From positions 1 to 64,000 of the forward strand of contig JAHBVV010000024.1 in NCBI GenBank assembly GCA_019637335.1: a stretch of 64,000 bases of DNA, read 5' to 3'. Positions 1 to 64,000 of this stretch are shown in pieces (within the stretch, counting starts at the first letter, position 1; each line of letters starts with the position of its first letter). Under the pieces are notes generated by a model. That model made no database searches, was not told the origin of the DNA, and saw only the letters and a list, made by a program, of their open reading frames with translations. Source of the DNA: Candidatus Hydrogenedentota bacterium (GTDB lineage Bacteria > Hydrogenedentota > Hydrogenedentia > Hydrogenedentales > JAEUWI01). A program made the translations under genes and the position numbers.

Positions 1-1228
1 TGTCCGGATACCACATATTACAACTATGTTGATCCGCATTGTCCATGGCCTTCACGGATCGATGCATGAACAATACGAAGTCGGCTTGCATTAGGCTCTG
101 AAAGCTAACGCCGCAGCCACTGGATCGTTGCTGGAGCAAATCGGATCTAATAGACAGGCGATTATTCAATTGCAGTCGACTCTTTCGATGATCGAGCGTT
201 CTCATTTCCTGCCAAAAAATGTCGAAGGAGAGCATGTTCTCGTCTCCGAGATTACGAGGCCTTTCTACGTAGTAAAGTGTGTTCAGTAGGTGCGCAGTTG
301 TCTCAAATTTCTCATTCTTGAGAAGGCAGGCGACTGCATATAGAAAGAGTTCTTGGATGATAAAGCGATAGACATCCAAGTGCCCATCATTCCACTGTTG
401 GCAATTGATCGGCGGCTGCAAATAAGGCACCAAGGACTCGAAAAACCTATGAAGGAGGTCCGATGAGTTCCCGTCTTGCGTGTATCTTGCAAGAGTCTGA
501 AACAGCTCGATAGCTTCGTTTCTGAATGGAAGAAACTGCTCAAGGGCATTGATCACAGCTTCATCAATAGGTTCTGGGTTCCCTTCGATACGTAGAATTT
601 CGAGATTCTTCACAAGGGTCTCGAGATAGTCCTCGGTGATTACTCGCCACAACGCCTTCTCAGAACGTATGGCTTCCATGGCAGCTCTAAGTTTGGAGGA
701 TGTTCCGAGCGAAATTGGTGAGTCGTCGGTGATGTAGGCCGGTGCGCGACCAGGGTCTGGTCTTACGTGCAATGGTTTGTCAAACGCCCATCGCAGGAGT
801 CGCTCAAAACCGCCAGCGTAATGCTCGTCGCTGAGGTCTATATAGAGCCGAGACTTGTAGTAGGACGGTAAGTAAGGGTTGCCTTCTTCGTCGCGTTCTG
901 CAAGCACTGCGACGAATTTTCCTTGTTCCGTCTTTCCGTATAGTTCCGGTGTAATTATCTGCGCCTCGGCTCCGACACCTCCGCTTCGTCTGTCAGCCTT
1001 TTCCGCGTAGCCTTTGTCGCAGATCAGAAGGACTTTCTGGACATCTGGGTCGGAAACCATTCTTTCCATGAATGCGAAGGTGTCTTGCCCTTCTTTGAGG
1101 TCCCACTTGTCCAAGATGGCGTTTATGCCGTTTTCTTCAAGTGCAATGGCTAACTGAAGTACCCATTCTTCATGAGTTTCTGTGGTCCAACTGTAGGAAA
1201 TGAATACCTTCGGCCTTCTGATCGGCAT
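1..1228 (-). CDS. SEFIR/TIR-type domain protein, 3' end beyond window (partial)
   Basis: The minus strand is open from an ATG at 1228 to base 1 without a stop (409 codons), so the C-terminus lies outside the window. Residues 7-14 read KVFISYSW, the first box of SEFIR/TIR folds, and residues 39-47 read LDKWDLKEG, typical of bacterial SEFIR proteins. Further conserved-looking stretches are VLLICDKGYAEKA, RSGGVGAEAQII and the YYKSRLYIDLSD segment, giving a SEFIR module of about 150-170 residues. The rest is a mostly helical region I do not recognise. In bacteria such domains act in signalling or as defence effectors; some TIR relatives cleave NAD, but I cannot assign a catalytic glutamate here. 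Base composition is clearly more AT-rich than the neighbouring genes, which suggests acquisition. No partner gene is visible, because the possible operon continues off the left edge. Confidence 0.8.
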   Translation of the reverse strand, partial: MPIRRPKVFISYSWTTETHEEWVLQLAIALEENGINAILDKWDLKEGQDTFAFMERMVSDPDVQKVLLICDKGYAEKADRRSGGVGAEAQIITPELYGKTEQGKFVAVLAERDEEGNPYLPSYYKSRLYIDLSDEHYAGGFERLLRWAFDKPLHVRPDPGRAPAYITDDSPISLGTSSKLRAAMEAIRSEKALWRVITEDYLETLVKNLEILRIEGNPEPIDEAVINALEQFLPFRNEAIELFQTLARYTQDGNSSDLLHRFFESLVPYLQPPINCQQWNDGHLDVYRFIIQELFLYAVACLLKNEKFETTAHLLNTLYYVERPRNLGDENMLSFDIFWQEMRTLDHRKSRLQLNNRLSIRSDLLQQRSSGCGVSFQSLMQADFVLFMHRSVKAMDNADQHSCNMWYPD

Positions 1229-1297
1229 ATATCCGCCCCTGTCATTACTTGTCGCTTTGGTGGAATTCAAAACTTAGAGTGCTTCGATGTGGCCGAG

Positions 1298-1303
1298 ATT
1301 ATA
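1298..1303 (-). promoter_or_regulatory. Likely -10 element of the SEFIR gene
   Basis: On the minus strand a perfect TATAAT lies 70 nt upstream of the SEFIR ATG. No good TTGACA-like box is found 16-18 nt further upstream, so the assignment rests on the -10 hexamer and its AT-rich setting. Confidence 0.4.
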
Positions 1304-1393
1304 CACTACTATGCCAAATTCACACTTAAGAGACTTCGTCCAGCACCCTGAAGAGCTAAATAGTGCGTAAGAGTGGGGCGATTCGGTTCACAA

Positions 1394-2110
1394 CTACTCG
1401 ACATCCTTCACGCACCGGAAGCCCGTCAGGTAGTTGCTGCTGTCGTCCACGGGCAGGTAGAAGCGGTGGGCGCAGCGCATGTGGGCGGGGTCGTTGAAGG
1501 TCGTGCCGCCCTTGAGCACTTTGTATTGCTCGCCGTATTTGTCGGAGGGGATGGGGTTGCCGGGGTAGGGCTTATACCAGCTGCTGGTCCATTCCATGGC
1601 GCCGCCGGCCATGTCGTAGCAGCCGTAGGGGCTCTTCGGTTTGGCGATGGTCTCGCCGATGCCCTTGTTTCGATCGTACTGGATGAAGGTTGGGTCGTAG
1701 CTGTCGCCCCAGGGGAACATGCGCCCGTCGATGCCGCGCGCGGTCTTTTCCCATTCCTGCTCCGTGGGCAGGCGCTTGCCGAGGGACTTCGCATAGGCGT
1801 CCGCCTGTTCCCAGGTGACGATCGCGGGGAAGTTCTCGCGGCCTTCGCGGAAGCTGTGCTCCGGGTCAAATTGCTTGAAGTCCGCGTTGCTCACTTCGTA
1901 TTCGTCGATGAAGAATTCGCCCGTGGTGGCGATGTGCCGGGGGGATTCGTCGGCGTCGCCCACCTCGCTGCCCATGATGAACTCGCCCGCGGGCACGTGG
2001 ACCATGCCGGCGGGGGGCTTGGGGGTGTCTTCGGCGAGGGCGGGAGCGGCGGCGAGGAGGAGTAGGGCGAGTAACGCGGTGAGTGATCGGGCTGGGTGTG
2101 AGCTTTTCAT
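1394..2110 (-). CDS. Secreted SUMF1/formylglycine-generating-enzyme-fold protein
   Basis: 238 aa. Residues 1-26 are a signal peptide (basic start, Leu/Ala core, ending near ALAED). The remainder is an FGE-sulfatase (SUMF1, PF03781) domain: it opens with MVHVPAGEFIMGS, has the RLPTEQEWEKTARG and FPWGD motifs, the GCYDMAGGAMEWTSSW block, and ends with RCAHRF...TGFRCV. True formylglycine-generating enzymes use two cysteines five residues apart in the last block. Only the second (in MRCAHR) is present, and the first position is proline, so sulfatase maturation activity is doubtful. An AAGGA ribosome site lies about 8 nt before the ATG. It lies 150 bp downstream of another secreted protein gene on the same strand, possibly co-transcribed. 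The SUMF1 fold is certain; the substrate is unknown. Confidence 0.85.
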   Translation of the reverse strand: MKSSHPARSLTALLALLLLAAAPALAEDTPKPPAGMVHVPAGEFIMGSEVGDADESPRHIATTGEFFIDEYEVSNADFKQFDPEHSFREGRENFPAIVTWEQADAYAKSLGKRLPTEQEWEKTARGIDGRMFPWGDSYDPTFIQYDRNKGIGETIAKPKSPYGCYDMAGGAMEWTSSWYKPYPGNPIPSDKYGEQYKVLKGGTTFNDPAHMRCAHRFYLPVDDSSNYLTGFRCVKDVE

Positions 2111-2221
2111 TTCGGCAATCCTTGAGGAGCGCGGGTTCTATCTCTTGGGTCAGTCGCCGCCGGAGCGGCTGGTTCGGCATGCCCACGGGGGACCGTGGGA
2201 ACGAGTGAAAAACGTCGAAGA

Positions 2222-2258
2222 ATATTCGTGTGAATTCGTGTCCATTCGTGGTTGAAAA
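2222..2258. repeat. Short degenerate tandem repeat (ATTCGTG core)
   Basis: Three near-copies of a 10-11 bp unit with the core ATTCGTG stand in tandem (ATATTCGTGTGA, ATTCGTGTCC, ATTCGTGGTT) between two minus-strand genes. Just upstream, at about 2178-2205, is a small palindrome CCCACGGGGGACCGTGGG. No coding function is apparent. Confidence 0.5.
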
Positions 2259-2260
2259 AA

Positions 2261-3481
2261 TCACCACGCGGGGTCGATGAACCCGTGGTAGCGCCCGAAC
2301 CAGTAATTGCGGATGATCTCGGCCGCGTGGTTCTCCTGTTCCGCCTCCACCATCACGGTCGAGCCGTCCGCCTGCTCCACCGGGAAGGCGCTTTTCCAGC
2401 GGCGCATGCCTTCCATGCCCTTCAGCGCCTCGATCACCTTGGGCGTCACCGCCGCGCGATCGCCCGTGAGCGCCGCGTAGACCATGGGGAACCACATCTC
2501 GGGCTCCCGCGTATAGTCGAGCTGCGCCCAGGTGTACTGGTGGCGGTTGAGGGACATCGTGTACTTATTGATAAGCGACGGGTCCGTCTCGTGGGGTAGG
2601 AGTTGCAGAAAGCTCTTGCAGGCCAGCTTGTCGTCCCAGATCACATTCCACTCGTCCGGCCAGATGGTCTTGGCCAGGATCGCGTGGTCGTCGTAGCCGT
2701 GCTTCTCGATGAGCATGCGGTAGGCCGCGCGGTAGCGATCCTTGCCCGTGATGCGCCAGGTCGTCTTCAGGGCGGCGAGTATTTCCAGTGAATTCAGCGG
2801 CTGGCGCGGCAGGTCCGGACAGAAGTTGCCCCAGAGCGTCATCTTGTTGTCCACGTCCACCAGCTTGAAGTTGAAATCCACCACCCGGCCCACGAAGCGG
2901 TCCAGAATCCCCGCCACGATGGCCTTGTGCTCGTCCTCCACCGCCAGGTCGTAATAGAGCCCCAGCATGTAGCAAAGGTCCACAAACTTGTCGCTGCTCA
3001 GGTCGCCCTCCCAGCGGTAGCCCGGCATGGACGTGCTCTCGTGCCATTCAATCGGGAAGAAGTGGTGTTTCTCGTGCCAGAGGGGTTTGTCCGTCTTGTT
3101 GAACGACCGCGCGAAGACGCCCGGCACGCCGGTGACCTTTTCCAGCTTCTCGATGCCCGCGAGGATATCGTGACACTGCTGGCGGTGTTCCGGATCCTTC
3201 GTGATCGCGTAGCGGTAGCAATAGGCCGCCAGCATCTCGCCCGTCACCTCGATGCAGTCCTCCTGGCTCCCCACCAGCGGCGCCTCCGCGCCCACCGGCG
3301 GAAAGATGACGTGCTGCATGAACACGCCCTCGTTGATGTGGTTCCCGCGCATGAGCGCGTCGTACATCGCCACGCGCTTGTGCAGCGGGTCGTCCGGGGC
3401 GGGGAAGACGTTCACCTGCTGGGCCGGTGCGGCCAGGGAGAGTGTGCCTGCAAACAGCAGCAGGCTGTATTTGGAAAACAT
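2261..3481 (-). CDS. Secreted protein of unknown function, possibly alpha-helical toroid
   Basis: 406 aa from the ATG at 3481, chosen because a GAGGAG ribosome site precedes it and the protein then begins with a clear signal peptide (MFSKYSLLLFAGTLSLAAPAQ). A frame continuing 19 codons further upstream adds only an uncharged, non-signal-like stretch. The mature protein is rich in Trp and His and made of repeating amphipathic helices, for example LCYMLGLYYDLAVEDEHKA and LEILAALKTTWRITGKDRY. This resembles the helical hairpins of six-hairpin glycosidases and lyases, but I see no catalytic signature I can name. The sequence does not show a substrate. Its gene starts about 150 bp from the divergent sigma-factor fusion gene. 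Confidence 0.7.
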   Translation of the reverse strand: MFSKYSLLLFAGTLSLAAPAQQVNVFPAPDDPLHKRVAMYDALMRGNHINEGVFMQHVIFPPVGAEAPLVGSQEDCIEVTGEMLAAYCYRYAITKDPEHRQQCHDILAGIEKLEKVTGVPGVFARSFNKTDKPLWHEKHHFFPIEWHESTSMPGYRWEGDLSSDKFVDLCYMLGLYYDLAVEDEHKAIVAGILDRFVGRVVDFNFKLVDVDNKMTLWGNFCPDLPRQPLNSLEILAALKTTWRITGKDRYRAAYRMLIEKHGYDDHAILAKTIWPDEWNVIWDDKLACKSFLQLLPHETDPSLINKYTMSLNRHQYTWAQLDYTREPEMWFPMVYAALTGDRAAVTPKVIEALKGMEGMRRWKSAFPVEQADGSTVMVEAEQENHAAEIIRNYWFGRYHGFIDPAW

Positions 3482-3635
3482 GGAGCTACTCCTCGAAATT
3501 GAATCGATAGCGTAGCATCGGGTTGATTGCGTCGGCAACGTAATCGGCCAATTGCGTCTTCCGGTTGCGCCTTTTGCTCGCTGTGGCGATATAAGGAGTA
3601 GAATTCAACACGAGTCGAATGTACAGGAACCCATT

Positions 3636-6248
3636 GTGAACGTGAACGATGCCGAGCTATTTGACCGCTGGCGGCAACGCCGCGACGCGGATGCATTCGC
3701 GGAGATCGTGTCCCGCCACGCGGACATGGTTTATGGGGCGTGCCTCCGCGTGTTGGGCAATGCCTCCGACGCGGAAGACGCGGCGCAGGAGTGCTTTGTA
3801 GCCCTCATGGGCTGCCGCCCGACGGTGCGCGGATCCCTCGCGCCGTGGCTGCACACCGTGGCGCGGCGGCGCGCGTTGGACCTGCTGAGGAGCGAGGGGC
3901 GTCGCCGCCGGCGCGAAGTGATATGCGTGGAGACGAGCGCGGCGGACGCGGAGGACGCGAGGTGCGACACGGCGGATCTACTTGCCTGGATCGACGAGGC
4001 CATCGATGAACTGCCCGAGTCACTTCGCACGCCGGTCGTGGAGCGCTTTCTGGCGGGGCGCACGCACCGGGAAATCGCCGTGGAGGCCGGGGTGTCCGAG
4101 GCCACCGTACGGCACCGTATTGGCAAGGGCGTCGAGCAGATTCGAAAGGCGCTCTCGCGGCGCGGGGCGAGCATGTGTACGGCGGCGTTAATTGGAATCC
4201 TGGGGACAGAATTGTCCGGGGCGGCCCCACTGGCATTGCGGGTTACGTTGGGAAAAATGGCAATTGCAACCCCGGGGACCGCAAATGCCGTCGCCTGGGC
4301 CGGCGCAGGAGGTTTGTTGATCGTGAAAAAGACCGTTGCCGCGGCGGGTATCGCTGCGTTCCTGGCCATCGCCGCTCTAACGGCGCTCGTCGGAATAAAG
4401 GCGCCGGAATCCCCTGAAAACAGGACGGAGACCGTCGGTGGAGGAAGTGTAACCGGCGAACCGACACCAACTGAATTGGCGCCGAATGCGGGGGCGTGGC
4501 TTTCAAACTTAGTTCCGGCGGATGCCGGCGATGAAGCCGCTGCCGATGCCGCGGAGCAAGAACGGTTGGAGCGCCTTCTCTTTCCGCAACTGGACGACAG
4601 CCCCTGGACCATCGAAGGTCGCGTGACGGATGCCCGGGCCATGCCCGTGCCGGAAGCTCTTGTCAGTGCCTTTCCGGTAGGCCGTTCCCCGCTGGAGACC
4701 ACGCATACAAGGGCCGACAACCAGGGATACTACAAGGTGGGCCTGCACCGGGATGGGCTGTACCGCGTGTCGGCCCACAAGGGATTGATGAGCCCGGAGC
4801 GCCGCGACGAGGTGCGTGCGGGCAGCACCGGCGTGGATTTTGTCTTGCAGGAGATTGGCGCCGTCGCGGGCCGGGTCGTGGATGCGGATACCCGGAGACC
4901 CGTGACAAACTTTCGCATCGGGCACCTCGGGTTTCACGCCCGGGACCCGGCCGAGTGGCTGAAATTCCGGTCCTTCCATGATGACAACGGCGAATTCCGC
5001 CTGGAGCGCGTGGAAGCGGGCGAGGCGACGATTTTCGCGCGCGCGGAAGGCTACGTGCCCGCGCGCGCCCACGTTGACGATGTGCCCCCCGGCGGAACCC
5101 GGCGTGACGTGGTCATCGCACTGGAGCCGGGCCACGCCCTGGAGGGTATCGTGCGGGACCCCGATGGCGCGCGGGTGGACGGAGCGGAAGTCGTCGCCGA
5201 CGACGGGGACTATCCGATACCGGGCCAGAATGGCCCAAAGGCGTGGACGGACAGCGAGGGCCAATTTCAATTCGCGGATCTGTCCGACAAGTCCTATACG
5301 TTCTACGCGCGCCACGACCGGTACGCCAGCGGCATTGCCACCGCGAACCCGGCGGAGAGTGACTTCGTGGAAATCGTGCTGGCCGATGGCGCGTCGGTGG
5401 AGGGCGTAGTGTCGCTCGGCGGCATTCCCGAAAGCGACGCTTCCATATCGGTGGCGGAAGAATCCGGCTTGCACCACGCGGCGCGATCCGACGCGGAAGG
5501 GTACTACCGGGTCCACGGCCTCACCCCCGGGACAGTCCGCGTTCAGGGCGGCATCGGCCCCGTCCAGAACCCGACCCGCCGCAGCCGTTCGGTCGAAATT
5601 GAGGTCCGCGCGGGCGAAGTCGCCGTGGCGGATCTGGACTTCCCGCCCGCCACGGCCTCGCTGGAAGGCAACATTTACGGCGTGGACATGGAACCCGCAC
5701 AGGCCTCGATAACCGTGGTGGTCGATACAGGCGATGCACAAGAGCAATTTCACGCACCCCGCCAACAGGGCCATTACATCTTCGAGAAGCTCCCCGCCGG
5801 ACCGGCGACCGTGCTCGCCCGCTGGGTCATGGACCACACCCTGGCCAAACGCGATTGGATTGAATTGGAGGCGGGGAAAGAAAACGTGCACGACGTCTAT
5901 CTCGACACGGGTTACGCCGTAACGTGCGATGTGCGGGGCGTGAACCCGGAGATTGAGAAGGTGTGGCTTTTCGCCATCCCACGGGACAATTATCCGGTTG
6001 CAGCGGAGTCCGGCGAACCCGCAAACGCCGCCCTGGCGCGTGCCGCCGCGTCCCACACCATCGTGGGACCCGGGGAGTCCGTGAATCTCGGGGGCTTGGC
6101 GCCGGGAACGTATGTGATTGTGGCCTGTGGTCAGTGGTTGGATGTCGAAGGCGGCCCTGATAAGGAACCACCGGTTGTACAGCAGGAAATCACGCTTGAT
6201 GGACAAACCAGTCAACCAACGGTTTCCCTGGTGTTGGAAGGAGGATGA
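3636..6248 (+). CDS. ECF sigma factor fused to membrane segment and carboxypeptidase-regulatory-like domains
   Basis: 870 aa from a GTG at 3636, preceded by AGGAA about 6 nt upstream; a TTG at 3552 is in frame but lacks a ribosome site. Residues about 16-58 form sigma region 2 (DADAFAEIVSRHADMVYGA and DAEDAAQECF). Residues about 122-172 form region 4 (LPESLRTPVVERFLAG, REIAVEAGVSEATVRHRI). An Ala-rich linker leads to one transmembrane helix at about 232-253. The rest holds about five carboxypeptidase-regulatory-like beta-sandwich modules starting near residues 323, 408, 502, 588 and 676 (for example IEGRVTDARAMPVPEALVSA). Topology would place the sigma domains in the cytoplasm and the modules outside. 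Extended ECF factors are known from Planctomycetes; no separate anti-sigma gene is adjacent, so the extension may itself control the sigma domains (inference). Confidence 0.88.
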   Translation: MNVNDAELFDRWRQRRDADAFAEIVSRHADMVYGACLRVLGNASDAEDAAQECFVALMGCRPTVRGSLAPWLHTVARRRALDLLRSEGRRRRREVICVETSAADAEDARCDTADLLAWIDEAIDELPESLRTPVVERFLAGRTHREIAVEAGVSEATVRHRIGKGVEQIRKALSRRGASMCTAALIGILGTELSGAAPLALRVTLGKMAIATPGTANAVAWAGAGGLLIVKKTVAAAGIAAFLAIAALTALVGIKAPESPENRTETVGGGSVTGEPTPTELAPNAGAWLSNLVPADAGDEAAADAAEQERLERLLFPQLDDSPWTIEGRVTDARAMPVPEALVSAFPVGRSPLETTHTRADNQGYYKVGLHRDGLYRVSAHKGLMSPERRDEVRAGSTGVDFVLQEIGAVAGRVVDADTRRPVTNFRIGHLGFHARDPAEWLKFRSFHDDNGEFRLERVEAGEATIFARAEGYVPARAHVDDVPPGGTRRDVVIALEPGHALEGIVRDPDGARVDGAEVVADDGDYPIPGQNGPKAWTDSEGQFQFADLSDKSYTFYARHDRYASGIATANPAESDFVEIVLADGASVEGVVSLGGIPESDASISVAEESGLHHAARSDAEGYYRVHGLTPGTVRVQGGIGPVQNPTRRSRSVEIEVRAGEVAVADLDFPPATASLEGNIYGVDMEPAQASITVVVDTGDAQEQFHAPRQQGHYIFEKLPAGPATVLARWVMDHTLAKRDWIELEAGKENVHDVYLDTGYAVTCDVRGVNPEIEKVWLFAIPRDNYPVAAESGEPANAALARAAASHTIVGPGESVNLGGLAPGTYVIVACGQWLDVEGGPDKEPPVVQQEITLDGQTSQPTVSLVLEGG

Positions 6249-6373
6249 CCCGTGGGCATCCTCCTGAGACCGTGGCGGCAACTGTAAATCGACATCAGTG
6301 ATCCGTGCCGCCATCGTTCTATAGGCCGTTGCCCTCCGCAGCCGATCTCAGCTGCTGGCCCCGGAAAAAACAG

Positions 6374-6403
6374 TGGAAATGGCCTCCCACCGTATGCTAT
6401 GCT
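6374..6403 (+). promoter_or_regulatory. Likely tRNA-Met promoter
   Basis: TATGCT at 6398-6403 is preceded by TG one base upstream (an extended -10), with a weak TGGAAA 18 nt before it. Initiation about 7 nt downstream would fall just ahead of the tRNA 5' end at 6418. Confidence 0.4.
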
Positions 6404-6417
6404 TTTCGACACCTTAA

Positions 6418-6494
6418 GGCGGTGTAGCTCAGTTGGTTAGAGCATCGGAATCATAATCCGAGTGTCCGCGGTTCGAGTCCGTGCACCGCTACCA
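6418..6494 (+). tRNA. tRNA-Met (CAT anticodon)
   Basis: 77 nt including an encoded CCA. Acceptor stem GGCGGTG pairs with CACCGCT (one G-T at the first pair). D arm GCTC/GAGC, anticodon stem TCGGA/TCCGA with loop ATCATAA (anticodon CAT), and T arm CGCGG-TTCGAGT-CCGTG are all present. The overall sequence resembles elongator tRNA-Met. A tRNA-Ile2 with lysidine-modified CAT cannot be fully excluded. Confidence 0.95.
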
Positions 6495-6504
6495 TAACAA
6501 TACC

Positions 6505-6537
6505 AAGGACTTACGACATGTTCGTGAGTCCTTTTTC
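6505..6537 (+). terminator. Rho-independent terminator after tRNA-Met
   Basis: An 11-bp stem (AAGGACTTACG with CGTGAGTCCTT, one G-T pair), a 7-nt loop, and a run of five T. It ends the tRNA transcript. Confidence 0.85.
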
Positions 6538-6701
6538 TATGCCCGAAATGGCCCCGTGTGACAATCCTGTGACAACTGCGGCTTGCCACGGGCGATGGAC
6601 GCGGATGGGCGGAGCGGTTGCGTTACACGGAGGCGCGCCATTGTCTCGCTTCTCGAATGAGATGGCGTTAATTCTGGATTTTGGTTTACCTCAGAATTTG
6701 C

Positions 6702-6730
6702 TTGAACTTTGTTCGGTATTGGTGTACTTT
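6702..6730 (+). promoter_or_regulatory. Candidate promoter of the DtxR-family gene
   Basis: TTGAAC at 6702-6707, a 17-nt spacer and TACTTT at 6725-6730 lie in an AT-rich pocket about 80 nt before the regulator start codon. No palindromic DtxR-type operator is obvious over it. Confidence 0.45.
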
Positions 6731-6811
6731 TAGCCGTTGCCTAAAGCCTTGGCGGGCGTGTGGCGCGGTTGCCGCCGCCGGGCCGGGGCGGATCTGGCGT
6801 GAAAGGTTGCC

Positions 6812-7501
6812 ATGCTTTCTGAGGCCGTCGAGGATTACCTCAAAGCCATTTACACCATTGCGGATGGTGAGACTCCGGTCAGTACGTCGGCGATTGCGGC
6901 GCGCCTGGGGGTTGCGCCGGCATCGGTGACGCAGATGCTGAAGAAGCTGGCGGAGATGAAGCCGCGGCTGGTGATCTACAAGCGCCACCACGGAGTCCAG
7001 CTGACGCCGCAGGGGGAGAAGGTGGCGCTGGAGGTGATCCGGCACCACCGGCTGGTGGAGCTTTTCCTGCAGGAGGCGCTGGGGATGAGTTGGGACGAGG
7101 TGGACCGGGAGGCGGAGCGCCTGGAGCATGTGGTGTCGGAGGCGCTGGCGGACCGGATGGCGGAGAAGCTGGGGCACCCGGAGTTCGACCCGCACGGGGA
7201 TCCCATCCCGACGAAAGGCGGGACCATGCCGGCGGGGGAGGCGTTGATGAATCTGATCCAGATCCCGGTGGGGCAGGCGTGCATCGTCCGCCGCGTGTGC
7301 GACGACGACTCGGAGGTCCTCCGGTATGTGGCGAGCCTGGGGATCGTGCCGAAGGCGCGGATTGTCCTGACGGAGAAGGCGCCATTTGATGGGCCGATTT
7401 ATGTCCAGGTGGATTTCAATGGCGCGGCGCAGGTGCATGCGCTGGGCCAGCGGGTTGCGAGCCAGGTGTTCGTTGCGCCGGTGGCGGAGGGGAGCGGGTA
7501 G
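6812..7501 (+). CDS. DtxR/MntR-family metal-dependent transcriptional regulator
   Basis: 229 aa, ATG start. Residues 1-70 are the winged helix (SEAVEDYLKAIYTI, VSTSAIAARLGVAPASVTQMLKKLAE). Residues about 70-140 are the dimerisation and metal-binding helices (IRHHRLVELFLQEALGMSWDEVDREAERLEH), with the His and Glu residues expected of a divalent metal site. Residues about 150-225 form a FeoA-like SH3 domain, so this is the long DtxR/IdeR type rather than the short MntR type. Such proteins repress metal uptake genes when Fe2+ or Mn2+ is bound; the metal cannot be told from sequence. No metal transporter is adjacent. The next gene on the same strand is an unrelated glycosyltransferase. Confidence 0.9.
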   Translation: MLSEAVEDYLKAIYTIADGETPVSTSAIAARLGVAPASVTQMLKKLAEMKPRLVIYKRHHGVQLTPQGEKVALEVIRHHRLVELFLQEALGMSWDEVDREAERLEHVVSEALADRMAEKLGHPEFDPHGDPIPTKGGTMPAGEALMNLIQIPVGQACIVRRVCDDDSEVLRYVASLGIVPKARIVLTEKAPFDGPIYVQVDFNGAAQVHALGQRVASQVFVAPVAEGSG

Positions 7502-7534
7502 CGCGGCCGTATCGCGCGGTGGGAGATCGGCGTG

Positions 7535-8851
7535 ATGTCTACGCTGAGTGTGATCATGATTGTGAAGAACGAGGCTGCGATGCTGGGGGAGTGCCTTCGC
7601 GGCGTGGCGGACATCGCGGATGAGGTGGTGGTGGGGGATACAGGCTCGACGGACGATACGGCGGCTATCGCGAAGTCTTTCGGCGCGCGCGTGCACACCG
7701 TTCCCTGGGAAAACGACTTCGCGCGCGCGCGGAACCGGACCATCGAACTTGCCTGGGGCCGCTGGCTATTGCACCTGGACGCCGACGAGGTGGTCGATCC
7801 GGAGAACGCGGCGCGCATCCGCGAGATCGTCGACACGGACACGGAATCCGATGCCGTCGAGGTGACGCTGGCGAACTACTGCAACGACGTCCGGGCGTGG
7901 CGCTGGGTGGCGTCGCCGCCCGGCAGCCCGTACAGCCGTCACTTTTCAGGCTACCTACCGGTAGGGTTGCTGCGGCTTTTCCGCAACCGCCACGGGATCG
8001 AATACCGCGAGGCCGTGCACGAAAACATCACGGCGAGCGTGCGGGAACTGGGCGGGGTGATACGCTCCTCCTCCATCCTGATCCACCATTACGGCTACGA
8101 ATGCGGGGAGGCGCGGCGGCTGGAGAAGGCGCATTTCTACTTGGATCTGGCGCGGCGCAAGGTGGCGGCGTCTCCCGAGGACGTCAAGTCCCTGCACGAT
8201 CTGGCGGAGGCGGCGCTGGCGTGCGGTGAGACGGGCGAGGCGGAGCTGGCCTGCCGGCGCGCGCTCGGGGCCGACCCGGCGCACGTGGGCGCGGCCACCG
8301 CGCTGGCCAATATCTGCCTGAACCGGGGCGATTTGGACGAGGCGCGTGCGCTGCTGATGTCGCTGGAGCGGGCGGGCCACACCGAGCCACACATCCAGAC
8401 GGCCCTGGGCGCCACGGCGCTGCACCGGGGGGCGTTGGACGAGGCCGAGCGGCGGCTGCGGGACGTATGCCGGGCGCATCCGCCCGCGCCGGTGGCGGCG
8501 CTGTATCTTTCGCGGGTGCTGGATTACGGGGGCGACGGCGCCGGGGCCCTGACCGTTCTGCGCGATCTCTCGGCCCGCATGCCGGCCCTGGAGGAGGCGG
8601 GGCGGCGCATTCGCGCGCTGGAGGCGCGCCAGTCGGGCGAGGAAGCGTATACGCGGGGCGAGGCGCGGGCGGCCCTGCGGTGTTTCGTGGCCGCGCTTCA
8701 GGAGGATCGCGAGGATGCGCTCGCGCACAACGGCGCGGGCGTCGCGCTGCACGCGCTCGGGCAGTGCGCGCAGGCGCGGGACGCGTTCATGCGTGCGCTC
8801 CAGCTTGCGCCGACCTTTTCCGAAGCGCGCCAGAACCTGGAGGTCTGCTAA
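7535..8851 (+). CDS. Family 2 glycosyltransferase with C-terminal TPR repeats
   Basis: 438 aa from the ATG at 7535; a GTG immediately before it (7532) is an equal alternative. Residues 1-110 are a GT-A fold of family 2: LSVIMIVKNEAAMLGECL, then VVGDTGSTDDT, then the metal-binding HLDADEV box near residue 82. The middle (FSGYLPVGLLRLFRN, VHENI) is typical of the SPBc2-like glycosyltransferase subgroup. From about residue 190 the protein becomes a set of TPR helices (for example AEAALACGETGEAELACRRAL). It has no signal peptide or membrane helix and is probably cytoplasmic. The donor and acceptor sugars are not evident. Its stop codon overlaps the stop of the convergent minus-strand gene by 4 bp. 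Confidence 0.88.
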   Translation: MSTLSVIMIVKNEAAMLGECLRGVADIADEVVVGDTGSTDDTAAIAKSFGARVHTVPWENDFARARNRTIELAWGRWLLHLDADEVVDPENAARIREIVDTDTESDAVEVTLANYCNDVRAWRWVASPPGSPYSRHFSGYLPVGLLRLFRNRHGIEYREAVHENITASVRELGGVIRSSSILIHHYGYECGEARRLEKAHFYLDLARRKVAASPEDVKSLHDLAEAALACGETGEAELACRRALGADPAHVGAATALANICLNRGDLDEARALLMSLERAGHTEPHIQTALGATALHRGALDEAERRLRDVCRAHPPAPVAALYLSRVLDYGGDGAGALTVLRDLSARMPALEEAGRRIRALEARQSGEEAYTRGEARAALRCFVAALQEDREDALAHNGAGVALHALGQCAQARDAFMRALQLAPTFSEARQNLEVC

Positions 8852-10278
8852 TCGCCCCCGTCCGGGTACAGGGTGGCCAGGCGTTCATCGATCTGCGCGC
8901 GGGTGGCGACGACGGGGGTGACCCGGCATCCGCTCGCGAGCTCCACATCCTCCATGGCGATCAGGTCAAGGGGGTTCACCATGGCGACCGTCAGCACGCC
9001 CTCGTCCTCGCGTAGCGGCAGGCAGTGGTGGAGGCGCACCACGTGCGGGCTTACCATCGCCAGGGCGCGCGGGTCGGGATTGGCTTCCCGCACATCATGG
9101 TACGGCAGCCGCAATTGCGCGGCGAGTATTCGGGCGACCAGCTCCTCGCCCGCGAAGCCGTGCTGCACCGCCAGCGCGCCAAGCCGCTTGTGCGGATCCG
9201 CCGCCTGCTCCTTGAGCAGGGCCTTGAGTTCCGGCTCCGTGAGCACCCCGAGATCAATCAGGATCTCGCCCATGCGTCGCTTGTGCCCGCGCGCGTCGAA
9301 GGCGTCAATGCCCGCGCCGTCGCGCCCGCCCTCGGCGCCGCCGGGCGCCGGCTCCCGAAGCGCGCGGATTGTCTCTTGCGCCGCCGCGTAGTCCTCTTGC
9401 AGCGATTCGAGGGCGGCGCGCAATGCCGCCGTTTCATCGCGCGCGGCTTGCTCGGCGAGGTGGGCGCGCGATTCCTCCAGCGATGCGGAAAGCGCCGCAA
9501 CCTGGCGGCTGGCCTCGTCGCGTTCCGATTCCAGCGCCGCAGCGCGCTCTGCGGCCTCGTCGCGCGCCTGGATGAGTTGTTCTCGTTCCGCGCGGGCCTC
9601 TTCGTCCTGCGCGCCCTGCTGTTCGAGGCGCTCGCGCAGCTGTTGGAGTTCGCTTTCGAGGTTGTTTGCGCGCTCGGCGGAATCGTCGCGCGCCAGTATC
9701 AGCTGCTCGCGTTCGGCGCGGGCCTCTTCATCCAGCGCGCCCTGCTGTTCGAGGCGTTCGCGCAGCTGTTGGAGTTCGCTTTCGAGGTTGCTGGCGCGTT
9801 CGGCGGCCTCGTCGCGCGCCTGGATGAGTTGTTCTCGTTCCACCCGGGCCTCTTCATCCAGCGCGCCCTGCTGTTCAAGGCGTTCGCGGAGTTCCTGGAG
9901 TTCACTTTCGAGGTTGCGTACGTGCTCGGCGGCCTCGTCGCGCGCCTGGATGAGTTGTTCTCGCTCCACCCGGGCCTCTTCGTCCTGCGCGCCCTGCTGT
10001 TCAAGGCGTTCGCGCAGCCGGCTGATCTCGTTTTCGAGGGCCCGCTGTATTTCTTCCGCCTCCGCCTGAACCGCGGCGAGGCGCGCTTCGTGATCGAGGT
10101 CGGCCTCCTCGTCCGCGCCCGGCAACGCCAGTCGGCCGGATTCCAGCAGCCGGTCCAGATGGCTCCGGGCGGATCCGATTTGCGCGGACAGCTCCTCGTG
10201 CGAGCGCGACAGTTGCGTGCTCCAATCGTCGATGAAGACGTTCAGGCGGGCGTAGATGTCGTTGCCATTTTCAGACAA
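8848..10278 (-). CDS. Coiled-coil protein with C-terminal MshEN (T2SSE-N) cyclic-di-GMP-binding-type domain
   Basis: 476 aa from a TTG at 10278, chosen because GGAAGGA lies about 8 nt upstream; an ATG 33 codons earlier has no such site. Residues about 80-250 are a coiled coil containing four near-identical 42-residue (six-heptad) repeats such as LESELQQLRERLEQQG. The C-terminal ~140 residues are an MshEN domain (PF05157). It carries two copies of the 24-residue motif, RMGEILIDLGVLTEPEL... and RLGALAVQHGFAGEELV..., separated by six residues, with the conserved R, LG/MG, G and final Q of the cyclic-di-GMP-binding form. There is no ATPase domain, so this is not a GspE or PilB motor. It may be an adaptor that couples cyclic di-GMP to an unknown partner. 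Confidence 0.88.
   Translation of the reverse strand: MSENGNDIYARLNVFIDDWSTQLSRSHEELSAQIGSARSHLDRLLESGRLALPGADEEADLDHEARLAAVQAEAEEIQRALENEISRLRERLEQQGAQDEEARVEREQLIQARDEAAEHVRNLESELQELRERLEQQGALDEEARVEREQLIQARDEAAERASNLESELQQLRERLEQQGALDEEARAEREQLILARDDSAERANNLESELQQLRERLEQQGAQDEEARAEREQLIQARDEAAERAAALESERDEASRQVAALSASLEESRAHLAEQAARDETAALRAALESLQEDYAAAQETIRALREPAPGGAEGGRDGAGIDAFDARGHKRRMGEILIDLGVLTEPELKALLKEQAADPHKRLGALAVQHGFAGEELVARILAAQLRLPYHDVREANPDPRALAMVSPHVVRLHHCLPLREDEGVLTVAMVNPLDLIAMEDVELASGCRVTPVVATRAQIDERLATLYPDGGD
9536..10040. repeat. Four tandem 126-bp coding repeats
   Basis: The sequence GCGCCCTGCT and its surroundings recur at 9611, 9737, 9863 and 9989, exactly 126 bp apart. 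Each unit encodes 42 residues, six heptads of the coiled coil. Copies differ by a few substitutions only, indicating recent expansion or homogenisation. Confidence 0.9.
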
Positions 10279-10391
10279 GGGAGAGTCCTTCCGATCCGGG
10301 CGCAATTCCAGCGTACACGCGATCCGGCCAACTTGGATTATAGAAAGGCCCGGGGGAATCGTCAAGGGCGGACGCAAACGCGCCGGCGGCC

Positions 10392-11462
10392 TCAGACGTA
10401 ATAGGTCCGGATATGCTTCTGGATTTCGCTGCGGGCCGCGACGCAGGGTCGAATCTGCATGGAGGACGCGATGTGGAGGTCCTCCAGCGCGATCAGGTCG
10501 AGCGGGTTGGCCATGGCCACCGTCAAGCGCTGATCGGTGAAATTGAGCGGAAAGCAGACATGGCGCCGGGCGAGGTGTGCGGGGATCTTGCTGAGGGCGC
10601 CTTCGCGCACAAACTCATTGGCGAGTACGACGTAGGGCAGGGAAAGCTGTGCGGCCAGCGCCTGCGCGATGGCGTCCTCGGTGGTGTAGCCCAGATCCAC
10701 CAGCAGCGAGCCCAGCGGTTTCCGGTGATCCCCCCGCTGTCGCTCCAGCGCGTTTATGAGCTGGCGCTCGGAGATCAGGCCGGCGAGCGTCAGGAGTTCG
10801 CCCATGGGCACGCGTTTGCGGCCGGCGGAGTTCGCGGCTTCCAACAGGCGCTGGTAGTACGCCGGTATCGAGGCGCGATCCGATATGGGCGATTCCTGAA
10901 CGAAGGCCTGGATGTCCTGGAACTTGATGCCGTCGCGCCGCGCGGGACCAGCCGATTCTGGCGGGGTCTCCGGCGCGCCCGCCAGCATTTGCAGCGCCGC
11001 GATTTCCGCCCGCTGCGCATCGATCATGCGCGCCAGGAGGTGGGTGTCGGGAAGGTCCGGGTCCGGTGCGTCATCCTCGGGCAGGTGGATGGATGCGTCC
11101 CTGCCCCGGTCCGGCAGCAGGATGCGCAGGTCGCGGACGACATTCTCGCCCAGGGCGCAGGCCCGGTGCAGCTGTGTGGCGGCCGTGGCGAGCGTGCTTT
11201 CGAGCTCGTCCAGTTGCGAGGCCATTTCCCGGAGGGCGCGCACGGGATCCAGCGGGGCCTGGCCGTCTCCGCCCGATGCGCGCGCAACGTCTCCGGCGCT
11301 GAGCGGGCGGCAAGCTTGCGAGAGTTCCACGAGGCGTCGGAGCGCGTGATAACTCTCGTGGGCATTCGCCAGTATGGGAACGGCCCGGTGTTGCGCCCGT
11401 GCGTTCCAGGCCGCGAGGGCTTCCTCCAGCATATGGGATGATAAGGGTTCTTGTTCGCGCAT
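10392..11462 (-). CDS. Second MshEN-domain protein
   Basis: 356 aa, ATG start. The N-terminal half is helical (for example MASQLDELESTLATAATQL) and not recognised. The C-terminal ~150 residues are an MshEN domain like that of the downstream gene, with motif copies PMGELLTLAGLISERQL... and PLGSLLVDLGYTTEDAI... In both copies the leading basic residue of the motif is proline, so nucleotide binding may be weakened or altered. The tail (FPLNFTDQRLTVAMANPLDLIALEDLHIASSMQIRPCVAARSEI) is nearly colinear with that of the other protein, showing the pair are paralogues. It precedes that gene by about 110 bp on the same strand, with no ATPase or secretion gene nearby. Confidence 0.85.
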   Translation of the reverse strand: MREQEPLSSHMLEEALAAWNARAQHRAVPILANAHESYHALRRLVELSQACRPLSAGDVARASGGDGQAPLDPVRALREMASQLDELESTLATAATQLHRACALGENVVRDLRILLPDRGRDASIHLPEDDAPDPDLPDTHLLARMIDAQRAEIAALQMLAGAPETPPESAGPARRDGIKFQDIQAFVQESPISDRASIPAYYQRLLEAANSAGRKRVPMGELLTLAGLISERQLINALERQRGDHRKPLGSLLVDLGYTTEDAIAQALAAQLSLPYVVLANEFVREGALSKIPAHLARRHVCFPLNFTDQRLTVAMANPLDLIALEDLHIASSMQIRPCVAARSEIQKHIRTYYV

Positions 11463-11606
11463 GGCTGCTCCACGGGCGCGCGGCGGCGCCTCCCCGACTC
11501 TCCCGGATTATAGGAGGCGCGGGCCGGCGCTTCAAGGGCGCGCGGCCATGGTATACTCCCGCATGAGGCGATTCGCAGCCTGGATCAGCGCGGAGAGGAA
11601 GGGATT

Positions 11607-13124
11607 GTGACAGAAGCGAGCGACGAGCGAACCATCGAGCGGCGATCTACGGCGCGGGAGCCCATTCACCGGCGCGTGGTGTTTTCGGGGGTTCGCGGCG
11701 AGGGGATGCTGCGCCAGGGCGTCGCGCTGGATATCAGCGCGGACGGTCTGCTGATTCACACGACCCAGCCGGATGTAATCGGGCGGCACCTCGAAATTGA
11801 GTTGCACTCGGGCGACGCCGTGGCTCCCGGCCACATTTCGATGGTGCGCGCGGAGGTGGCCTGGGTGCGCTCGCTGTCTGAAAAGAACCTTTACGCGATG
11901 GGGGTTCGCTTTCTTCAGGCCGCCCCGCCCACCGAAAACACCGGCGCCCGCTTTCACGTCGCGGGGCGGCAGGAGTCCGCCCGGATTGCGGAGGAAGTTC
12001 GCCGGAGCCTGGAGGCGGCCGGGCCGGGTGTCGAGTTTGAACTGAGCGCCGCCGCGCGGAATAAGCAGCGTGCGCGGAAAGCGGACCGCCGCAAGTCCCG
12101 CACTCTGGTGTGGATGTTGTTACTGCTTCTCTTCGCGCTGCTGGTCATGCTGCTGACCTGGGGTTTGCTCTGGCGGCTCGGCGTCGCTGGCAGCCCGCCC
12201 GCCGAGGCGGCGTCGGGGCCTGCCCTGGAGTCCGAAATCAGGGGCGCCGCGTGGGCTCTGGATGGACCCGAGGCGGCTTCGGCCGATCAATTGCCCGCCG
12301 ATCCTCCGGTGGAGGCCGCCGTATCGATGGACATGCTCGAAAGCGGCGATGCGGGCGCACTGTTGAGCCGGGGCGGTCATTGGCTCGCGGAAGGCGACTT
12401 CCCGGCCGCGGCCCGCGCGTTTGCGTCGGCCCGGGATGCTGGAGACGCCACGCCCGTGGAACGCTACCTCGCGGAACTGGGCGAGGCGGAGGCCCTCGCT
12501 CGGTCGGGGCGGACCAGCGAGGCGCTTGCCTTGCTGGAGCGCCCCTTCGGCGATCTCGCGGCGGTGCCGGCGGCATGGCGCGCGGTGCGCGAGGCCTTTC
12601 GGGATGGACTCCTTCTGGAGCCGGGCGCGGACGCCGCCCGGGCTCCCCTGGCGCGCGCCTTCGACATCGCGCCGGCGGGGGAATTGGCCGATGCCCCCAC
12701 CGCCGATCCGGTATCGGGCGCGGCGGCGGGTGACGGTGGCGCGCGGATCGAGGTGGACGCGGCGAACTACCTGCTCACGGTCCTGGTCGACAACGTGATT
12801 GAGGCCGTTTATCCGGTCGGCCTGGGCGCGCAGGATCGCACGCGTCCCGGAGAGTACACCATCGTGAACAAGATACGGCATCCCGACTGGTACAACGGCG
12901 GCGACGTGGTGCCCGCCGGGGATCCGGAGAACCCGCTGGGGTCGCGCTGGCTTGGCCTGGGTGATGAAAGCGGACCGACGCCGCTGGGCATTCACGGCAC
13001 GGCGGATCGGGAATCAATCGGGGGCAACCTGAGCCGCGGCTGCATCCGGATGCGTCCGTCCGATGTCGAGGCGCTTTTCGATCGCATCCCTATTGGAACG
13101 CCGGTCACCATTCGCGCAGGCTGA
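11607..13124 (+). CDS. PilZ domain - transmembrane - L,D-transpeptidase fusion protein
   Basis: 505 aa from a GTG with GAGAGGAAGGG just upstream. Residues about 8-115 are a PilZ domain with both cyclic-di-GMP motifs intact: RRSTAR (R13-x3-R17) and DISADG (DxSxxG). One hydrophobic helix lies at about residues 166-190. A periplasmic region with TPR-like helices follows (GHWLAEGDFPAAARAFASARD). Residues about 378-505 are an L,D-transpeptidase (YkuD, PF03734) domain with His463 (GIHGTAD) and catalytic Cys479 (SRGCIRM). L,D-transpeptidases make 3-3 peptidoglycan cross-links or attach proteins to the wall. The arrangement suggests that cyclic di-GMP sensed inside the cell adjusts wall cross-linking outside. 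The gene is divergent from the two MshEN genes. Confidence 0.9.
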   Translation: MTEASDERTIERRSTAREPIHRRVVFSGVRGEGMLRQGVALDISADGLLIHTTQPDVIGRHLEIELHSGDAVAPGHISMVRAEVAWVRSLSEKNLYAMGVRFLQAAPPTENTGARFHVAGRQESARIAEEVRRSLEAAGPGVEFELSAAARNKQRARKADRRKSRTLVWMLLLLLFALLVMLLTWGLLWRLGVAGSPPAEAASGPALESEIRGAAWALDGPEAASADQLPADPPVEAAVSMDMLESGDAGALLSRGGHWLAEGDFPAAARAFASARDAGDATPVERYLAELGEAEALARSGRTSEALALLERPFGDLAAVPAAWRAVREAFRDGLLLEPGADAARAPLARAFDIAPAGELADAPTADPVSGAAAGDGGARIEVDAANYLLTVLVDNVIEAVYPVGLGAQDRTRPGEYTIVNKIRHPDWYNGGDVVPAGDPENPLGSRWLGLGDESGPTPLGIHGTADRESIGGNLSRGCIRMRPSDVEALFDRIPIGTPVTIRAG

Positions 13125-13125
13125 T

Positions 13126-13482
13126 CTAAAAGAGCGAGATGAAGCCCCGGATTGCCAGGAAAAGGAAGAAGGCGACGCCGAGGCATCCGAGCAGGCAGCA
13201 GCCGGAACCGTCGCCCGTCCGCTGTACGCGGATTGTGCGGCCCCAGGCTTGCCCCGAAAAGGGCTGCTGGTGGGCCGGATTGAAGAACGGGTCGTTCTCG
13301 TAGTCCTCGGGCGGCGGATCGGGGTCGTTCAGGGCCTCGGCGCGCACGTCAATCACTTGCGCAGAGGCGGTCACCGGAACCGGCACGTCCACGTTGCAGG
13401 AAGGGCAGGGAATGATAATGCCGGCGGCGGTGTCCGGGAGTTGCAGGAGGGCGTTACAGCGGGGACAATGAAACTCGATCAA
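13126..13482 (-). CDS. Small zinc-ribbon protein with C-terminal membrane helix
   Basis: 118 aa, ATG start. Residues 1-30 form a zinc ribbon with FHCPRCN and IPCPSCN, that is two CxxC pairs. A low-complexity Pro/Asp linker follows, and a C-terminal helix (LLGCLGVAFFLFLAIRGFI) anchors the protein in the membrane. Such MJ0042-like ribbons are common in Planctomycetes and relatives, with unknown roles. Its gene ends 1 bp from the convergent PilZ-transpeptidase gene and lies 29 bp downstream of the VWA lipoprotein gene, so it may be co-transcribed with the latter. Confidence 0.75.
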   Translation of the reverse strand: MIEFHCPRCNALLQLPDTAAGIIIPCPSCNVDVPVPVTASAQVIDVRAEALNDPDPPPEDYENDPFFNPAHQQPFSGQAWGRTIRVQRTGDGSGCCLLGCLGVAFFLFLAIRGFISLF

Positions 13483-13511
13483 AATGTTCTCTCTCTTGCT
13501 TCTCGGGATTC

Positions 13512-15224
13512 TTACTCGGGCGGTGTGTTGTTGTAGCCCGCGACATCGAAGGACTGGCCGGCGGCTTCGGGATAGACCGTGTTGTCCACGTACACCACAT
13601 TAAACACTTCGGCGTCATCGGGCAGCAACGCGTCAAAGGTGATGCGAAGCATTGGCCCGAACGCGCCATACGGCATGGGTTCGCCGGGGTCGCCCGGCGC
13701 CGTGAAATCCAGGGTCAGCTGGTTGCCCGGCCCGGAAACGGGCGCCGCCAGGTCCCAGCCCGCCAGCAACCCGAAATTGGATTCATCCACCACCTCCACA
13801 CCGAAGCCGTATGCGCTGCCCAGCGTAATCTTGAAGCGGCGTATGTTCCGGGGCACGTAGTCGGCGCGCAGGAAAACCGTCGTCGCGGTCAGGCTATCGG
13901 AAGTTATGAAGCGCAGTTTACCACGGAGGACGCCGTCGCCGACATAGCGCGTGGGCACATAGTCCGTCTCGGCGGTGTAGCGCGCGGTGTCGCTTCCGAG
14001 CGTCAACATGAAGCCGGGCCGGAAGGGCTCGCTGCTGCGGGCAAGCGTCGCCCAGCGGATGTTGTACTGGCCGTCGAGCTCGCGCACAATCCGGCGGAAC
14101 GCGTCCTCCAACTGCGCCACGGACGCCGCGGCGAAAAGCTGGCCGCGGGTATTGCTGGTCAGCTGGATCAGGCCCGCGTCGACCTCCTCCTCCCCGAAAT
14201 CCACCGCGAAGATGCGCACGCCCCGCTGTTGCGCGGCGTTGATGACGTCGTTGGCCGTGCTGAAGCTGGACGTGTCGCCGCCGTCCGTGAATACGATGAG
14301 ATAGCGGGATTCGCGGCCCGCGTTTTGCGTGCTGAAGCTCCGAATGGCCGTGAGCAGCGTATCGAAGAGCCGGGACGCCCCGGCGAATCCCTGCACGTAT
14401 TCCCCCTGGATTCCGGCGATGGCGCTGTTCAAATAGCCGCGATCCACCGTAAAGGGAACGACTTCGATGGCGTCGCGATCCTCGCGGTGAAACTCCGTCA
14501 CGCTCACGAGCGCGTCCTCGTTCAGCGCGGGCAGGAATACGCCGGTCGCCGCCCGCTCCATGGCGCCGATCGCGCCCGGCGATCGCTGCATCGAGTCCGT
14601 GTAGTCCAGCACGAGCGCCGCGCGCAATTGCCGCACGGCGCCGCGCACCATCTGCACGCCCGTTTCCCCCGGCAGCGTGCGCCCGTTCTCGCGCGCGACC
14701 ACCGTGAAGTCCCTGGGATCGCGGATGATCGCGTTGCCCCGCCGGTCGCGCAACGTGAACGAAAAGTCGACGAGATAGGGCGCGGAGTAAACCGCCGCGA
14801 CGTTCTCGACGCTCATGTCGCTGCACGAGCCGCTGGCGGTCTGCCGCACGGTGACCGGAATGGACCGGGAAACGACACCGCTGCCGGAAAACACAATCTC
14901 GCCCATATGCGTGCCCGCCGGCAGGCACGATCGATCAATCTCGACCTGGATATTCTGCTTCGCAAACGGCCCGTTTTCCGTCGGCGGCGCGGGGCAAACC
15001 ACCCGGCGCACGTTGGGCACGATCCAGTCGTCGTGGGACAGCACCAGGTCGACCCGGCCCGCGCCCGGGTTGTTGTTCCAGACCATGAAGAAGGCCGGGT
15101 TCGTATCCGTGCCGAAGTCCAGCGATTCCTTCGAGAATTCGATAGCCTCCTGAGGACAGCCCGCGGCGAGAATCGCGACTCCGGTGATGGCTGCCCCCCG
15201 CGCAAATGATTGAAATCGCGTCAT
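13512..15224 (-). CDS. VWA-domain lipoprotein
   Basis: 570 aa from the ATG at 15224, selected because AAGGG precedes it and the protein then begins with a lipoprotein signal ending LAAGC. Residues about 25-150 are a beta-sandwich of the choice-of-anchor type (FSKESLDFGTDTNPAFFMVWNN). Residues about 210-400 are a von Willebrand A domain with a MIDAS start of D-Y-T-D-S (ALVLDYTDSM) and later VFTDGGDTSS. The C-terminal part resembles a cohesin-like or beta-rich domain (FKITLGSAYGFGVEVVDE). The protein is probably anchored to the outer or inner membrane and faces the periplasm or surface. A ligand is not evident. Confidence 0.85.
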   Translation of the reverse strand: MTRFQSFARGAAITGVAILAAGCPQEAIEFSKESLDFGTDTNPAFFMVWNNNPGAGRVDLVLSHDDWIVPNVRRVVCPAPPTENGPFAKQNIQVEIDRSCLPAGTHMGEIVFSGSGVVSRSIPVTVRQTASGSCSDMSVENVAAVYSAPYLVDFSFTLRDRRGNAIIRDPRDFTVVARENGRTLPGETGVQMVRGAVRQLRAALVLDYTDSMQRSPGAIGAMERAATGVFLPALNEDALVSVTEFHREDRDAIEVVPFTVDRGYLNSAIAGIQGEYVQGFAGASRLFDTLLTAIRSFSTQNAGRESRYLIVFTDGGDTSSFSTANDVINAAQQRGVRIFAVDFGEEEVDAGLIQLTSNTRGQLFAAASVAQLEDAFRRIVRELDGQYNIRWATLARSSEPFRPGFMLTLGSDTARYTAETDYVPTRYVGDGVLRGKLRFITSDSLTATTVFLRADYVPRNIRRFKITLGSAYGFGVEVVDESNFGLLAGWDLAAPVSGPGNQLTLDFTAPGDPGEPMPYGAFGPMLRITFDALLPDDAEVFNVVYVDNTVYPEAAGQSFDVAGYNNTPPE

Positions 15225-15333
15225 GTCTGTGCCCTTGCATTCAGGTTTTGCCGGCGCCGGGGCGGCCCCCGGCGGCGGACGCGACCGGGACCCCGATTCA
15301 CACGTTATCATATACCATAACGGCGGCGTTTCG

Positions 15334-15363
15334 TTGCTTTTCCATGGCCCCGGGCGCTATACT
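15334..15363 (+). promoter_or_regulatory. Promoter of the aroF-scpB-rluB cluster
   Basis: TTGCTT at 15334-15339, 18-nt spacer, TATACT at 15358-15363. The start codon of aroF is about 220 nt further on, leaving a long GC-rich leader. Confidence 0.55.
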
Positions 15364-15587
15364 GAGGGGCCTTGTACCGGCGTGTGGTCTGGACGCTCCC
15401 GTTCGGATTCCGCCCGCCGGTCGCCCGCGTCGCCGGGCGCCGCGCCGGTGCGCGCGGCGAGCGGCCTTGCCCTCCTCTTGCCTCTTGGGAGCGACCATTC
15501 TACGGTCCAGCCGGGCGGGATAGACACGACACAAGCAGTAATCGGCGCAAACCGCCGGGAACCGTTGCAGGAAAGAAAGACCACGCC

Positions 15588-16604
15588 ATGATTATCGTAA
15601 TGGCCTCGCGTGACAAAAAAGATGTCGATCACGTTATCGAGAAAGTAGAAGCCTTCGGGTACCGCGCGCATGTCATCGAAGGCGTGGAGCGGACTGTTAT
15701 CGCCGCCGTGGGTGACGAGCGGGGCAAGGAGCGGCTTGCCGCGCTGGAAAGCCTCGCGCATGTGGAGAAGGTGGTGCCGATTCTGAAGCCCTTCAAGCTG
15801 GCGGGCCTGGAAGTGCGTCAGGAGCGCTCGGTCGTGCAGTGCGGCAACGTGAAGATCGGCGGCGGGCACTTCTGCATCGTGGGCGGGCCGTGCTCGGTGG
15901 AGTCGCGGGACCAGATCATGGAAACCGCGAAGGCCGTGAAGGACGCGGGCGGCAATATGCTGCGCGGCGGCGCCTACAAGCCGCGGACCTCCCCCTACAG
16001 CTTCCAGGGCATGGAAGAGCAGGGCCTTATTCTGCTGGAAGAGGCCGGTAAGACCTATGGGCTGCCGGTGGTGACCGAAGTGATGACGATTGAGCAGGTT
16101 CCGCTGGTGGAGAAACACGCGGACATGTTCCAGATCGGCGCGCGCAACATGCAGAACTTCGGGCTCCTGAAGGCCGTGGGCCGCTCGCGCAAGCCCGTGT
16201 TCCTCAAGCGCGGCATGGCCTCCACGATCCAGGAATTCCTGATGTCCGCGGAATACGTCATGTCCGAGGGCAACCCGAACGTGGTGCTCTGCGAGCGCGG
16301 CATCCGGACCTTTGAAACCGAGACGCGGAACACCCTGGACATCCACGCGGTGCCGGTGCTGCAGAAATACACGCACCTGCCCGTGGTCGTGGATCCGAGC
16401 CACGCGGCGGGCCGCTGGGACATCATTGCGTCCATGTCGCGCGCGTCGGTGGCGGCCGGGGCCGATGGCCTGATGATCGAAGTGCACCCGCGTCCGGAAG
16501 AGGCCTTTTCCGACGGCCCGCAGTCGCTGCGCCCGGCGAAATTTGCGGCGCTCGTGAAGGAATTGCAGCCGTTTCTGGAGCTTATGGGCCAGAAGATGGG
16601 CTGA
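15588..16604 (+). CDS. aroF: 3-deoxy-7-phosphoheptulonate synthase (DAHP synthase)
   Basis: 338 aa from the ATG at 15588, the usual length of the type I-beta enzyme of Thermotoga. It joins phosphoenolpyruvate and erythrose 4-phosphate in the first step of the shikimate pathway. Residues 1-70 are the ferredoxin-like N-terminal regulatory domain ([20 protein letters not shown]), where aromatic amino acids bind in relatives. The barrel follows, with [69 protein letters not shown] and [19 protein letters not shown]. Key substrate residues (KPR, LKRG, DPSH) and the metal ligands Cys, His, Glu and Asp are all in place. It starts a run with scpB and rluB, each following within about 65 bp. Confidence 0.97.
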
Positions 16605-16668
16605 GCCCTCGGACGCGGGCGGCATGGCCGCCGGCCGGGGCGTAACGGACGCAGGCGCGAGGGAACTC

Positions 16669-17340
16669 ATGGCAGCACCCGAAGACGAGATGGACGCGGT
16701 AACCGAGGCGGAACCCGAAGCGGCGACGCCCGCCCCGGACGACCCGGAAGCCGAGGGGCACGCCGAGGACGCGGACGGCGAAGAGGAACTGATCTCCTTC
16801 GAGTCCATGAGCCGGGAAGAGTCCCGCCAGGCGCTGTATGCGCTGCTGTTCGCGAGCGATCGCCCCATGAGCGCGGGGCGCCTGGCCGAGGCGATCAGCC
16901 CGGATCTGGACCCCGAGATCGTGAAGACCCTGCTGGAAGAACTGCGGGAGGAGCTCGCCGGGCGCGAAGAGTTGCCCTACTTCCTCAAGGAAATCGGCGG
17001 CGGCTACCAGCTGATGACCAAGGCGGCGTATGCGCCGTTCATCCGACGCCTGTTCCAGATCAAGAAGAGCAAGCGCCTCTCGAAGGCCGTGCTGGAGACG
17101 CTGGCGATCATCGCCTACAAGCAGCCCACCACGCGCGCCGAAGTGGAGGCGATCCGCGGCGTCAGCGTGTCCCACGCGTTCGACCAGCTACAGGAACGCC
17201 ACCTGATCAAGGTGGCCGGCATCTCCGACGCGCCGGGGCGCCCCAAACTCTACCGCACAACGGACGAATTCCTCATGCAGTTCGGCCTGGGCAGCCTCAA
17301 GGAACTGCCGACCCTGGAAGAGCTCCAGGAAACCCGGTAG
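16669..17340 (+). CDS. scpB: Segregation and condensation protein B
   Basis: 223 aa from the ATG at 16669, which has GAGGGA about 6 nt upstream; another ATG 15 codons earlier lacks a site. The first ~40 residues are acidic and low-complexity, longer than usual for ScpB. From about residue 45 the two winged-helix domains follow (SRQALYALLFASDRPMSAGRLAEAI; LSKAVLETLAIIAYKQPTTRAEVEAIRGV; GRPKLYRTTDEFLMQFGL). ScpB binds ScpA and the Smc ATPase to form the bacterial condensin that organises the chromosome. No scpA lies in this window. It is followed after 5 bp by rluB, a common scpB neighbour. Confidence 0.95.
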   Translation: MAAPEDEMDAVTEAEPEAATPAPDDPEAEGHAEDADGEEELISFESMSREESRQALYALLFASDRPMSAGRLAEAISPDLDPEIVKTLLEELREELAGREELPYFLKEIGGGYQLMTKAAYAPFIRRLFQIKKSKRLSKAVLETLAIIAYKQPTTRAEVEAIRGVSVSHAFDQLQERHLIKVAGISDAPGRPKLYRTTDEFLMQFGLGSLKELPTLEELQETR

Positions 17341-17345
17341 GGCCC

Positions 17346-18059
17346 GTGGAGCGGCTCCAGAAATACCTGGCCGCCTGCGGCGTCGCCTCGCGCCGCGCCT
17401 CCGAGGCCCTCATCGAAGCGGGACGCGTCACGGTCAACGGCGAAGTGGCCGCGCTCGGCTGCAAGGTGGATCCCGCCGCCGACACCGTGCTCCTCGACGG
17501 GAAGCCGGTGGGGGAGGAGGCGCCGGTCTACCTCCTCCTCAACAAGCCCCCCAACACCGTCACCACCGCAAAGGACACCCACGGTCGCAGGACCGTGCTC
17601 GATTGCCTCCAGGGCCTGGCCGCGCGCGTCTTTCCCGTCGGGCGGCTCGACCTGGACGTCGGCGGCGTGCTCCTGCTCACCAACGACGGCGAGTTGGCGA
17701 ACCGCCTCATCCACCCGCGCTACCAGATCCCGAAAGTGTATCTGGCCTGGGTCTGGGGCCGCGTGGGGGACGACGCCATCGCGCGCCTGGAGGCCGGCGT
17801 GGAACTGGAGGACGGCGTCACCGCGCCCGCGAAGGCCCGCGTCATGAAGCACACCGCCAAACAGAGCCTCATCCGCCTCCAGATCCACGAGGGAAAAAAG
17901 CGCGAGGTCAAGCGCATGTGCAAGGCCGTCGGCCACCCCGTCGCCAGCCTGGTGCGCGTCGAGTTCGGCGGGATCCGGGTGGGGGATCTGAAACCGGAGG
18001 AATGGCGCCACCTGACCGAGGAAGAAGTGGCCACGCTGCGGCGAAAGACCGGGCTGTAG
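17346..18059 (+). CDS. rluB: 23S rRNA pseudouridine synthase (RsuA/RluB family)
   Basis: 237 aa from a GTG 5 bp after scpB. Residues 1-60 are the S4 RNA-binding domain (ERLQKYLAACGVASRRASEALI). The catalytic domain has VGRLDLDVGGVLLLTNDG, with the catalytic aspartate in the RLD box, and IHEGKKREVKRMCKAVGHPV near the end. The family converts uridines in the 23S rRNA helix 93 region to pseudouridine; RluB cannot be separated from RluE or RsuA with full certainty, but linkage to scpB favours RluB. Confidence 0.93.
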   Translation: MERLQKYLAACGVASRRASEALIEAGRVTVNGEVAALGCKVDPAADTVLLDGKPVGEEAPVYLLLNKPPNTVTTAKDTHGRRTVLDCLQGLAARVFPVGRLDLDVGGVLLLTNDGELANRLIHPRYQIPKVYLAWVWGRVGDDAIARLEAGVELEDGVTAPAKARVMKHTAKQSLIRLQIHEGKKREVKRMCKAVGHPVASLVRVEFGGIRVGDLKPEEWRHLTEEEVATLRRKTGL

Positions 18060-18128
18060 GGGGAGAAATACGCGCACAGTTGCTGCTCGTGCAATTTCGC
18101 TGCTGGCGTGGATGCGGCGTGCGCGGCC

Positions 18129-18154
18129 TGGAGCGCCGGCATCCCTGCCGGCAT
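18129..18154. repeat. Solo REP-like hairpin
   Basis: GCCGGC-ATCCCT-GCCGGC forms a hairpin at 18135-18152. The stretch TGGAGCGCCGGCAT preceding it also occurs in the 76-bp palindrome at 53725-53800, so this looks like a fragment or single arm of the same family. Confidence 0.6.
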
Positions 18155-18249
18155 GAGGGCGTCGGCCCACAGTTTTGCCTTGCTGTCGTTCAGGGGAACT
18201 CCAAGACAAACGAGCACGGCCATACACCCGTGCAGCAAATGCGACTGAA

Positions 18250-18258
18250 TGCTATACT
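18250..18258 (+). promoter_or_regulatory. Extended -10 element directly before the PIN gene
   Basis: TGCTATACT at 18250-18258 is an extended -10. Start of transcription about 7 nt downstream would coincide with the ATG at 18266. No Shine-Dalgarno precedes that ATG, so a leaderless message is likely. Confidence 0.5.
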
Positions 18259-18265
18259 GATTGAC

Positions 18266-18925
18266 ATGAAGTCCAAGGTGTTCATAGAGAGCAGCATATT
18301 CGACTATTCCACGTATCGTTATCGGCGCAACCTAGCGGATGCGGCGCGTCACCTGATAACCTTCGCGTGGTGGGAACAGGAATCCTCCAATTTCGAATTG
18401 TTCACGCTGGGGCCCGCGGAAGGCGAGCGGGGCGCAGCGCCGGATGATTGCGTGTCTGCCATTGTGGAGATTGATGCTTCGAGCGAAGTGCACGAGTTGG
18501 CGGACGCGCTCCAAGCCGCCAATGCTCTTCCTGGCGCGCCCGATATCGACGTGCTGCACATTGCCGCCGCTGTCGCGAATAGCGCGGACTTCTTAATGAC
18601 ATGGAAAGTGAAGACCATCGCCAGTGCGCATTATCGGAAGAAGATTGCCCGGGCGTTGGATTCGTTGGGCTACAAGCGCCCGGAAATCTGTACGCCCGAG
18701 CAGCTTACCCAGGGTGGAGAACTTACTTCCGACCCGATAATTGATGAGGTGCGTCGAGTACGCGCGCAAATTTGTCAGGAGTTCAACAATGACATTAACG
18801 CCATGGCCGAGTATTTCCGCAAAAAGGAGCAGGAACACCCGGAGCGGCTGGTGTCCCTGCCGCCAAAGCGCACGAGGCAGCGTGCGGCGGCGCAGGAATC
18901 TCCCGAAGGATACGAGGAGGGCTGA
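18266..18925 (+). CDS. PIN-domain protein with C-terminal antitoxin-like extension
   Basis: 219 aa from the ATG at 18266. Residues 1-150 are a PIN domain of the VapC-like subgroup: it begins KSKVFIESSIFDY, has the HLITFAWWEQE segment, and the PDIDVLHIAAAVANSADFLMTWK block that carries the D-x-x-H and later acidic positions. PIN toxins cleave RNA. From about residue 155 a distinct segment begins with SDPIIDEVRRVRAQICQEF and NDINAMAEYFRKK. This closely resembles the small protein that usually follows this type of PIN gene as a separate frame beginning Met-x-x-Asp-Pro-Ile. Here the position of the expected ATG reads CTT, so the two are fused. Whether the fused product is an active toxin is unknown. 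Confidence 0.75.
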   Translation: MKSKVFIESSIFDYSTYRYRRNLADAARHLITFAWWEQESSNFELFTLGPAEGERGAAPDDCVSAIVEIDASSEVHELADALQAANALPGAPDIDVLHIAAAVANSADFLMTWKVKTIASAHYRKKIARALDSLGYKRPEICTPEQLTQGGELTSDPIIDEVRRVRAQICQEFNNDINAMAEYFRKKEQEHPERLVSLPPKRTRQRAAAQESPEGYEEG

Positions 18926-19041
18926 ACGCCTCCTCATTGACTGGCGGACAGATTTCAAGCCGCCACATCAACGCCGCACTGAGTCTTGTTTTAACCTATG
19001 CGCATGAAGTAGACCCCTGTCAGATTGTGATCTAACTGCTG

Positions 19042-20001
19042 TCAATCTCCCAACGCCTCCAATTCGCTGAACAGCTCGGGGGCGCGCCGGGTCACGGGCC
19101 AGGAATCCGGGTACCGTTTAAACTCAACGTGCCCATCCATGTACAGGACATTTGCGCCGCCGGGCATATGGTTGAACGTCAAAACGCCTGGCTGGCTCCC
19201 CACCCGGTCCCACATGATTGGTATCATCGACTGTATTCTTGCGCCCGCCCCGGGATCGGTGTTGTCGGTAACGAAGAGCCGTTCCACACCCTCCCGCAGC
19301 CGGTAAAATCTATCGGAACCCATGGAGCCGCGGCCCGGGGGCGCTTCGAGATCCTCGTCGAAGGGCAAACCCTGCGCTACGCGCTCCCGGTAGACCTCCG
19401 TAAAGGCCTCAAACTCGTCCTCGCTCGTGATCACATAGCCGAAGTAAATGTAGCTCTGATCGCCGAAGGCCATGTCCGGACCCGGATTCATCCGCGCCTG
19501 TTGCGCATCACTCGGGCAGATGAGGGTAGACAAATCCAGCAGGAGCTCGGGGTACACTTCCTTGAGCGACAACATCAGCACCCCCGGTTCGGAGGAAAGT
19601 TGGGGAAAGTACTCACCCTTCGATTCGTTGGCGTACATCTTTAAGACCAAACCCATCTGCTTCAAATTGTTCTGGCACGCCGCGCGCTCGGCCACATCCC
19701 GCGCTCGTGACAGGGCGGGCATCATGATGAAGATGAACATCAATACCACCGGCAGCAGCAGCGCAAACAGCACGCCCGTAACGATCCCGGAGATCGCAAG
19801 CCCCCTTCCGGCCAATTGTCCCCGGGAACTGCTGATTCTGGTTAGCGCGAGAATGCCGCAGATGATGGCCGGAATCGATGTGAGAATCGTCAGGAACAGG
19901 GACAGTATGCCCAGGACCAGGCTGGCGATGGCGAGTCCACTCGTTCTCGGCGCGGAAGCGCCCGGGGGGAGAGGCGGCGGCGACGGTGGAGACGAATTCA
20001 T
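19042..20001 (-). CDS. DUF4190 membrane protein with pseudopilin-like H-x9-DG domain
   Basis: 319 aa, ATG start. The N-terminus is proline-rich, followed by two hydrophobic segments of a DUF4190-like module (LAIASLVLGILSLFLTIL; GLAISGIVTGVLFALLLPVV). A third stretch (IFIMMPALSRARDVAERAACQNNLKQMGLVLKMYANE) resembles the type II pseudopilin helix used by DUF1559-class proteins. The C-terminal region has NHMPGGANVLYMDGHVEF, an H-x9-DG motif. These proteins are abundant in Planctomycetes and Hydrogenedentes; their role is unknown. Confidence 0.8.
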   Translation of the reverse strand: MNSSPPSPPPLPPGASAPRTSGLAIASLVLGILSLFLTILTSIPAIICGILALTRISSSRGQLAGRGLAISGIVTGVLFALLLPVVLMFIFIMMPALSRARDVAERAACQNNLKQMGLVLKMYANESKGEYFPQLSSEPGVLMLSLKEVYPELLLDLSTLICPSDAQQARMNPGPDMAFGDQSYIYFGYVITSEDEFEAFTEVYRERVAQGLPFDEDLEAPPGRGSMGSDRFYRLREGVERLFVTDNTDPGAGARIQSMIPIMWDRVGSQPGVLTFNHMPGGANVLYMDGHVEFKRYPDSWPVTRRAPELFSELEALGD

Positions 20002-20071
20002 GGGTTAAGTCCTCTTCTGTTGTGCGGTCACGTCGGAGCAACAACAGCCACGCCGCAACCGGAACTAAGCC

Positions 20072-21571
20072 CTACCGCCGCGCGGCCTTCTTTCGCATGT
20101 CCAGATATTCGGGGTAGCGCCATTCGTGATCCGGGTTGCGGGTATAGGGCGTAGGCACGGCGTCGTGTTCACGGGTTAGTTGTTCGAGGATGGCGGGGTC
20201 GGCCAGTGGATCGGCGGTTTCCTTTTGCCAGGCGGCGAGCGCGTCGAGCAGGCGCGCCTTCACGGGCGCCAGCGCCGGGTCGCCCGCGCGGTTGTTCCAC
20301 TCGTGCGGGTCGTTCGCGAGGTCGTACAGCTCGATGGGCGGGGCGTCAAGCCAGGTCGCGTACGCTTCCCGGACCGGCTCCGGGGCCGCGCCGATGATGG
20401 CGGGGGTTGCGTAGGTGCGCTGGGTCGGCGGATCAAGCTGGGTGAAGGCGTGCGCAATGGGATTGGGCCGGTCCCGCAGGAGGTTACCGATGAGCTTGTA
20501 GCGGGCGTCCCGGATGGTTCGTTGCGGGAAGTACAGCGGCGGATAGTGGCCGTGATACTCGGTGACGAGGTACTCCCGCCACGGGTACAGCTCCCCGCGC
20601 AACAGCGGCCGCAGGGAGCGCCCAGCCAGGGGGGTGGATGAATCGATGCCGGCGGCGTCGAGGATCGTGGCCGCGATATCAAGGCTGCTGGTGAGTTCGT
20701 CCCGCGTCAGGCCCGATTTCGAGACGCCCGGCCAGCGGATCAGCAGCGGCACGCGCAGGGCGGAATCGTAGCTGGCCAGTTTCCCGCGCGGAAACTGCGC
20801 GCCGTGGTCGCCGAGGTAGATGACCAGCGTATCGCTGTCCCGCCCCGCCGAGGCCAGCGCCTGAAGCAGCAGGCCGATGCCGGTGTCGAGCCGCGACAGG
20901 CAGTTGTAGTAGTCCGCCTGCGCATCTCGAAGGGCCGGCGTTTCCAGCCCCACCCACGGTAGCATCGCCACTGCGTCTCCGGAGATCGGGTTCTCCGGCA
21001 GGCCATGGCTCTCTCGAAGATAGGGCAGGTGCGCGTCCGCGAAGTTCACCATGAGAAGGAAGGGGCCCTGGCCGGCGCGAAAGAATTCCGCGGCGCCCTC
21101 GGCGACCTGGCGAACATCGCGCGAGGAGAAGCTGTTGGCGATGCGGCTTCCCAGGCGGAAGTCGAAGGGAAAGGCGCTCTCGGGGTTCACGTGCAACTTG
21201 CCGATGAGCCCCGTCCGGTAGCCCGCGCCCTTGAGCAGCGCGACGATATTCGGGACCTCCGGGAATTGCCTGTACTGATGGGTCGCGAGGCCGATCTGGC
21301 CGTTCTGATGCGGGAAGAGGCCCGTCAGCAGGGCGGACCGGGATTCGCTGCAACTGGCGGTGACGACGAAGGCGCGGTCAAAGCGGACGCCCGCTTCGGC
21401 CAGCGTGTCCAGGTTCGGCGTGCGGGCGAAGGGATCGCCGTAGCAGCCCAGTTCCGGGCCATTGTCCTCTGAGGTGATCAGCAGGACGTTCGGGGGTGCG
21501 CCCGCCGCGTGGTGGGAAACGGCGCCCAGGAGCACAAGCGAACACAAGGCGAAACGAGGCAAACCGGACAC
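20072..21571 (-). CDS. Secreted sulfatase, heparan N-sulfatase-like
   Basis: 499 aa with a signal peptide (residues 1-24). It belongs to the S1 sulfatases of the alkaline phosphatase superfamily. The metal-binding N-terminus reads LLITSEDNGPELGCYGD and later IYLGDHGAQFPRGK. The formylglycine site is C74-S-E-S-R78; the classical motif is C-x-P-x-R, so the central proline is replaced by glutamate. C-terminal features (YLVTEYHGHYPP, ELYDLANDPHEWNN) match sulfatases acting on glycosaminoglycan-like sugars such as SGSH. It probably removes sulfate from polysaccharides outside the cytoplasm. Cysteine maturation would need an FGE; the SUMF1-fold protein at 1394 lacks one catalytic cysteine. Confidence 0.92.
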   Translation of the reverse strand: MSGLPRFALCSLVLLGAVSHHAAGAPPNVLLITSEDNGPELGCYGDPFARTPNLDTLAEAGVRFDRAFVVTASCSESRSALLTGLFPHQNGQIGLATHQYRQFPEVPNIVALLKGAGYRTGLIGKLHVNPESAFPFDFRLGSRIANSFSSRDVRQVAEGAAEFFRAGQGPFLLMVNFADAHLPYLRESHGLPENPISGDAVAMLPWVGLETPALRDAQADYYNCLSRLDTGIGLLLQALASAGRDSDTLVIYLGDHGAQFPRGKLASYDSALRVPLLIRWPGVSKSGLTRDELTSSLDIAATILDAAGIDSSTPLAGRSLRPLLRGELYPWREYLVTEYHGHYPPLYFPQRTIRDARYKLIGNLLRDRPNPIAHAFTQLDPPTQRTYATPAIIGAAPEPVREAYATWLDAPPIELYDLANDPHEWNNRAGDPALAPVKARLLDALAAWQKETADPLADPAILEQLTREHDAVPTPYTRNPDHEWRYPEYLDMRKKAARR

Positions 21572-21760
21572 TGTTCTTCTCCGAGGGGGTTGAGAGCGCT
21601 CACTGCCTGATCCGAATGCTGCCGGGGGCCGCCCGAACCCAGATGGTACACGTCCGACCCCGATACATGTAAAGTCGGCTGTTTATTCAAGATCGTTGGG
21701 GCTTGCCCGAGTTGCCCCTGTGTGGTGGTGTAGTTGGAGTTGGGGAGATGTTGCAACCTT

Positions 21761-21790
21761 CACGGGCAAGGCCTCTTGGCCTTGACTGTG
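21761..21790. repeat. REP palindrome, upstream copy
   Basis: CACGGGCAAGGCCTCTTGGC followed by CTTGACTGTG forms an imperfect palindrome. Five close relatives form the array at 24443-24795. The preceding spacer (GTGTAGTTGGAGTTGGGG) is shared with the array too. Confidence 0.8.
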
Positions 21791-21836
21791 GCACACCGGG
21801 GTGGTACAGTCCTGGAGCTGGAAGGTTGGGTGCCAC

Positions 21837-21860
21837 GGTCAAGCCCGGTAGGGCTTGCCC
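21837..21860. repeat. 24-bp direct repeat left of the insertion sequence
   Basis: The 24 bases starting GGTCAAGCCCGGTAGGGCTT and ending GCCC abut the left inverted repeat of the insertion sequence. An identical copy abuts the right end at 23764-23787, and an uninterrupted copy occurs within the palindrome at 24935-24964. Confidence 0.85.
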
Positions 21861-22034
21861 CTGGAGTTTCTACCTTTTGGGGGCCAGGTTAACAGTTCGT
21901 TCTTTCTCTATCGTACAGTTTTTTTCTTCCTCGTCGCTTCTTCCGCGCCTGCATAAGTCGGTCATTACAAATAATGCTTGACAGACCGACTCTATTGTGC
22001 TTTAATCTTGTCAGGTAGACAGGAGAATTGCACG

Positions 22035-22370
22035 ATGAATGATGAGTTGCGCGATACGATATTGGAGGCTATGGAACAAGGCTTGGATGCGCAGCTTCGG
22101 GCAGTGCGCCGGTTGCGCAAGGGAGAAGATCCCCAAGAGAAGCTACGGCCCAGAAAAGGTAGGTCGCAAGTAGATATGGCGTATGACATACTTTTGAAGG
22201 CCGGTCAGCCCCTTCATGTCAGTGAGATTCTGGAGCGCATTGACAGGGCCTTTGGGGTTGGCGTGGATCGGGAAAGCCTGGTCTCTTCGCTTACCAAGAA
22301 GGTGGCCCGGGGGGACCGCTTTGTCCGCACGGACAAGAATACCTTCGGGCTCGAAGGGGGCAGGCGATGA
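22035..22370 (+). CDS. HARE-HTH domain protein of the insertion sequence
   Basis: 111 aa from the ATG at 22035, with AGGAGA about 8 nt upstream. Residues about 1-40 are acidic and then basic (EKLRPRKGRS). Residues about 43-105 are a HARE-HTH winged helix (PF05066): DMAYDILLKAGQPLHVSEIL, VDRESLVSSLTKKVARGDRF and KNTFGL. The family includes RNA polymerase delta and ASXL domains, and has been proposed to recognise modified DNA. Its stop codon overlaps the start of the transposase gene (ATGA), so the two are translationally coupled. It may assist target or end recognition, but this is inference. Confidence 0.85.
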   Translation: MNDELRDTILEAMEQGLDAQLRAVRRLRKGEDPQEKLRPRKGRSQVDMAYDILLKAGQPLHVSEILERIDRAFGVGVDRESLVSSLTKKVARGDRFVRTDKNTFGLEGGRR

Positions 22371-23746
22371 GTCTCTTACACGAGTGGCTCGACATTACTG
22401 CCCGCTGGCGCGACGCTTTTACCCAGGAGCGCACTGCGGTGCGCGCGGTGCGGCAGGGACTGGGGTCTCTGGTATGTCTGGGGCGGCGCACGATCACGCG
22501 GGCGCTTTGGGCCTGTGGCCGGGAAAATCTGCCGTGGCAAGCCGAGTATCACCTGTACGGGCGCGCCAAGTGGGACCCTCAACAGCTTTTTGACCCTATT
22601 TGGGATGGGGCATTGCCCTTGTGCGGAGGCCCGCTCGTGGGCGTTGCCATCGACGACACCAAGCTGCATAAGACCGGCCGGTGTATTGTCCAGGCCTTTC
22701 ACCAGCGCGACCCCCTGTCCCCGCCCTTCCATACCAACCTCATTCTGGGCTTGCGCTTCTTGCAGGCTTCTCTGCTCGTGCCGCTGCACCACGCCGGCCC
22801 CTTCAGCTGCCGCGCACTGCCTGTGCGCTTCGAGGAGTCTTCCCCCGCCAGAAAACCCGGCAAGAGGGCAAGCGATGAAGACTGGGAAGCCTACAAGCAA
22901 AGCCGCAAAGAGAATAACCTCTCGACCCATTGCGTGAAAATGATAGGCAACTTGCGCGCCAGCCTGGACGCCGCTGGCGCCACGAAGAACATCCTGGTCG
23001 CGTCCCTCGATGGCAGCTTCTGCAACCGCACCGTCTTCGGGGCCGAACGCGACCGCACCCAACTCATCGCCCGCACCCGCAAGAATGCCAAATTGTGCCA
23101 TCGCGCCCCGGAGGGCTCACGGCGCTTCTATGCCCAGGAGAAATTTACCCCAGAGCAAGTACGCCAGGACGACACCATCGCCTGGGCGACCACGAAAATA
23201 TTCTACGGCGGCAAACGCCGGAAGGTCCGCTACAAGGAGATCAAGAACCTCTACTGGCAAGGCGGCGCGCGCCGACTCCCCCTGCGCCTCTTCGTCGTCG
23301 CTCCTACCCCGTACCGCAAGCGAAAAAGCAGCAAGCGCTACTACCGCCAGCCGGCTTACCTGCTTTGTACCGATATGGTTCACGCCGCCCAAAGACTACT
23401 CCAGATCTACTTCGACCGCTGGCAGATCGAAGTCAACCACAGAGAAGAGAAAGACACCCTTGGCGTCGGCCAGGCCCAGCTCTGGAACCCAAACTCCGTA
23501 CCCAAACAGCCCCCGCTGGCCGTCGCCGCCTACAGCGCGCTGCTACTGGCCGCCCTCAAGGCCTTCGGGCCCGAGCGAAATGGCAAATACGCACCCCTCC
23601 CACGATGGAGAAAGCACGCGACACGCCCATCGTGCCTCGACCTAATCACATTGCTGCGCAAAGAGATGGACGAACAGCCCCAATTGCTGCAACCACTCGG
23701 CATAAACACGTCAAGAACAAAAATGGCAAGCGCCGCAGCTGCGTGA
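22367..23746 (+). CDS. DDE transposase
   Basis: 459 aa, complete, starting at an ATG that overlaps the HARE-HTH stop. RNase H-fold acidic residues are visible as D-D in AIDDTKLHKTGR (about residue 95), D in ASLDGSFCNRT (about residue 214), and E in the FDRWQIEVNHREEKDTLGVG segment (about residues 355-361). That last segment, with the Y-x-RW-x-IE style, fits IS4-superfamily enzymes including the IS701-like group. It spans nearly the whole element and stops 1 bp before the right inverted repeat, so the copy looks intact and possibly active. Confidence 0.9.
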   Translation: MSLLHEWLDITARWRDAFTQERTAVRAVRQGLGSLVCLGRRTITRALWACGRENLPWQAEYHLYGRAKWDPQQLFDPIWDGALPLCGGPLVGVAIDDTKLHKTGRCIVQAFHQRDPLSPPFHTNLILGLRFLQASLLVPLHHAGPFSCRALPVRFEESSPARKPGKRASDEDWEAYKQSRKENNLSTHCVKMIGNLRASLDAAGATKNILVASLDGSFCNRTVFGAERDRTQLIARTRKNAKLCHRAPEGSRRFYAQEKFTPEQVRQDDTIAWATTKIFYGGKRRKVRYKEIKNLYWQGGARRLPLRLFVVAPTPYRKRKSSKRYYRQPAYLLCTDMVHAAQRLLQIYFDRWQIEVNHREEKDTLGVGQAQLWNPNSVPKQPPLAVAAYSALLLAALKAFGPERNGKYAPLPRWRKHATRPSCLDLITLLRKEMDEQPQLLQPLGINTSRTKMASAAAA

Positions 23747-23763
23747 TAAGGTAGAAACTCCAG

Positions 23764-23787
23764 GGTCAAGCCCGGTAGGGCTTGCCC
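23764..23787. repeat. 24-bp direct repeat right of the insertion sequence
   Basis: Identical to 21837-21860 and flush with the right inverted repeat. The following bases GTGTG match the continuation seen in the uninterrupted palindrome at 24935-24964. Confidence 0.85.
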
Positions 23788-23835
23788 GTGTGGGGCCGTA
23801 TCGTGGCTCGGAGTTCTATCACAGGAGGCCTGGGA

Positions 23836-24405
23836 ATGACGGACCAGATTCACCGGAAGACCCGAAAGGTCATCAATGCTCCGGGCGAAGCGCACGAACT
23901 GACCTTCTCCTGTTTCCGCAGGCGAAAGTTTCTGTCCAGGAACAGGACCAGGGAGTACTTCATCACCGCCGTACAGAACGCCAGAAGGACACACCACTTT
24001 CATCTCTGGGCCTATGTGCTCATGCCGGAACACGTACACATTATCGTGTTCCCGCTCGAAGAAGAGTACGACATGGGCGATATACAAAAGTCTATCAAGC
24101 AGTCCGTTTCACGGAAGGCGATGGAGTACTTGCGGCGGGAAAACCCGAGGGGCCTGAGGTTGCTGGAGACGGGGCAACGGAAGCAGCCGTACGCGTTCTG
24201 GATGGGTGGAGGCGGCTATGACCGGAACGTGATATATCCCGAGACGTTGCAGTACATGGTGGACTATACTCACAACAATCCTGTCCGCAGGGGATTGGTT
24301 GACGACCCGGGGGCCTGGTATTGGTCCAGCTTGCGGGAGTGGCAGGAGGAGGGTTCGGGGCCGCTGTCCCTGGATTTGGAGTCCTTTCCCTTTCCACGGC
24401 TGTAG
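23836..24405 (+). CDS. REP-associated tyrosine transposase (RAYT)
   Basis: 189 aa from the ATG at 23836, with AGGAGG 7 nt upstream. It is a Y1/HUH transposase of the TnpA_REP family (IS200/IS605 relatives). The start HELTFSCFRRRKFLSRNR, the HUH site in YVLMPEHVHIIV, and the later YMVDYTHNNPVRRGLV with the WYWSS segment are all typical. RAYTs cut and join single-stranded REP hairpins and are thought to spread REP elements. REP palindromes lie on both sides of the gene, which is the classical arrangement. The gene is full length for the family. Confidence 0.93.
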   Translation: MTDQIHRKTRKVINAPGEAHELTFSCFRRRKFLSRNRTREYFITAVQNARRTHHFHLWAYVLMPEHVHIIVFPLEEEYDMGDIQKSIKQSVSRKAMEYLRRENPRGLRLLETGQRKQPYAFWMGGGGYDRNVIYPETLQYMVDYTHNNPVRRGLVDDPGAWYWSSLREWQEEGSGPLSLDLESFPFPRL

Positions 24406-24442
24406 GCCAACTCAAGATAGCCGGAGATTCATTGGCAACGTT

Positions 24443-24795
24443 CACGGGCAAGGCCTCCTGGCCTTGACCGTGGCACACCGGGGGGGGTGTAGTTGGGGTT
24501 GGGGTGGTTGTTGGAGGCTCTCACGGGCAAGACCTTATGGCCTTGACCGTGGCACCCCTGAGTGGTGGTGTAGTTGGAGTTGGGGTGGTTGTTGGAGCCT
24601 CTCACGGGCAAGGCCTTATGGTCATGACCGTGGCACCCCGGGATGGTGGTATTGGGATTGGGCTGATGTTGGAGGCTCTCACGGGCAAGGCCTTGTGGCC
24701 TTGACCGTGGCACCCCGGGGTGGTGTAGTTGGAGTTGGGGTGGTTGTTGGAGGCTCTCACGGGCAAGGCCTTGTGGCCTTGACCGTGGCACACAC
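24443..24795. repeat. Array of five REP units
   Basis: Imperfect palindromes beginning CACGGGCAAGGCCTT and ending CCTTGACCGTG start at 24443, 24522, 24603, 24680 and 24758. The period is 77-81 bp. The spacers are homologous to each other (GTGTAGTTGGAGTTGGGG followed by TGGTTGTTGGAGGCTC), unlike CRISPR spacers. Changes within the palindromes are scattered, some compensating. It directly follows the RAYT gene. Confidence 0.9.
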
Positions 24796-24800
24796 GAACA

Positions 24801-24880
24801 TCATCCAAGCTTCACTGGCATCACCCGTGCTCTACCAACATCATCCAAGCTTCACTGGCATCACCCGTGCTCTACCAACA
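24801..24880. repeat. Two tandem 40-bp repeats
   Basis: A 40-bp unit beginning TCATCCAAGCTTCACTGGCA is present twice without change (24801-24840, 24841-24880). Degenerate continuations (CACCAGCACCACCC) run to about 24928. Confidence 0.9.
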
Positions 24881-24934
24881 TCACCCATGATTCACCAGCA
24901 CCACCCCAGCTTCACCAGCACCACCCGGGTGTGC

Positions 24935-24964
24935 CACGGTCAAGCCCGGTAGGGCTTGCCCGTG
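24935..24964. repeat. Uninterrupted REP palindrome
   Basis: A 30-bp palindrome CACGGTCAAGCCC-GGTA-GGGCTTGCCCGTG with one mismatched pair in the arms. This is the complete form of the element that the insertion sequence interrupts at 21837-23787. Confidence 0.85.
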
Positions 24965-24981
24965 TGATCCACCCATTCCAA

Positions 24982-27000
24982 CTACTCCACCGGCAGCCAC
25001 TGCACCGCGTCGGCGATGACGTAGCCTCCGGCGTCGGGGGTGCTGACGATCTCGACCACGGCGGACTCGCTTTCGAACGGGAATACGCCCAGAGAAACGA
25101 AGGGCGCATGCTCGCCCGCCTTTTCGCGCTGATTCATGCGCTTCTCCTGGACGCCGTCGGCCGCATGGATTCGGATGAGGGCGTTCGTGGCGCGGTTGGG
25201 GTTGGCGGTGTAGGAGACACGCACTTCGTAGTTTCCGGCGGCGGGCAGTGTGGCAGTGTAGATTACGCGGTTCGCCGGATTGCCCGTCTCCCCATCGTGG
25301 AGATAGCCGAAGCCCAGGTAGGGCGTCACGCCGCTCGACATGCTCCAGTTCCCGATGACCCGGGCGGTGTCCGAATCCACCACGACGCCGGGGTAGTCCG
25401 ACGGCCGCGCGAAATCGGCCATGGCGTCCTCCTGGTGGAGGATCGCGCCGCCCGCAAGCAGTTTCTCCTGAAGTGCGGCTATGTCAATATCCTGCACGGC
25501 GACCCCGGCCTCAATCGCCAGACTGGCGGCCGTTCCGATGGCCTGGCCGATGATCATGTACTGCGGCTCCATGCGCATGCTGGAATAGGCCACGTGCGAG
25601 GCCGAAAACGTGCTTCCGACGAGTAGATTGGCGCATTCGCGCTTCTGCGGCACGAACGCGAAGTAGGACATGTCGTAGGGCTGCACGCCCACCTGCATGT
25701 CGCCCTCGTTCAGTGTCGAGGGCGTTCCCGGTGGCCACAGGGGCGATTCCGTCGCGGGGATCCGCTGGACATGGTGCGAATCGGAGTTGTACGACGCCAT
25801 GCCGATGCTGTCGTCCTTGTGGCGGTTCTCCTGGAGGTCGCTCTGGCGCTGGACATAGGCTCCGATCATGCGCCGGGACTCGCGGACGTACAGCTGGTGC
25901 GGCCAGTTGTTGGTGTCCGTGAATTCGTCCTTCGCCAGGCCCCAGGAGCGCGTTTCCGCCTGCAACGCCGCCGGGACGGACGGGTCATTCGCCAGGAAGT
26001 AGAAAAAGCCTTTTACATAGCGCTCATGCTCCGCGACGATGGCCTCCTGCTCCGCATAGGTCCCGTTCGGATAACCCCAGCTCCCGCCGATGAAGTCCGT
26101 GGAAATCGGGCCGTTGTTGTTCGTGTCGGTCTTGCCGTTGGGCATGTGCACGGGATTGCAGATCTCGGCGAACGTCGTTTCCGGGCGCGCGGCCAGGTAG
26201 CGGCGGAGGAGTTCCCACTCCGCCGGGTCGTAGCCGTCGGGCATTGGCCAGGCCACGCGGTTCTTCGGGTCCTGCGTCATGCAGAGCCGGAAGTTGTACG
26301 CCTGAACCTTGCGGTCGGCCTCGCCCGGAACGCCCGCGTCGCCGCCATGGATGAGGGGCAGCAGGTTCCCTTCGCCGTCGTAGGGGTCCACGGGCACGGA
26401 GAACTGGTGCTTCGGACTGTACTCAATGCGGCCTGCGAGCGATTCGCCATACTGTTCCCGGCTTTCGCGGCCCCAGGTAAAGGAAATGCCCGCCAGCGGC
26501 AGGAAATCGCCCTCGTAGGAGCAGTCGATGAATACCGGCGCGGCGAAGATCCAGCCATTCAGCAGGGTAACACGATCGATCCGGTCGCCCGTGCGCTCCA
26601 CGCCGCCGAGCCGGCTGCCGAAATAGCAGTCGACGCGCGCCTCGCGCAGCCACTTCCGCAGCACGCGCTCGCCCTGGTGCGGCTCGAAGTACCAGGCGAT
26701 CTCCTCGCCATAGTGATCGCCGAGCTCTTCGTAGAACGCGCGCGCCATGCCGCCGATCACCTGCTTCCGGCCGAAATCCGTCGCGCCCAACCCGCCGGTG
26801 GTCATGCCGCCCACGTGATGGCGCGGTTCGATTAGCGCGACGGAGCGGCCCTCGTTCGCCGCCGCCACCGCCGCCGCGACGCCGCCCGCCGTGGCGCCGT
26901 AAACCACGACATCGTACTGGTGGACGGGGCGGTCTACGGGTGTGGCGACCGCGGCCGCGGAAAGGGTGAGGGGAAGCAGGAAGAGGGCGAGATGTTTCAT
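24982..27000 (-). CDS. Secreted FAD-dependent oxidoreductase with golvesin-type C-terminal domain (copy 1)
   Basis: 672 aa from the ATG at 27000, chosen for the AAGGAG ribosome site and because the protein then starts with a signal peptide (MKHLALFLLPLTLSAAAVAT). The FAD-binding Rossmann motif is at about residues 28-56 (YDVVVYGATAGGVAAAVAA, ending IEP), followed by HHVGGMTTGGLGATDFG, the PF12831 signature. IFAAPVFIDCSYEGDFLPLAG and later SSMRMEPQYMIIGQAIGTAASLA are further conserved segments. The last ~140 residues are a golvesin/xanthan-lyase-type beta-sandwich (YEVRVSYTANPNRATNA). The substrate is unknown. It lies 75 bp downstream of a closely similar copy. Confidence 0.9.
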   Translation of the reverse strand: MKHLALFLLPLTLSAAAVATPVDRPVHQYDVVVYGATAGGVAAAVAAANEGRSVALIEPRHHVGGMTTGGLGATDFGRKQVIGGMARAFYEELGDHYGEEIAWYFEPHQGERVLRKWLREARVDCYFGSRLGGVERTGDRIDRVTLLNGWIFAAPVFIDCSYEGDFLPLAGISFTWGRESREQYGESLAGRIEYSPKHQFSVPVDPYDGEGNLLPLIHGGDAGVPGEADRKVQAYNFRLCMTQDPKNRVAWPMPDGYDPAEWELLRRYLAARPETTFAEICNPVHMPNGKTDTNNNGPISTDFIGGSWGYPNGTYAEQEAIVAEHERYVKGFFYFLANDPSVPAALQAETRSWGLAKDEFTDTNNWPHQLYVRESRRMIGAYVQRQSDLQENRHKDDSIGMASYNSDSHHVQRIPATESPLWPPGTPSTLNEGDMQVGVQPYDMSYFAFVPQKRECANLLVGSTFSASHVAYSSMRMEPQYMIIGQAIGTAASLAIEAGVAVQDIDIAALQEKLLAGGAILHQEDAMADFARPSDYPGVVVDSDTARVIGNWSMSSGVTPYLGFGYLHDGETGNPANRVIYTATLPAAGNYEVRVSYTANPNRATNALIRIHAADGVQEKRMNQREKAGEHAPFVSLGVFPFESESAVVEIVSTPDAGGYVIADAVQWLPVE

Positions 27001-27074
27001 GATCGAGGCTCCTTCCGGAGGGGTTGTTGCGTCGCGTTTCTCGGAGAGCATGGGGACGTCGGGAGAATTCGGTG

Positions 27075-29093
27075 TCAGTCCTTCGGTATCCACTGCACGG
27101 CGTCGGCGATGACGAAGCCGCCGGCGTCCGGGCCGCCCTGAATTTCCACATAGCCGGACGTGCCCTTCTTGAAGGGATACGTGCCCAGGGAGAGGAACGG
27201 GGCGTGCTCGCCGTGTTGTTCGCGTTGATTGACGTATTGGATCTCCTGGCCGGCCGCCGTCTGAATGAGCACTTTGGCGCGCGTGGCGCGGTTCTCGTGG
27301 ACCGAATAGGAGACGCGCACCTCGTACCAGCCGTCCTTCGGCAGGTCGGGCGTGTAGCGCGCTTTCGTATCGGCGCTGTTCGCGGCCATCTCGTGGAGGT
27401 ACTCATAGCCCACGTAGTACGGCGCATTGCGCGAGAAGAACCACTCGCCCTCGGTGACCGCGTCGTCATCGTCGACCACAATCCCCGCGAGATCGCGGAC
27501 ATCGGTGTAGGGCGCGCGGGTGTCCTCGCGGCGGAGCACCGCGCCGTTTGCGCGCAGCTTGTCCTGGAGGGCCTTGACGTCAATATCCTGCACCGGGACG
27601 CCCGCTTCAATCGCCAGCGAGGCCGCGATACCCGCCGCTTCGCCGATGATCATGTACTGCGGCTCCATGCGCATGCTGGAATAGGCCACGTGCGAGGCCG
27701 AAAAGGTCGATCCCACAAGCAGGTTAGTGCACTCCGCCTTCTGCGGCACAAAGGAGCGGTACGCCATTTCGTAGGGCTTCACCGGCACCTGCACGTCGCC
27801 CTCGTTCAGCAGCGAGGGAATACCCTTCTCCCAGAGCGGCGATCCGTCGGCCACGAAACGCTGGACGTGGTGGGAATCGGAATTGTAGGAGCCCATGCCG
27901 ATGGTGTCGGGCTTCGTGCGCTCCTCCTGGAGGTCCTTCTGGCGCATCACGTAGTCGCCAATCATCCGGCGCGCCTCGCGCACGTAGAGCTGGTGGGGCC
28001 AGCCGCCGGTGTCGGTGAACTCGTCCTTCGCGAGCCCCCAGCGGTTGAATTCGTCCTGCAGCGTCTTCGGAACCGACGGGTCATTGGCCATGAAGTAGAA
28101 AAAGCCCTTGACGTAGTCCTCGTGCTCCTTCCAGATCCGATCCTGCTCCGCGTAACTTGCCTCCGGGTAGTCCCAGCTTCCGCCGATGTAGTCGGTCGAA
28201 ATGGGCCCGCGGTTGTTGATGTCCGTCTTGTTGTTGGGCATGGGGGAGACGATGAGGACGTCGTCGATGGTCAGGCCGGGCCGGGCGGCGAGATAACGCT
28301 TGAGGATTTCCCAGCGCGCCGGGTCGTAGCCGTCCGGTTTCGGAAAGGGCAGTTGATTGTCCGTGTCGCTGGAAAGGCACATCCGAAAATTGTAGGCCTG
28401 AACTTTCTTGTCGCTGTCGCCGGGCTTCAGGCCGTCGTCCGGCTGGATGAGCGGGAGCACGTTCCCGTTCTCGTCGTACGGGTTGACCGGCACGTCGAAC
28501 TGGTGCTTGTCGCAGTACTCGACCTTGCCCGCGAGCGACTCGCCATACTGATCGCGGCCTTCGCGCCCCCATGTGTAGGAAATCCCCGCGCGCGGCAGGA
28601 GATCGCCCTCATAGGAGCAGTCGATAAAGATGGGCGCGGCGTAGGTCTCCCCATTGAGCAGGGTGATGGACCGTATCGTGGTCCCGTCCTTCTCCACGCG
28701 GTCGAGGCGGCTCCCGAACACGGCGGTCACGCCGGAGGCTTCCAGCCACTCGCGCAGGACGCGTTCCGCCTGGTGCGGCTCGAAGTACCACGAAATCTTC
28801 TCGCCATAGTGTTTCCCCAGACGCTCATAGAATTGTTTCGCGCGCCCGCCGATGACCGACATGTCGCCGAAGTCGGTGCGGCCCAGCCCGCCGGAGGTCA
28901 TGCCGCCAATGTGGTGGCGCGGCTCGATGAGGAGCGTTCGGCGCCCCTCGTCCGCGGCGGCGATGGCGGCAACCGCGCCGCCGGCCGTCCCCCCGTAGAC
29001 GACCACGTCGTAGTTGTGGGTCTCCGCGGGGGCGGACAGGGCCGACGCCGCGAGGGCAATCAGGGCGGGCAGGCAGTGCGGGAACGAGCGCAT
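27075..29093 (-). CDS. Secreted FAD-dependent oxidoreductase with golvesin-type C-terminal domain (copy 2)
   Basis: 672 aa from the ATG at 29093, with GGAG about 9 nt upstream and a signal peptide (PHCLPALIALAASALSAPAE). Its domain order, motifs (VVVYGGTAGGAVAAIAAADEG, HHIGGMTSGGLGRTDFG, IFIDCSYEGDLLPRAGISYTWG, SSMRMEPQYMIIGEAAG) and length match copy 1 exactly, so the two arose by tandem duplication. Amino acid differences are spread through the protein, which suggests an old event or distinct substrates. It is probably the promoter-proximal member of a two-gene operon. Its start codon lies 111 bp downstream (in transcription direction) of the PTS EIIA stop codon. Confidence 0.9.
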   Translation of the reverse strand: MRSFPHCLPALIALAASALSAPAETHNYDVVVYGGTAGGAVAAIAAADEGRRTLLIEPRHHIGGMTSGGLGRTDFGDMSVIGGRAKQFYERLGKHYGEKISWYFEPHQAERVLREWLEASGVTAVFGSRLDRVEKDGTTIRSITLLNGETYAAPIFIDCSYEGDLLPRAGISYTWGREGRDQYGESLAGKVEYCDKHQFDVPVNPYDENGNVLPLIQPDDGLKPGDSDKKVQAYNFRMCLSSDTDNQLPFPKPDGYDPARWEILKRYLAARPGLTIDDVLIVSPMPNNKTDINNRGPISTDYIGGSWDYPEASYAEQDRIWKEHEDYVKGFFYFMANDPSVPKTLQDEFNRWGLAKDEFTDTGGWPHQLYVREARRMIGDYVMRQKDLQEERTKPDTIGMGSYNSDSHHVQRFVADGSPLWEKGIPSLLNEGDVQVPVKPYEMAYRSFVPQKAECTNLLVGSTFSASHVAYSSMRMEPQYMIIGEAAGIAASLAIEAGVPVQDIDVKALQDKLRANGAVLRREDTRAPYTDVRDLAGIVVDDDDAVTEGEWFFSRNAPYYVGYEYLHEMAANSADTKARYTPDLPKDGWYEVRVSYSVHENRATRAKVLIQTAAGQEIQYVNQREQHGEHAPFLSLGTYPFKKGTSGYVEIQGGPDAGGFVIADAVQWIPKD

Positions 29094-29204
29094 GGTCGAA
29101 ATCTCCGGTGGGCCCGCCTGTGCGGCGCGGCCATCCCAAAAAAGAAACACGCCGCGAACCTGCCGGTCCGCGGCGTGCGAATAGCGAACAAAGGATACGG
29201 CAGG

Positions 29205-29675
29205 CTAGCGGGAGTTTTCCTCGGCGGCCTGGATGAGCTTGAAGGCCTCGTGCGGGCCTACGGCGGAAAGCAGCCCCTTGACGAGCTCCTTGTCTTCGAG
29301 CAGATGCTGGACGCCGGCGATAGCCTTCACCTCGCCCTCAAAGTTCTTCTTCGGGACCAGCAGCAGCACCACGATGCGCGCGGGCGCGCCGTCGAGCGTG
29401 CCAAAGGGAATGCCGCGGGAAGAGACACCCACGGCGCAGATGACATCCTCGACGCGGTCCGTCGAAAGGTGGGGCAGGGCGATGCCGCGCTCCATGCCCG
29501 AGCCGAGCGCGTGCTCGTTCTGGTAAAGCGCCTCCAGCAATACATCGCGCTGGTTCATCGGCACTTCGTGGTACTGCACCAGCACGTCCATCAGCTCGCT
29601 GATGGCTTCGCGCCGCTTCTCGGCTTCAAGGCCGATCTTGATCAGTTCAGGGCGGAGAATTTCGTGCAACAGCAT
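29205..29675 (-). CDS. PTS EIIA (fructose/PtsN type) protein
   Basis: 156 aa starting at an ATG that overlaps the stop of the V-ATPase subunit D gene (TAATG), so it is translationally coupled to that operon. It is a PTS_EIIA type 2 domain (PF00359) spanning the whole protein, with the phospho-accepting His69 in RGIALPHLSTDRV. Further conserved segments are ALGSGMERG and VVLLLVPKKNFEGEVKAIAGVQHLL. Such stand-alone EIIA proteins (PtsN-like) receive phosphate from EI and an HPr and regulate target proteins. No EI, HPr or sugar permease is in the window, which argues for regulation rather than transport. Confidence 0.9.
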   Translation of the reverse strand: MLLHEILRPELIKIGLEAEKRREAISELMDVLVQYHEVPMNQRDVLLEALYQNEHALGSGMERGIALPHLSTDRVEDVICAVGVSSRGIPFGTLDGAPARIVVLLLVPKKNFEGEVKAIAGVQHLLEDKELVKGLLSAVGPHEAFKLIQAAEENSR

Positions 29676-30409
29676 TACTCGGGTTCCCCTTGGCTTACTT
29701 CCGTGGCGACGGGCGCGATGGCGGCGGATGGCGCAGAAGCCAGGCGGGCCGCCTCGGCGGCGGCCTGTTGCTTCCGCTTCTGAACCGCCTTTTTCCCCTT
29801 GATCTTCTTCAGGCGGAAGGTGTCCTCGCGCTCGCGCTCGTCCAGCACGCTGGCGATGCCGCGTAACTGGCCGCGCAGGCGCGGGAGCAGGTATTCCTCC
29901 AGCGCGTTGATGCGCCGGGAGACTTTCTTGACCTCCTCGCCGACGATCTGGAGGTTGCGCTCCAGCGGCGCGCATACCAGAAGCTGCGCGAGCATCTTCT
30001 CGGAGGCCTCGGAGGCTTCCTGGATCTGCGCGGAGGTGTCGAGCAGGCCCATGCCGCGGCTGGCCGGCGTGCGGACGATGCCCGCCATGTCGATGCGGCC
30101 CAGGTTCAGGCCCCAGACCTTTTCGGCCTCGACCTTGATCTCGAGGTCGCGGCGGCCGGCGACGGACGCCGACTTGATCTCGGGCGTGCCGCGGACAGCG
30201 CGCGCCATGGCCATGGCCTCGCCGGCGTTGCGGCCCAGGGCGTGAAGTTCATCCCGCATGAGCGCCAGCGCGCGCGCGCGCTTGAGCAACTCCTGCATCA
30301 GGGCGTCGCGCTTGCCCTTCAAGAGGCCCACGCCATCGGCGGCCATCTTGATCTGCCCCTTCAAGAGGAGCATGTTCATTCGCGTTGGCGCGATGTTGTC
30401 CATACTCAT
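29675..30409 (-). CDS. atpD: V-type ATP synthase subunit D
   Basis: 244 aa, ATG start. The N-terminus has the family signature APTRMNMLLLKGQIKMAADGVGLLKGKRDALM, and most of the chain is a long antiparallel coiled coil (KVSRRINALEEYLLPRL). Subunit D is the central rotor shaft inside the A3B3 head. The C-terminal Ala/Lys-rich tail (about 30 residues) is an extension of low complexity. It follows subunit B by about 85 bp and precedes the EIIA gene with overlap. Confidence 0.93.
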   Translation of the reverse strand: MSMDNIAPTRMNMLLLKGQIKMAADGVGLLKGKRDALMQELLKRARALALMRDELHALGRNAGEAMAMARAVRGTPEIKSASVAGRRDLEIKVEAEKVWGLNLGRIDMAGIVRTPASRGMGLLDTSAQIQEASEASEKMLAQLLVCAPLERNLQIVGEEVKKVSRRINALEEYLLPRLRGQLRGIASVLDEREREDTFRLKKIKGKKAVQKRKQQAAAEAARLASAPSAAIAPVATEVSQGEPE

Positions 30410-30494
30410 GTGCGAATTACCTGTTCAGGTTTTGAGGGATAACCGCAAACCGCGGGCGCCGGGCAGCGGGAGCCGCCCGGCGCCGCGCGGGGGG

Positions 30495-31940
30495 TTACGC
30501 GTTTTCGATGGCCACCTGGTGCTTCGGCGCTTCGGCGCTGTCATCGATCGGCTTGTAGAACTCGTCCACGGTCTCGCGTTTGATACGCGTCAGCTCGGAC
30601 TTGGGCAGATAGCCCATGAGCTTCCAGCCCAGCGCGAACGTATCTTCGATGCCGCGCCGCGTCATGCCCTGGCCGATCATCTCCGCCTCGAATGCGTTGT
30701 TGAAGCGGAGGTACTTGCGGTCCAGGTCGGTAAGCGCGTCCTCGCCCACGATCGCCATGAGCTTTTTAATGCGCTGGCCTTCGGCGTAGGCAGCATAGAG
30801 CTGGTTCGCCCACTCGCGGTGCCACGCCTGGGTCTTTTTTCCGCCGATACCGTTGTTCATCAGGCGCGAAAGGCAGGGCAGCAGGTCCACCGGCGGGAAC
30901 ACGCCCTGCCGGTGCAGCGAACGGCTCAGCACGATCTGGCCCTCGGTAATGTATCCCGTAAGGTCCGGAATCGGGTGCGTGATGTCGTCGTCCGGCATCG
31001 TAAGCATCGGGATCTGCGTCACGGATCCGCCATTGCCGCGGATACGGCCGGCGCGCTCGTAGATCGTCGAAAGGTCGGTGTACATGTAGCCGGGATAACC
31101 GCGGCGTCCGGGAATTTCCTCGCGGGCCGACGAAATCTGGCGCAGGGCGTCGCAGTAGTTCGTGAGGTCGGTCAGCACCACCAGCACCTGGTAGCCCTTC
31201 TCGAAGGCCAGGTACTCCGCCACGGTCAGCGCGCAGCGCGGGGTGAAGAGCCGCTCGATCGCCGGGTCGTCGGCCTGGTTGATGAAGGCCACCACCTGCG
31301 ATCCCTTGCCGCCTTCTTCGAAGGCCTTCAGGAAGTACTCGGTCTCGCGCGCCGTGATGCCCATGGCCGCGAAAACCGTCACGAACGGTGTGTCGTCGCC
31401 CTTCGTGCCGGAGTTCTGCACGATCATGTTGGCGATTTCGTTGCCGGGAAGGCCGGAGCCGAGGAAGATAGGCAGCTTCTGCCCGCGGACGAGCGTGTTG
31501 AAGCCGTCGATCGTCGAGATGCCGGTTTCGATGAAGTCGTTCGGCGCGTCGCGCGACACGGGATTGATGGCCGAACCCGCGATCTCGACTTCCTTTTCCG
31601 GAACCACCGGCGGCAGGCCGTCGATGGGAATGCCCGTGCCGTTGAAGCGCCGACCGATCATGTCCGGCGTGCAGGCAATCTTGGCGGCGTCATCCTTCAG
31701 TGACACGGACGTGCCCTTGATATCCACGCCGCGGGTGCCCTGGAGGATCTGAAGCACCGCGTGGGTCTTCGTCGCTTCCAGGATCTGGCCCTCGCGCTGC
31801 TCGCCGTTGGCCATGTGTACGTTGAGGATGGCGCCGGTCGGGAAGCGGTCCCCGTTTTCCAGGAACACCAGGGGACCCGAGACATAGGTCATGTCCCAGT
31901 ATTCTTTGTGCAACTGCTCGCCGGTAGTGGTTTCAGACAT
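30495..31940 (-). CDS. atpB: V-type ATP synthase subunit B
   Basis: 481 aa from the ATG at 31940. It is the non-catalytic head subunit, lacking a P-loop. Diagnostic segments are IDGFNTLVRGQKLPIFLGSGLPGNEIA, FVTVFAAMGITARETEYFLKAFEE, VVLTDLTNYCDALRQISSAREEIPGRRGYPGYMYTDLSTIYERAGRI and GYITEGQIVLSR. Length is the usual one for the family. It lies 17 bp downstream of subunit A. Confidence 0.96.
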   Translation of the reverse strand: MSETTTGEQLHKEYWDMTYVSGPLVFLENGDRFPTGAILNVHMANGEQREGQILEATKTHAVLQILQGTRGVDIKGTSVSLKDDAAKIACTPDMIGRRFNGTGIPIDGLPPVVPEKEVEIAGSAINPVSRDAPNDFIETGISTIDGFNTLVRGQKLPIFLGSGLPGNEIANMIVQNSGTKGDDTPFVTVFAAMGITARETEYFLKAFEEGGKGSQVVAFINQADDPAIERLFTPRCALTVAEYLAFEKGYQVLVVLTDLTNYCDALRQISSAREEIPGRRGYPGYMYTDLSTIYERAGRIRGNGGSVTQIPMLTMPDDDITHPIPDLTGYITEGQIVLSRSLHRQGVFPPVDLLPCLSRLMNNGIGGKKTQAWHREWANQLYAAYAEGQRIKKLMAIVGEDALTDLDRKYLRFNNAFEAEMIGQGMTRRGIEDTFALGWKLMGYLPKSELTRIKRETVDEFYKPIDDSAEAPKHQVAIENA

Positions 31941-31957
31941 GGTTCGATATCCCTCGG

Positions 31958-33742
31958 TTATTTGGCTTCCAGAGCGCCAAGGATCTTCTTGAAGTTCTCG
32001 ATGCACGCGTCTTTCTTGCCGGTGAAGCCTTCGTTCGGCTCTTCCTTCAGACGGGAGATCTCCTCGCGCACGGTCAGTTCCGTAATCTTCGTCAGCGGCA
32101 CTTCGCGGCGCAGCACCTTTTCGCACTCCTCGTGGTACACCATGATCATTTCGAGCAGGCCGAAGCACTTCTCCAGTTCGCAGGATGCGTCGTTCTTGGA
32201 GAACGCGCTCTGCTGCAGGAAAACCTCGCGGATCAGGCGGGAAACCTCCAGCACCAGCCGCTCCATGTCCTGGAGCGCGTCCGGGCCCACGAGCTGCACG
32301 ATATCCATCAATTCGGATTCGCGCTGGAGCAGCGTGGCCGCCTGCTGACGCCGCTTGTTCCAGCCTGCCGGCGCGTTCTGGTCAAACCATTCCCGCAGCC
32401 CCTCGTAGTAGAGGCTGTACGAGCGGTTCCAGTTCACGCTCGGGTAGTGGCGGCGGTAGGCCAGCGCCGAGTCGAGCGCCCAGAGGGCGCCGGACACGCG
32501 CATGGAGGTCTGCGTCACCGGCTCGGAGAAGTCGCCGCCGGGGGGCGACACCGCGCCCACGGCCGTGAGCGATCCCTTGCGCGGGCTGTCGGAAGTCGCC
32601 TCGGAACCCGCGCAGATAACGTTGCCGCAGCGTTCGTAGAACGCCGCAATGCGCTCGGAAAGGTACGTCGGGTAGCCTTCTTCGCCGGGCATCTCTTCCA
32701 GGCGCGAGGAGATTTCACGCAGCGCCTCCGCCCAGCGCGAGGTCGAGTCGGCCATCAGCGCCACATCGTAGCCCATGTCGCGGTAGTACTCGGCCAGCGT
32801 CATCCCCGTGTAAACGGACGCGTCGCGCGCGGCTACGGGCATGTTCGACGTGTTCACGACGAGAATCGTCCGGTTCATGAGCGAGTCGCCCGTGTTGGGG
32901 TCTTCCAGCTCCGGGAACTCCGTCAGCACTTCCGCCATCTCGTTGCCGCGCTCGCCGCAGCCCACGTATACGATAATCTGGGCGTTGGAGTACTTCGACA
33001 TACTCTGTTCCACCACGGTCTTGCCCGCGCCGAAACCGCCCGGCACGATGGCCGAACCGCCCTTCGCAATAGGGAAGAGCATATCGAGCACGCGCTGCCG
33101 CGTGAGGAAGGGCTCGATGGGGGGCAGCACCTTGTGCACCGGGCGCGCCTGCTTAACGGGCGACTTGTGCATCATGCGGATCTGCGTGCCGTCCTCGAGC
33201 TCGGCAATCACCTCTTCCACGGTGTACTCGCCGGCTTCCTTCACCCACTTGAGCTTGCCGCCCGTGTGGGGGGGCACCATGATCTTGTGCTCAATGGCCT
33301 TGGTTTCCGGGACCGTACCCAGAATATCGCCGCCAACAACCTCCTGGCCCGCGCTGGCGGACGGCGTAAAAGCCCAGCGGCGCTCGCGGTCCAGAGCCAC
33401 CGCTGTGATGCCGCGGCCAATGAAGTCGCCCGAGGATTGCTGCAGCGTGATCAGCGGCCGCTGAATCCCGTCAAAGGTCGACGAAAGGAGGCCCGGCCCA
33501 AGTTCCACCGCGAGGGGTACGCCTGTGGCCACCACGTCCTCGCCGAGAAACATGCCCTCGGTGCTTTCAAACACCTGGGCGTAAATCTTGTCGCCCTCGA
33601 TGCGGATTACCTCGCCCATCAGGCCCAGCTTGCCCACGACGAGGATCTCGCCCATGGATACGCCGAGCATGCCATCGGCTTCAATCATCGGACCGGCGAT
33701 CCGGACGAGCTTTCCGACGATCTGTTGTTCCGTCACCGCCAT
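31958..33742 (-). CDS. atpA: V-type ATP synthase catalytic subunit A
   Basis: 594 aa, ATG start. The catalytic subunit: the Walker A motif GGFGAGKTV is at about residues 235-243, and the non-homologous region typical of V-type A subunits precedes it (LPPHTGGKLKWVKEAGEYTVEE-like segment as VPPHTGGKLKWVKEAG). The nucleotide-binding and arginine-finger regions (VGCGERGNEMAEVL, NTSNMPVAARDASVYTGMTLAEYYRDMG, ADSTSRWAEALREISSRLEEMPGEEGYP) are complete. It hydrolyses or makes ATP. A 169-bp gap separates it from subunit F. Confidence 0.97.
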   Translation of the reverse strand: MAVTEQQIVGKLVRIAGPMIEADGMLGVSMGEILVVGKLGLMGEVIRIEGDKIYAQVFESTEGMFLGEDVVATGVPLAVELGPGLLSSTFDGIQRPLITLQQSSGDFIGRGITAVALDRERRWAFTPSASAGQEVVGGDILGTVPETKAIEHKIMVPPHTGGKLKWVKEAGEYTVEEVIAELEDGTQIRMMHKSPVKQARPVHKVLPPIEPFLTRQRVLDMLFPIAKGGSAIVPGGFGAGKTVVEQSMSKYSNAQIIVYVGCGERGNEMAEVLTEFPELEDPNTGDSLMNRTILVVNTSNMPVAARDASVYTGMTLAEYYRDMGYDVALMADSTSRWAEALREISSRLEEMPGEEGYPTYLSERIAAFYERCGNVICAGSEATSDSPRKGSLTAVGAVSPPGGDFSEPVTQTSMRVSGALWALDSALAYRRHYPSVNWNRSYSLYYEGLREWFDQNAPAGWNKRRQQAATLLQRESELMDIVQLVGPDALQDMERLVLEVSRLIREVFLQQSAFSKNDASCELEKCFGLLEMIMVYHEECEKVLRREVPLTKITELTVREEISRLKEEPNEGFTGKKDACIENFKKILGALEAK

Positions 33743-33911
33743 TGGTTTCTCCTACTATCGGTTGCCTGACGCCAGCAAGTCTCCCGGCTCCACGCGGCTT
33801 GGGCCGCGTCCGGGGCATTGCGGTTCACCCGGGGGCGAAAGCGATTCAGGTTAACCGGCTCTCCCGGTAAACCCGCGCCACGTATCAGGTTCTTGTACAG
33901 GTTAAAGGCAC

Positions 33912-34241
33912 TTAATCCAAACGAATCTCAAAGCCGACGGCGGGCCGGACGATGGAGTTGATGTACTCCAGCGTGCCCGCCTCCTCGTTTTCAAACGAGG
34001 GGCAGAAGATGATCAGGGGCAGCTTGTTGTGCTTCGCAAGCCGCATTTGAAACCATTCCGAAAAATGGTCCCGAAACTCCTCATTCACGATGACCAGATC
34101 CGTGTCCGAGTCCATCAGTTGCGCCAGCCGCGTCTCGACCGCGTCGACGCTGAACACTTCCTCCACGGGCACGCCCGTGAGGCCCACTTGCAGGGCCGCC
34201 TGGCCGTTCGCCAGCGCTACCACCTTCGAAGCCATGGTCAT
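33912..34241 (-). CDS. atpF: V-type ATP synthase subunit F
   Basis: 109 aa with an AAGGA site 6 nt before the ATG. It has the Rossmann-like fold of the small central-stalk subunit: LTGVPVEEVFSVDAVETRLAQLMDSDTDLVIVNEEF, and a C-terminal helix ending in the EYINSIVRPAVGFEIRLD strand. In other V-type enzymes it activates the D rotor shaft. Length and position between C and A fit the bacterial operon. Confidence 0.88.
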   Translation of the reverse strand: MTMASKVVALANGQAALQVGLTGVPVEEVFSVDAVETRLAQLMDSDTDLVIVNEEFRDHFSEWFQMRLAKHNKLPLIIFCPSFENEEAGTLEYINSIVRPAVGFEIRLD

Positions 34242-34298
34242 CCAAATTCCTTGTGATTTCCGACCGGCGCGCGCCGTAGCGCGGGGCGGCGGACTGCG

Positions 34299-35363
34299 CT
34301 AGATCGCGTACATCTCATCGCGGACCCGGCCCTTGGGAAGGTTCCCGGCCAGCCCGCGCGCCACGAGCCGCAGGTTGACGGCCTCGTTGTACTTCATCCA
34401 CGCAAAATCCATCATCACGCCGATGCCGAATACATTGTTCCGCGCGCTCTGGCGCACGTTCTTCATCAGGACGCGCTCGAAATAGCGTTCCATCGGGGAA
34501 AAGCGCCTGGTCTGGAGGAGCTGGTACAGCTCTTCGACCAGGCTGCTGTAGCGCGTGCGCCCCAGCAGCTCCATCGCCGCCGCCGGATCCGAAGCCGACG
34601 CCATCTGACGGAGCAGGTGGCGCGGGAGCGTGCCCTGCGGCAGAAAGAGGCTGTCCAGGCTTTCGCCCAGGTTCCCGCGCGTCTCGATATGCTGGAAGAC
34701 CGTCCGGAGGTTGATCCGGTCTATCTCCGCCTGCAATTGCCCGCGCAGCATCTGGCTGTCCAGGTCGCCGGCGGCCTTCAGGCGCTCGGCCTGGCCCACG
34801 AAGTAGGTGCGGTCCAGCGCCTGCTCGAGCACCGAAAGATCGTTGCTTTCGGCGTAGTCCGGCAGCGCCTTCAGGAGACAACCGCACAGGGAACGGTTCC
34901 ACGCCGCGAGCGACCGCGCCAGCGACTCCACCGAATCGAGCTCGTTGAAGTCCGCCAGCAGGGGCGGGGTGAGTGTCGGGCCCGAAATGAGGGCGCCGGC
35001 AAGCGTGCGACCCTCAATGCGGTGATGTTTGCAGCGGAGCAGGGACTTGACCGCCATCAGGTCCCAGCGCTCCAGAAAGATGCGCACCAGCTCCTTGAAT
35101 TCGCCCTGGGCGCGGCCCAGGAGAAGCTGGAACGTGCTCACCATATTGCGGGACACCGCCTCTTCGATGGCGTCCGCCCCGCTGTAGCGGGTGAGCGCTT
35201 CGGCCATCTCGGTGCGGTACGCGGAGTCCAGCAGGGCGTCGGTGAAACGCGCCAGGTCGCCCTGCTCCAGAAAGTCGTCCACGGTCCGGCTCGCGAAGAG
35301 CTCGCGCTTCATGCCGTGAACGCGCGCATTGAAATGCACAATGTTGGGATCGAGTTCGGCCAT
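34299..35363 (-). CDS. atpC: V-type ATP synthase subunit C
   Basis: 354 aa. A fully helical protein of the V-ATPase C/d family, which links the central shaft to the membrane ring. Segments such as HFNARVHGMKRELFASRTVDDFLEQGDLARF and KELVRIFLERWDLMAVKSLLRCKHHRI, and the C-terminal DFAWMKYNEAVNLRLVARGLAG, are typical. It begins 3 bp after the subunit E stop. Confidence 0.9.
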   Translation of the reverse strand: MAELDPNIVHFNARVHGMKRELFASRTVDDFLEQGDLARFTDALLDSAYRTEMAEALTRYSGADAIEEAVSRNMVSTFQLLLGRAQGEFKELVRIFLERWDLMAVKSLLRCKHHRIEGRTLAGALISGPTLTPPLLADFNELDSVESLARSLAAWNRSLCGCLLKALPDYAESNDLSVLEQALDRTYFVGQAERLKAAGDLDSQMLRGQLQAEIDRINLRTVFQHIETRGNLGESLDSLFLPQGTLPRHLLRQMASASDPAAAMELLGRTRYSSLVEELYQLLQTRRFSPMERYFERVLMKNVRQSARNNVFGIGVMMDFAWMKYNEAVNLRLVARGLAGNLPKGRVRDEMYAI

Positions 35364-35366
35364 GGA

Positions 35367-35972
35367 TCAGGCGCCTCCACCCGGGGTTGCCGGCGGAAAC
35401 AGCCGGTTGAGCGTGTGCTTCCGCAATTCACCCTCGCGCTTGGCGAACCGCGCCGAGAGGGTGTTGGTGTAGCGGAACTTCCTGCCGCGATCCTGGATCG
35501 CGACGCCGTCCGTCAGCGAGGCCAGCGGTTCGACCGGCAGATCGCCGCGCCCGTTGCTTTGCAGCCACTGGCGGCAGTGATCGGCGTGGGCCGGCGGCGC
35601 CAGCACGATGACATCGGACGGGGCCTCGGCCATCAGCTCCGCGAGGAGCCGATCGAGGATCGCCGGGAAGCCGGGGCCCGAGGCGATCGCGGCGAGCTCC
35701 GCGGCCACGCTGCCCAGAACATCATTGGTAATGGTGTCCTTGGTCGTCAGCGTGACCATCTGGGCCTCGGCCTCGACGCGCTCGCGGGAGCGGCGGGCCA
35801 GGGCGGCCAGCTCGCTCTCGACCGAGGCCAGGGTTTCCTCCCGGCGTCGGGCGGCCCGATCGCGGGCCTCTTCCAGAATCCGCGCCGCCTCCTGGCGCGC
35901 CGCACCCGCAAGTTCCTCTTGCTGCGCGGCCACCTGGGCGGACATCAGATCCAGTAGCGGTTTGTTATCCAT
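35367..35972 (-). CDS. atpE: V-type ATP synthase subunit E
   Basis: 201 aa from the ATG at 35972 (MDNKPLLDLM), chosen because the 30 preceding in-frame residues are Arg/Pro-rich and would overlap the upstream K gene. The N-terminal half is a coiled coil (QQEELAGAARQEAARILEEARDRAARR), and the C-terminal half is an alpha/beta head (VIVLAPPAHADHCRQWL). It is the peripheral stalk subunit that pairs with G/H. Confidence 0.85.
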   Translation of the reverse strand: MDNKPLLDLMSAQVAAQQEELAGAARQEAARILEEARDRAARRREETLASVESELAALARRSRERVEAEAQMVTLTTKDTITNDVLGSVAAELAAIASGPGFPAILDRLLAELMAEAPSDVIVLAPPAHADHCRQWLQSNGRGDLPVEPLASLTDGVAIQDRGRKFRYTNTLSARFAKREGELRKHTLNRLFPPATPGGGA

Positions 35973-36051
35973 ACATCCAATTCGCCGGGAGGCCGGCGTC
36001 CTTGCGGAGGTTGGTGGGCGCGGGCGCCCAAGGGCGCCGCGCGACACAAAC

Positions 36052-36411
36052 CTAGATTTCAAGCAAAATCAGGAAGCCGATAACGAAGCCGAGCACCACG
36101 ATGGTTTCCGGCAGGGCCACCAGGATTAGCACGTTCGTGAACAGCTCCGGCTTCTCGGCCAGCGCGCCCGTGCCGCCCGCGCCAATCGACGCCTGCGCCC
36201 GGCCCGTGCCCAGCGCGGACCCGACAAGCGCAAGTCCCGCCGCCAGCGCGATGCCCGCAACGCGGATGCCTTCGCCGATCGACGTCGCGGCGGCGTCGCC
36301 CGAAGCGGCAGCTTCCTCGGCCGCGAAGCCCAGGGGCGCGAAAATGCTCGCCGCGGCGATAGCGGCGGCCGAAAGCATGAATGCCTTGCTGAAGGAGGAT
36401 TTCTTTACCAT
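36052..36411 (-). CDS. atpK: V-type ATP synthase subunit K (ring proteolipid)
   Basis: 119 aa. Residues 1-30 look like a signal peptide (SKAFMLSAAAIAAASIFAPLGFAAEE). Two membrane helices follow, at about 48-70 (GIRVAGIALAAGLALVGSAL) and 92-117. The ion-carrying glutamate is Glu102 in LPETIVV. This is a single two-helix hairpin, like F-type c subunits and unlike the four-helix K of Enterococcus. GTGRAQASIGAGGTGALAEKPE forms the polar loop. No clear sodium-site pattern can be read with confidence. Confidence 0.93.
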   Translation of the reverse strand: MVKKSSFSKAFMLSAAAIAAASIFAPLGFAAEEAAASGDAAATSIGEGIRVAGIALAAGLALVGSALGTGRAQASIGAGGTGALAEKPELFTNVLILVALPETIVVLGFVIGFLILLEI

Positions 36412-38339
36412 ACCATGTCCTTTCTAAAGGGTTCGTAATTTCTGCCGTTGGGTTCGTAGAACTTCGGCAAGAACTCAACAAAGTTAAGCCGCAACGAGTG
36501 GATCGTCGGGCTGAATACGCCAATTCCGATATTGATGACGTGAACCATGGCCGCCGCGGGGATGCCGATGACTATGCCGATCAGCCCGCCGCCCAGCATC
36601 TCGGGCATTTTGTTGGCGATGTCGGCGAAGGCGATGGACACGAGACCGAGCGCCATCAGGCGGCTATAGGAGAAAATATTCGCCGTCAGCCCGATGATTT
36701 CCATGATGCCCATCGGGGCCATGGGGCCCAAGCCGCGCCAGAGATAGTACAGGCACGCGCCGAAGGCAATGGCAGCCAGGGCCAGGCCAACCGCGGCGCC
36801 GAGCGGAAAGTAGCCGACAGCCGAGGCCAGCGCGACCGCCAGCGCGACGAGACCCAGCAGCATGCCCAGCTTTTCCTCGGCATGTTTGGCGTGCCCGTGG
36901 GCGTATCCTTCGCGTATGCCCAGTATCAAACAAAGCGGGATGTGGATGACACCGAAAAGAATGGCAAAGTAGAGCAACATATCGGGGTAATGTACACGGT
37001 GGAAGATGGAGTAGTCGCCAACCATATTCTCGACCACGTTGCCAAAGATTTCCCAATAGATAATCCCGAAAACAATTGCCGAAACGCCCATCCACTGGAA
37101 GATGCTCATCCCGTCATGCAGCATCTTGATGTGGCCCCACTTCTTCTTCACGAGCGCGCCAATGGTCACGATGACGACGCCGTAGCCCGCGTCGCCCAGC
37201 ACGAAGCCGTAGAAAACGATGAAGGAAAGCGCCACCAGCCAGGTCGGATCGAAGCTGCCGTAGGTCGCGGGCTTCATGAGCTTCATGATGAGCTCGAAGG
37301 GCCGGACAATCGGGTGGTTCTTGAGTTTCGTGGGGATGCGCTCGTGATCCACATCGTGCGGATCGAGCCTGCCGACCAGAACTTTGTCGCCAAACTTCGC
37401 ACTCAGCGCGGCCCGGAGGCTGTCAAAGGATTCCGACGGCGCCCAGCCATGCACCACGCCGGCCAGTTCGCTCTGTGCAAACGAATCCACCACATGGAGC
37501 TGGGCCAGGCGGGTGCGCACGATCTGGCTCAACGCGGCCAGTTTCGGGCCCTCCTGCTCGGAAAATGCCCGCAACTCGGACTGAATCGCGTCCAGATCCG
37601 CCTGCAGCGCCGCAATGCGCCCGCCGACCTTTCGCATCACCTCGTCCACCGACGCGCCCCGCGCCTCCTGATCCGGGCTGGTGAGCGCACGGATGCCCTT
37701 CTCCGCGAGAACATTGCCCACCGCGCCGCCCAGGCCCGACGGGTACGTCAGCACGACGATGTTCCGGCTGCGGTCAAGCTTCTTGACCATGAAGCCGCAT
37801 TCGGGACCAATCTCAGACAGCAATTCTTGCCGTAACTCGTCGAGATCCTCGGCGGTATAGCTCTCGAGCAGCATCGCGCGCGCGTTTTCCCCCAGGGTCG
37901 CGCCCTGGCTGATAAGCAACGGCGTGATGGATTCGATCAGGCGGCCGTAATTCTTGATTACCGCAATGTTGTCTTGAACATTCAGGCGGCGCCGGCTCAG
38001 CGTGCGCAGGTTGCGATGCCAGGAGGTGGCCGCCTTGAGCCGCGTTCGGGGGGAAGCCTGCTCCATCTCCCGGCCGGCCTTCACAATTTCAGCGTGCGCG
38101 GGCGCCGGGGAGAGCAGGGGCTGGGACTCCTTCAGCAGCGCATCCAGCTGTTCCAGCTGCCCGAGCTCTTCCTTTTCCTCTTCGGGAAGGTGCACCCGGT
38201 GAAGGAAGCCGGGGTGGTTCTCCAGGGCCAGCGGAACCTGCTCAACATGCACCACGCCCTGCTCCTGCAAGACGGGGACAATGTTGCGGAGCTCCGATCG
38301 AAGACAGACGATTTCAACCCGATCCATGGGTGTGATCAT
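36405..38339 (-). CDS. atpI: V-type ATP synthase subunit I (a)
   Basis: 644 aa. The first ~340 residues are a cytoplasmic coiled-coil region (QLDALLKESQPLL; RTRLAQLHVVDSFAQSELAGVVHGW). The C-terminal half has seven to eight membrane helices, with FYGFVLGDAGYGVVIV, WMGVSAIVFGIIYWEIFG and FSYSRLMALGLVSIAFADI. The last carries the conserved arginine (SRLM) thought to strip the ion from the ring. It forms the stator half-channel. Its end overlaps the start of subunit K by 7 bp. Confidence 0.94.
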   Translation of the reverse strand: MITPMDRVEIVCLRSELRNIVPVLQEQGVVHVEQVPLALENHPGFLHRVHLPEEEKEELGQLEQLDALLKESQPLLSPAPAHAEIVKAGREMEQASPRTRLKAATSWHRNLRTLSRRRLNVQDNIAVIKNYGRLIESITPLLISQGATLGENARAMLLESYTAEDLDELRQELLSEIGPECGFMVKKLDRSRNIVVLTYPSGLGGAVGNVLAEKGIRALTSPDQEARGASVDEVMRKVGGRIAALQADLDAIQSELRAFSEQEGPKLAALSQIVRTRLAQLHVVDSFAQSELAGVVHGWAPSESFDSLRAALSAKFGDKVLVGRLDPHDVDHERIPTKLKNHPIVRPFELIMKLMKPATYGSFDPTWLVALSFIVFYGFVLGDAGYGVVIVTIGALVKKKWGHIKMLHDGMSIFQWMGVSAIVFGIIYWEIFGNVVENMVGDYSIFHRVHYPDMLLYFAILFGVIHIPLCLILGIREGYAHGHAKHAEEKLGMLLGLVALAVALASAVGYFPLGAAVGLALAAIAFGACLYYLWRGLGPMAPMGIMEIIGLTANIFSYSRLMALGLVSIAFADIANKMPEMLGGGLIGIVIGIPAAAMVHVINIGIGVFSPTIHSLRLNFVEFLPKFYEPNGRNYEPFRKDMVW

Positions 38340-38359
38340 AGGAGTTCAGACCTCTTCTT

Positions 38360-38683
38360 CTACGCGGCGCCGGGCACGAGCAGCGCGATCAGTTCCCTGC
38401 GTACTTCATGGGTGCGGCCGGCGGATTCCTGGCGGATCCGGTCCACTTCGGCCGCCGTGGCCTTCTCAATCGCGGCGCGTTCCTCGTCGCGCCGCGCCGC
38501 GGCGTCGCGCCGGCGCGCGCCGATTTCCGCGTCCAGCTCCGCCGAAGCCTCCTGCAGCAGCGCCGTGCTTTCGCGGCGCGCCTCCTCGACTATCCGCCGC
38601 GCGCCCTCACGGCCGCGATCAAGCGCTTCCATGAGTTCCGTCTCGTGACGGGCGACAATTTCAAGCAGCGATTCTGAAGACAT
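38360..38683 (-). CDS. V-type ATP synthase subunit G/H-like stalk protein
   Basis: 107 aa, almost wholly a charged coiled coil (ETELMEALDRGREGARRIVEEARRES; RRRDAAARRDEERAAIEKATAAEVDRI). It is the first gene of the V-ATPase operon and lies 20 bp before subunit I. Position and character fit the G/H peripheral-stalk partner of E. The family is too low in complexity for a firm assignment by eye. Confidence 0.75.
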   Translation of the reverse strand: MSSESLLEIVARHETELMEALDRGREGARRIVEEARRESTALLQEASAELDAEIGARRRDAAARRDEERAAIEKATAAEVDRIRQESAGRTHEVRRELIALLVPGAA

Positions 38684-39384
38684 AAGCCTCTATTTCCGTG
38701 CTCCGGGCGCATAGGTGTGGCACAACAGGCAAAGAAACAGCAACCCGGCGCGAGACATAGCAAGAATAGTCAATGTTGCGACGGATTACCAGTAGGGCGC
38801 CCGAATTTTACATGCCCGCACCCGTGATTCAAACCAAGACGGGCGGAATTCTGCCAGAGCGGAGAGGGCGCGTGCAACTTGTTTCCGGTAGAATACTAGT
38901 GTTCAGGCGACTGGCCCCGGATCCCGGGCCCGCGGAGGAGCTTTTTCGACGAAACTTTCGATTTGGCTTGAATCCGCCCCTCCCAAACGTGTATAAATAC
39001 GCCCGCGCTCCACCGGGTGGATCCGGGAGAAGGGTAGTGTCTCGCGGTGGAGCTGGTGGGAACGTGCTGGAAAGCCGCGCTGCCGGCGAGCCGCTGGCGC
39101 GGCCGTTGCTGTTTCGGACTTTGGGAAGTTTCGGCTCCAACACGCTCGCGTTAGGTTAGGCTAGGGACCCGGCACGGTACCGGGTCGCCGGTAGTGACAA
39201 CTCATTACGTTGGCGGTTCGCGTGTATCCCGCTTTTTGCGCTGGGCACGCTGCCGGCGCCAGCTGGACTGGTCGCCCGCCCAGCGTGTCTTGCATTTAAC
39301 CGGCCACTGTCCCTTTCTCGCGCCAGGAAGAGGTGTTTCTCCTGCCGCCGGGCAAGAGGGAGGTGGCGAAGAAGGAAGTGTTTC
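38684..39384. other. Divergent intergenic region between V-ATPase and respiratory operons
   Basis: 701 bp without a convincing gene. It must hold the leftward promoter of the V-ATPase operon, which I could only place weakly (a TTGACT near 38785 on the minus strand with no good -10). It also holds the rightward promoter listed separately and a hairpin GACCCGG-CACGGTA-CCGGGTC at 39166-39186 without a T-run, in the leader of actA. Confidence 0.6.
38968..38997 (+). promoter_or_regulatory. Promoter of the alternative complex III - oxidase operon
   Basis: TTGAAT at 38968-38973, 18-nt spacer, TATAAA at 38992-38997 (followed by T). The predicted transcript has a leader of about 380 nt before actA, which is long and could carry regulation. 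Confidence 0.55.
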
Positions 39385-40041
39385 GTGGCTCAAGTCTTTC
39401 ATCGCAGCGCCAACGTGCTCGCCCGGGCCAGTATTATCGGCGGCGCGGCGGCGGCGGCCGTGGTCGCACTTCTCGGCGCCGCAATATACCGGTCGCCCGC
39501 GGTCACGCAGGTAAACATCGCCAAGGCGCAGCCTATTCCGTTCAGCCACCAGCGCCATGTGGGCGGCAACGGCATCGACTGCCGATACTGCCACACCTCC
39601 GTCGAGGAAAGCGGCGTCGCGAATGTCCCGCCCACCGAAACCTGCATGACCTGCCACTCGCAGATCCTCGCCGACGCGCCCATGCTGGAACCCGTCCACG
39701 ACAGCTGGAAATCCGGCAAGCCCATCGAGTGGACGCGCGTCTACGACCTGCCCGACTTCGTCTACTTCGATCACAGCATCCACGTCGCCAAGGGCATCGG
39801 TTGCACCACATGCCACGGCAACATCCAGGACCAGCGCCTGACCCACAAGGCCAATACCCTGCACATGGCCTGGTGCCTTGAATGCCACCGCGCGCCGGAG
39901 AAATTCATCCGGCCCAAGGACAAAGTCTTTGATGTGGACTGGAAGGCTCCCGAAAATCAGCTCGAAATCGGCAAGAAGCTGGTCCAGGAGTACAAAGTGA
40001 AGGTGGAGCAGCTCGACAACTGTTCCGTCTGCCACCGCTAA
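39385..40041 (+). CDS. actA: Alternative complex III subunit ActA, pentahaem cytochrome c
   Basis: 218 aa from a GTG with AAGGAAG upstream. A membrane anchor at about residues 12-36 is followed by five CxxCH haem sites: CRYCH, CMTCH, CTTCH, CLECH and CSVCH. FSHQRHVGGNGIDCRYCH and FDHSIHVAKGIGCTTCHG supply axial histidines. This matches the pentahaem ActA of Rhodothermus and Chloroflexus, which passes electrons from the ActB iron-sulfur clusters to downstream cytochromes. It is the first gene of a long operon. Confidence 0.96.
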   Translation: MAQVFHRSANVLARASIIGGAAAAAVVALLGAAIYRSPAVTQVNIAKAQPIPFSHQRHVGGNGIDCRYCHTSVEESGVANVPPTETCMTCHSQILADAPMLEPVHDSWKSGKPIEWTRVYDLPDFVYFDHSIHVAKGIGCTTCHGNIQDQRLTHKANTLHMAWCLECHRAPEKFIRPKDKVFDVDWKAPENQLEIGKKLVQEYKVKVEQLDNCSVCHR

Positions 40042-40043
40042 TC

Positions 40044-43000
40044 ATGGGAAAGACTATGAGCCCGAAGAACGCACAAGAAATCACCGCACGCCACGGAGCG
40101 GCGGCCGCCGCCGGTTCCTACTGGCGGCACGCCGCGGAGCTGCGCGGCGAGGTGGCGCTGGACCCGGAACGGCACCGCGAGTTCCCCTCGGAGGGCGCCG
40201 GCCTCATCGACGCCACCGGACGGCGCAATTTCATGAAGGTCATGGGTGCGTCCATGATGATGGCGGGGCTTGCCGGTTGCGCGCGCCAGCCTGAAGAGAA
40301 GATCGTACCCTATGTCAAGCCGCCGGAAGAGGCGGTGCCGGGCCGCTTCCAGTACTACGCCACCGCCGCGCCCTTCGCCGGCTACGGCCTCGGCGCGCTG
40401 GCCGCCAGTTATGAAGGCCGCCCCACCAAGATCGAGGGCCTTGCGGATCATCCCGCCTCCCTCGGCGCGAGCAGCGTTCACGCGCAGGCATCTCTCCTCG
40501 ATCTCTATTCGCCCGACCGCATGGAAGTCATCAGCCATGTCGGCACCCTGGGCACCTGGAACCGCTTTGCGGCGGAGTTCTCCCGCGCCTTGCAGGGCGT
40601 TGACAGCGCCGCGGGCGCCGGCCTCGCCATCCTCACGGAGACCGTGACTTCGCCCACGATGGCCAAACAGATGGCCATGATCAACGCCATCTACCCGGAA
40701 GCGAAGTGGTACCAGCACGACCCGATGGGCCGCAACAACGCGCGGGTCGGGGCATTCGAGGCCTTCGGCGAACACGTCGCCCCCGTCATCAACTTCAAGA
40801 AGGCGAAAGTCATTCTTTCGCTTGACGCCGATTTCCTCCACGAAGGGCCGGCGCATGTCCGATACGCCGCCGACTACGCTTGGACCCGGTCCGCCGCCGC
40901 GACCGCCGGCGAGCCCGGCTACGTGGCGCGCGAGGGCTTCGCGCACGACGAAATGAGCCGCCTCTACGCGGCGGAAGTCTCCCCGACGCTCACCGGCGCC
41001 AGCGCGGACCACGCGATCCAGCTCCGGCACCCGCACATTGAGACGCTCGCCCGCAAGATCGCCGAGGCGGTCGGCGTGCCCAACGCCGCGCCGAACGCGG
41101 AAAACGCCGCCGCGCTGCCCGAAGCCTGGGTAAACGCGGTTATAGCGGATCTCTCCGCACACAAGGGTCACGCCGTCGTCGTTGCAGGCGATGCCCAGCC
41201 CCCGGCGGTGCACGCCCTCGCCCACGCAATCAACAATGCCCTCGGCGCCGCCGATTCCGGCCTCGTCACCTACATTGACTCGCCCGAGGCGAAGCCCGTC
41301 GACCAGGAAGCGTCGCTGGCCTCACTGGTCGACGATCTTAACGCCGACAAAATCTCGATCCTCGTGATCCTGGGCGGAAACCCGGTCTACAGCAGCCCCT
41401 ACACGCTCGATCTGGCCTCCGCTATGGAAAAGATCGGCCTGCGCGTTCACCTGACCGCCGAAAAGAACGAGACCTCCCAACGCTGCCACTGGGTCATCCC
41501 GGAATCGCATTACCTCGAAGCCTGGGGCGATATCCGCGCTTACGACGGGACGATCTCGATCGTCCAGCCGCTGATCCGCCCGCTGTACAACAGCAAGACC
41601 GCCGCCCAGATCCTCGCGCTCATTCTGGGCGACGAGGCCGCGACCGATTACGACCTTATTCACAACAACTGGTTGGCCACGTATGGCGAGAGCTCCGAAC
41701 TGGCCTGGCGCCAGGCCCTGAGCACCGGCGTCGTCGCGAATTCCGCCAGCCCGGCCAAGTCCCCGGCGCACAAGCACGCCTTCAGCGCGGAAGCGCCCGC
41801 CCCCGCCCGGGAGGGCCTGGACTTGCTCTTCCGGCTTGACCCGCGCACGGCCGACGGGCGCTACGCGAATAACGCGTGGCTCCAGGAGCTGCCGAAGCCG
41901 CTGACGAATCTTACGTGGGACAACGCGGTGCACCTGCACCCGAACACCGCCCACACCCTCAAGCTGAAGCAGGAGGACGAGGTCCTCATTCAGTTCGAGG
42001 GCTTCGCCGGCAAGAATGTCCGCGCCGCGGTCATGCTCGTCTATGGCCAGCCCGAGGACACCGCCACGATCCACCTGGGATACGGGCGCGAGGTCGTCGG
42101 CCCCATCGGGCGCGGGCGCGGATTCAACGCCTTCGCCTGCCGCAAGGCCGATTCCCCCTGGTTCCTCACCGGCGTCAATCTGGCCAAGACCGGCCGGACC
42201 TACATGCTCGCGCGCACCGAAGAGCACAACAACATCGAGCAGAGCCACGTCACCCAGACGGACAAAGCCCAGGATCGGTACCTGATCCGCGAGCGTAGCC
42301 TCGATTATTTCAAGAAACATCCCGATTTCGCGCAGCACATGGGCCACCACGCGCCGGATCGCGAAATGACGCTCTACAACCCCGACGAGAAAGACTGGGA
42401 CGGCCCCTTCTCCTGGGGCATGACCATCGACCTCAACCGCTGCACCGGCTGCGGCGTCTGCACCATCGCCTGCCAGGCCGAAAACAACATCCCGGTCGTG
42501 GGCAAGGAAGACGTGCGCGTCGGCCGCGAAATGCACTGGATACGCGTCGACCGCTACTACAAGGGCGATCCGAAGCGCATGAAGGACGAGGGCCGCGTGG
42601 ACGGCGTCGCGCACCAGCCCGTACCCTGCATGCAGTGCGAGAACGCGCCCTGCGAGCCCGTCTGCCCCGTCGGCGCCACGATGCACAGCGAGGAAGGGCT
42701 TAACGACATGGTGTACAACCGCTGCGTCGGCACCCGCTACTGCTCGAACAACTGCCCCTACAAGGTCCGCCGTTTCAATTTCTTCCACTACAATATCCGC
42801 AGCGGCCAGGACGCGCCCCAGCTCAAGATGATGCGCAACCCCAACGTGACCGTCCGGAGCCGCGGCGTCATGGAAAAGTGCACCTACTGCACGCAGCGCA
42901 TCAACCGCGCGCGCATCGACGCGAAGGTGGCGGCGGCAAACCGCCCCGGCGGCGGCGAACCCCACATCGCCGACGGCGCCGTGCAAACGGCCTGCCAGGC

Positions 43001-43196
43001 GGCGTGCCCCTCCGGCGCCATTGTTTTCGGCAATATCAAGGATCCCGAAAGCCGGGTATCTCTTCTCAAGCAGAATCCTCGGGACTACGGCCTCCTCGCG
43101 GACATTGGCACGCGCCCGCGCACGACCTATCTGGCGAGGCTGCGGAACACCAACGACGATCTGGCCAGCCCTGTAGCCCATACCGCGGAGCACTGA
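40044..43196 (+). CDS. actB: Alternative complex III subunit ActB (molybdopterin-fold and iron-sulfur protein)
   Basis: 1050 aa. A twin-arginine-type segment (GRRNFMKVMGASMMMAGLAGC, about residue 57) lies near the start. Residues about 100-720 have the molybdopterin oxidoreductase fold. In characterised ActB this domain binds no molybdenum. From about residue 795 a ferredoxin-like domain carries four cysteine clusters: RCTGCGVCTIACQAENN, CMQCENAPCEPVCPVGA, RCVGTRYCSNNCPYK and EKCTYC with ACQAACPSGAIVFG. These hold one 3Fe-4S and three 4Fe-4S clusters in known structures. It takes electrons from quinol oxidised at ActC. Confidence 0.95.
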   Translation: MGKTMSPKNAQEITARHGAAAAAGSYWRHAAELRGEVALDPERHREFPSEGAGLIDATGRRNFMKVMGASMMMAGLAGCARQPEEKIVPYVKPPEEAVPGRFQYYATAAPFAGYGLGALAASYEGRPTKIEGLADHPASLGASSVHAQASLLDLYSPDRMEVISHVGTLGTWNRFAAEFSRALQGVDSAAGAGLAILTETVTSPTMAKQMAMINAIYPEAKWYQHDPMGRNNARVGAFEAFGEHVAPVINFKKAKVILSLDADFLHEGPAHVRYAADYAWTRSAAATAGEPGYVAREGFAHDEMSRLYAAEVSPTLTGASADHAIQLRHPHIETLARKIAEAVGVPNAAPNAENAAALPEAWVNAVIADLSAHKGHAVVVAGDAQPPAVHALAHAINNALGAADSGLVTYIDSPEAKPVDQEASLASLVDDLNADKISILVILGGNPVYSSPYTLDLASAMEKIGLRVHLTAEKNETSQRCHWVIPESHYLEAWGDIRAYDGTISIVQPLIRPLYNSKTAAQILALILGDEAATDYDLIHNNWLATYGESSELAWRQALSTGVVANSASPAKSPAHKHAFSAEAPAPAREGLDLLFRLDPRTADGRYANNAWLQELPKPLTNLTWDNAVHLHPNTAHTLKLKQEDEVLIQFEGFAGKNVRAAVMLVYGQPEDTATIHLGYGREVVGPIGRGRGFNAFACRKADSPWFLTGVNLAKTGRTYMLARTEEHNNIEQSHVTQTDKAQDRYLIRERSLDYFKKHPDFAQHMGHHAPDREMTLYNPDEKDWDGPFSWGMTIDLNRCTGCGVCTIACQAENNIPVVGKEDVRVGREMHWIRVDRYYKGDPKRMKDEGRVDGVAHQPVPCMQCENAPCEPVCPVGATMHSEEGLNDMVYNRCVGTRYCSNNCPYKVRRFNFFHYNIRSGQDAPQLKMMRNPNVTVRSRGVMEKCTYCTQRINRARIDAKVAAANRPGGGEPHIADGAVQTACQAACPSGAIVFGNIKDPESRVSLLKQNPRDYGLLADIGTRPRTTYLARLRNTNDDLASPVAHTAEH

Positions 43197-43204
43197 ACTG
43201 AATC

Positions 43205-44590
43205 ATGAGCGTTGAAGCAAAAGAGATCCCGCCCGCGCTGCGGGCGGTCGCGCCCCTGGTCGAGCCCGGCCACAATTACGAGTCGATCTCGCGAGCCGTT
43301 GCGGACGTGATCCTCGAAAAGCCGCTCCCGAAACCGTGGTACGCCGTGGTCTCGCTTGGCGCCGCGCTGCTGGGCATCCTCGGCGCAAGCACCGCCTGGC
43401 TCTTCTGGCAGGGGCTCGGCGTCTGGGGCATCAACAACCCGGTCGGCTGGGGTTTCGCCATCGTGAACCTCGTCTGGTGGATCGGTATCGGCCACGCCGG
43501 AACCCTGATCTCCGCCATCCTGCTCCTCTTCAACCAGGACTGGCGCACCGCGATCAACCGTTCCGCAGAGGCCATGACGCTCTTCGCCGTCATGTGCGCG
43601 GGCATCTTCCCGCTCCTGCACGTCGGCCGCCCCTGGGCCATTTTCTTTATCTTCCCGTACCCCAACACCATGGCGATGTGGCCGCAGTTCCGCAGCCCGC
43701 TCCTCTGGGACGTGTTCGCCATCTCCACCTATTTCACCGTGTCGCTCCTGTTCTGGTTTACGGGCCTCATCCCCGACCTGGCCACCCTGCGCGACCGCAG
43801 CAAGAAGGGCATCGCCCGCTTCGTCTACGGCTTCTTCGCCCTCGGCTGGCGCGGCTCCGCGCGCCACTGGTACCGCTACGAAATGGCCTACCTGCTTCTC
43901 GGCGGCATGTCCGCACCGCTCGTGGTCTCGGTGCACACCATCGTATCGTTCGACTTCGCCGTGTCGGTCATCCCCGGCTGGCACACCACCATCTTCCCGC
44001 CCTACTTCGTGGCCGGCGCCATCTACTCCGGCTTCGCCATGGTGCTCACCATCATGATCCCCGTGCGCGCCTGGTTCGGCATGCACGACTTCATCACCGC
44101 GCGCCACCTCGACAACATGGCGAAGGTCATGCTGGCGACGGGCCTGGTCGTGTTCTACGGCTACTGCTGCGAGGCCTTCTACGCCTGGTACAGCGGCAGC
44201 GACTACGAGCGATTCATGATGTGGAACCGCATGACCGGCCCCTACGCCTGGGCCTACGCCGCGCTGCTCTTCTGCAACGCGTTCACCCCGCAGTTCCTCT
44301 GGCACCCCTTCTTCCGGAGGAACGTGTACGCCCTCTTCGTCATCACCATTATCGTAAACATCGGCATGTGGCTCGAACGCTACGTCATCGTGGTCACCAG
44401 CCTCACGCGCGACTATCTTCCGGCGGCCTGGGGCGAGTACCAGGCCACCATGTTTGACTGGGCGGCGTACGTCGGATCGATCGGCCTCTTCCTCTTCATG
44501 ATGGGCCTGTTCCTCAAGTTCCTGCCCATGATTACGATCTTCGAGTTGCGGCTCCAGCAGTACCAGCTCGACAAGGGCGAGATCCGCTAA
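43205..44590 (+). CDS. actC: Alternative complex III subunit ActC (NrfD-like quinol-oxidising membrane protein)
   Basis: 461 aa with about ten membrane helices, NrfD/PsrC family (PF03916). Segments include WWIGIGHAGTLISAILLLFNQ and FPLLHVGRPWAIFFIFPYPN, in which the His and Asp-like positions shape the quinol site of this family. AMTLFAVMCAG and TIVSFDFAVSVIPGWHTTIFPPYFVAGAIYSG are also typical of ActC. It lies 8 bp downstream of actB. It oxidises menaquinol on the periplasmic side. Confidence 0.95.
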   Translation: MSVEAKEIPPALRAVAPLVEPGHNYESISRAVADVILEKPLPKPWYAVVSLGAALLGILGASTAWLFWQGLGVWGINNPVGWGFAIVNLVWWIGIGHAGTLISAILLLFNQDWRTAINRSAEAMTLFAVMCAGIFPLLHVGRPWAIFFIFPYPNTMAMWPQFRSPLLWDVFAISTYFTVSLLFWFTGLIPDLATLRDRSKKGIARFVYGFFALGWRGSARHWYRYEMAYLLLGGMSAPLVVSVHTIVSFDFAVSVIPGWHTTIFPPYFVAGAIYSGFAMVLTIMIPVRAWFGMHDFITARHLDNMAKVMLATGLVVFYGYCCEAFYAWYSGSDYERFMMWNRMTGPYAWAYAALLFCNAFTPQFLWHPFFRRNVYALFVITIIVNIGMWLERYVIVVTSLTRDYLPAAWGEYQATMFDWAAYVGSIGLFLFMMGLFLKFLPMITIFELRLQQYQLDKGEIR

Positions 44591-44644
44591 CCGGTTGAAA
44601 TGCACGCCGCGCCCCCGCGCGGCCACGAAGGATAACCAGACGCT

Positions 44645-45202
44645 ATGTCAGCACACGGACACGAAGCCGACACGCCGCAAGTCTACGGCCTGATCGCCGA
44701 GTTTGACGATCCGGACACGCTCCTGCGGGCCACCACCAAGGCCCACGAGGCGGGCTATCGCGCCATGGACGCCTACTCCCCGTTTCCGATCCACGGGCTC
44801 GCGGAAGCCATGGGCGTGCGTAAGACCGCCGTCTCCTTCATCACGCTCGTGGGCGGGCTGACCGGCGCGATCACCGGCTTCGGCATGCAGTGGTTCGCCT
44901 CCGTCCACCACTACCCGTTCAGCATCGGCGGCAAGCCGGACCTCAGCTGGCCCGCCTTCATGCCGATTACCTTCGAAATGACGATCCTCTTCGCCGCCTT
45001 CGCCGCCCTGGGCAGCATGCTGCTCCTCAACGGGCTGCCCCGGCCGCACCACCCGATTTTCAACGCGAAGCGATTCGAGCGCGCCTCCAGCGACGGTTTC
45101 TTCCTCTGCATCGAGCGGACGGACGCGCAGTACGACGCCGAAGAGACCCGGAACTTCCTGCAGGGGCTCGGCCCCGTGGAAGTCTCCGAGGTGCTCGACT
45201 AA
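44645..45202 (+). CDS. actD: Alternative complex III subunit ActD (DUF3341)
   Basis: 185 aa. DUF3341 family: YGLIAEFDDPDTLLRATTKAHEAGYRAMDAYSPFPIHGL is the family signature. Two membrane helices follow (about residues 60-82 and 105-127), then a C-terminal cytoplasmic segment (DGFFLCIERTDAQYD). It is a small structural subunit that binds the ActC side of the complex. Confidence 0.93.
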   Translation: MSAHGHEADTPQVYGLIAEFDDPDTLLRATTKAHEAGYRAMDAYSPFPIHGLAEAMGVRKTAVSFITLVGGLTGAITGFGMQWFASVHHYPFSIGGKPDLSWPAFMPITFEMTILFAAFAALGSMLLLNGLPRPHHPIFNAKRFERASSDGFFLCIERTDAQYDAEETRNFLQGLGPVEVSEVLD

Positions 45203-45251
45203 ACAGGCCCTGAACCTCGCCCGCCGGATAGGCCGGCGGCGGAGCAATAAG

Positions 45252-45986
45252 TTGGAACCGATGAAACCATCCAAGAACATCACGGCGCGCCGGCAAGGCC
45301 TTCCCCGCCACGCGGCGCTCGCGCTTGCGGCCGCCTACAGTTTCGTGCTGGCGGGGTGCCATCAGGATATGTGGAACCAGCCCCGCTACACGTCGCTCCA
45401 GAAGAATGACTTCTTCGCAGACGGGGCCGCCGACAGGCTGCCGGTCCCCAACACCATCCCCTATGACGCCGCGCGGCGCGGCTGGGTGTCCCACGAGTAT
45501 GAAACCCTCACGGGCCAGGCCCAGGTCCCCAGCCTCCTCGAGGATGTCTTCTGGACCGGCAAGCTGGACGACGGCACGCCCAGGCCCGACAACTACTTTT
45601 CCGTCGATGTGGCCCTGCTCAAGCGCGGCCAGGAGCGTTACACCGCGACCTGCGCGCTTTGCCATGGCGAGGCGGGCTACGGCAACGGCATGATCGTCCA
45701 GCGTGGCTTCCCCGCGCCGCCCTCCCTCCACATCGACCGGCTCCGGGAAATCGAAGACGGCTACTTCGTGGATGTAATCAACAATGGATTCGGCCGCATG
45801 TACAGCTACCGCGCGCGCGTGTCGGCGGAAGACCGCTGGGCCATCGCGGCCTATATCCGCGCCCTGCAATACAGCCAGAACGTCCCGAAGGACGCGCTGG
45901 AGGAAGCTGATCGGGCCGAACTGGAAAAGGCGCTGAACTCCGCGCCGGAAGCAGCACAACAGCCGGTGGAAAACAATGCTCACTGA
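45252..45986 (+). CDS. actE: Alternative complex III subunit ActE, monohaem cytochrome c lipoprotein
   Basis: 244 aa from a TTG, chosen because GGAG sits 7 nt upstream; an ATG three codons later is poorly spaced. A lipoprotein signal ends FVLAGC. One haem site, CALCHGEAGYGNG, lies in the middle. RMYSYRARVSAEDRWAIAAYIRALQ near the end provides the distal methionine region. ActE relays electrons from ActA to the oxidase. Its end overlaps actF by 11 bp. Confidence 0.92.
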   Translation: MEPMKPSKNITARRQGLPRHAALALAAAYSFVLAGCHQDMWNQPRYTSLQKNDFFADGAADRLPVPNTIPYDAARRGWVSHEYETLTGQAQVPSLLEDVFWTGKLDDGTPRPDNYFSVDVALLKRGQERYTATCALCHGEAGYGNGMIVQRGFPAPPSLHIDRLREIEDGYFVDVINNGFGRMYSYRARVSAEDRWAIAAYIRALQYSQNVPKDALEEADRAELEKALNSAPEAAQQPVENNAH

Positions 45987-47196
45987 CGGACAACTCGAAA
46001 AGATCGGCGCCCTGCAGGGCAAGTGCCTGAAACTCGGCGGCGGCGCGCTGGTTGCGCTCCTGCTTTTCGGCCTCATCTCCGGAACCACCTTCCAGGGCCT
46101 CCTGGTCGGGTACCTGGCGATTTTCGGATTCGGCATCAGCGGGCTCGGGCTCGTCATGCTGCACCACCTTTGCGGCGGCAGCTGGAGCTTCGTGGCCCAG
46201 CGCATCGCCGAAGCCGCATCGCGCACGCTGCCGTTTCTGTGCGCCGCCGGCGCCTTTGTCATCCTGGGCGGGGCGCTGTTCTCGAACATCTACCCCTGGG
46301 CCAACAAGGAATTCCTGTCCCGGCCGGAGAACGAGTACATCGCGTACATGTCAAACCTGAAGGAGCATTTCCTCAGCTTTAAAATGCTCGCCCTCTGCTT
46401 CGTCGTCTACTTCGGCCTCTGGCTTCTGATGATGCGCGCGTTCAACACGTGGTCCCTCAAGCTCGACGAAACCGGCGACGCCCGCTATATCGGAAAGATG
46501 AAGGTGTGGGCCGGCTTCGGCCTCGTGGCCTATGTGGTCTCCATGACCTTCGCCGCCACGCACTGGGGCATGTCCACCGACCCGACCTTCTTCTCGACGA
46601 TCTACGGCGCCTGGATGATCGCGGGCTACGCCCTGGCGATGATGTGCTTCTGCGTGATCGTGCTCACCAGCCTGGACGACGAGGGCCTGCTGGCCAGTAA
46701 GCTCAGCTCGCGCATATACCACCACTACGGCAACTTCATGCTGGGCTTCACGATCTTCTGGTCGTACCTGTCCTTCTCGCCCTTCCTGATTATCTGGAAC
46801 GGCAACCTGCCCGAAGAAATCGGCTGGTACCTGCACCGCGGCGGAAGCCTGACCATCGTCACGGTGTTTCTCATCGTCTTCGTCTGGTTCGTGCCCATGT
46901 GGAGGCTCCTCATGCGCCAGAACAAGACAAACCCGCTCAAGCTGCGCAAGATCGCCATCTACATTCTGGCGACCCGCTTTGTGGACATGTACTGGAATAT
47001 CGTGCCCTCCTTCGAGAACAACCACGCCACCATCAATATCGCGACGCTGATCAGCACCCTGCTCGGCGTGGCGGGCATTGGCGGCGTCTGGCTGTGGGTG
47101 TTTCTCCACGAGTTGAAGAAACGCCCGATTCTCCCGCAGCGGGACCCGCGCGAAGAACTCATGTTCCTCAAAGAAAAGGCCCACAGCCATGCATAA
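45976..47196 (+). CDS. actF: Alternative complex III subunit ActF (NrfD-like membrane protein)
   Basis: 406 aa with about ten membrane helices, related to ActC but lacking its quinol-site signature. Features include FGISGLGLVMLHHLCGGSWSFVAQRIAEAA and SMTFAATHWGMSTDPTFFSTIYGAWMIAGYAL. In solved complexes ActF contributes a possible proton path. It overlaps both actE and the next small gene. Confidence 0.93.
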   Translation: MLTDGQLEKIGALQGKCLKLGGGALVALLLFGLISGTTFQGLLVGYLAIFGFGISGLGLVMLHHLCGGSWSFVAQRIAEAASRTLPFLCAAGAFVILGGALFSNIYPWANKEFLSRPENEYIAYMSNLKEHFLSFKMLALCFVVYFGLWLLMMRAFNTWSLKLDETGDARYIGKMKVWAGFGLVAYVVSMTFAATHWGMSTDPTFFSTIYGAWMIAGYALAMMCFCVIVLTSLDDEGLLASKLSSRIYHHYGNFMLGFTIFWSYLSFSPFLIIWNGNLPEEIGWYLHRGGSLTIVTVFLIVFVWFVPMWRLLMRQNKTNPLKLRKIAIYILATRFVDMYWNIVPSFENNHATINIATLISTLLGVAGIGGVWLWVFLHELKKRPILPQRDPREELMFLKEKAHSHA

Positions 47197-47647
47197 TGCC
47201 GCCGATCACGATACCGAGAAAAGCGTCAAGGAAGGTTACGAAGTAACCGACATGAACGCGCGCCTCATCGCGTATTTCATTGTGGCCCTCTTTGCGATGT
47301 TGTTCGGCGCCGTAATGACGATTATCATCGTCATCCGGGGATTCGACCGGTCGCGCCCCGCGCTGAACGACACGCCGGCGTCCGCCCTCGCCACCCCGGA
47401 TGTACAGGTGCCGCCCGCGCCGCACCTCCAGGGCGATCCCGTGTCCGACCTCCATAAGGTCCTCGCGGAGAACACAGCTCGCCTGAGCGCCTATGGCGTC
47501 ATCAGCGAGGAGCCCGGCATGGAGCGCGTGCACATTCCCGTGGAGCGGGCCATGGCGCTGGTTGCCTCGGGCGCCGCGCCATACCGCCAGGAACCGACGA
47601 TCGCAACCACCGAGCTCGTCGATCCATTCGGAGAAGACGCGCTATGA
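47189..47647 (+). CDS. Small membrane protein of the alternative complex III operon
   Basis: 152 aa. One membrane helix (IAYFIVALFAMLFGAVMTIIIVI) near residues 27-50, then a periplasmic tail with MERVHIPVERAMALVASGAAPYR. Similar proteins with an IPVERAM-type motif follow actF in other genomes; I cannot name a function. Overlaps actF by 8 bp and the SCO gene by 4 bp, so it is translated with them. Confidence 0.75.
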   Translation: MHNAADHDTEKSVKEGYEVTDMNARLIAYFIVALFAMLFGAVMTIIIVIRGFDRSRPALNDTPASALATPDVQVPPAPHLQGDPVSDLHKVLAENTARLSAYGVISEEPGMERVHIPVERAMALVASGAAPYRQEPTIATTELVDPFGEDAL

Positions 47648-48612
47648 CTCCGTTTAAGGTATATCGCCGGGGGCGCAAGCGCAATGCGCTGCTTCGGGCT
47701 TGCGCCGTCGCCCTCGCCGCGGCTTCGGTGCTCTCCGCACCGCGCGCGGGCGCGCAGGCGGTCCCCAAAGATCGGGTCGAGGAAGTGGGGATCGATCCCA
47801 TCAGTTTTCGTGGGCCGGATCCGCGCGAACGCTTCAAGGATATCAAAATCCAGCAGAACCTCGGCGTGCAGGTCCCGCTTGACCTGGTGTTTCGCAACGA
47901 GCGCGATGAGGAAGTGCGCCTGGGCGACCTGATCACCGACAAGCCCGTGGTCCTCTCCCTGGTCTACTACGGCTGCCCCATGCTGTGCACCCTCGTGCTC
48001 CAGGGCATGGTTTCGGGCTTCGACGGCCAGCCGGCGGATTTCCAGCTGGGCCGCGACTACACCGTTATCAGCGTGAGCATCGACCCCGCGGAAACCGGCG
48101 AACTCGCCTCCGAGAAAAAGGCCAATTACCTCGCCTCGGCCAATCTCCCGGGCGCCGAAGAGCATTGGAGCTTCCTCACGGGGGACGAGGAGTCCATCGA
48201 GGCGCTCGCCGAAACCGTGGGTTTCCGGTACTACTACGACGAGACCGCCGGCCAGTATGCCCACGACAGCGGCGTCATGATCCTGACGCCGAAGGGCAAG
48301 GTTTCGAGCTACTATCTCGGCATCGAATACATTCCCAGGAACCTCCGCACCGCGCTCCAGGCAGCCGGCGCGAACTCAATCGGCGACTATCTCCAGCAGC
48401 CGACGCTTCTGTGCTTCATGTACGACCCGACCAGCGGCACGTATGGCCTGGTAATCATGAGCGTGCTGCGGCTCGGCGGCATATTGACCGTGTTGCTCAT
48501 TGCCGCCTTCTGGCTGGTGAACTACCTGCGCGGGCGCCGCGCGGTGGATACGGCTGACTATACATCAAGCACTCGCCCGCCCAGCCCGGCAGGCCTCTCT
48601 GGAAGCGTGTAA
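47644..48612 (+). CDS. SCO1/SenC-type copper chaperone
   Basis: 322 aa with an N-terminal signal sequence. The thioredoxin-like domain has copper-binding C111-x3-C115 (GCPMLC) and the later histidine in GQYAHDSGVMIL. A C-terminal membrane helix (LGGILTVLLIAAFWLVNYL) follows, which is unusual for SCO1 but common in this operon type. It delivers copper to the CuA site of subunit II, encoded next. Confidence 0.92.
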   Translation: MTPFKVYRRGRKRNALLRACAVALAAASVLSAPRAGAQAVPKDRVEEVGIDPISFRGPDPRERFKDIKIQQNLGVQVPLDLVFRNERDEEVRLGDLITDKPVVLSLVYYGCPMLCTLVLQGMVSGFDGQPADFQLGRDYTVISVSIDPAETGELASEKKANYLASANLPGAEEHWSFLTGDEESIEALAETVGFRYYYDETAGQYAHDSGVMILTPKGKVSSYYLGIEYIPRNLRTALQAAGANSIGDYLQQPTLLCFMYDPTSGTYGLVIMSVLRLGGILTVLLIAAFWLVNYLRGRRAVDTADYTSSTRPPSPAGLSGSV

Positions 48613-48655
48613 AACGAGATAACGCACCAAACGTTAAGGTGATAACAGGTACGCC

Positions 48656-49573
48656 ATGAATTTTCCGCTGATACCCGAGCAAGCATCGACCTTTGCTCCC
48701 AATGTGGACCTTTTGTTCTACACGCTGACGATATTTGTCTCCCTGTTCACAATCGGGGTGACCATTGTGCTCATCGCGCTCGGCATCAAGTTTAAAGCCG
48801 AGCCCGGCCGCAAGTCGCAGCACGTCGAGAACATGAAGCTCGAATTGCTCTGGAGCGCCATCCCCGCGGTCATCGCCCTCATCATTTTCGCCTGGGGCGC
48901 CGTGCTCTACTACGACTACCGAAACATCCCCGAGAACACGTTGGACATCACCGTGATCGGCAAGCAGTGGATGTGGAAGGTCCAGCACCCGAACGGACGC
49001 CGCGAAGTGAACGAGCTGCACGTGCCCGTGAACCAGCCCGTCAAACTCACCATGACGTCCCAGGACGTAATCCACAATTTCTACATTCCAGCGTTTCGCG
49101 TGAAGCAGGACGCCCTGCCCGCGGCCTACACCGATATGTGGTTCGAGGCCACTAAGGTGGGCAAGTACCCCTTCTTCTGCGCCGAATACTGCGGCACGGA
49201 GCACTCCCTCATGGGCGGCTACGTTACGGTCATGGAGCAGGACGCGTACCAGGAGTGGCTGCAGGGCGGCCCCCCGGTCACGCCGGTCCAGGCCGGCGAA
49301 ACGCTGTTCCAGCAAATGGGCTGCATGACCTGCCACGACGCCGGGGCCGCGAGCCGCGGGCCCCTGCTGGACAACGCCTTCGGCAATGAAGTCACCCTGC
49401 GCGGCGGCGAAAAAGTAGTCCGCAACGAGGAGTATATCCGGGAATCCATCGTGAACCCCTCGGCGAAAATCGTGGACGGCTACGCGCCGCTCATGCCGTC
49501 GTTCCCGAACCTGACCGACGATGACATCTTGAACCTCGTGGCGTACATCAAATCCTTGAGCGACGCAAACTAG
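48656..49573 (+). CDS. ctaC: Cytochrome c oxidase subunit II with fused cytochrome c (caa3 type)
   Basis: 305 aa. Two membrane helices (residues about 20-45 and 62-85) and a cupredoxin domain with the CuA site [12 protein letters not shown] at about residues 175-186. A cytochrome c domain follows with CMTCH at about residue 223 and the methionine in [16 protein letters not shown]. The fused haem defines the caa3 form and would accept electrons from ActE or ActA. Confidence 0.96.
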
Positions 49574-49590
49574 TAAACGGAATTCCACAC

Positions 49591-51919
<2,329 letters not shown>

Positions 51920-51952
51920 TCCAGCGCGCCAAGCAAGAAAGAGTTATTCGCC

Positions 51953-52297
51953 ATGTCCGGACATCACCATATCGTTACCCCCAAGACCTACGGCGCCGTG
52001 CTCGTCGGCCTGATGGCGCTCATGATCGCCACCATCCTGGCCGCCCAGGTGCACATCGGGCCGGAAGATCAGCACCTCTATAACCTGGTGCTGGCCCTGG
52101 CCATCGCGTTCTGCAAGATGTCGCTCATCATCCTGTTCTTCATGCACGTGAAGTACAGCTCCAACATCACGCGCGTCTTCGCGGCCGCCGGCTTCCTGTG
52201 GCTCGTAATCTTCTTTGTACTGTTGTTTTGCGACTACGCCGCGCGCCAGTACGGCATGGATACGCCCATCACGACGAATCCCTATCTGGTGAACTGA
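51953..52297 (+). CDS. Cytochrome c oxidase subunit IV
   Basis: 114 aa, three membrane helices, prokaryotic subunit IV family (PF03626): YGAVLVGLMALMIATILAA, NLVLALAIAFCKMSLIILFFMHVKYS and WLVIFFVLLFCDYAAR. The gene is the last of the respiratory operon and is followed by a strong terminator. Confidence 0.9.
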   Translation: MSGHHHIVTPKTYGAVLVGLMALMIATILAAQVHIGPEDQHLYNLVLALAIAFCKMSLIILFFMHVKYSSNITRVFAAAGFLWLVIFFVLLFCDYAARQYGMDTPITTNPYLVN

Positions 52298-52326
52298 AGC
52301 GCCCGCCGGGGCGTTACAATACTCTT

Positions 52327-52361
52327 GCCCGCGCGCCTGGAAATGGCGCGCGGGCTTTTTC
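52327..52361 (+). terminator. Rho-independent terminator of the respiratory operon
   Basis: An 11-bp perfect stem GCCCGCGCGCC/GGCGCGCGGGC with a 7-nt loop, followed by five T. Confidence 0.92.
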
Positions 52362-52431
52362 TATCCTGATGGCGCGGCCATTACACGCGGAGGCCCTGTC
52401 TCGTCCCGCGTGTCGTATACCGGGAGGTCTT

Positions 52432-52875
52432 GTGCCAGTAAAGCGACGCGTAATTGGGAACCTGATGGCGCTCGTCTCGGCGCTGCTCCTCGTGAACGCC
52501 GCCTGCCGCCCGGCGCCCGCCGCCGCCATCCCCTGGCGCCCGTCGTATCCCCTCGCCTTCGAAGAGGCCCGCGAGCAGGGCCGGCCTCTGCTGCTCTATT
52601 TTCAAGCCGGCTGGTGCGGAATCTGCCGCGATGTCGAAGTCCGGGCGCTTACCAATCCCGAAGTCGCCGCCGCCGCCGCCGCCGCCGTGCCGGTTAAGAT
52701 CGATATCGACCAGGAGCCAAGGATCGCCGAACGTTTCGGCGTGGACGCCATTCCGGCCTGGATAATTGTGCCGCCAGATGGCGCCGCGCCCGCGCGCCTC
52801 GGGGGCCGTGTGGAAGCGCGGGACTTGCTCGAATTCATTCGTCAAGCCGCCGGCGCCAGTGATCCCGTCCCGTGA
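52432..52875 (+). CDS. Thioredoxin-like secreted protein (DsbD-gamma type)
   Basis: 147 aa from a GTG with GGGAGG 5 nt upstream. An N-terminal signal or lipoprotein-like sequence (LMALVSALLLVNAAC) is followed by a thioredoxin domain with redox-active W-C-G-I-C near residues 61-65 and the cis-proline in DAIPAWIIV. It probably reduces or oxidises disulfides in the periplasm. The stop overlaps the next start (GTGA), coupling the two genes. Confidence 0.85.
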   Translation: MPVKRRVIGNLMALVSALLLVNAACRPAPAAAIPWRPSYPLAFEEAREQGRPLLLYFQAGWCGICRDVEVRALTNPEVAAAAAAAVPVKIDIDQEPRIAERFGVDAIPAWIIVPPDGAAPARLGGRVEARDLLEFIRQAAGASDPVP

Positions 52876-53624
52876 ACCAGTTCCCGCACCCGATCGCGCC
52901 GGAAGCGCTTCCCGCGCCGCCGCCCGGGGCCATCCACACCTGGCGATTCCCGCTGGATCTGCCGGAGAGCGTCCAACCCGGCCTGCGTGCCCTGCTCGAC
53001 GATACCGAGCGCGCCCGCGCGGATCGCTTTTACCGGCGCATCCACGGGGACCGGTTTACCGCCGCGCGCGCCACGCTCCGGCGCGTGCTTGCGGCCTGTA
53101 CCGGCGTTCCGCCCGTTGCGATTCGCTTCGGGGTTCAGGCGCGGGGAAAGCCGTACCTCATCGCGCCGGAGTCCGATATCCGGTTTAATCTGAGCCACTC
53201 CGGCGACCAGGGGATTATCGCCGTCGCGCGCGGGATAGAGGTGGGCGTGGATATCGAGGGCATTCGGGAGAACGATTCACTCCCCAAGATCGCGCGCCGA
53301 TATTTCGCGCCGCCCGAATACGAAGCCCTGCAAGGCCTGCCGGAATCCGACCGGGAGGCCGCGTTCTACCAGTGCTGGACCGCCAAGGAGGCCCTCATCA
53401 AGGCCTGGGGTCTCGGGCTCCATGCGCCGCTGGACCGCTTCGCCGTGGAAGTGGCGCCGGGTCGAACCCGCCTGTGCGCCATGGACATCCCGGGTTTCGA
53501 CCCCGCCGCCTGGGACGTCCAGGCCGTATCCGCCGGTGCGGGTTTCGCCGCCGCACTCGCCTGGGAAGGCCCCGAGGTGACCATTGTCTCCAGATGCCTC
53601 GACCCGAGCCTCCGCCCGATGTAA
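52872..53624 (+). CDS. 4'-phosphopantetheinyl transferase (Sfp type)
   Basis: 250 aa from a GTG overlapping the previous stop. It moves the phosphopantetheine arm from CoA to carrier proteins. Signatures are FNLSHSGDQGIIAVAR, the Mg-binding GVDIEG near residue 126, and WTAKEALIKAWGLGL near residue 170. Two-domain length fits the Sfp group, which often serves polyketide or peptide synthases; none is in the window. Confidence 0.93.
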   Translation: MNQFPHPIAPEALPAPPPGAIHTWRFPLDLPESVQPGLRALLDDTERARADRFYRRIHGDRFTAARATLRRVLAACTGVPPVAIRFGVQARGKPYLIAPESDIRFNLSHSGDQGIIAVARGIEVGVDIEGIRENDSLPKIARRYFAPPEYEALQGLPESDREAAFYQCWTAKEALIKAWGLGLHAPLDRFAVEVAPGRTRLCAMDIPGFDPAAWDVQAVSAGAGFAAALAWEGPEVTIVSRCLDPSLRPM

Positions 53625-53724
53625 TTCGACCGGCCCCGTGCGCCAGGGCAATCGCATTTAAACTCGATCTCGGTATATGGGCGTAAACCTGAGTCGATTT
53701 GGAACCTTGAATCAACGATAGTGA

Positions 53725-53800
53725 GCGTGTTGGAGCGCCGGCATCTGTGCCGGCAAGGTCAGGGATTCGCCGCAGGCGAAATGCCAGCGCTCCAACACGC
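53725..53800. repeat. 76-bp MITE-like palindrome
   Basis: Terminal 20-bp arms (53725-53744 and 53781-53800) are complementary at 19 of 20 positions. Inside are two further hairpins, GCCGGC-ATCTGT-GCCGGC and TTCGCC-GCA-GGCGAA, so the single strand can fold like a cloverleaf. A partial relative lies at 18129-18154. Confidence 0.8.
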
Positions 53801-53910
53801 GCCCGTTATAACATTGAAGGTGGTTCATGTGGCGCTCGGCTCGAGTTGGAAGCTCAAATGCGATTGCCCTGCCCGTGCGCCGACGCGAATCCCAAAAGTG
53901 CGTAATCTGT

Positions 53911-53918
53911 GCTATACT
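53911..53918 (+). promoter_or_regulatory. Extended -10 before the response regulator gene
   Basis: TGCTATACT (from 53910) is an extended -10 identical to that before the PIN gene. The start codon is about 105 nt downstream. No clear -35 box. Confidence 0.45.
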
Positions 53919-54023
53919 GCGCTTTTCCCGTGGTGTGCGGAACGGGGAGCAGACCAATCCACGGCGGAAGCAGCCGTATCGCCGCCTCCCAACCGTGGGG
54001 TCCAATATGAGGGGTTTATTTCC

Positions 54024-54401
54024 ATGGCGCATATTCTCGTAGTGGATGACGAGCCGCAGGTGCGCACCATGCTGGTGTTGACCCTGCGCCAGGCCGGATA
54101 CACCGTAAGCGAAGCGGATGACGGTGAGGCCGCCTTGCGCATTATCGGGCATGGCCAGATCGATCTCGTGGTGCTGGATCTCATCATGCCCGGAAAAGAG
54201 GGCCTGGAGACGCTGACGGCGTTGCGGCGCGGTAACCAGCACCCCTACGTTATCGCCGTATCCGGCGGTGCGCGGAGCATGGACGCGGATTTTCTCCCTA
54301 TCGCCGCCAAACTCGGGGCCCATGCGACGCTCAAGAAACCGTTCGACAATGATGTCCTGCTGGACAGAATCCGTGTCTTGCTGGGTGAAGCGGCGGATTG
54401 A
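54024..54401 (+). CDS. Single-domain response regulator
   Basis: 125 aa, CheY-like receiver only. Acidic pocket D8-D9, phosphoacceptor Asp52 (VVLDLIMPG), Ser/Thr position (AVSGGA) and the conserved lysine in TLKKPF are present. No output domain and no kinase gene nearby, so its partner is unknown. A GAGGGG site lies upstream of the ATG. Confidence 0.92.
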   Translation: MAHILVVDDEPQVRTMLVLTLRQAGYTVSEADDGEAALRIIGHGQIDLVVLDLIMPGKEGLETLTALRRGNQHPYVIAVSGGARSMDADFLPIAAKLGAHATLKKPFDNDVLLDRIRVLLGEAAD

Positions 54402-54728
54402 CCCGCTCCCGCGCCCGGGAAGACTCCGCCTCGATCGGTAACGCCTCAGCCGAATGAAGTTCCGAAGTCTCCATGGAATTGTCCGCCCTGCGTGCGCGTG
54501 GAACCTTTTTCCGCAGGACGGGATTATAGAAGGATAAGTAGTCGCGGATTCTCGCACATGTGCGAGGCGGCATTCTGTTCTAAAGTATTGACGGCAAATG
54601 AGTTGGCATTCTGGTAAATGGCGTCGGGTTGCGGAATTTGGACGCGCGTTGGGCTTTGAGGCGCGATGCGTTCCGAGATCCAGCCCCGATCCAGGTCCAA
54701 TGTGGAACGAGATTAAGGATGGGTCCTG
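54402..54728. other. Intergenic region before the DUF1501 gene run
   Basis: 327 bp without a gene. It contains the perfect palindrome at 54551-54566 and a TTGACG at 54588-54593 with no well-spaced -10. Confidence 0.6.
54551..54566. promoter_or_regulatory. Perfect 16-bp palindrome, possible operator
   Basis: CTCGCACATGTGCGAG reads the same on both strands, without a spacer. It lies 22 bp upstream of a TTGACG box and about 160 bp before the DUF1501 start. A dimeric repressor or activator site is plausible. Confidence 0.4.
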
Positions 54729-56066
54729 ATGCGTAAGTTTTCTCTCCCGCAGATTGCATTGCGAAGCAACGATACCCCCGCCGCCAGCCCGTGCAGCGGT
54801 CCGAGCCGCCGCGCCTTTCTCAAGGTCGGGGTCCTGGGCGGGCTCGGACTTACGCTGGGCGACTATTTTCAGCTCCAGGCCCAGGCCCAGGGCGCGGGCC
54901 CGAAAGCCGAATCGGCCATCTTTATCTTCCTGTCCGGCGGCATGTCCCATATCGACACCTTCGACCCCAAGCCCTACGCCCCCATCGAATACCGCGGCGA
55001 GTTGGGCACGGTGAAGACCAACACCGGCGAATATTTCGGCGGGCAGTTGCAACACCTCTCCAAAGTGGCGGATAAGCTGGCCGTCATTCGTTCCATGAGC
55101 CACGGCGAGGCGGCGCACGAGCGCGGGCAGCATAACATGCTCACCGGATACCGCCCCAGCCCCGCGATCCAGTACCCGAGCTTCGGTTCCGTGATTTCAC
55201 ACAAGCTCGGCACCCGCAACAACATCCCGCCCTACGTCAGCATCCCCTCCGCGGACAACCCGTATTACGGCACGGGCTATCTCAGTTCGGCCTTCGGCGC
55301 GTTTTCCGTGGGCGGCGAGCCGAACAACAAGAATTTCCAGGTGCGCGACCTGAACCTGCCCAACGGCGTCACGCCGGAGCGCCTCGAAGGCCGCAAGACC
55401 CTGCTGGCGGCGGTCGACAGCCATTTCAACGCCCTGGAGAGCAGCGACGCGCTCGGGGCCATGAACTCGTATTACCAGCGTGCCTACGATCTCATCAGCT
55501 CCCAGAACGCGCGCGAGGCGTTCGACGTTTCCGCCGAGACCGACGAAATCCGCGACGAATACGGGCGGCACGCCTTTGGCCAGCGCCTCCTGCTCGCCCG
55601 GCGGCTCGTCGAGGGCGGCGCGCGCTTCGTCACCGTGAGCGACGGCGGCTGGGACATGCACCAGGGCATCAAGAAAGGCATGGAGAACCGGTTCCCGCCG
55701 GTGGACCAGGGCCTCGCGACGCTGATCACCGACCTGGACCGGCGCGGGCTCCTCGCTTCCACCCTGGTAATCCTCGTCACCGAATTCGGGCGCACCGCCA
55801 AGCTGAACAAGGACGGCGGGCGCGACCACTGGCCCAAGGCCTTCAGCGTCGCCCTGGCGGGCGGCGGCATGAAGGGGGGCATTATCCACGGCGCCACCAA
55901 CGCCCAGGGCACCGAGCCCTCCGAGGGCCTCGTGGGGCCGGCGGATCTGGGCTCGACCATTTTCACGCAGCTGGGTATTGATCCCACCGAGCGGCTCATG
56001 AGCCCCGGCGGGCGGCCGATCGATATCGTGCGCGGCGGCCAGGTCATCCAGAACATTCTGGCCTAG
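54729..56066 (+). CDS. DUF1501 family protein (Tat-exported)
   Basis: 445 aa. A twin-arginine signal (SRRAFLKVGVLGGLGLTLG, Arg27-Arg28) heads a DUF1501 domain of the alkaline phosphatase/sulfatase-like fold: IFIFLSGGMSHIDTFDPK, GEAAHERGQHNMLTGYRPS, GARFVTVSDGGWDMHQ and LVILVTEFGRTAKLNKDGGRDHWPKAF. The Asp, His and Glu residues suggest a metal site. Function is unknown; in Planctomycetes the gene nearly always accompanies a DUF1549/1553 gene, as it does here. Confidence 0.93.
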   Translation: MRKFSLPQIALRSNDTPAASPCSGPSRRAFLKVGVLGGLGLTLGDYFQLQAQAQGAGPKAESAIFIFLSGGMSHIDTFDPKPYAPIEYRGELGTVKTNTGEYFGGQLQHLSKVADKLAVIRSMSHGEAAHERGQHNMLTGYRPSPAIQYPSFGSVISHKLGTRNNIPPYVSIPSADNPYYGTGYLSSAFGAFSVGGEPNNKNFQVRDLNLPNGVTPERLEGRKTLLAAVDSHFNALESSDALGAMNSYYQRAYDLISSQNAREAFDVSAETDEIRDEYGRHAFGQRLLLARRLVEGGARFVTVSDGGWDMHQGIKKGMENRFPPVDQGLATLITDLDRRGLLASTLVILVTEFGRTAKLNKDGGRDHWPKAFSVALAGGGMKGGIIHGATNAQGTEPSEGLVGPADLGSTIFTQLGIDPTERLMSPGGRPIDIVRGGQVIQNILA

Positions 56067-56084
56067 GAACCGCACCCCGAACCG

Positions 56085-58451
56085 ATGGGACGATTGATGA
56101 TGCGCAAGGTAGTATGGATCCGCGCGGCGCTGGCTCTCGCGATGGCGATCGCGCCGGCGGCCATGGCGGTGTCCCCGTCACTCGCCACGGTAATCCCCCG
56201 CGGCATCCCCCGCGGCGCCGAGACCGAAGTGTCGCTCGTGGGGAACAACCTGGCCGACGCCGTGGACGTACTCTTCCACGACGCGGGCATCGAGCTGGTC
56301 TCGATCACGCCCCAGGAAGACGGCAAGAAGGCCACCGCGGTGTTCCGCGCCGCGCCCGACTGCCCCACGGGCACGCACGGCCTCCGCGTCCGCACCCGCA
56401 CCGGCGTGACCGACCTCAAGCTCATCAGTGTCGGCGCGCTCAATGAAGTCGACGAAGTCGAACCCAACAACCGGCCCGGCGAGGCGCAGGAAGTGGCCCC
56501 CGGTACGACCATCAATGGCGTTGTCGCCTCCGAGGACGTCGATTACTTCGCGGTGACGATGAATCCCGGCGACCGGATCGCCGTGGAGGTCGAGGCGCTG
56601 CGCCTGGGGGATACCCTGTTCGACCCGAAGCTCCGGCTCTTCGGGCCCGAGGGCCACGAGCGGGTGTCGGAAGACGACACGCAAATGTTCCGCCAGGACG
56701 CGGGCTTCGTGTATACCGCCACCGAGACCGGCGTCCACCATATCGCCATCAGCGAAGCGGCCTACGGCGGCGGCGGGAATTACCACTACCGGCTGCATAT
56801 CGGCCATTTCCCGCGCCCCCTCGCGGTGACGCCGATCGGCGGCGCGCCCGGATCGGAAATAACCGTGCGGTGGCTGGGCGACGATGGCATCGCGGAGCAG
56901 GCGGTGGCCTTGCCCGAAGACGCGCACGGCACCATTCAGCTGGCCGCGCACACCGAAGCGGGCGTATCCCCAACGCGAATTCCGTTCCGCGCGACGCCTC
57001 TGCCCGGCGTGCGGGAGGCCGAGCCCAACAATACCATCGCCGAGGGCACGCGGGGCGCGGTCGCCGGCGCCTTCGACGGCGTGATCGGCGAGCCGGGGGA
57101 TATCGACTTCTACACCTTCGAGGGCAAGAAAGATCAGACCTTCGAGTTCCGCGTCTGGGCGCGCGAATTGGGCTCGCCGCTCGACAGCGTCCTCGTGGTC
57201 TACAAGCCCGACGGCGGCGCCCTCGGCAGCGACGACGACGCCGCCAACGTGGACAGCAGGCTTCGCGTCACGTTCCCCGAGGATGGCGTTTACGCGCTCT
57301 CCGTTCGCGACCACCTGCGCCGTGGCGGCGAAACCTTCGCCTATCGCGTCGAAGCCACGCCGGTCGAGCCATCGCTGAGGCTCACCCTGCTGGAAAACCG
57401 CCCCGCCACCTCCGTGATTCCCCAGGGGAACTTCACCTACCTGCTCGCCAACGTGTCGCGCTCCGATTTCGACGGCCCGATCAAGGTGGAGCTGCTCGGC
57501 CTGCCCGAGGGCGTCACAGCCAGCAGTCCCGTCATTCCGGCGGGCCAGGCCCAGATGCCCATCATCATTCAGGCAACGCCCGAGGCCGCCCTGGCCGGCG
57601 CGCTCGTGGATGTGCGCGGAGCCCTTCAGGAGGAGGGCAGCACGCTGAACGGCGGGCTGGAGCAGGAAGTCCGGCTCGTTCAAGGCAACAACGACACCAC
57701 CTTCTTCGGGCGCATGGTGGATCGCCTGGCGCTCGCCGTCAGCGAGCCCGCGCCCTTCAGCGTCGAGATCGTGCCGCCCCCGGTACCCACCGTGACCAAC
57801 ACGCACCGCATGCTGACCGTTCGGGCCACCCGCGCCGAGGGCTTCACCGGCGATATCGAGCTCATGTTCCCCTGGCTGCCCGCGGGCATGGGCGGCGGCA
57901 CCGCCAAAATCCCCGGCGACCAGACCGAAACCCAGATCCGCCTGGAAGTGCGCAACGGCACGGCCATCGAGACCCACGATCTCTTCGTCGCGGCGACCGG
58001 CGGCGGCTACCAGCTCTGCTCGCCTCCGGCCCCCGTGGAAGTGCAGGAGCCCTGGGTGAACTTCACGCTTGCGTCCGTGGAAACGGAAAAGGGCAAGCCG
58101 GTGGAGTTTGTCGTGGGCCTGGAGCAACGCACCCCCTTCGAGGGGACCTTCAAGGCCAACCTCGTCGGCATGCCCAACGGCATTACCGCCGAGCCGCTCG
58201 ATTTCACCAAGGACACGGCGGAGCTCAAGTTCACGCTGAACGTGGCGGAGGACGCGCCCCACGGCAAGTTCGAATCGCTGATGGTGGACACCGTGATTTC
58301 CAATGACCAGGGCGAGATTATCCACCGCAGCGGCACGGGCGCGCTGAAGGTGTACGAACCGCTGCCCCCGGCGCTGCAGGCCGCCACGCCGCCCCCGGCG
58401 GAGCCCAGGCCCGACGAGCCCGAGCGCAAGACCCGGTTCCCCGCAACCTGA
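56085..58451 (+). CDS. Secreted protein with PPC (pre-peptidase C-terminal) domains
   Basis: 788 aa with a signal peptide (WIRAALALAMAIAPAAMAV). It starts with an IPT/TIG-like domain (VIPRGIPRGAETEVSLVGNNL). Two PPC-type beta-sandwiches follow, one after EVDEVEPNNRPGEAQEV and one after VREAEPNNTIAEGTR; the EPN(N) start is diagnostic. The C-terminal half is further beta-rich and ends in a Pro/Glu tail. No catalytic domain is seen. It probably acts as a surface or periplasmic scaffold with the neighbouring cytochrome proteins. Confidence 0.85.
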   Translation: MGRLMMRKVVWIRAALALAMAIAPAAMAVSPSLATVIPRGIPRGAETEVSLVGNNLADAVDVLFHDAGIELVSITPQEDGKKATAVFRAAPDCPTGTHGLRVRTRTGVTDLKLISVGALNEVDEVEPNNRPGEAQEVAPGTTINGVVASEDVDYFAVTMNPGDRIAVEVEALRLGDTLFDPKLRLFGPEGHERVSEDDTQMFRQDAGFVYTATETGVHHIAISEAAYGGGGNYHYRLHIGHFPRPLAVTPIGGAPGSEITVRWLGDDGIAEQAVALPEDAHGTIQLAAHTEAGVSPTRIPFRATPLPGVREAEPNNTIAEGTRGAVAGAFDGVIGEPGDIDFYTFEGKKDQTFEFRVWARELGSPLDSVLVVYKPDGGALGSDDDAANVDSRLRVTFPEDGVYALSVRDHLRRGGETFAYRVEATPVEPSLRLTLLENRPATSVIPQGNFTYLLANVSRSDFDGPIKVELLGLPEGVTASSPVIPAGQAQMPIIIQATPEAALAGALVDVRGALQEEGSTLNGGLEQEVRLVQGNNDTTFFGRMVDRLALAVSEPAPFSVEIVPPPVPTVTNTHRMLTVRATRAEGFTGDIELMFPWLPAGMGGGTAKIPGDQTETQIRLEVRNGTAIETHDLFVAATGGGYQLCSPPAPVEVQEPWVNFTLASVETEKGKPVEFVVGLEQRTPFEGTFKANLVGMPNGITAEPLDFTKDTAELKFTLNVAEDAPHGKFESLMVDTVISNDQGEIIHRSGTGALKVYEPLPPALQAATPPPAEPRPDEPERKTRFPAT

Positions 58452-58504
58452 TCAGACCATCGCGGATCGCGGCAATCCCGCGCGCGAAAACGAGACGAGA
58501 CAGG

Positions 58505-60937
58505 ATGAGCAGTATGAAAACAACCTGGAAATGTCTGCTGGCCCTTTGCGCCGCCTTCGGCGCTTCGGCGGGCGCCCAGCAGCTGGCCGTATATCCGAGC
58601 GAAGTGACGCTGAACAACGCGCACGACGTCGAGCGCCTCGTGGCCGTTCTCACGCGCCCCGACGGCGTCACCGTGGACGTCACGCCCGAAGTCGCGGTGC
58701 AGTTCAGCGCCGAAAACGTGGCGGCGTGGGGCGAGGACCTGAAGCTCTATGCGGCGGGCGACGGCGAGGCCTCCCTGACCGTGACCCACGGCGATCTCTC
58801 CGTCCAGCTGCCCGTGAAGGTCGAGAATTCCGGCCTCACGCCCCCCAAGACCTTTTCCAACGACGTGCTGCCCGCCCTCATGCGCGCCGGCTGCAACACC
58901 GGCGGCTGCCACGGCAGCGCGCAGGGGAAAAACGGCTTCCGCCTGAGCCTCTTCGGGTTCGACCCGCAGTTCGACTACATCAGTCTGACCCGCGACCAGC
59001 GGAGCCGCCGGATCAACGCCGCGCTGCCCGAAGAGAGCCTCATGCTCCTCAAGCCGCTCGGCAAGGTGGACCACGAAGGCGGCACGGCGCTCGAAGAGGG
59101 CGGCGGCGTACACGAGACCCTGCTCCAGTGGATCAAGGAAGGGACGCAGCCCGACCCGGAAGATCTGCCGGGATTGTCGGGCATCCAGATCTATCCGCGC
59201 GAAGCCGTGCTCGAAGGCCAGGGCGCCAACCAGCGCTTCGTCGTCATGGCGAACTACGACAACGGAACCACCCGCGACGTCACCGATGTCGCCGTGCTCA
59301 GTTCCAGCGACGAGCTCACCCTGAATATCGACGGCGCCGGCCTCTCCACCGCCGGCAACAAGGGCGAAGTCTACGTGATGGCCCGCTTCGGCACCTTCGC
59401 GGTGGTCTCCAAGGCCATCGTGATCGACCAGGGCGCGAATGTCGCCTGGCCGGAGGACGCCGTCGCGCGCAACTACATCGACGGTCACGTCTTCGACAAG
59501 CTCAAGAAACTCCGCGTGCCCCCGGCGGAGCTGTGCAGCGATCAGGTCTTCGTGCGCCGCGCCTATGTCGACATCCTCGGCACGATTCCCACCTCCGAAG
59601 AGACCGAGGCCTTTCTGAACGATGCCGATCCGGAAAAGCGCGCGAAACTCGTGGACACGCTCCTGGAACGCCCCGAGTTTTCCGATCTGTGGGCCATGAA
59701 GTGGGCGGAAGTGCTCCGCGTCGCCGAAATCCCCAATGTGCTCGATCGCAAGGGCATGCACCGCTACAACGACTGGCTTCGAGCCGTCATCAGCGCGAAC
59801 GAGCCGCTCGATCAGGTCGTGCGCGAACTCCTGAGTGCGGAGGGCGGCAACTTCACCAATCCCGCTTCCAATTTCTACCTTATCGAGCGCGACCCGGCCA
59901 TCATGGCGGAAAACGTCGCCCAGGTCTTCATGGGGATCCAGATTTCCTGCGCCCAGTGCCACAACCACCCCTTCGAGCGCTGGACCATGGACGACTACTA
60001 CTCCTTCGCCGCGTTCTTCGCCCAGGTCGGCCGAAAAACCTCCAGCGATCCGCGCGAGACTATCATTTTCAACAGCGGCGGCGGCGAGGTGAAGCACCTC
60101 AACACCAACCAGAATATGGCGCCGAAGTTCCTCGGCGGAGACACCCCCGATGTCAAGGGCAAGGACCGTCGCGCCGTGCTCGCGGACTGGATGACGTCGC
60201 CGGAGAACCCGTGGTTCTCCAGGAACATCGCCAACCGCGTCTGGGCGCACTACTTCGGCGCCGGAATCGTGGATCCACCGGATGATGTCCGTGTGACGAA
60301 TCCGCCCACCAACCCGCAGCTGCACGACGAACTCGGCGCCAAGCTGGTCGAATACGACTATGACCTGCGCAAGCTCGTGCGCGATATCTGCAACTCTTAT
60401 ACGTACCAGATGTCCACGCGCCCGCGGGATCCGGACAACCACGACGCGCGCAATTTCTCGCACGCGCAAGTGCGTCGGCTGACCTCCGAGCAGATGCTCG
60501 ACGCGATCGTCAAGGTCACGGGGAACGACGTGAAGTTCCGGAACCTCCCGAAGGGATCGCGCGCGGTGCAGGTCGCGGGCGGCAACAGCGGCGTCTACTT
60601 CCTCGAAGTCTTCGGGCGCCCCTCCCGCGAGACGGTCTGCACCTGTGAGCGCCGCAACGAGCCGAACCTGGCGCAGTCGCTGCACCTGATCAACGGCGAC
60701 ACCATCGACAGCGCGATCAAGGGCAAGGGCGGCCTCCTCGATTCCCTGCTGGCGGCGGAAACGCCCCCGGCGGAGATCATCGACCGGCTCTACCTGGCCG
60801 CCGTCTCCCGGAAGCCCAGCGAAGAGGAAAAGAACCAACTCAACGCCTACGTGGACGCCGCGGAAAACAAGCGCGAAGCCCTCGAAGACGTTTTCTGGAC
60901 GATGCTGAACGCCAAGGAGTTCATCTTCAATCACTGA
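58505..60937 (+). CDS. DUF1549/DUF1553 protein with cytochrome-like motifs
   Basis: 810 aa with a signal peptide. An Ig-like (BIG2) module is followed by GCNTGGCHGSAQGKNGFRLSLFG (a cytochrome-like C-x4-CH site) and a second Ig-like module (IQIYPREAVLEGQGANQRF). DUF1549 begins near residue 320 (RRAYVDILGTIPTSEETEAFL) and contains QISCAQCHNHPFERWTMDDYY, a CxxCH site. DUF1553 forms the C-terminal ~280 residues (NIANRVWAHYFGAGIVDPPDDVR; FGRPSRETVCTCERRNEPNLAQ). Typical of Planctomycetes and Hydrogenedentes; suggested roles in polysaccharide use or electron transfer are unproven. Confidence 0.92.
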   Translation: MSSMKTTWKCLLALCAAFGASAGAQQLAVYPSEVTLNNAHDVERLVAVLTRPDGVTVDVTPEVAVQFSAENVAAWGEDLKLYAAGDGEASLTVTHGDLSVQLPVKVENSGLTPPKTFSNDVLPALMRAGCNTGGCHGSAQGKNGFRLSLFGFDPQFDYISLTRDQRSRRINAALPEESLMLLKPLGKVDHEGGTALEEGGGVHETLLQWIKEGTQPDPEDLPGLSGIQIYPREAVLEGQGANQRFVVMANYDNGTTRDVTDVAVLSSSDELTLNIDGAGLSTAGNKGEVYVMARFGTFAVVSKAIVIDQGANVAWPEDAVARNYIDGHVFDKLKKLRVPPAELCSDQVFVRRAYVDILGTIPTSEETEAFLNDADPEKRAKLVDTLLERPEFSDLWAMKWAEVLRVAEIPNVLDRKGMHRYNDWLRAVISANEPLDQVVRELLSAEGGNFTNPASNFYLIERDPAIMAENVAQVFMGIQISCAQCHNHPFERWTMDDYYSFAAFFAQVGRKTSSDPRETIIFNSGGGEVKHLNTNQNMAPKFLGGDTPDVKGKDRRAVLADWMTSPENPWFSRNIANRVWAHYFGAGIVDPPDDVRVTNPPTNPQLHDELGAKLVEYDYDLRKLVRDICNSYTYQMSTRPRDPDNHDARNFSHAQVRRLTSEQMLDAIVKVTGNDVKFRNLPKGSRAVQVAGGNSGVYFLEVFGRPSRETVCTCERRNEPNLAQSLHLINGDTIDSAIKGKGGLLDSLLAAETPPAEIIDRLYLAAVSRKPSEEEKNQLNAYVDAAENKREALEDVFWTMLNAKEFIFNH

Positions 60938-61024
60938 TTCCGGTCCGGGTTCGCCCGGGCTGTACAGCGCACGAAACAAAAGCGCCGGCCCGATCCCGCC
61001 GGCGTTCGCGAAGGAGCCAATACC

Positions 61025-61489
61025 ATGAAACGAAGCCTCTATCACCTCACCCGGCTGATCGCCCCGGCCCTGATCCTGGCGGCGGGCCTGGCCGCGCCCC
61101 GCGCCATTGCCGAGGACGCGCCCGCCGAGCCCAACCTCGACGCCGTGCTGACGGACCTGGCCAAGATCGGCCCGGACCAGCTGGTGGCGCACGTCGAGGC
61201 CCTGCGCAAGCAGGTGGGCGATCTCAAGGCCGAGGCCGAAGCCGCCACCAAGCGCGCCGCCGAGCTCGAGGCGCAGTCCGCCGCCGTGAAGCAGCGCGTG
61301 GAGACCATCGAGAAGTTCATGGCCGCCGTGACTGCATCCATGGCGCCCGCCCCCGAGGCGAAGCCCGAGGAAGCCCCCGCGCCCGAGGCCAAGGCCGAGG
61401 CGGCGCCGGAGGAAGCCAAGCCAGAACCTGCGCCGGAAGCCAAGGCGGAGGCCGCGTCCGAACCCGCGCCCGAGGCGGCGGCGGGTTGA
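61025..61489 (+). CDS. Secreted coiled-coil protein with Ala/Pro/Glu tail
   Basis: 154 aa, signal peptide (LIAPALILAAGLAAPRAIAE). A coiled coil (LVAHVEALRKQVGDLKAEAEAATKRAAEL) is followed by an Ala-Pro-Glu-Lys tail of about 50 residues. The coiled coil resembles the N-terminus of the next protein, suggesting they associate. Confidence 0.75.
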   Translation: MKRSLYHLTRLIAPALILAAGLAAPRAIAEDAPAEPNLDAVLTDLAKIGPDQLVAHVEALRKQVGDLKAEAEAATKRAAELEAQSAAVKQRVETIEKFMAAVTASMAPAPEAKPEEAPAPEAKAEAAPEEAKPEPAPEAKAEAASEPAPEAAAG

Positions 61490-61548
61490 TGAAGCGCACT
61501 GCATTCAGGCTCGATTCCAGCCGTACGACTTGAGAACAGGATGAAGCG

Positions 61549-63312
61549 ATGATCAACCAGAAACGATATACCGGGCTGCGGCTCCTTGTTTGCTTTGCCC
61601 TGGCGGCGGGCACGTTCCCGGCGGCGCACGCGCAGGACGCGCCCGCCCCGGACGCGGCCATTTCCAACCTGCTCAAGCAGGACCCCGCCGCCATCGTGGC
61701 CAAAGTCAAGGAAATGAAGGCCGCCACCGCCCAGCAGGACGCCGAGGCCGCCGAGCTGCGCAAAAAGGCCGAATCCCTGACGAACCAGGCCACCGACCTG
61801 GAAGCCCGCGTGGACAAGCTCCTCGGCCACGTCAAGGCGCTCGCCGAGAAGTTCAACATGGCGCCACCCGCGCCCCCGGCCGCCATGGCGGAGTCTGGCG
61901 AAATGAAGACCGCCGCCGCGCCCGCGGACGAAACGCCCATGACGAATTTCGCCGAGCACGTCAAGCCTATCTTCGAGGCGCGCTGCTTCCGCTGCCACAA
62001 CGCCGACAGCGCCAAGGGCGGCCTCAATCTTGCGCTCCACGCCACCGCTCTCGAAGGCGGCAGCTCGGGCAAGGTCATCGTCCCCGGCGACCCGGACGGC
62101 AGCCGCATTCTCGCCCTCGTCATGCAGACCGAGGAACCCGTCATGCCGCCCTCCGGCGATCCGCTCAAGCCGGAAGAGATCGACACGATCCGCCGCTGGA
62201 TCGCCGATGGCGCCCCCGCCGACAGCAAATCCAAGCGCATGGCGAAAAAGAAGACGGACACGGCGGAGGATGGCCCGGTTTTCGTGGCCGCCTCGTTTGA
62301 CGGCCCGCCGCCCATGCCCGAAGCCGCCTATCCCGCGCCCCACACCCTGCCCGGACGTGGCGTCGTCGCGCGCGCCGTCGACACCAGCCCGCGCGCGCCC
62401 CTTATGGCCGTGGGCGCCGATCGGCAGGTCCTCGTATACAACTCAGACACCAACGATCTTTTCGGCGCGCTGCCCTTTCCCGAGGGGGACATCTACACCC
62501 TCACCTTCAGCGTCAACGGCGAACTCCTCCTCGCAGCCGGCGGCCAGGAAGGCGACATGGGCATCAGCGTCCTGTGGGACATCCGCACGGGCGAGCGCAA
62601 GGGAACCTACGGCCAATACTACGATACCGTGCTCGCCGCCGATATCAGCCCCGACCACCGCATGATCGCCCTGGGCGGCCCGAACCGCAAGGTCCGGGTC
62701 TATTCGGCGGAGACCGGTGAAGAGATCTACAGCCTCGACAAGCACAACGACTGGATCCAGGCCGTGAAGTTCACGCCCGACGGCGAAGTCCTCGCCTCGG
62801 CGGACCGCGGCGGCGGCATGTACTTCTGGCAGGCCGCGAACGGGCGCGAGGTCGAACAATTGCGCGGGCACGACGGCGGCATCAACGCCCTGGCCTACAC
62901 CGCAGACTCCACCGTCATGGCCTCCGTTGGCGACGACGGCACCGTCCAGCTCTGGGACACCTGGAAATTCAGCCGCATTCGCAGCTTCAAGGCGCACAAC
63001 CAGCCCGCGCTCTATGTCGACATCAACCCCGACGGCCAGATCATCACTGCCGGCGCCGATCGCCAGATCAAGATCTGGGGCCAGGACGGCAAGGAGCAGA
63101 AGTCCTTTGAGGGCAGCGGCGACTGGGTCTACGCGGCCTGCTTCGCCGTAAACAACCGCGCCGTCGGCGGCACCTGGGCCGGCAACGTCATCCTCTGGGA
63201 TTCCGCCTCGGGCGAAGAGATCGCCAAAGTCAGCACCAACCCCAGCCCCGAGCAGGTCGCGGCCAACCAGGCCGCCGCAGAGAAGGTCGCCAAAAACGAA
63301 GCCGGCAACTGA
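61549..63312 (+). CDS. Secreted planctomycete-type cytochrome c with WD40 propeller
   Basis: 587 aa with a signal peptide. Residues about 30-110 are a coiled coil. A PSCyt1-type cytochrome c domain has C146-F-R-C-H150 and EEPVMPPSGDPLKPEEIDTIRRWI. From about residue 265 a WD40 beta-propeller follows (for example VKFTPDGEVLASADRGGGMYFW; LAYTADSTVMASVGDDGTVQLWD). Redox activity and protein binding are likely; the partner is unknown. Confidence 0.9.
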   Translation: MINQKRYTGLRLLVCFALAAGTFPAAHAQDAPAPDAAISNLLKQDPAAIVAKVKEMKAATAQQDAEAAELRKKAESLTNQATDLEARVDKLLGHVKALAEKFNMAPPAPPAAMAESGEMKTAAAPADETPMTNFAEHVKPIFEARCFRCHNADSAKGGLNLALHATALEGGSSGKVIVPGDPDGSRILALVMQTEEPVMPPSGDPLKPEEIDTIRRWIADGAPADSKSKRMAKKKTDTAEDGPVFVAASFDGPPPMPEAAYPAPHTLPGRGVVARAVDTSPRAPLMAVGADRQVLVYNSDTNDLFGALPFPEGDIYTLTFSVNGELLLAAGGQEGDMGISVLWDIRTGERKGTYGQYYDTVLAADISPDHRMIALGGPNRKVRVYSAETGEEIYSLDKHNDWIQAVKFTPDGEVLASADRGGGMYFWQAANGREVEQLRGHDGGINALAYTADSTVMASVGDDGTVQLWDTWKFSRIRSFKAHNQPALYVDINPDGQIITAGADRQIKIWGQDGKEQKSFEGSGDWVYAACFAVNNRAVGGTWAGNVILWDSASGEEIAKVSTNPSPEQVAANQAAAEKVAKNEAGN

Positions 63313-63336
63313 TCCGACCCCACAAGCCATGCACAC

Positions 63337-63375
63337 ACGGCCGCCCCTTCCCGCGCGAAGGGGCGGCCGTTTTCT
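63337..63375 (+). terminator. Rho-independent terminator of the DUF1501-WD40 gene run
   Basis: Perfect 13-bp stem ACGGCCGCCCCTT/AAGGGGCGGCCGT, 8-nt loop, then TTTTC. Confidence 0.88.
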
Positions 63376-63453
63376 TGTGGCTTGGTAAGAAGGGCCTGCT
63401 TCAGGACTACAGCCTCAAACCGGCGCGGTAGCACTCGCCTGCGCATAACGAAA

Positions 63454-63485
63454 CCGGCCGCTTCTCCCTGGGGAAAAGCGGCCGG
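63454..63485. terminator. Second hairpin, weak or opposite-strand terminator
   Basis: 10-bp stem CCGGCCGCTT/AAGCGGCCGG with a 12-nt loop. No T-run follows on the plus strand; on the minus strand a short TTTCG follows. Confidence 0.35.
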
Positions 63486-63616
63486 CGGGGTATACGGGGC
63501 GTCGTTCGTGCTCAGCACACCTGGGCGGCGTCAGAATTGAAGGTAAGTTATTCCGAAACGCGGGGCTCTTGCCTCTCGTCGTGTATTGGGTGGAAATGGA
63601 TTCCTGAATCGAACCA

Positions 63617-63645
63617 TTGACAAAAAGAAAAAACTACGGCAGAAT
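63617..63645 (+). promoter_or_regulatory. Promoter of the DUF1573 gene
   Basis: Perfect TTGACA at 63617-63622, 17-nt A-rich spacer, CAGAAT at 63640-63645. The start codon is about 60 nt downstream. Confidence 0.6.
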
Positions 63646-63705
63646 AGAGCTGCGGATACAGCGGCGCTTATTGAGGTTGGAATAAGGTACGACGGGAGGT
63701 CTCCA

Positions 63706-64000
63706 ATGGCGCGCACAGTCAATGCTTGGGTTCTAGTTATCTCAATGTCCGTTTGGGGTGTCGTGGGCAGTATAGACGTAGCCGCTCAGCCTGCCATTCA
63801 TTGTTTTCAGTCTACATATGATTTTGGTGAGTTGTACAGCGATGAGCTTGTATCTCATCAGTTCGTGCTTCAAAACAGCGGTTACGATGTGCTTGAAATC
63901 CTTCAGATTAACCAGCATTGCAGTTGCGCTACTGCAGAACTAAGTACGCGCCTAATAGCGCCGGGTGAAAGTGCGCTGCTTACTGCGCTGCTAGATCTTC
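63706..64000 (+). CDS. DUF1573 domain secreted protein, 3' end beyond window (partial)
   Basis: 98 codons from an ATG with GGGAGG 6 nt upstream; the frame is open at the window end. A signal-like helix (WVLVISMSVWGVVGSIDVAA) is followed by the DUF1573 start: YDFGELYSDELVSHQFVLQN, then CSCATAELS and IAPGESALLTALLDL. The conserved CSC is characteristic of this Ig-like family. Codon use is more AT-rich than in the preceding genes. Confidence 0.8.
   Translation, partial: MARTVNAWVLVISMSVWGVVGSIDVAAQPAIHCFQSTYDFGELYSDELVSHQFVLQNSGYDVLEILQINQHCSCATAELSTRLIAPGESALLTALLDL

Follow-up and report, generated by a model that had tools for sequence, protein, structure and literature searches.

A PilZ–L,D-transpeptidase fusion protein conserved in Hydrogenedentota and its predicted link to cyclic di-GMP

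Can a cytoplasmic second messenger act on an enzyme that modifies peptidoglycan on the other side of the inner membrane? The question is raised by one gene of Candidatus Hydrogenedentota, found in a contiguous stretch of 64,000 nucleotides (the window; contig JAHBVV010000024.1) that lies in a 7.16 Mb genome. It encodes a PilZ domain and a YkuD-type L,D-transpeptidase domain on a single chain. Known targets of cyclic di-GMP (c-di-GMP) include exopolysaccharide, pili, flagella, and transcription. An earlier note on this DNA had suggested that c-di-GMP directly controls peptidoglycan cross-linking here, and knew of no described mechanism of this kind. Our search of the open-access literature agrees on the latter point, as it yielded neither a description of the PilZ-YkuD architecture nor any fusion of a c-di-GMP receptor with an enzyme that modifies peptidoglycan. 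The receptor domain, the enzyme domain, and the kind of layout are all known; their combination is new and is conserved in one phylum. Members of the phylum are predicted Gram-negatives whose peptidoglycan contains meso-DAP (PMC11406978), hence a periplasm and a substrate for L,D-transpeptidases are to be expected.

The fusion gene occupies positions 11607..13124 of the forward strand (505 amino acids, stop codon included in the interval) and starts with GTG, preceded by a purine-rich ribosome site; all its parts are given on the same strand. Residues 11–111 (11637..11939) match the PilZ family PF07238 with 32.4 bits against a cut-off of 22.5 and contain both ligand motifs, RxxxR (R13 and R17; 11643..11657) and DxSxxG (D42, S44, and G47; 11730..11747). 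A single transmembrane helix at approximately residues 165–190 (12099..12176), recognized by hydropathy and charge count and modeled as a helix over residues 148–191, is followed by a predicted periplasmic linker (residues 191–246; 12177..12344) and a TPR-like helical domain (approximately residues 247–346; 12345..12644) with pLDDT mostly 84–96 and with TPR matches in Pfam for some orthologs. The C-terminal YkuD domain (residues 380–502; 12744..13112) matches PF03734 with 71.7 bits (cut-off 23.4). Its catalytic His463 (12993..12995) and Cys479 (13041..13043) form part of the site H463...S-R-G-C479-I-R481, with the same spacing from His to Cys as in Bacillus subtilis YkuD. By profile and by the H...S-x-G-C-[IV]-R site this part is assigned to the PF03734 L,D-transpeptidases, its reaction being predicted; by profile, motifs, and fold the PilZ domain is a predicted c-di-GMP-binding receptor. 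DotU was rejected as an additional assignment: it is a weak Pfam match, below the cut-off, in only two of 20 members. The TPR-like domain and the c-di-GMP-related neighbors described below were absent from the earlier note.

The architecture, which the earlier note proposed to seek in domain databases, recurs throughout much of the phylum. A profile of 20 aligned orthologs, run against 68 Hydrogenedentota genomes, found PilZ and YkuD sharing an open frame in at least 28 of them; these represent eight family-level groups, and the count, taken from the profile-search rows, includes three degenerate copies from one genus. Four further genomes have fragments of the fusion at contig ends, and in the same search the fusion was not seen in groups f6, f7, and f11. 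The 20 aligned orthologs share 27–49% identity with the window protein, and each matches both Pfam families (PilZ at E ≤ 0.01). R13, R17, S44, and G47 are invariant among them, and the position of D42 is occupied by D in 17, N in two, and E in one. The PilZ stretch of the alignment spans 104 columns, six of which are invariant, and four of the five ligand residues fall in these six (hypergeometric p = 1.6e-5, which ignores shared ancestry and is a guide only). On the enzyme side, His463 is invariant, and 19 of the 20 orthologs have Cys479. In the exception, L008 from genome G023, Tyr replaces Cys479 while the rest of the fusion is intact; this is possibly a sequencing error, or the copy may be inactive. 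Pfam matches, motifs, structural models, and ortholog conservation therefore all uphold the initial observation that complete PilZ and YkuD sites are present on one chain.

Among the matches listed for 392 Planctomycetota genomes, with three candidates scored per genome, there is no PilZ-YkuD fusion. YkuD matches occur in 285 of these genomes, and none of those listed starts before profile position 259, which leaves the PilZ part unaligned. One candidate from Planctomycetaceae (L056) was rejected as a fusion, being an ordinary TM-LysM-YkuD protein. In the YkuD tree, the domains of the fusions stand apart from the LysM-containing Hydrogenedentota paralogs, with the deep branches lacking resolution, a pattern compatible with one origin of the fusion or with several.

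The fold and the topology were addressed with AlphaFold2, run on the 20-ortholog alignment (mean pLDDT of 73 for the full-length protein and 77.5 for the PilZ domain modeled separately), and with Foldseek searches of the resulting models. The best match of the full model is B. subtilis YkuD. The PilZ model has the PilZ beta-barrel fold, and its top matches (E about 3e-4, TM 0.5–0.6) are PilZ domains of the BcsA cellulose synthase and of Pseudomonas aeruginosa proteins; several of these structures, including those of BcsA, PA0012, and Alg44, were solved with c-di-GMP. BcsA is the closest solved PilZ domain both by fold and by sequence profile, the latter match being weak (E 0.16). Hydropathy indicates one dominant hydrophobic stretch in each of the 20 orthologs. 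In the window protein, the N-terminal flank of the helix has a net charge of +8 vs. +1 for the C-terminal flank, and the N-terminal flank is generally the more positive one across the orthologs (n = 20). Because there is a single helix with positive-inside flanks, PilZ is predicted to be cytoplasmic and YkuD periplasmic. The prediction thus places the two domains on opposite sides of the membrane, as had been claimed.

The promoter region of the gene is conserved as well. An extended –10 element, TGGTATACT (11549..11557, forward strand), is located 58 bases 5' of the start codon and is the only copy in the window, with 0.03 expected. The ortholog regions, 276 kb in total, contain 13 copies of this 9-mer, each at the fusion gene and on its strand, and the relaxed form TGNTATA[AC]T precedes the fusion gene in 17 of 19 regions. 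The exact 9-mer appears to be better conserved than promoter function requires and may reflect either promoter strength alone or the action of a regulator. A consensus scan detected a sigma-70-like promoter, TTGAAG-17-TATAAT (11507..11535, reverse strand, 10 of 12 matches), for two divergently transcribed genes; about 50 bases or less separate the –10 elements of the two directions.

Both divergent genes encode proteins with a C-terminal MshEN domain (PF05157). The nearer one (10392..11462, reverse strand) codes for a protein of 356 amino acids (60.1 bits), and the farther one (8848..10377, reverse strand) for a coiled-coil protein (64.9 bits). MshEN binds c-di-GMP via two 24-residue motifs, which are five residues apart in Vibrio cholerae MshE (PMC5013675). 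The farther protein has the motifs RMG...Q and RLG...Q, six residues apart; in the nearer protein, P replaces the first R of both motifs, a substitution permitted by the relaxed MshEN search pattern (PMC5013675). The interval 8848-11462 holds tandem genes for two MshEN proteins that stand alone, with no ATPase domain attached; one is R-type and the other P-type, possibly a pair with different affinities for c-di-GMP. Elsewhere in the window, positions 22367-23746 contain a DDE_5-type transposase-like open reading frame.

A divergent MshEN gene is present at nine of the 20 loci, the window included (groups f1, f3, f8, f9, and f10). At three other loci, all from group f4, the fusion gene is head-to-head with a gene for an HD-GYP-like protein (L104:3775-4650, L109:7731-8909, and L113:2422-3249); the GYP motif is kept in these proteins, and the HD dyad reads RD in two of the three, with loss of His. 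The remaining eight loci have no c-di-GMP-related neighbor among the open reading frames examined. At 12 of 20 loci, a gene for a YihY/BrkB-family membrane protein with a C-terminal extension lies directly downstream in the same direction, often nearly touching the fusion gene (for example L098:5663-7195, L106:8874-10412, and L112:7809-9383). Five of the 12 were assigned by a Pfam scan and the other seven were joined to them by BLAST. In the window genome this gene is missing at the fusion and a copy is found at G000:C2:82494-83504. The literature search gave nothing useful on the function of YihY/BrkB as a partner.

At the level of whole genomes, the window genome has 15 GGDEF matches at E ≤ 1e-10 (17 at a looser cut-off), 11 PilZ matches, and 17 MshEN matches. 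Genomes carrying the fusion have a median of 9.5 GGDEF genes vs. 5.5 in non-carriers, and 1.91 vs. 1.30 GGDEF genes per Mb (p 9e-4, with ancestry ignored and the carrier list compiled by hand from the profile-search rows). An Rfam scan detected no c-di-GMP riboswitch upstream of the fusion gene. Taken together, the invariant ligand motif, at least 15 GGDEF proteins, and the MshEN and HD-GYP-like neighbors indirectly support c-di-GMP as the probable input. The same genome encodes a second L,D-transpeptidase with the layout TM-TPR-LysM-YkuD (L117:6541-7797). Its gene stands between a Ser/Thr-kinase-like gene on the upstream side and a GGDEF (diguanylate cyclase) gene on the downstream side (L117:6541-9577, corresponding to G000:C9:76540-79576), and coordinate comparison indicates that many Hydrogenedentota genomes share the pairing of this transpeptidase gene with GGDEF. 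Thus, both types of L,D-transpeptidases in Hydrogenedentota are tied to c-di-GMP genes.

How could a receptor in the cytoplasm influence an enzyme in the periplasm? PilZ domains are known to act either by local conformational release, as in BcsA, or via partners. We propose, at an even chance of being right, that the protein is an L,D-transpeptidase anchored in the inner membrane, with a built-in cytoplasmic c-di-GMP receptor that controls it through clustering, recruitment, or positioning. In this scenario, (i) c-di-GMP would bind at R13, R17, D42, S44, and G47; (ii) binding would alter the clustering of the fusion or its membrane contacts, the candidate partners being the MshEN proteins of the divergent genes, the YihY/BrkB-type protein whose gene is adjacent in many relatives, or the fusion itself; (iii) the tethered TPR-YkuD part would thereby be positioned or concentrated at particular places of the peptidoglycan; and (iv) the YkuD domain would there make 3-3 cross-links or attach proteins to meso-DAP. 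The chemical output may be any of 3-3 links, protein attachment, or trimming.

A more direct route would be gating across the membrane, in which c-di-GMP on PilZ dimerizes or twists the helix and so opens or closes the YkuD site. Both conserved sites are on the same chain and are joined by a single helix, and in BcsA autoinhibition is relieved by the PilZ domain (reviewed in PMC12564702). We nevertheless regard gating as unlikely, since the segments through which a signal would have to pass are not well suited to it. The segment between PilZ and the helix varies from 27 to 67 residues across orthologs and is poorly conserved; the linker between the helix and the TPR-like domain comprises 25–71 residues with 23% column identity, and pLDDT is below 50 over residues 195–244 (from an alignment of 20 sequences, and not proof of disorder). 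An additional low-confidence linker separates the TPR-like domain from YkuD in the model. Because the segments flanking the membrane look flexible, variable, and poorly conserved, positioning is favored over gating, and regulation through the location or oligomeric state of the protein is, judging from the models, more likely than a conformational signal through the helix. Of the direct control suggested in the earlier note, the c-di-GMP input is thus supported indirectly, whereas the linkers fit recruitment or clustering better.

The PilZ domain could also be a docking module that places a constitutive L,D-transpeptidase independently of c-di-GMP. The P. aeruginosa PilZ protein itself is a docking module independent of c-di-GMP. 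The degenerate copies speak for this possibility: in a single genus (genomes G065-G067; L076, L079, and L080) both PilZ motifs are gone, yet the gene persists with an intact YkuD site, and no Pfam match was obtained in the N-terminal part of the two copies scanned. The receptor is thus dispensable in at least one lineage, which qualifies the claim of a PilZ-controlled enzyme even though both sites are conserved elsewhere. As a general account, however, docking is improbable, because it leaves unexplained the invariance of R13, R17, S44, and G47 in 20 divergent orthologs and also the c-di-GMP-related genes in the neighborhood. The fusions of this genus provide a natural control for the need of PilZ input.

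A reversed flow of information is highly improbable. Here, the periplasmic TPR-YkuD part would sense the state of peptidoglycan or its cross-linking, and PilZ would report it, for example through sequestration of c-di-GMP or contact with MshEN proteins. The MshEN and HD-GYP-like neighbors could form the receiving side, and one ortholog lacks the catalytic Cys; but the retention of this residue in the other 19 of 20 implies that catalysis matters, and PilZ domains usually act as effectors. Finally, an assembly artefact or chance fusion has a vanishingly small probability: no point in its favor was found, although many of the genomes are MAGs; independently assembled genomes, at least 28 in number, have the frame continuous, the promoter element is conserved at the gene, and recurrence across the phylum rules out a chance or frameshift origin.

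Returning to the preferred reading, an anchored enzyme controlled through its position or clustering, the fusion probably links lifestyle signaling to remodeling of the cell wall. The stronger form of this statement, that binding of c-di-GMP by PilZ switches the L,D-transpeptidase or determines its position and thereby makes 3-3 cross-linking, or the attachment of proteins to the wall, follow the decision between motile and sessile life, is possible, at slightly less than an even chance. Such control, if true, would constitute a direct and genetically separable route from a second messenger to cross-linking of the wall and would offer a reason for some bacteria to keep L,D-transpeptidases in reserve.

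Each part of the proposed system has a counterpart among known proteins. The YkuD-family L,D-transpeptidases, such as B. subtilis YkuD and the TM-LysM-YkuD proteins of Hydrogenedentota and related phyla, share the catalytic domain and its His/Cys/Arg site; unlike the fusion, those examined have LysM or no extra recognized domain and are devoid of a cytoplasmic receptor. In BcsA, as proposed here, a PilZ domain controls a membrane enzyme, but both the PilZ and the catalytic domain of BcsA are cytoplasmic and in contact with each other. The closest link between c-di-GMP and peptidoglycan found in the open-access literature is the RgsP-RgsM system of Sinorhizobium meliloti, where an active phosphodiesterase with GGDEF and EAL domains works with a periplasmic peptidoglycan protein and depletion changes the muropeptides (PMC6107284). 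In contrast to the fusion, this system consists of two proteins with a metallopeptidase-type partner and lacks PilZ and transpeptidase domains, and the altered 3-3 links may be an indirect effect.

The closest counterpart in layout is Alg44, the alginate co-polymerase of P. aeruginosa. It has an N-terminal cytoplasmic PilZ domain with RxxxR and DxSxxG motifs and a periplasmic C-terminal part, with a membrane helix between them. The same layout of an N-terminal PilZ domain, one helix, and a periplasmic C-terminus is predicted for all 20 fusion orthologs, a likeness of layout only. The output of Alg44 requires c-di-GMP binding (PMC12564702). The fusion is no Alg44, as the membrane-fusion-protein domain is absent from it and TPR-like and YkuD domains are present instead: where the C-terminal part of Alg44 serves polysaccharide export, that of the fusion is a predicted peptidoglycan enzyme.
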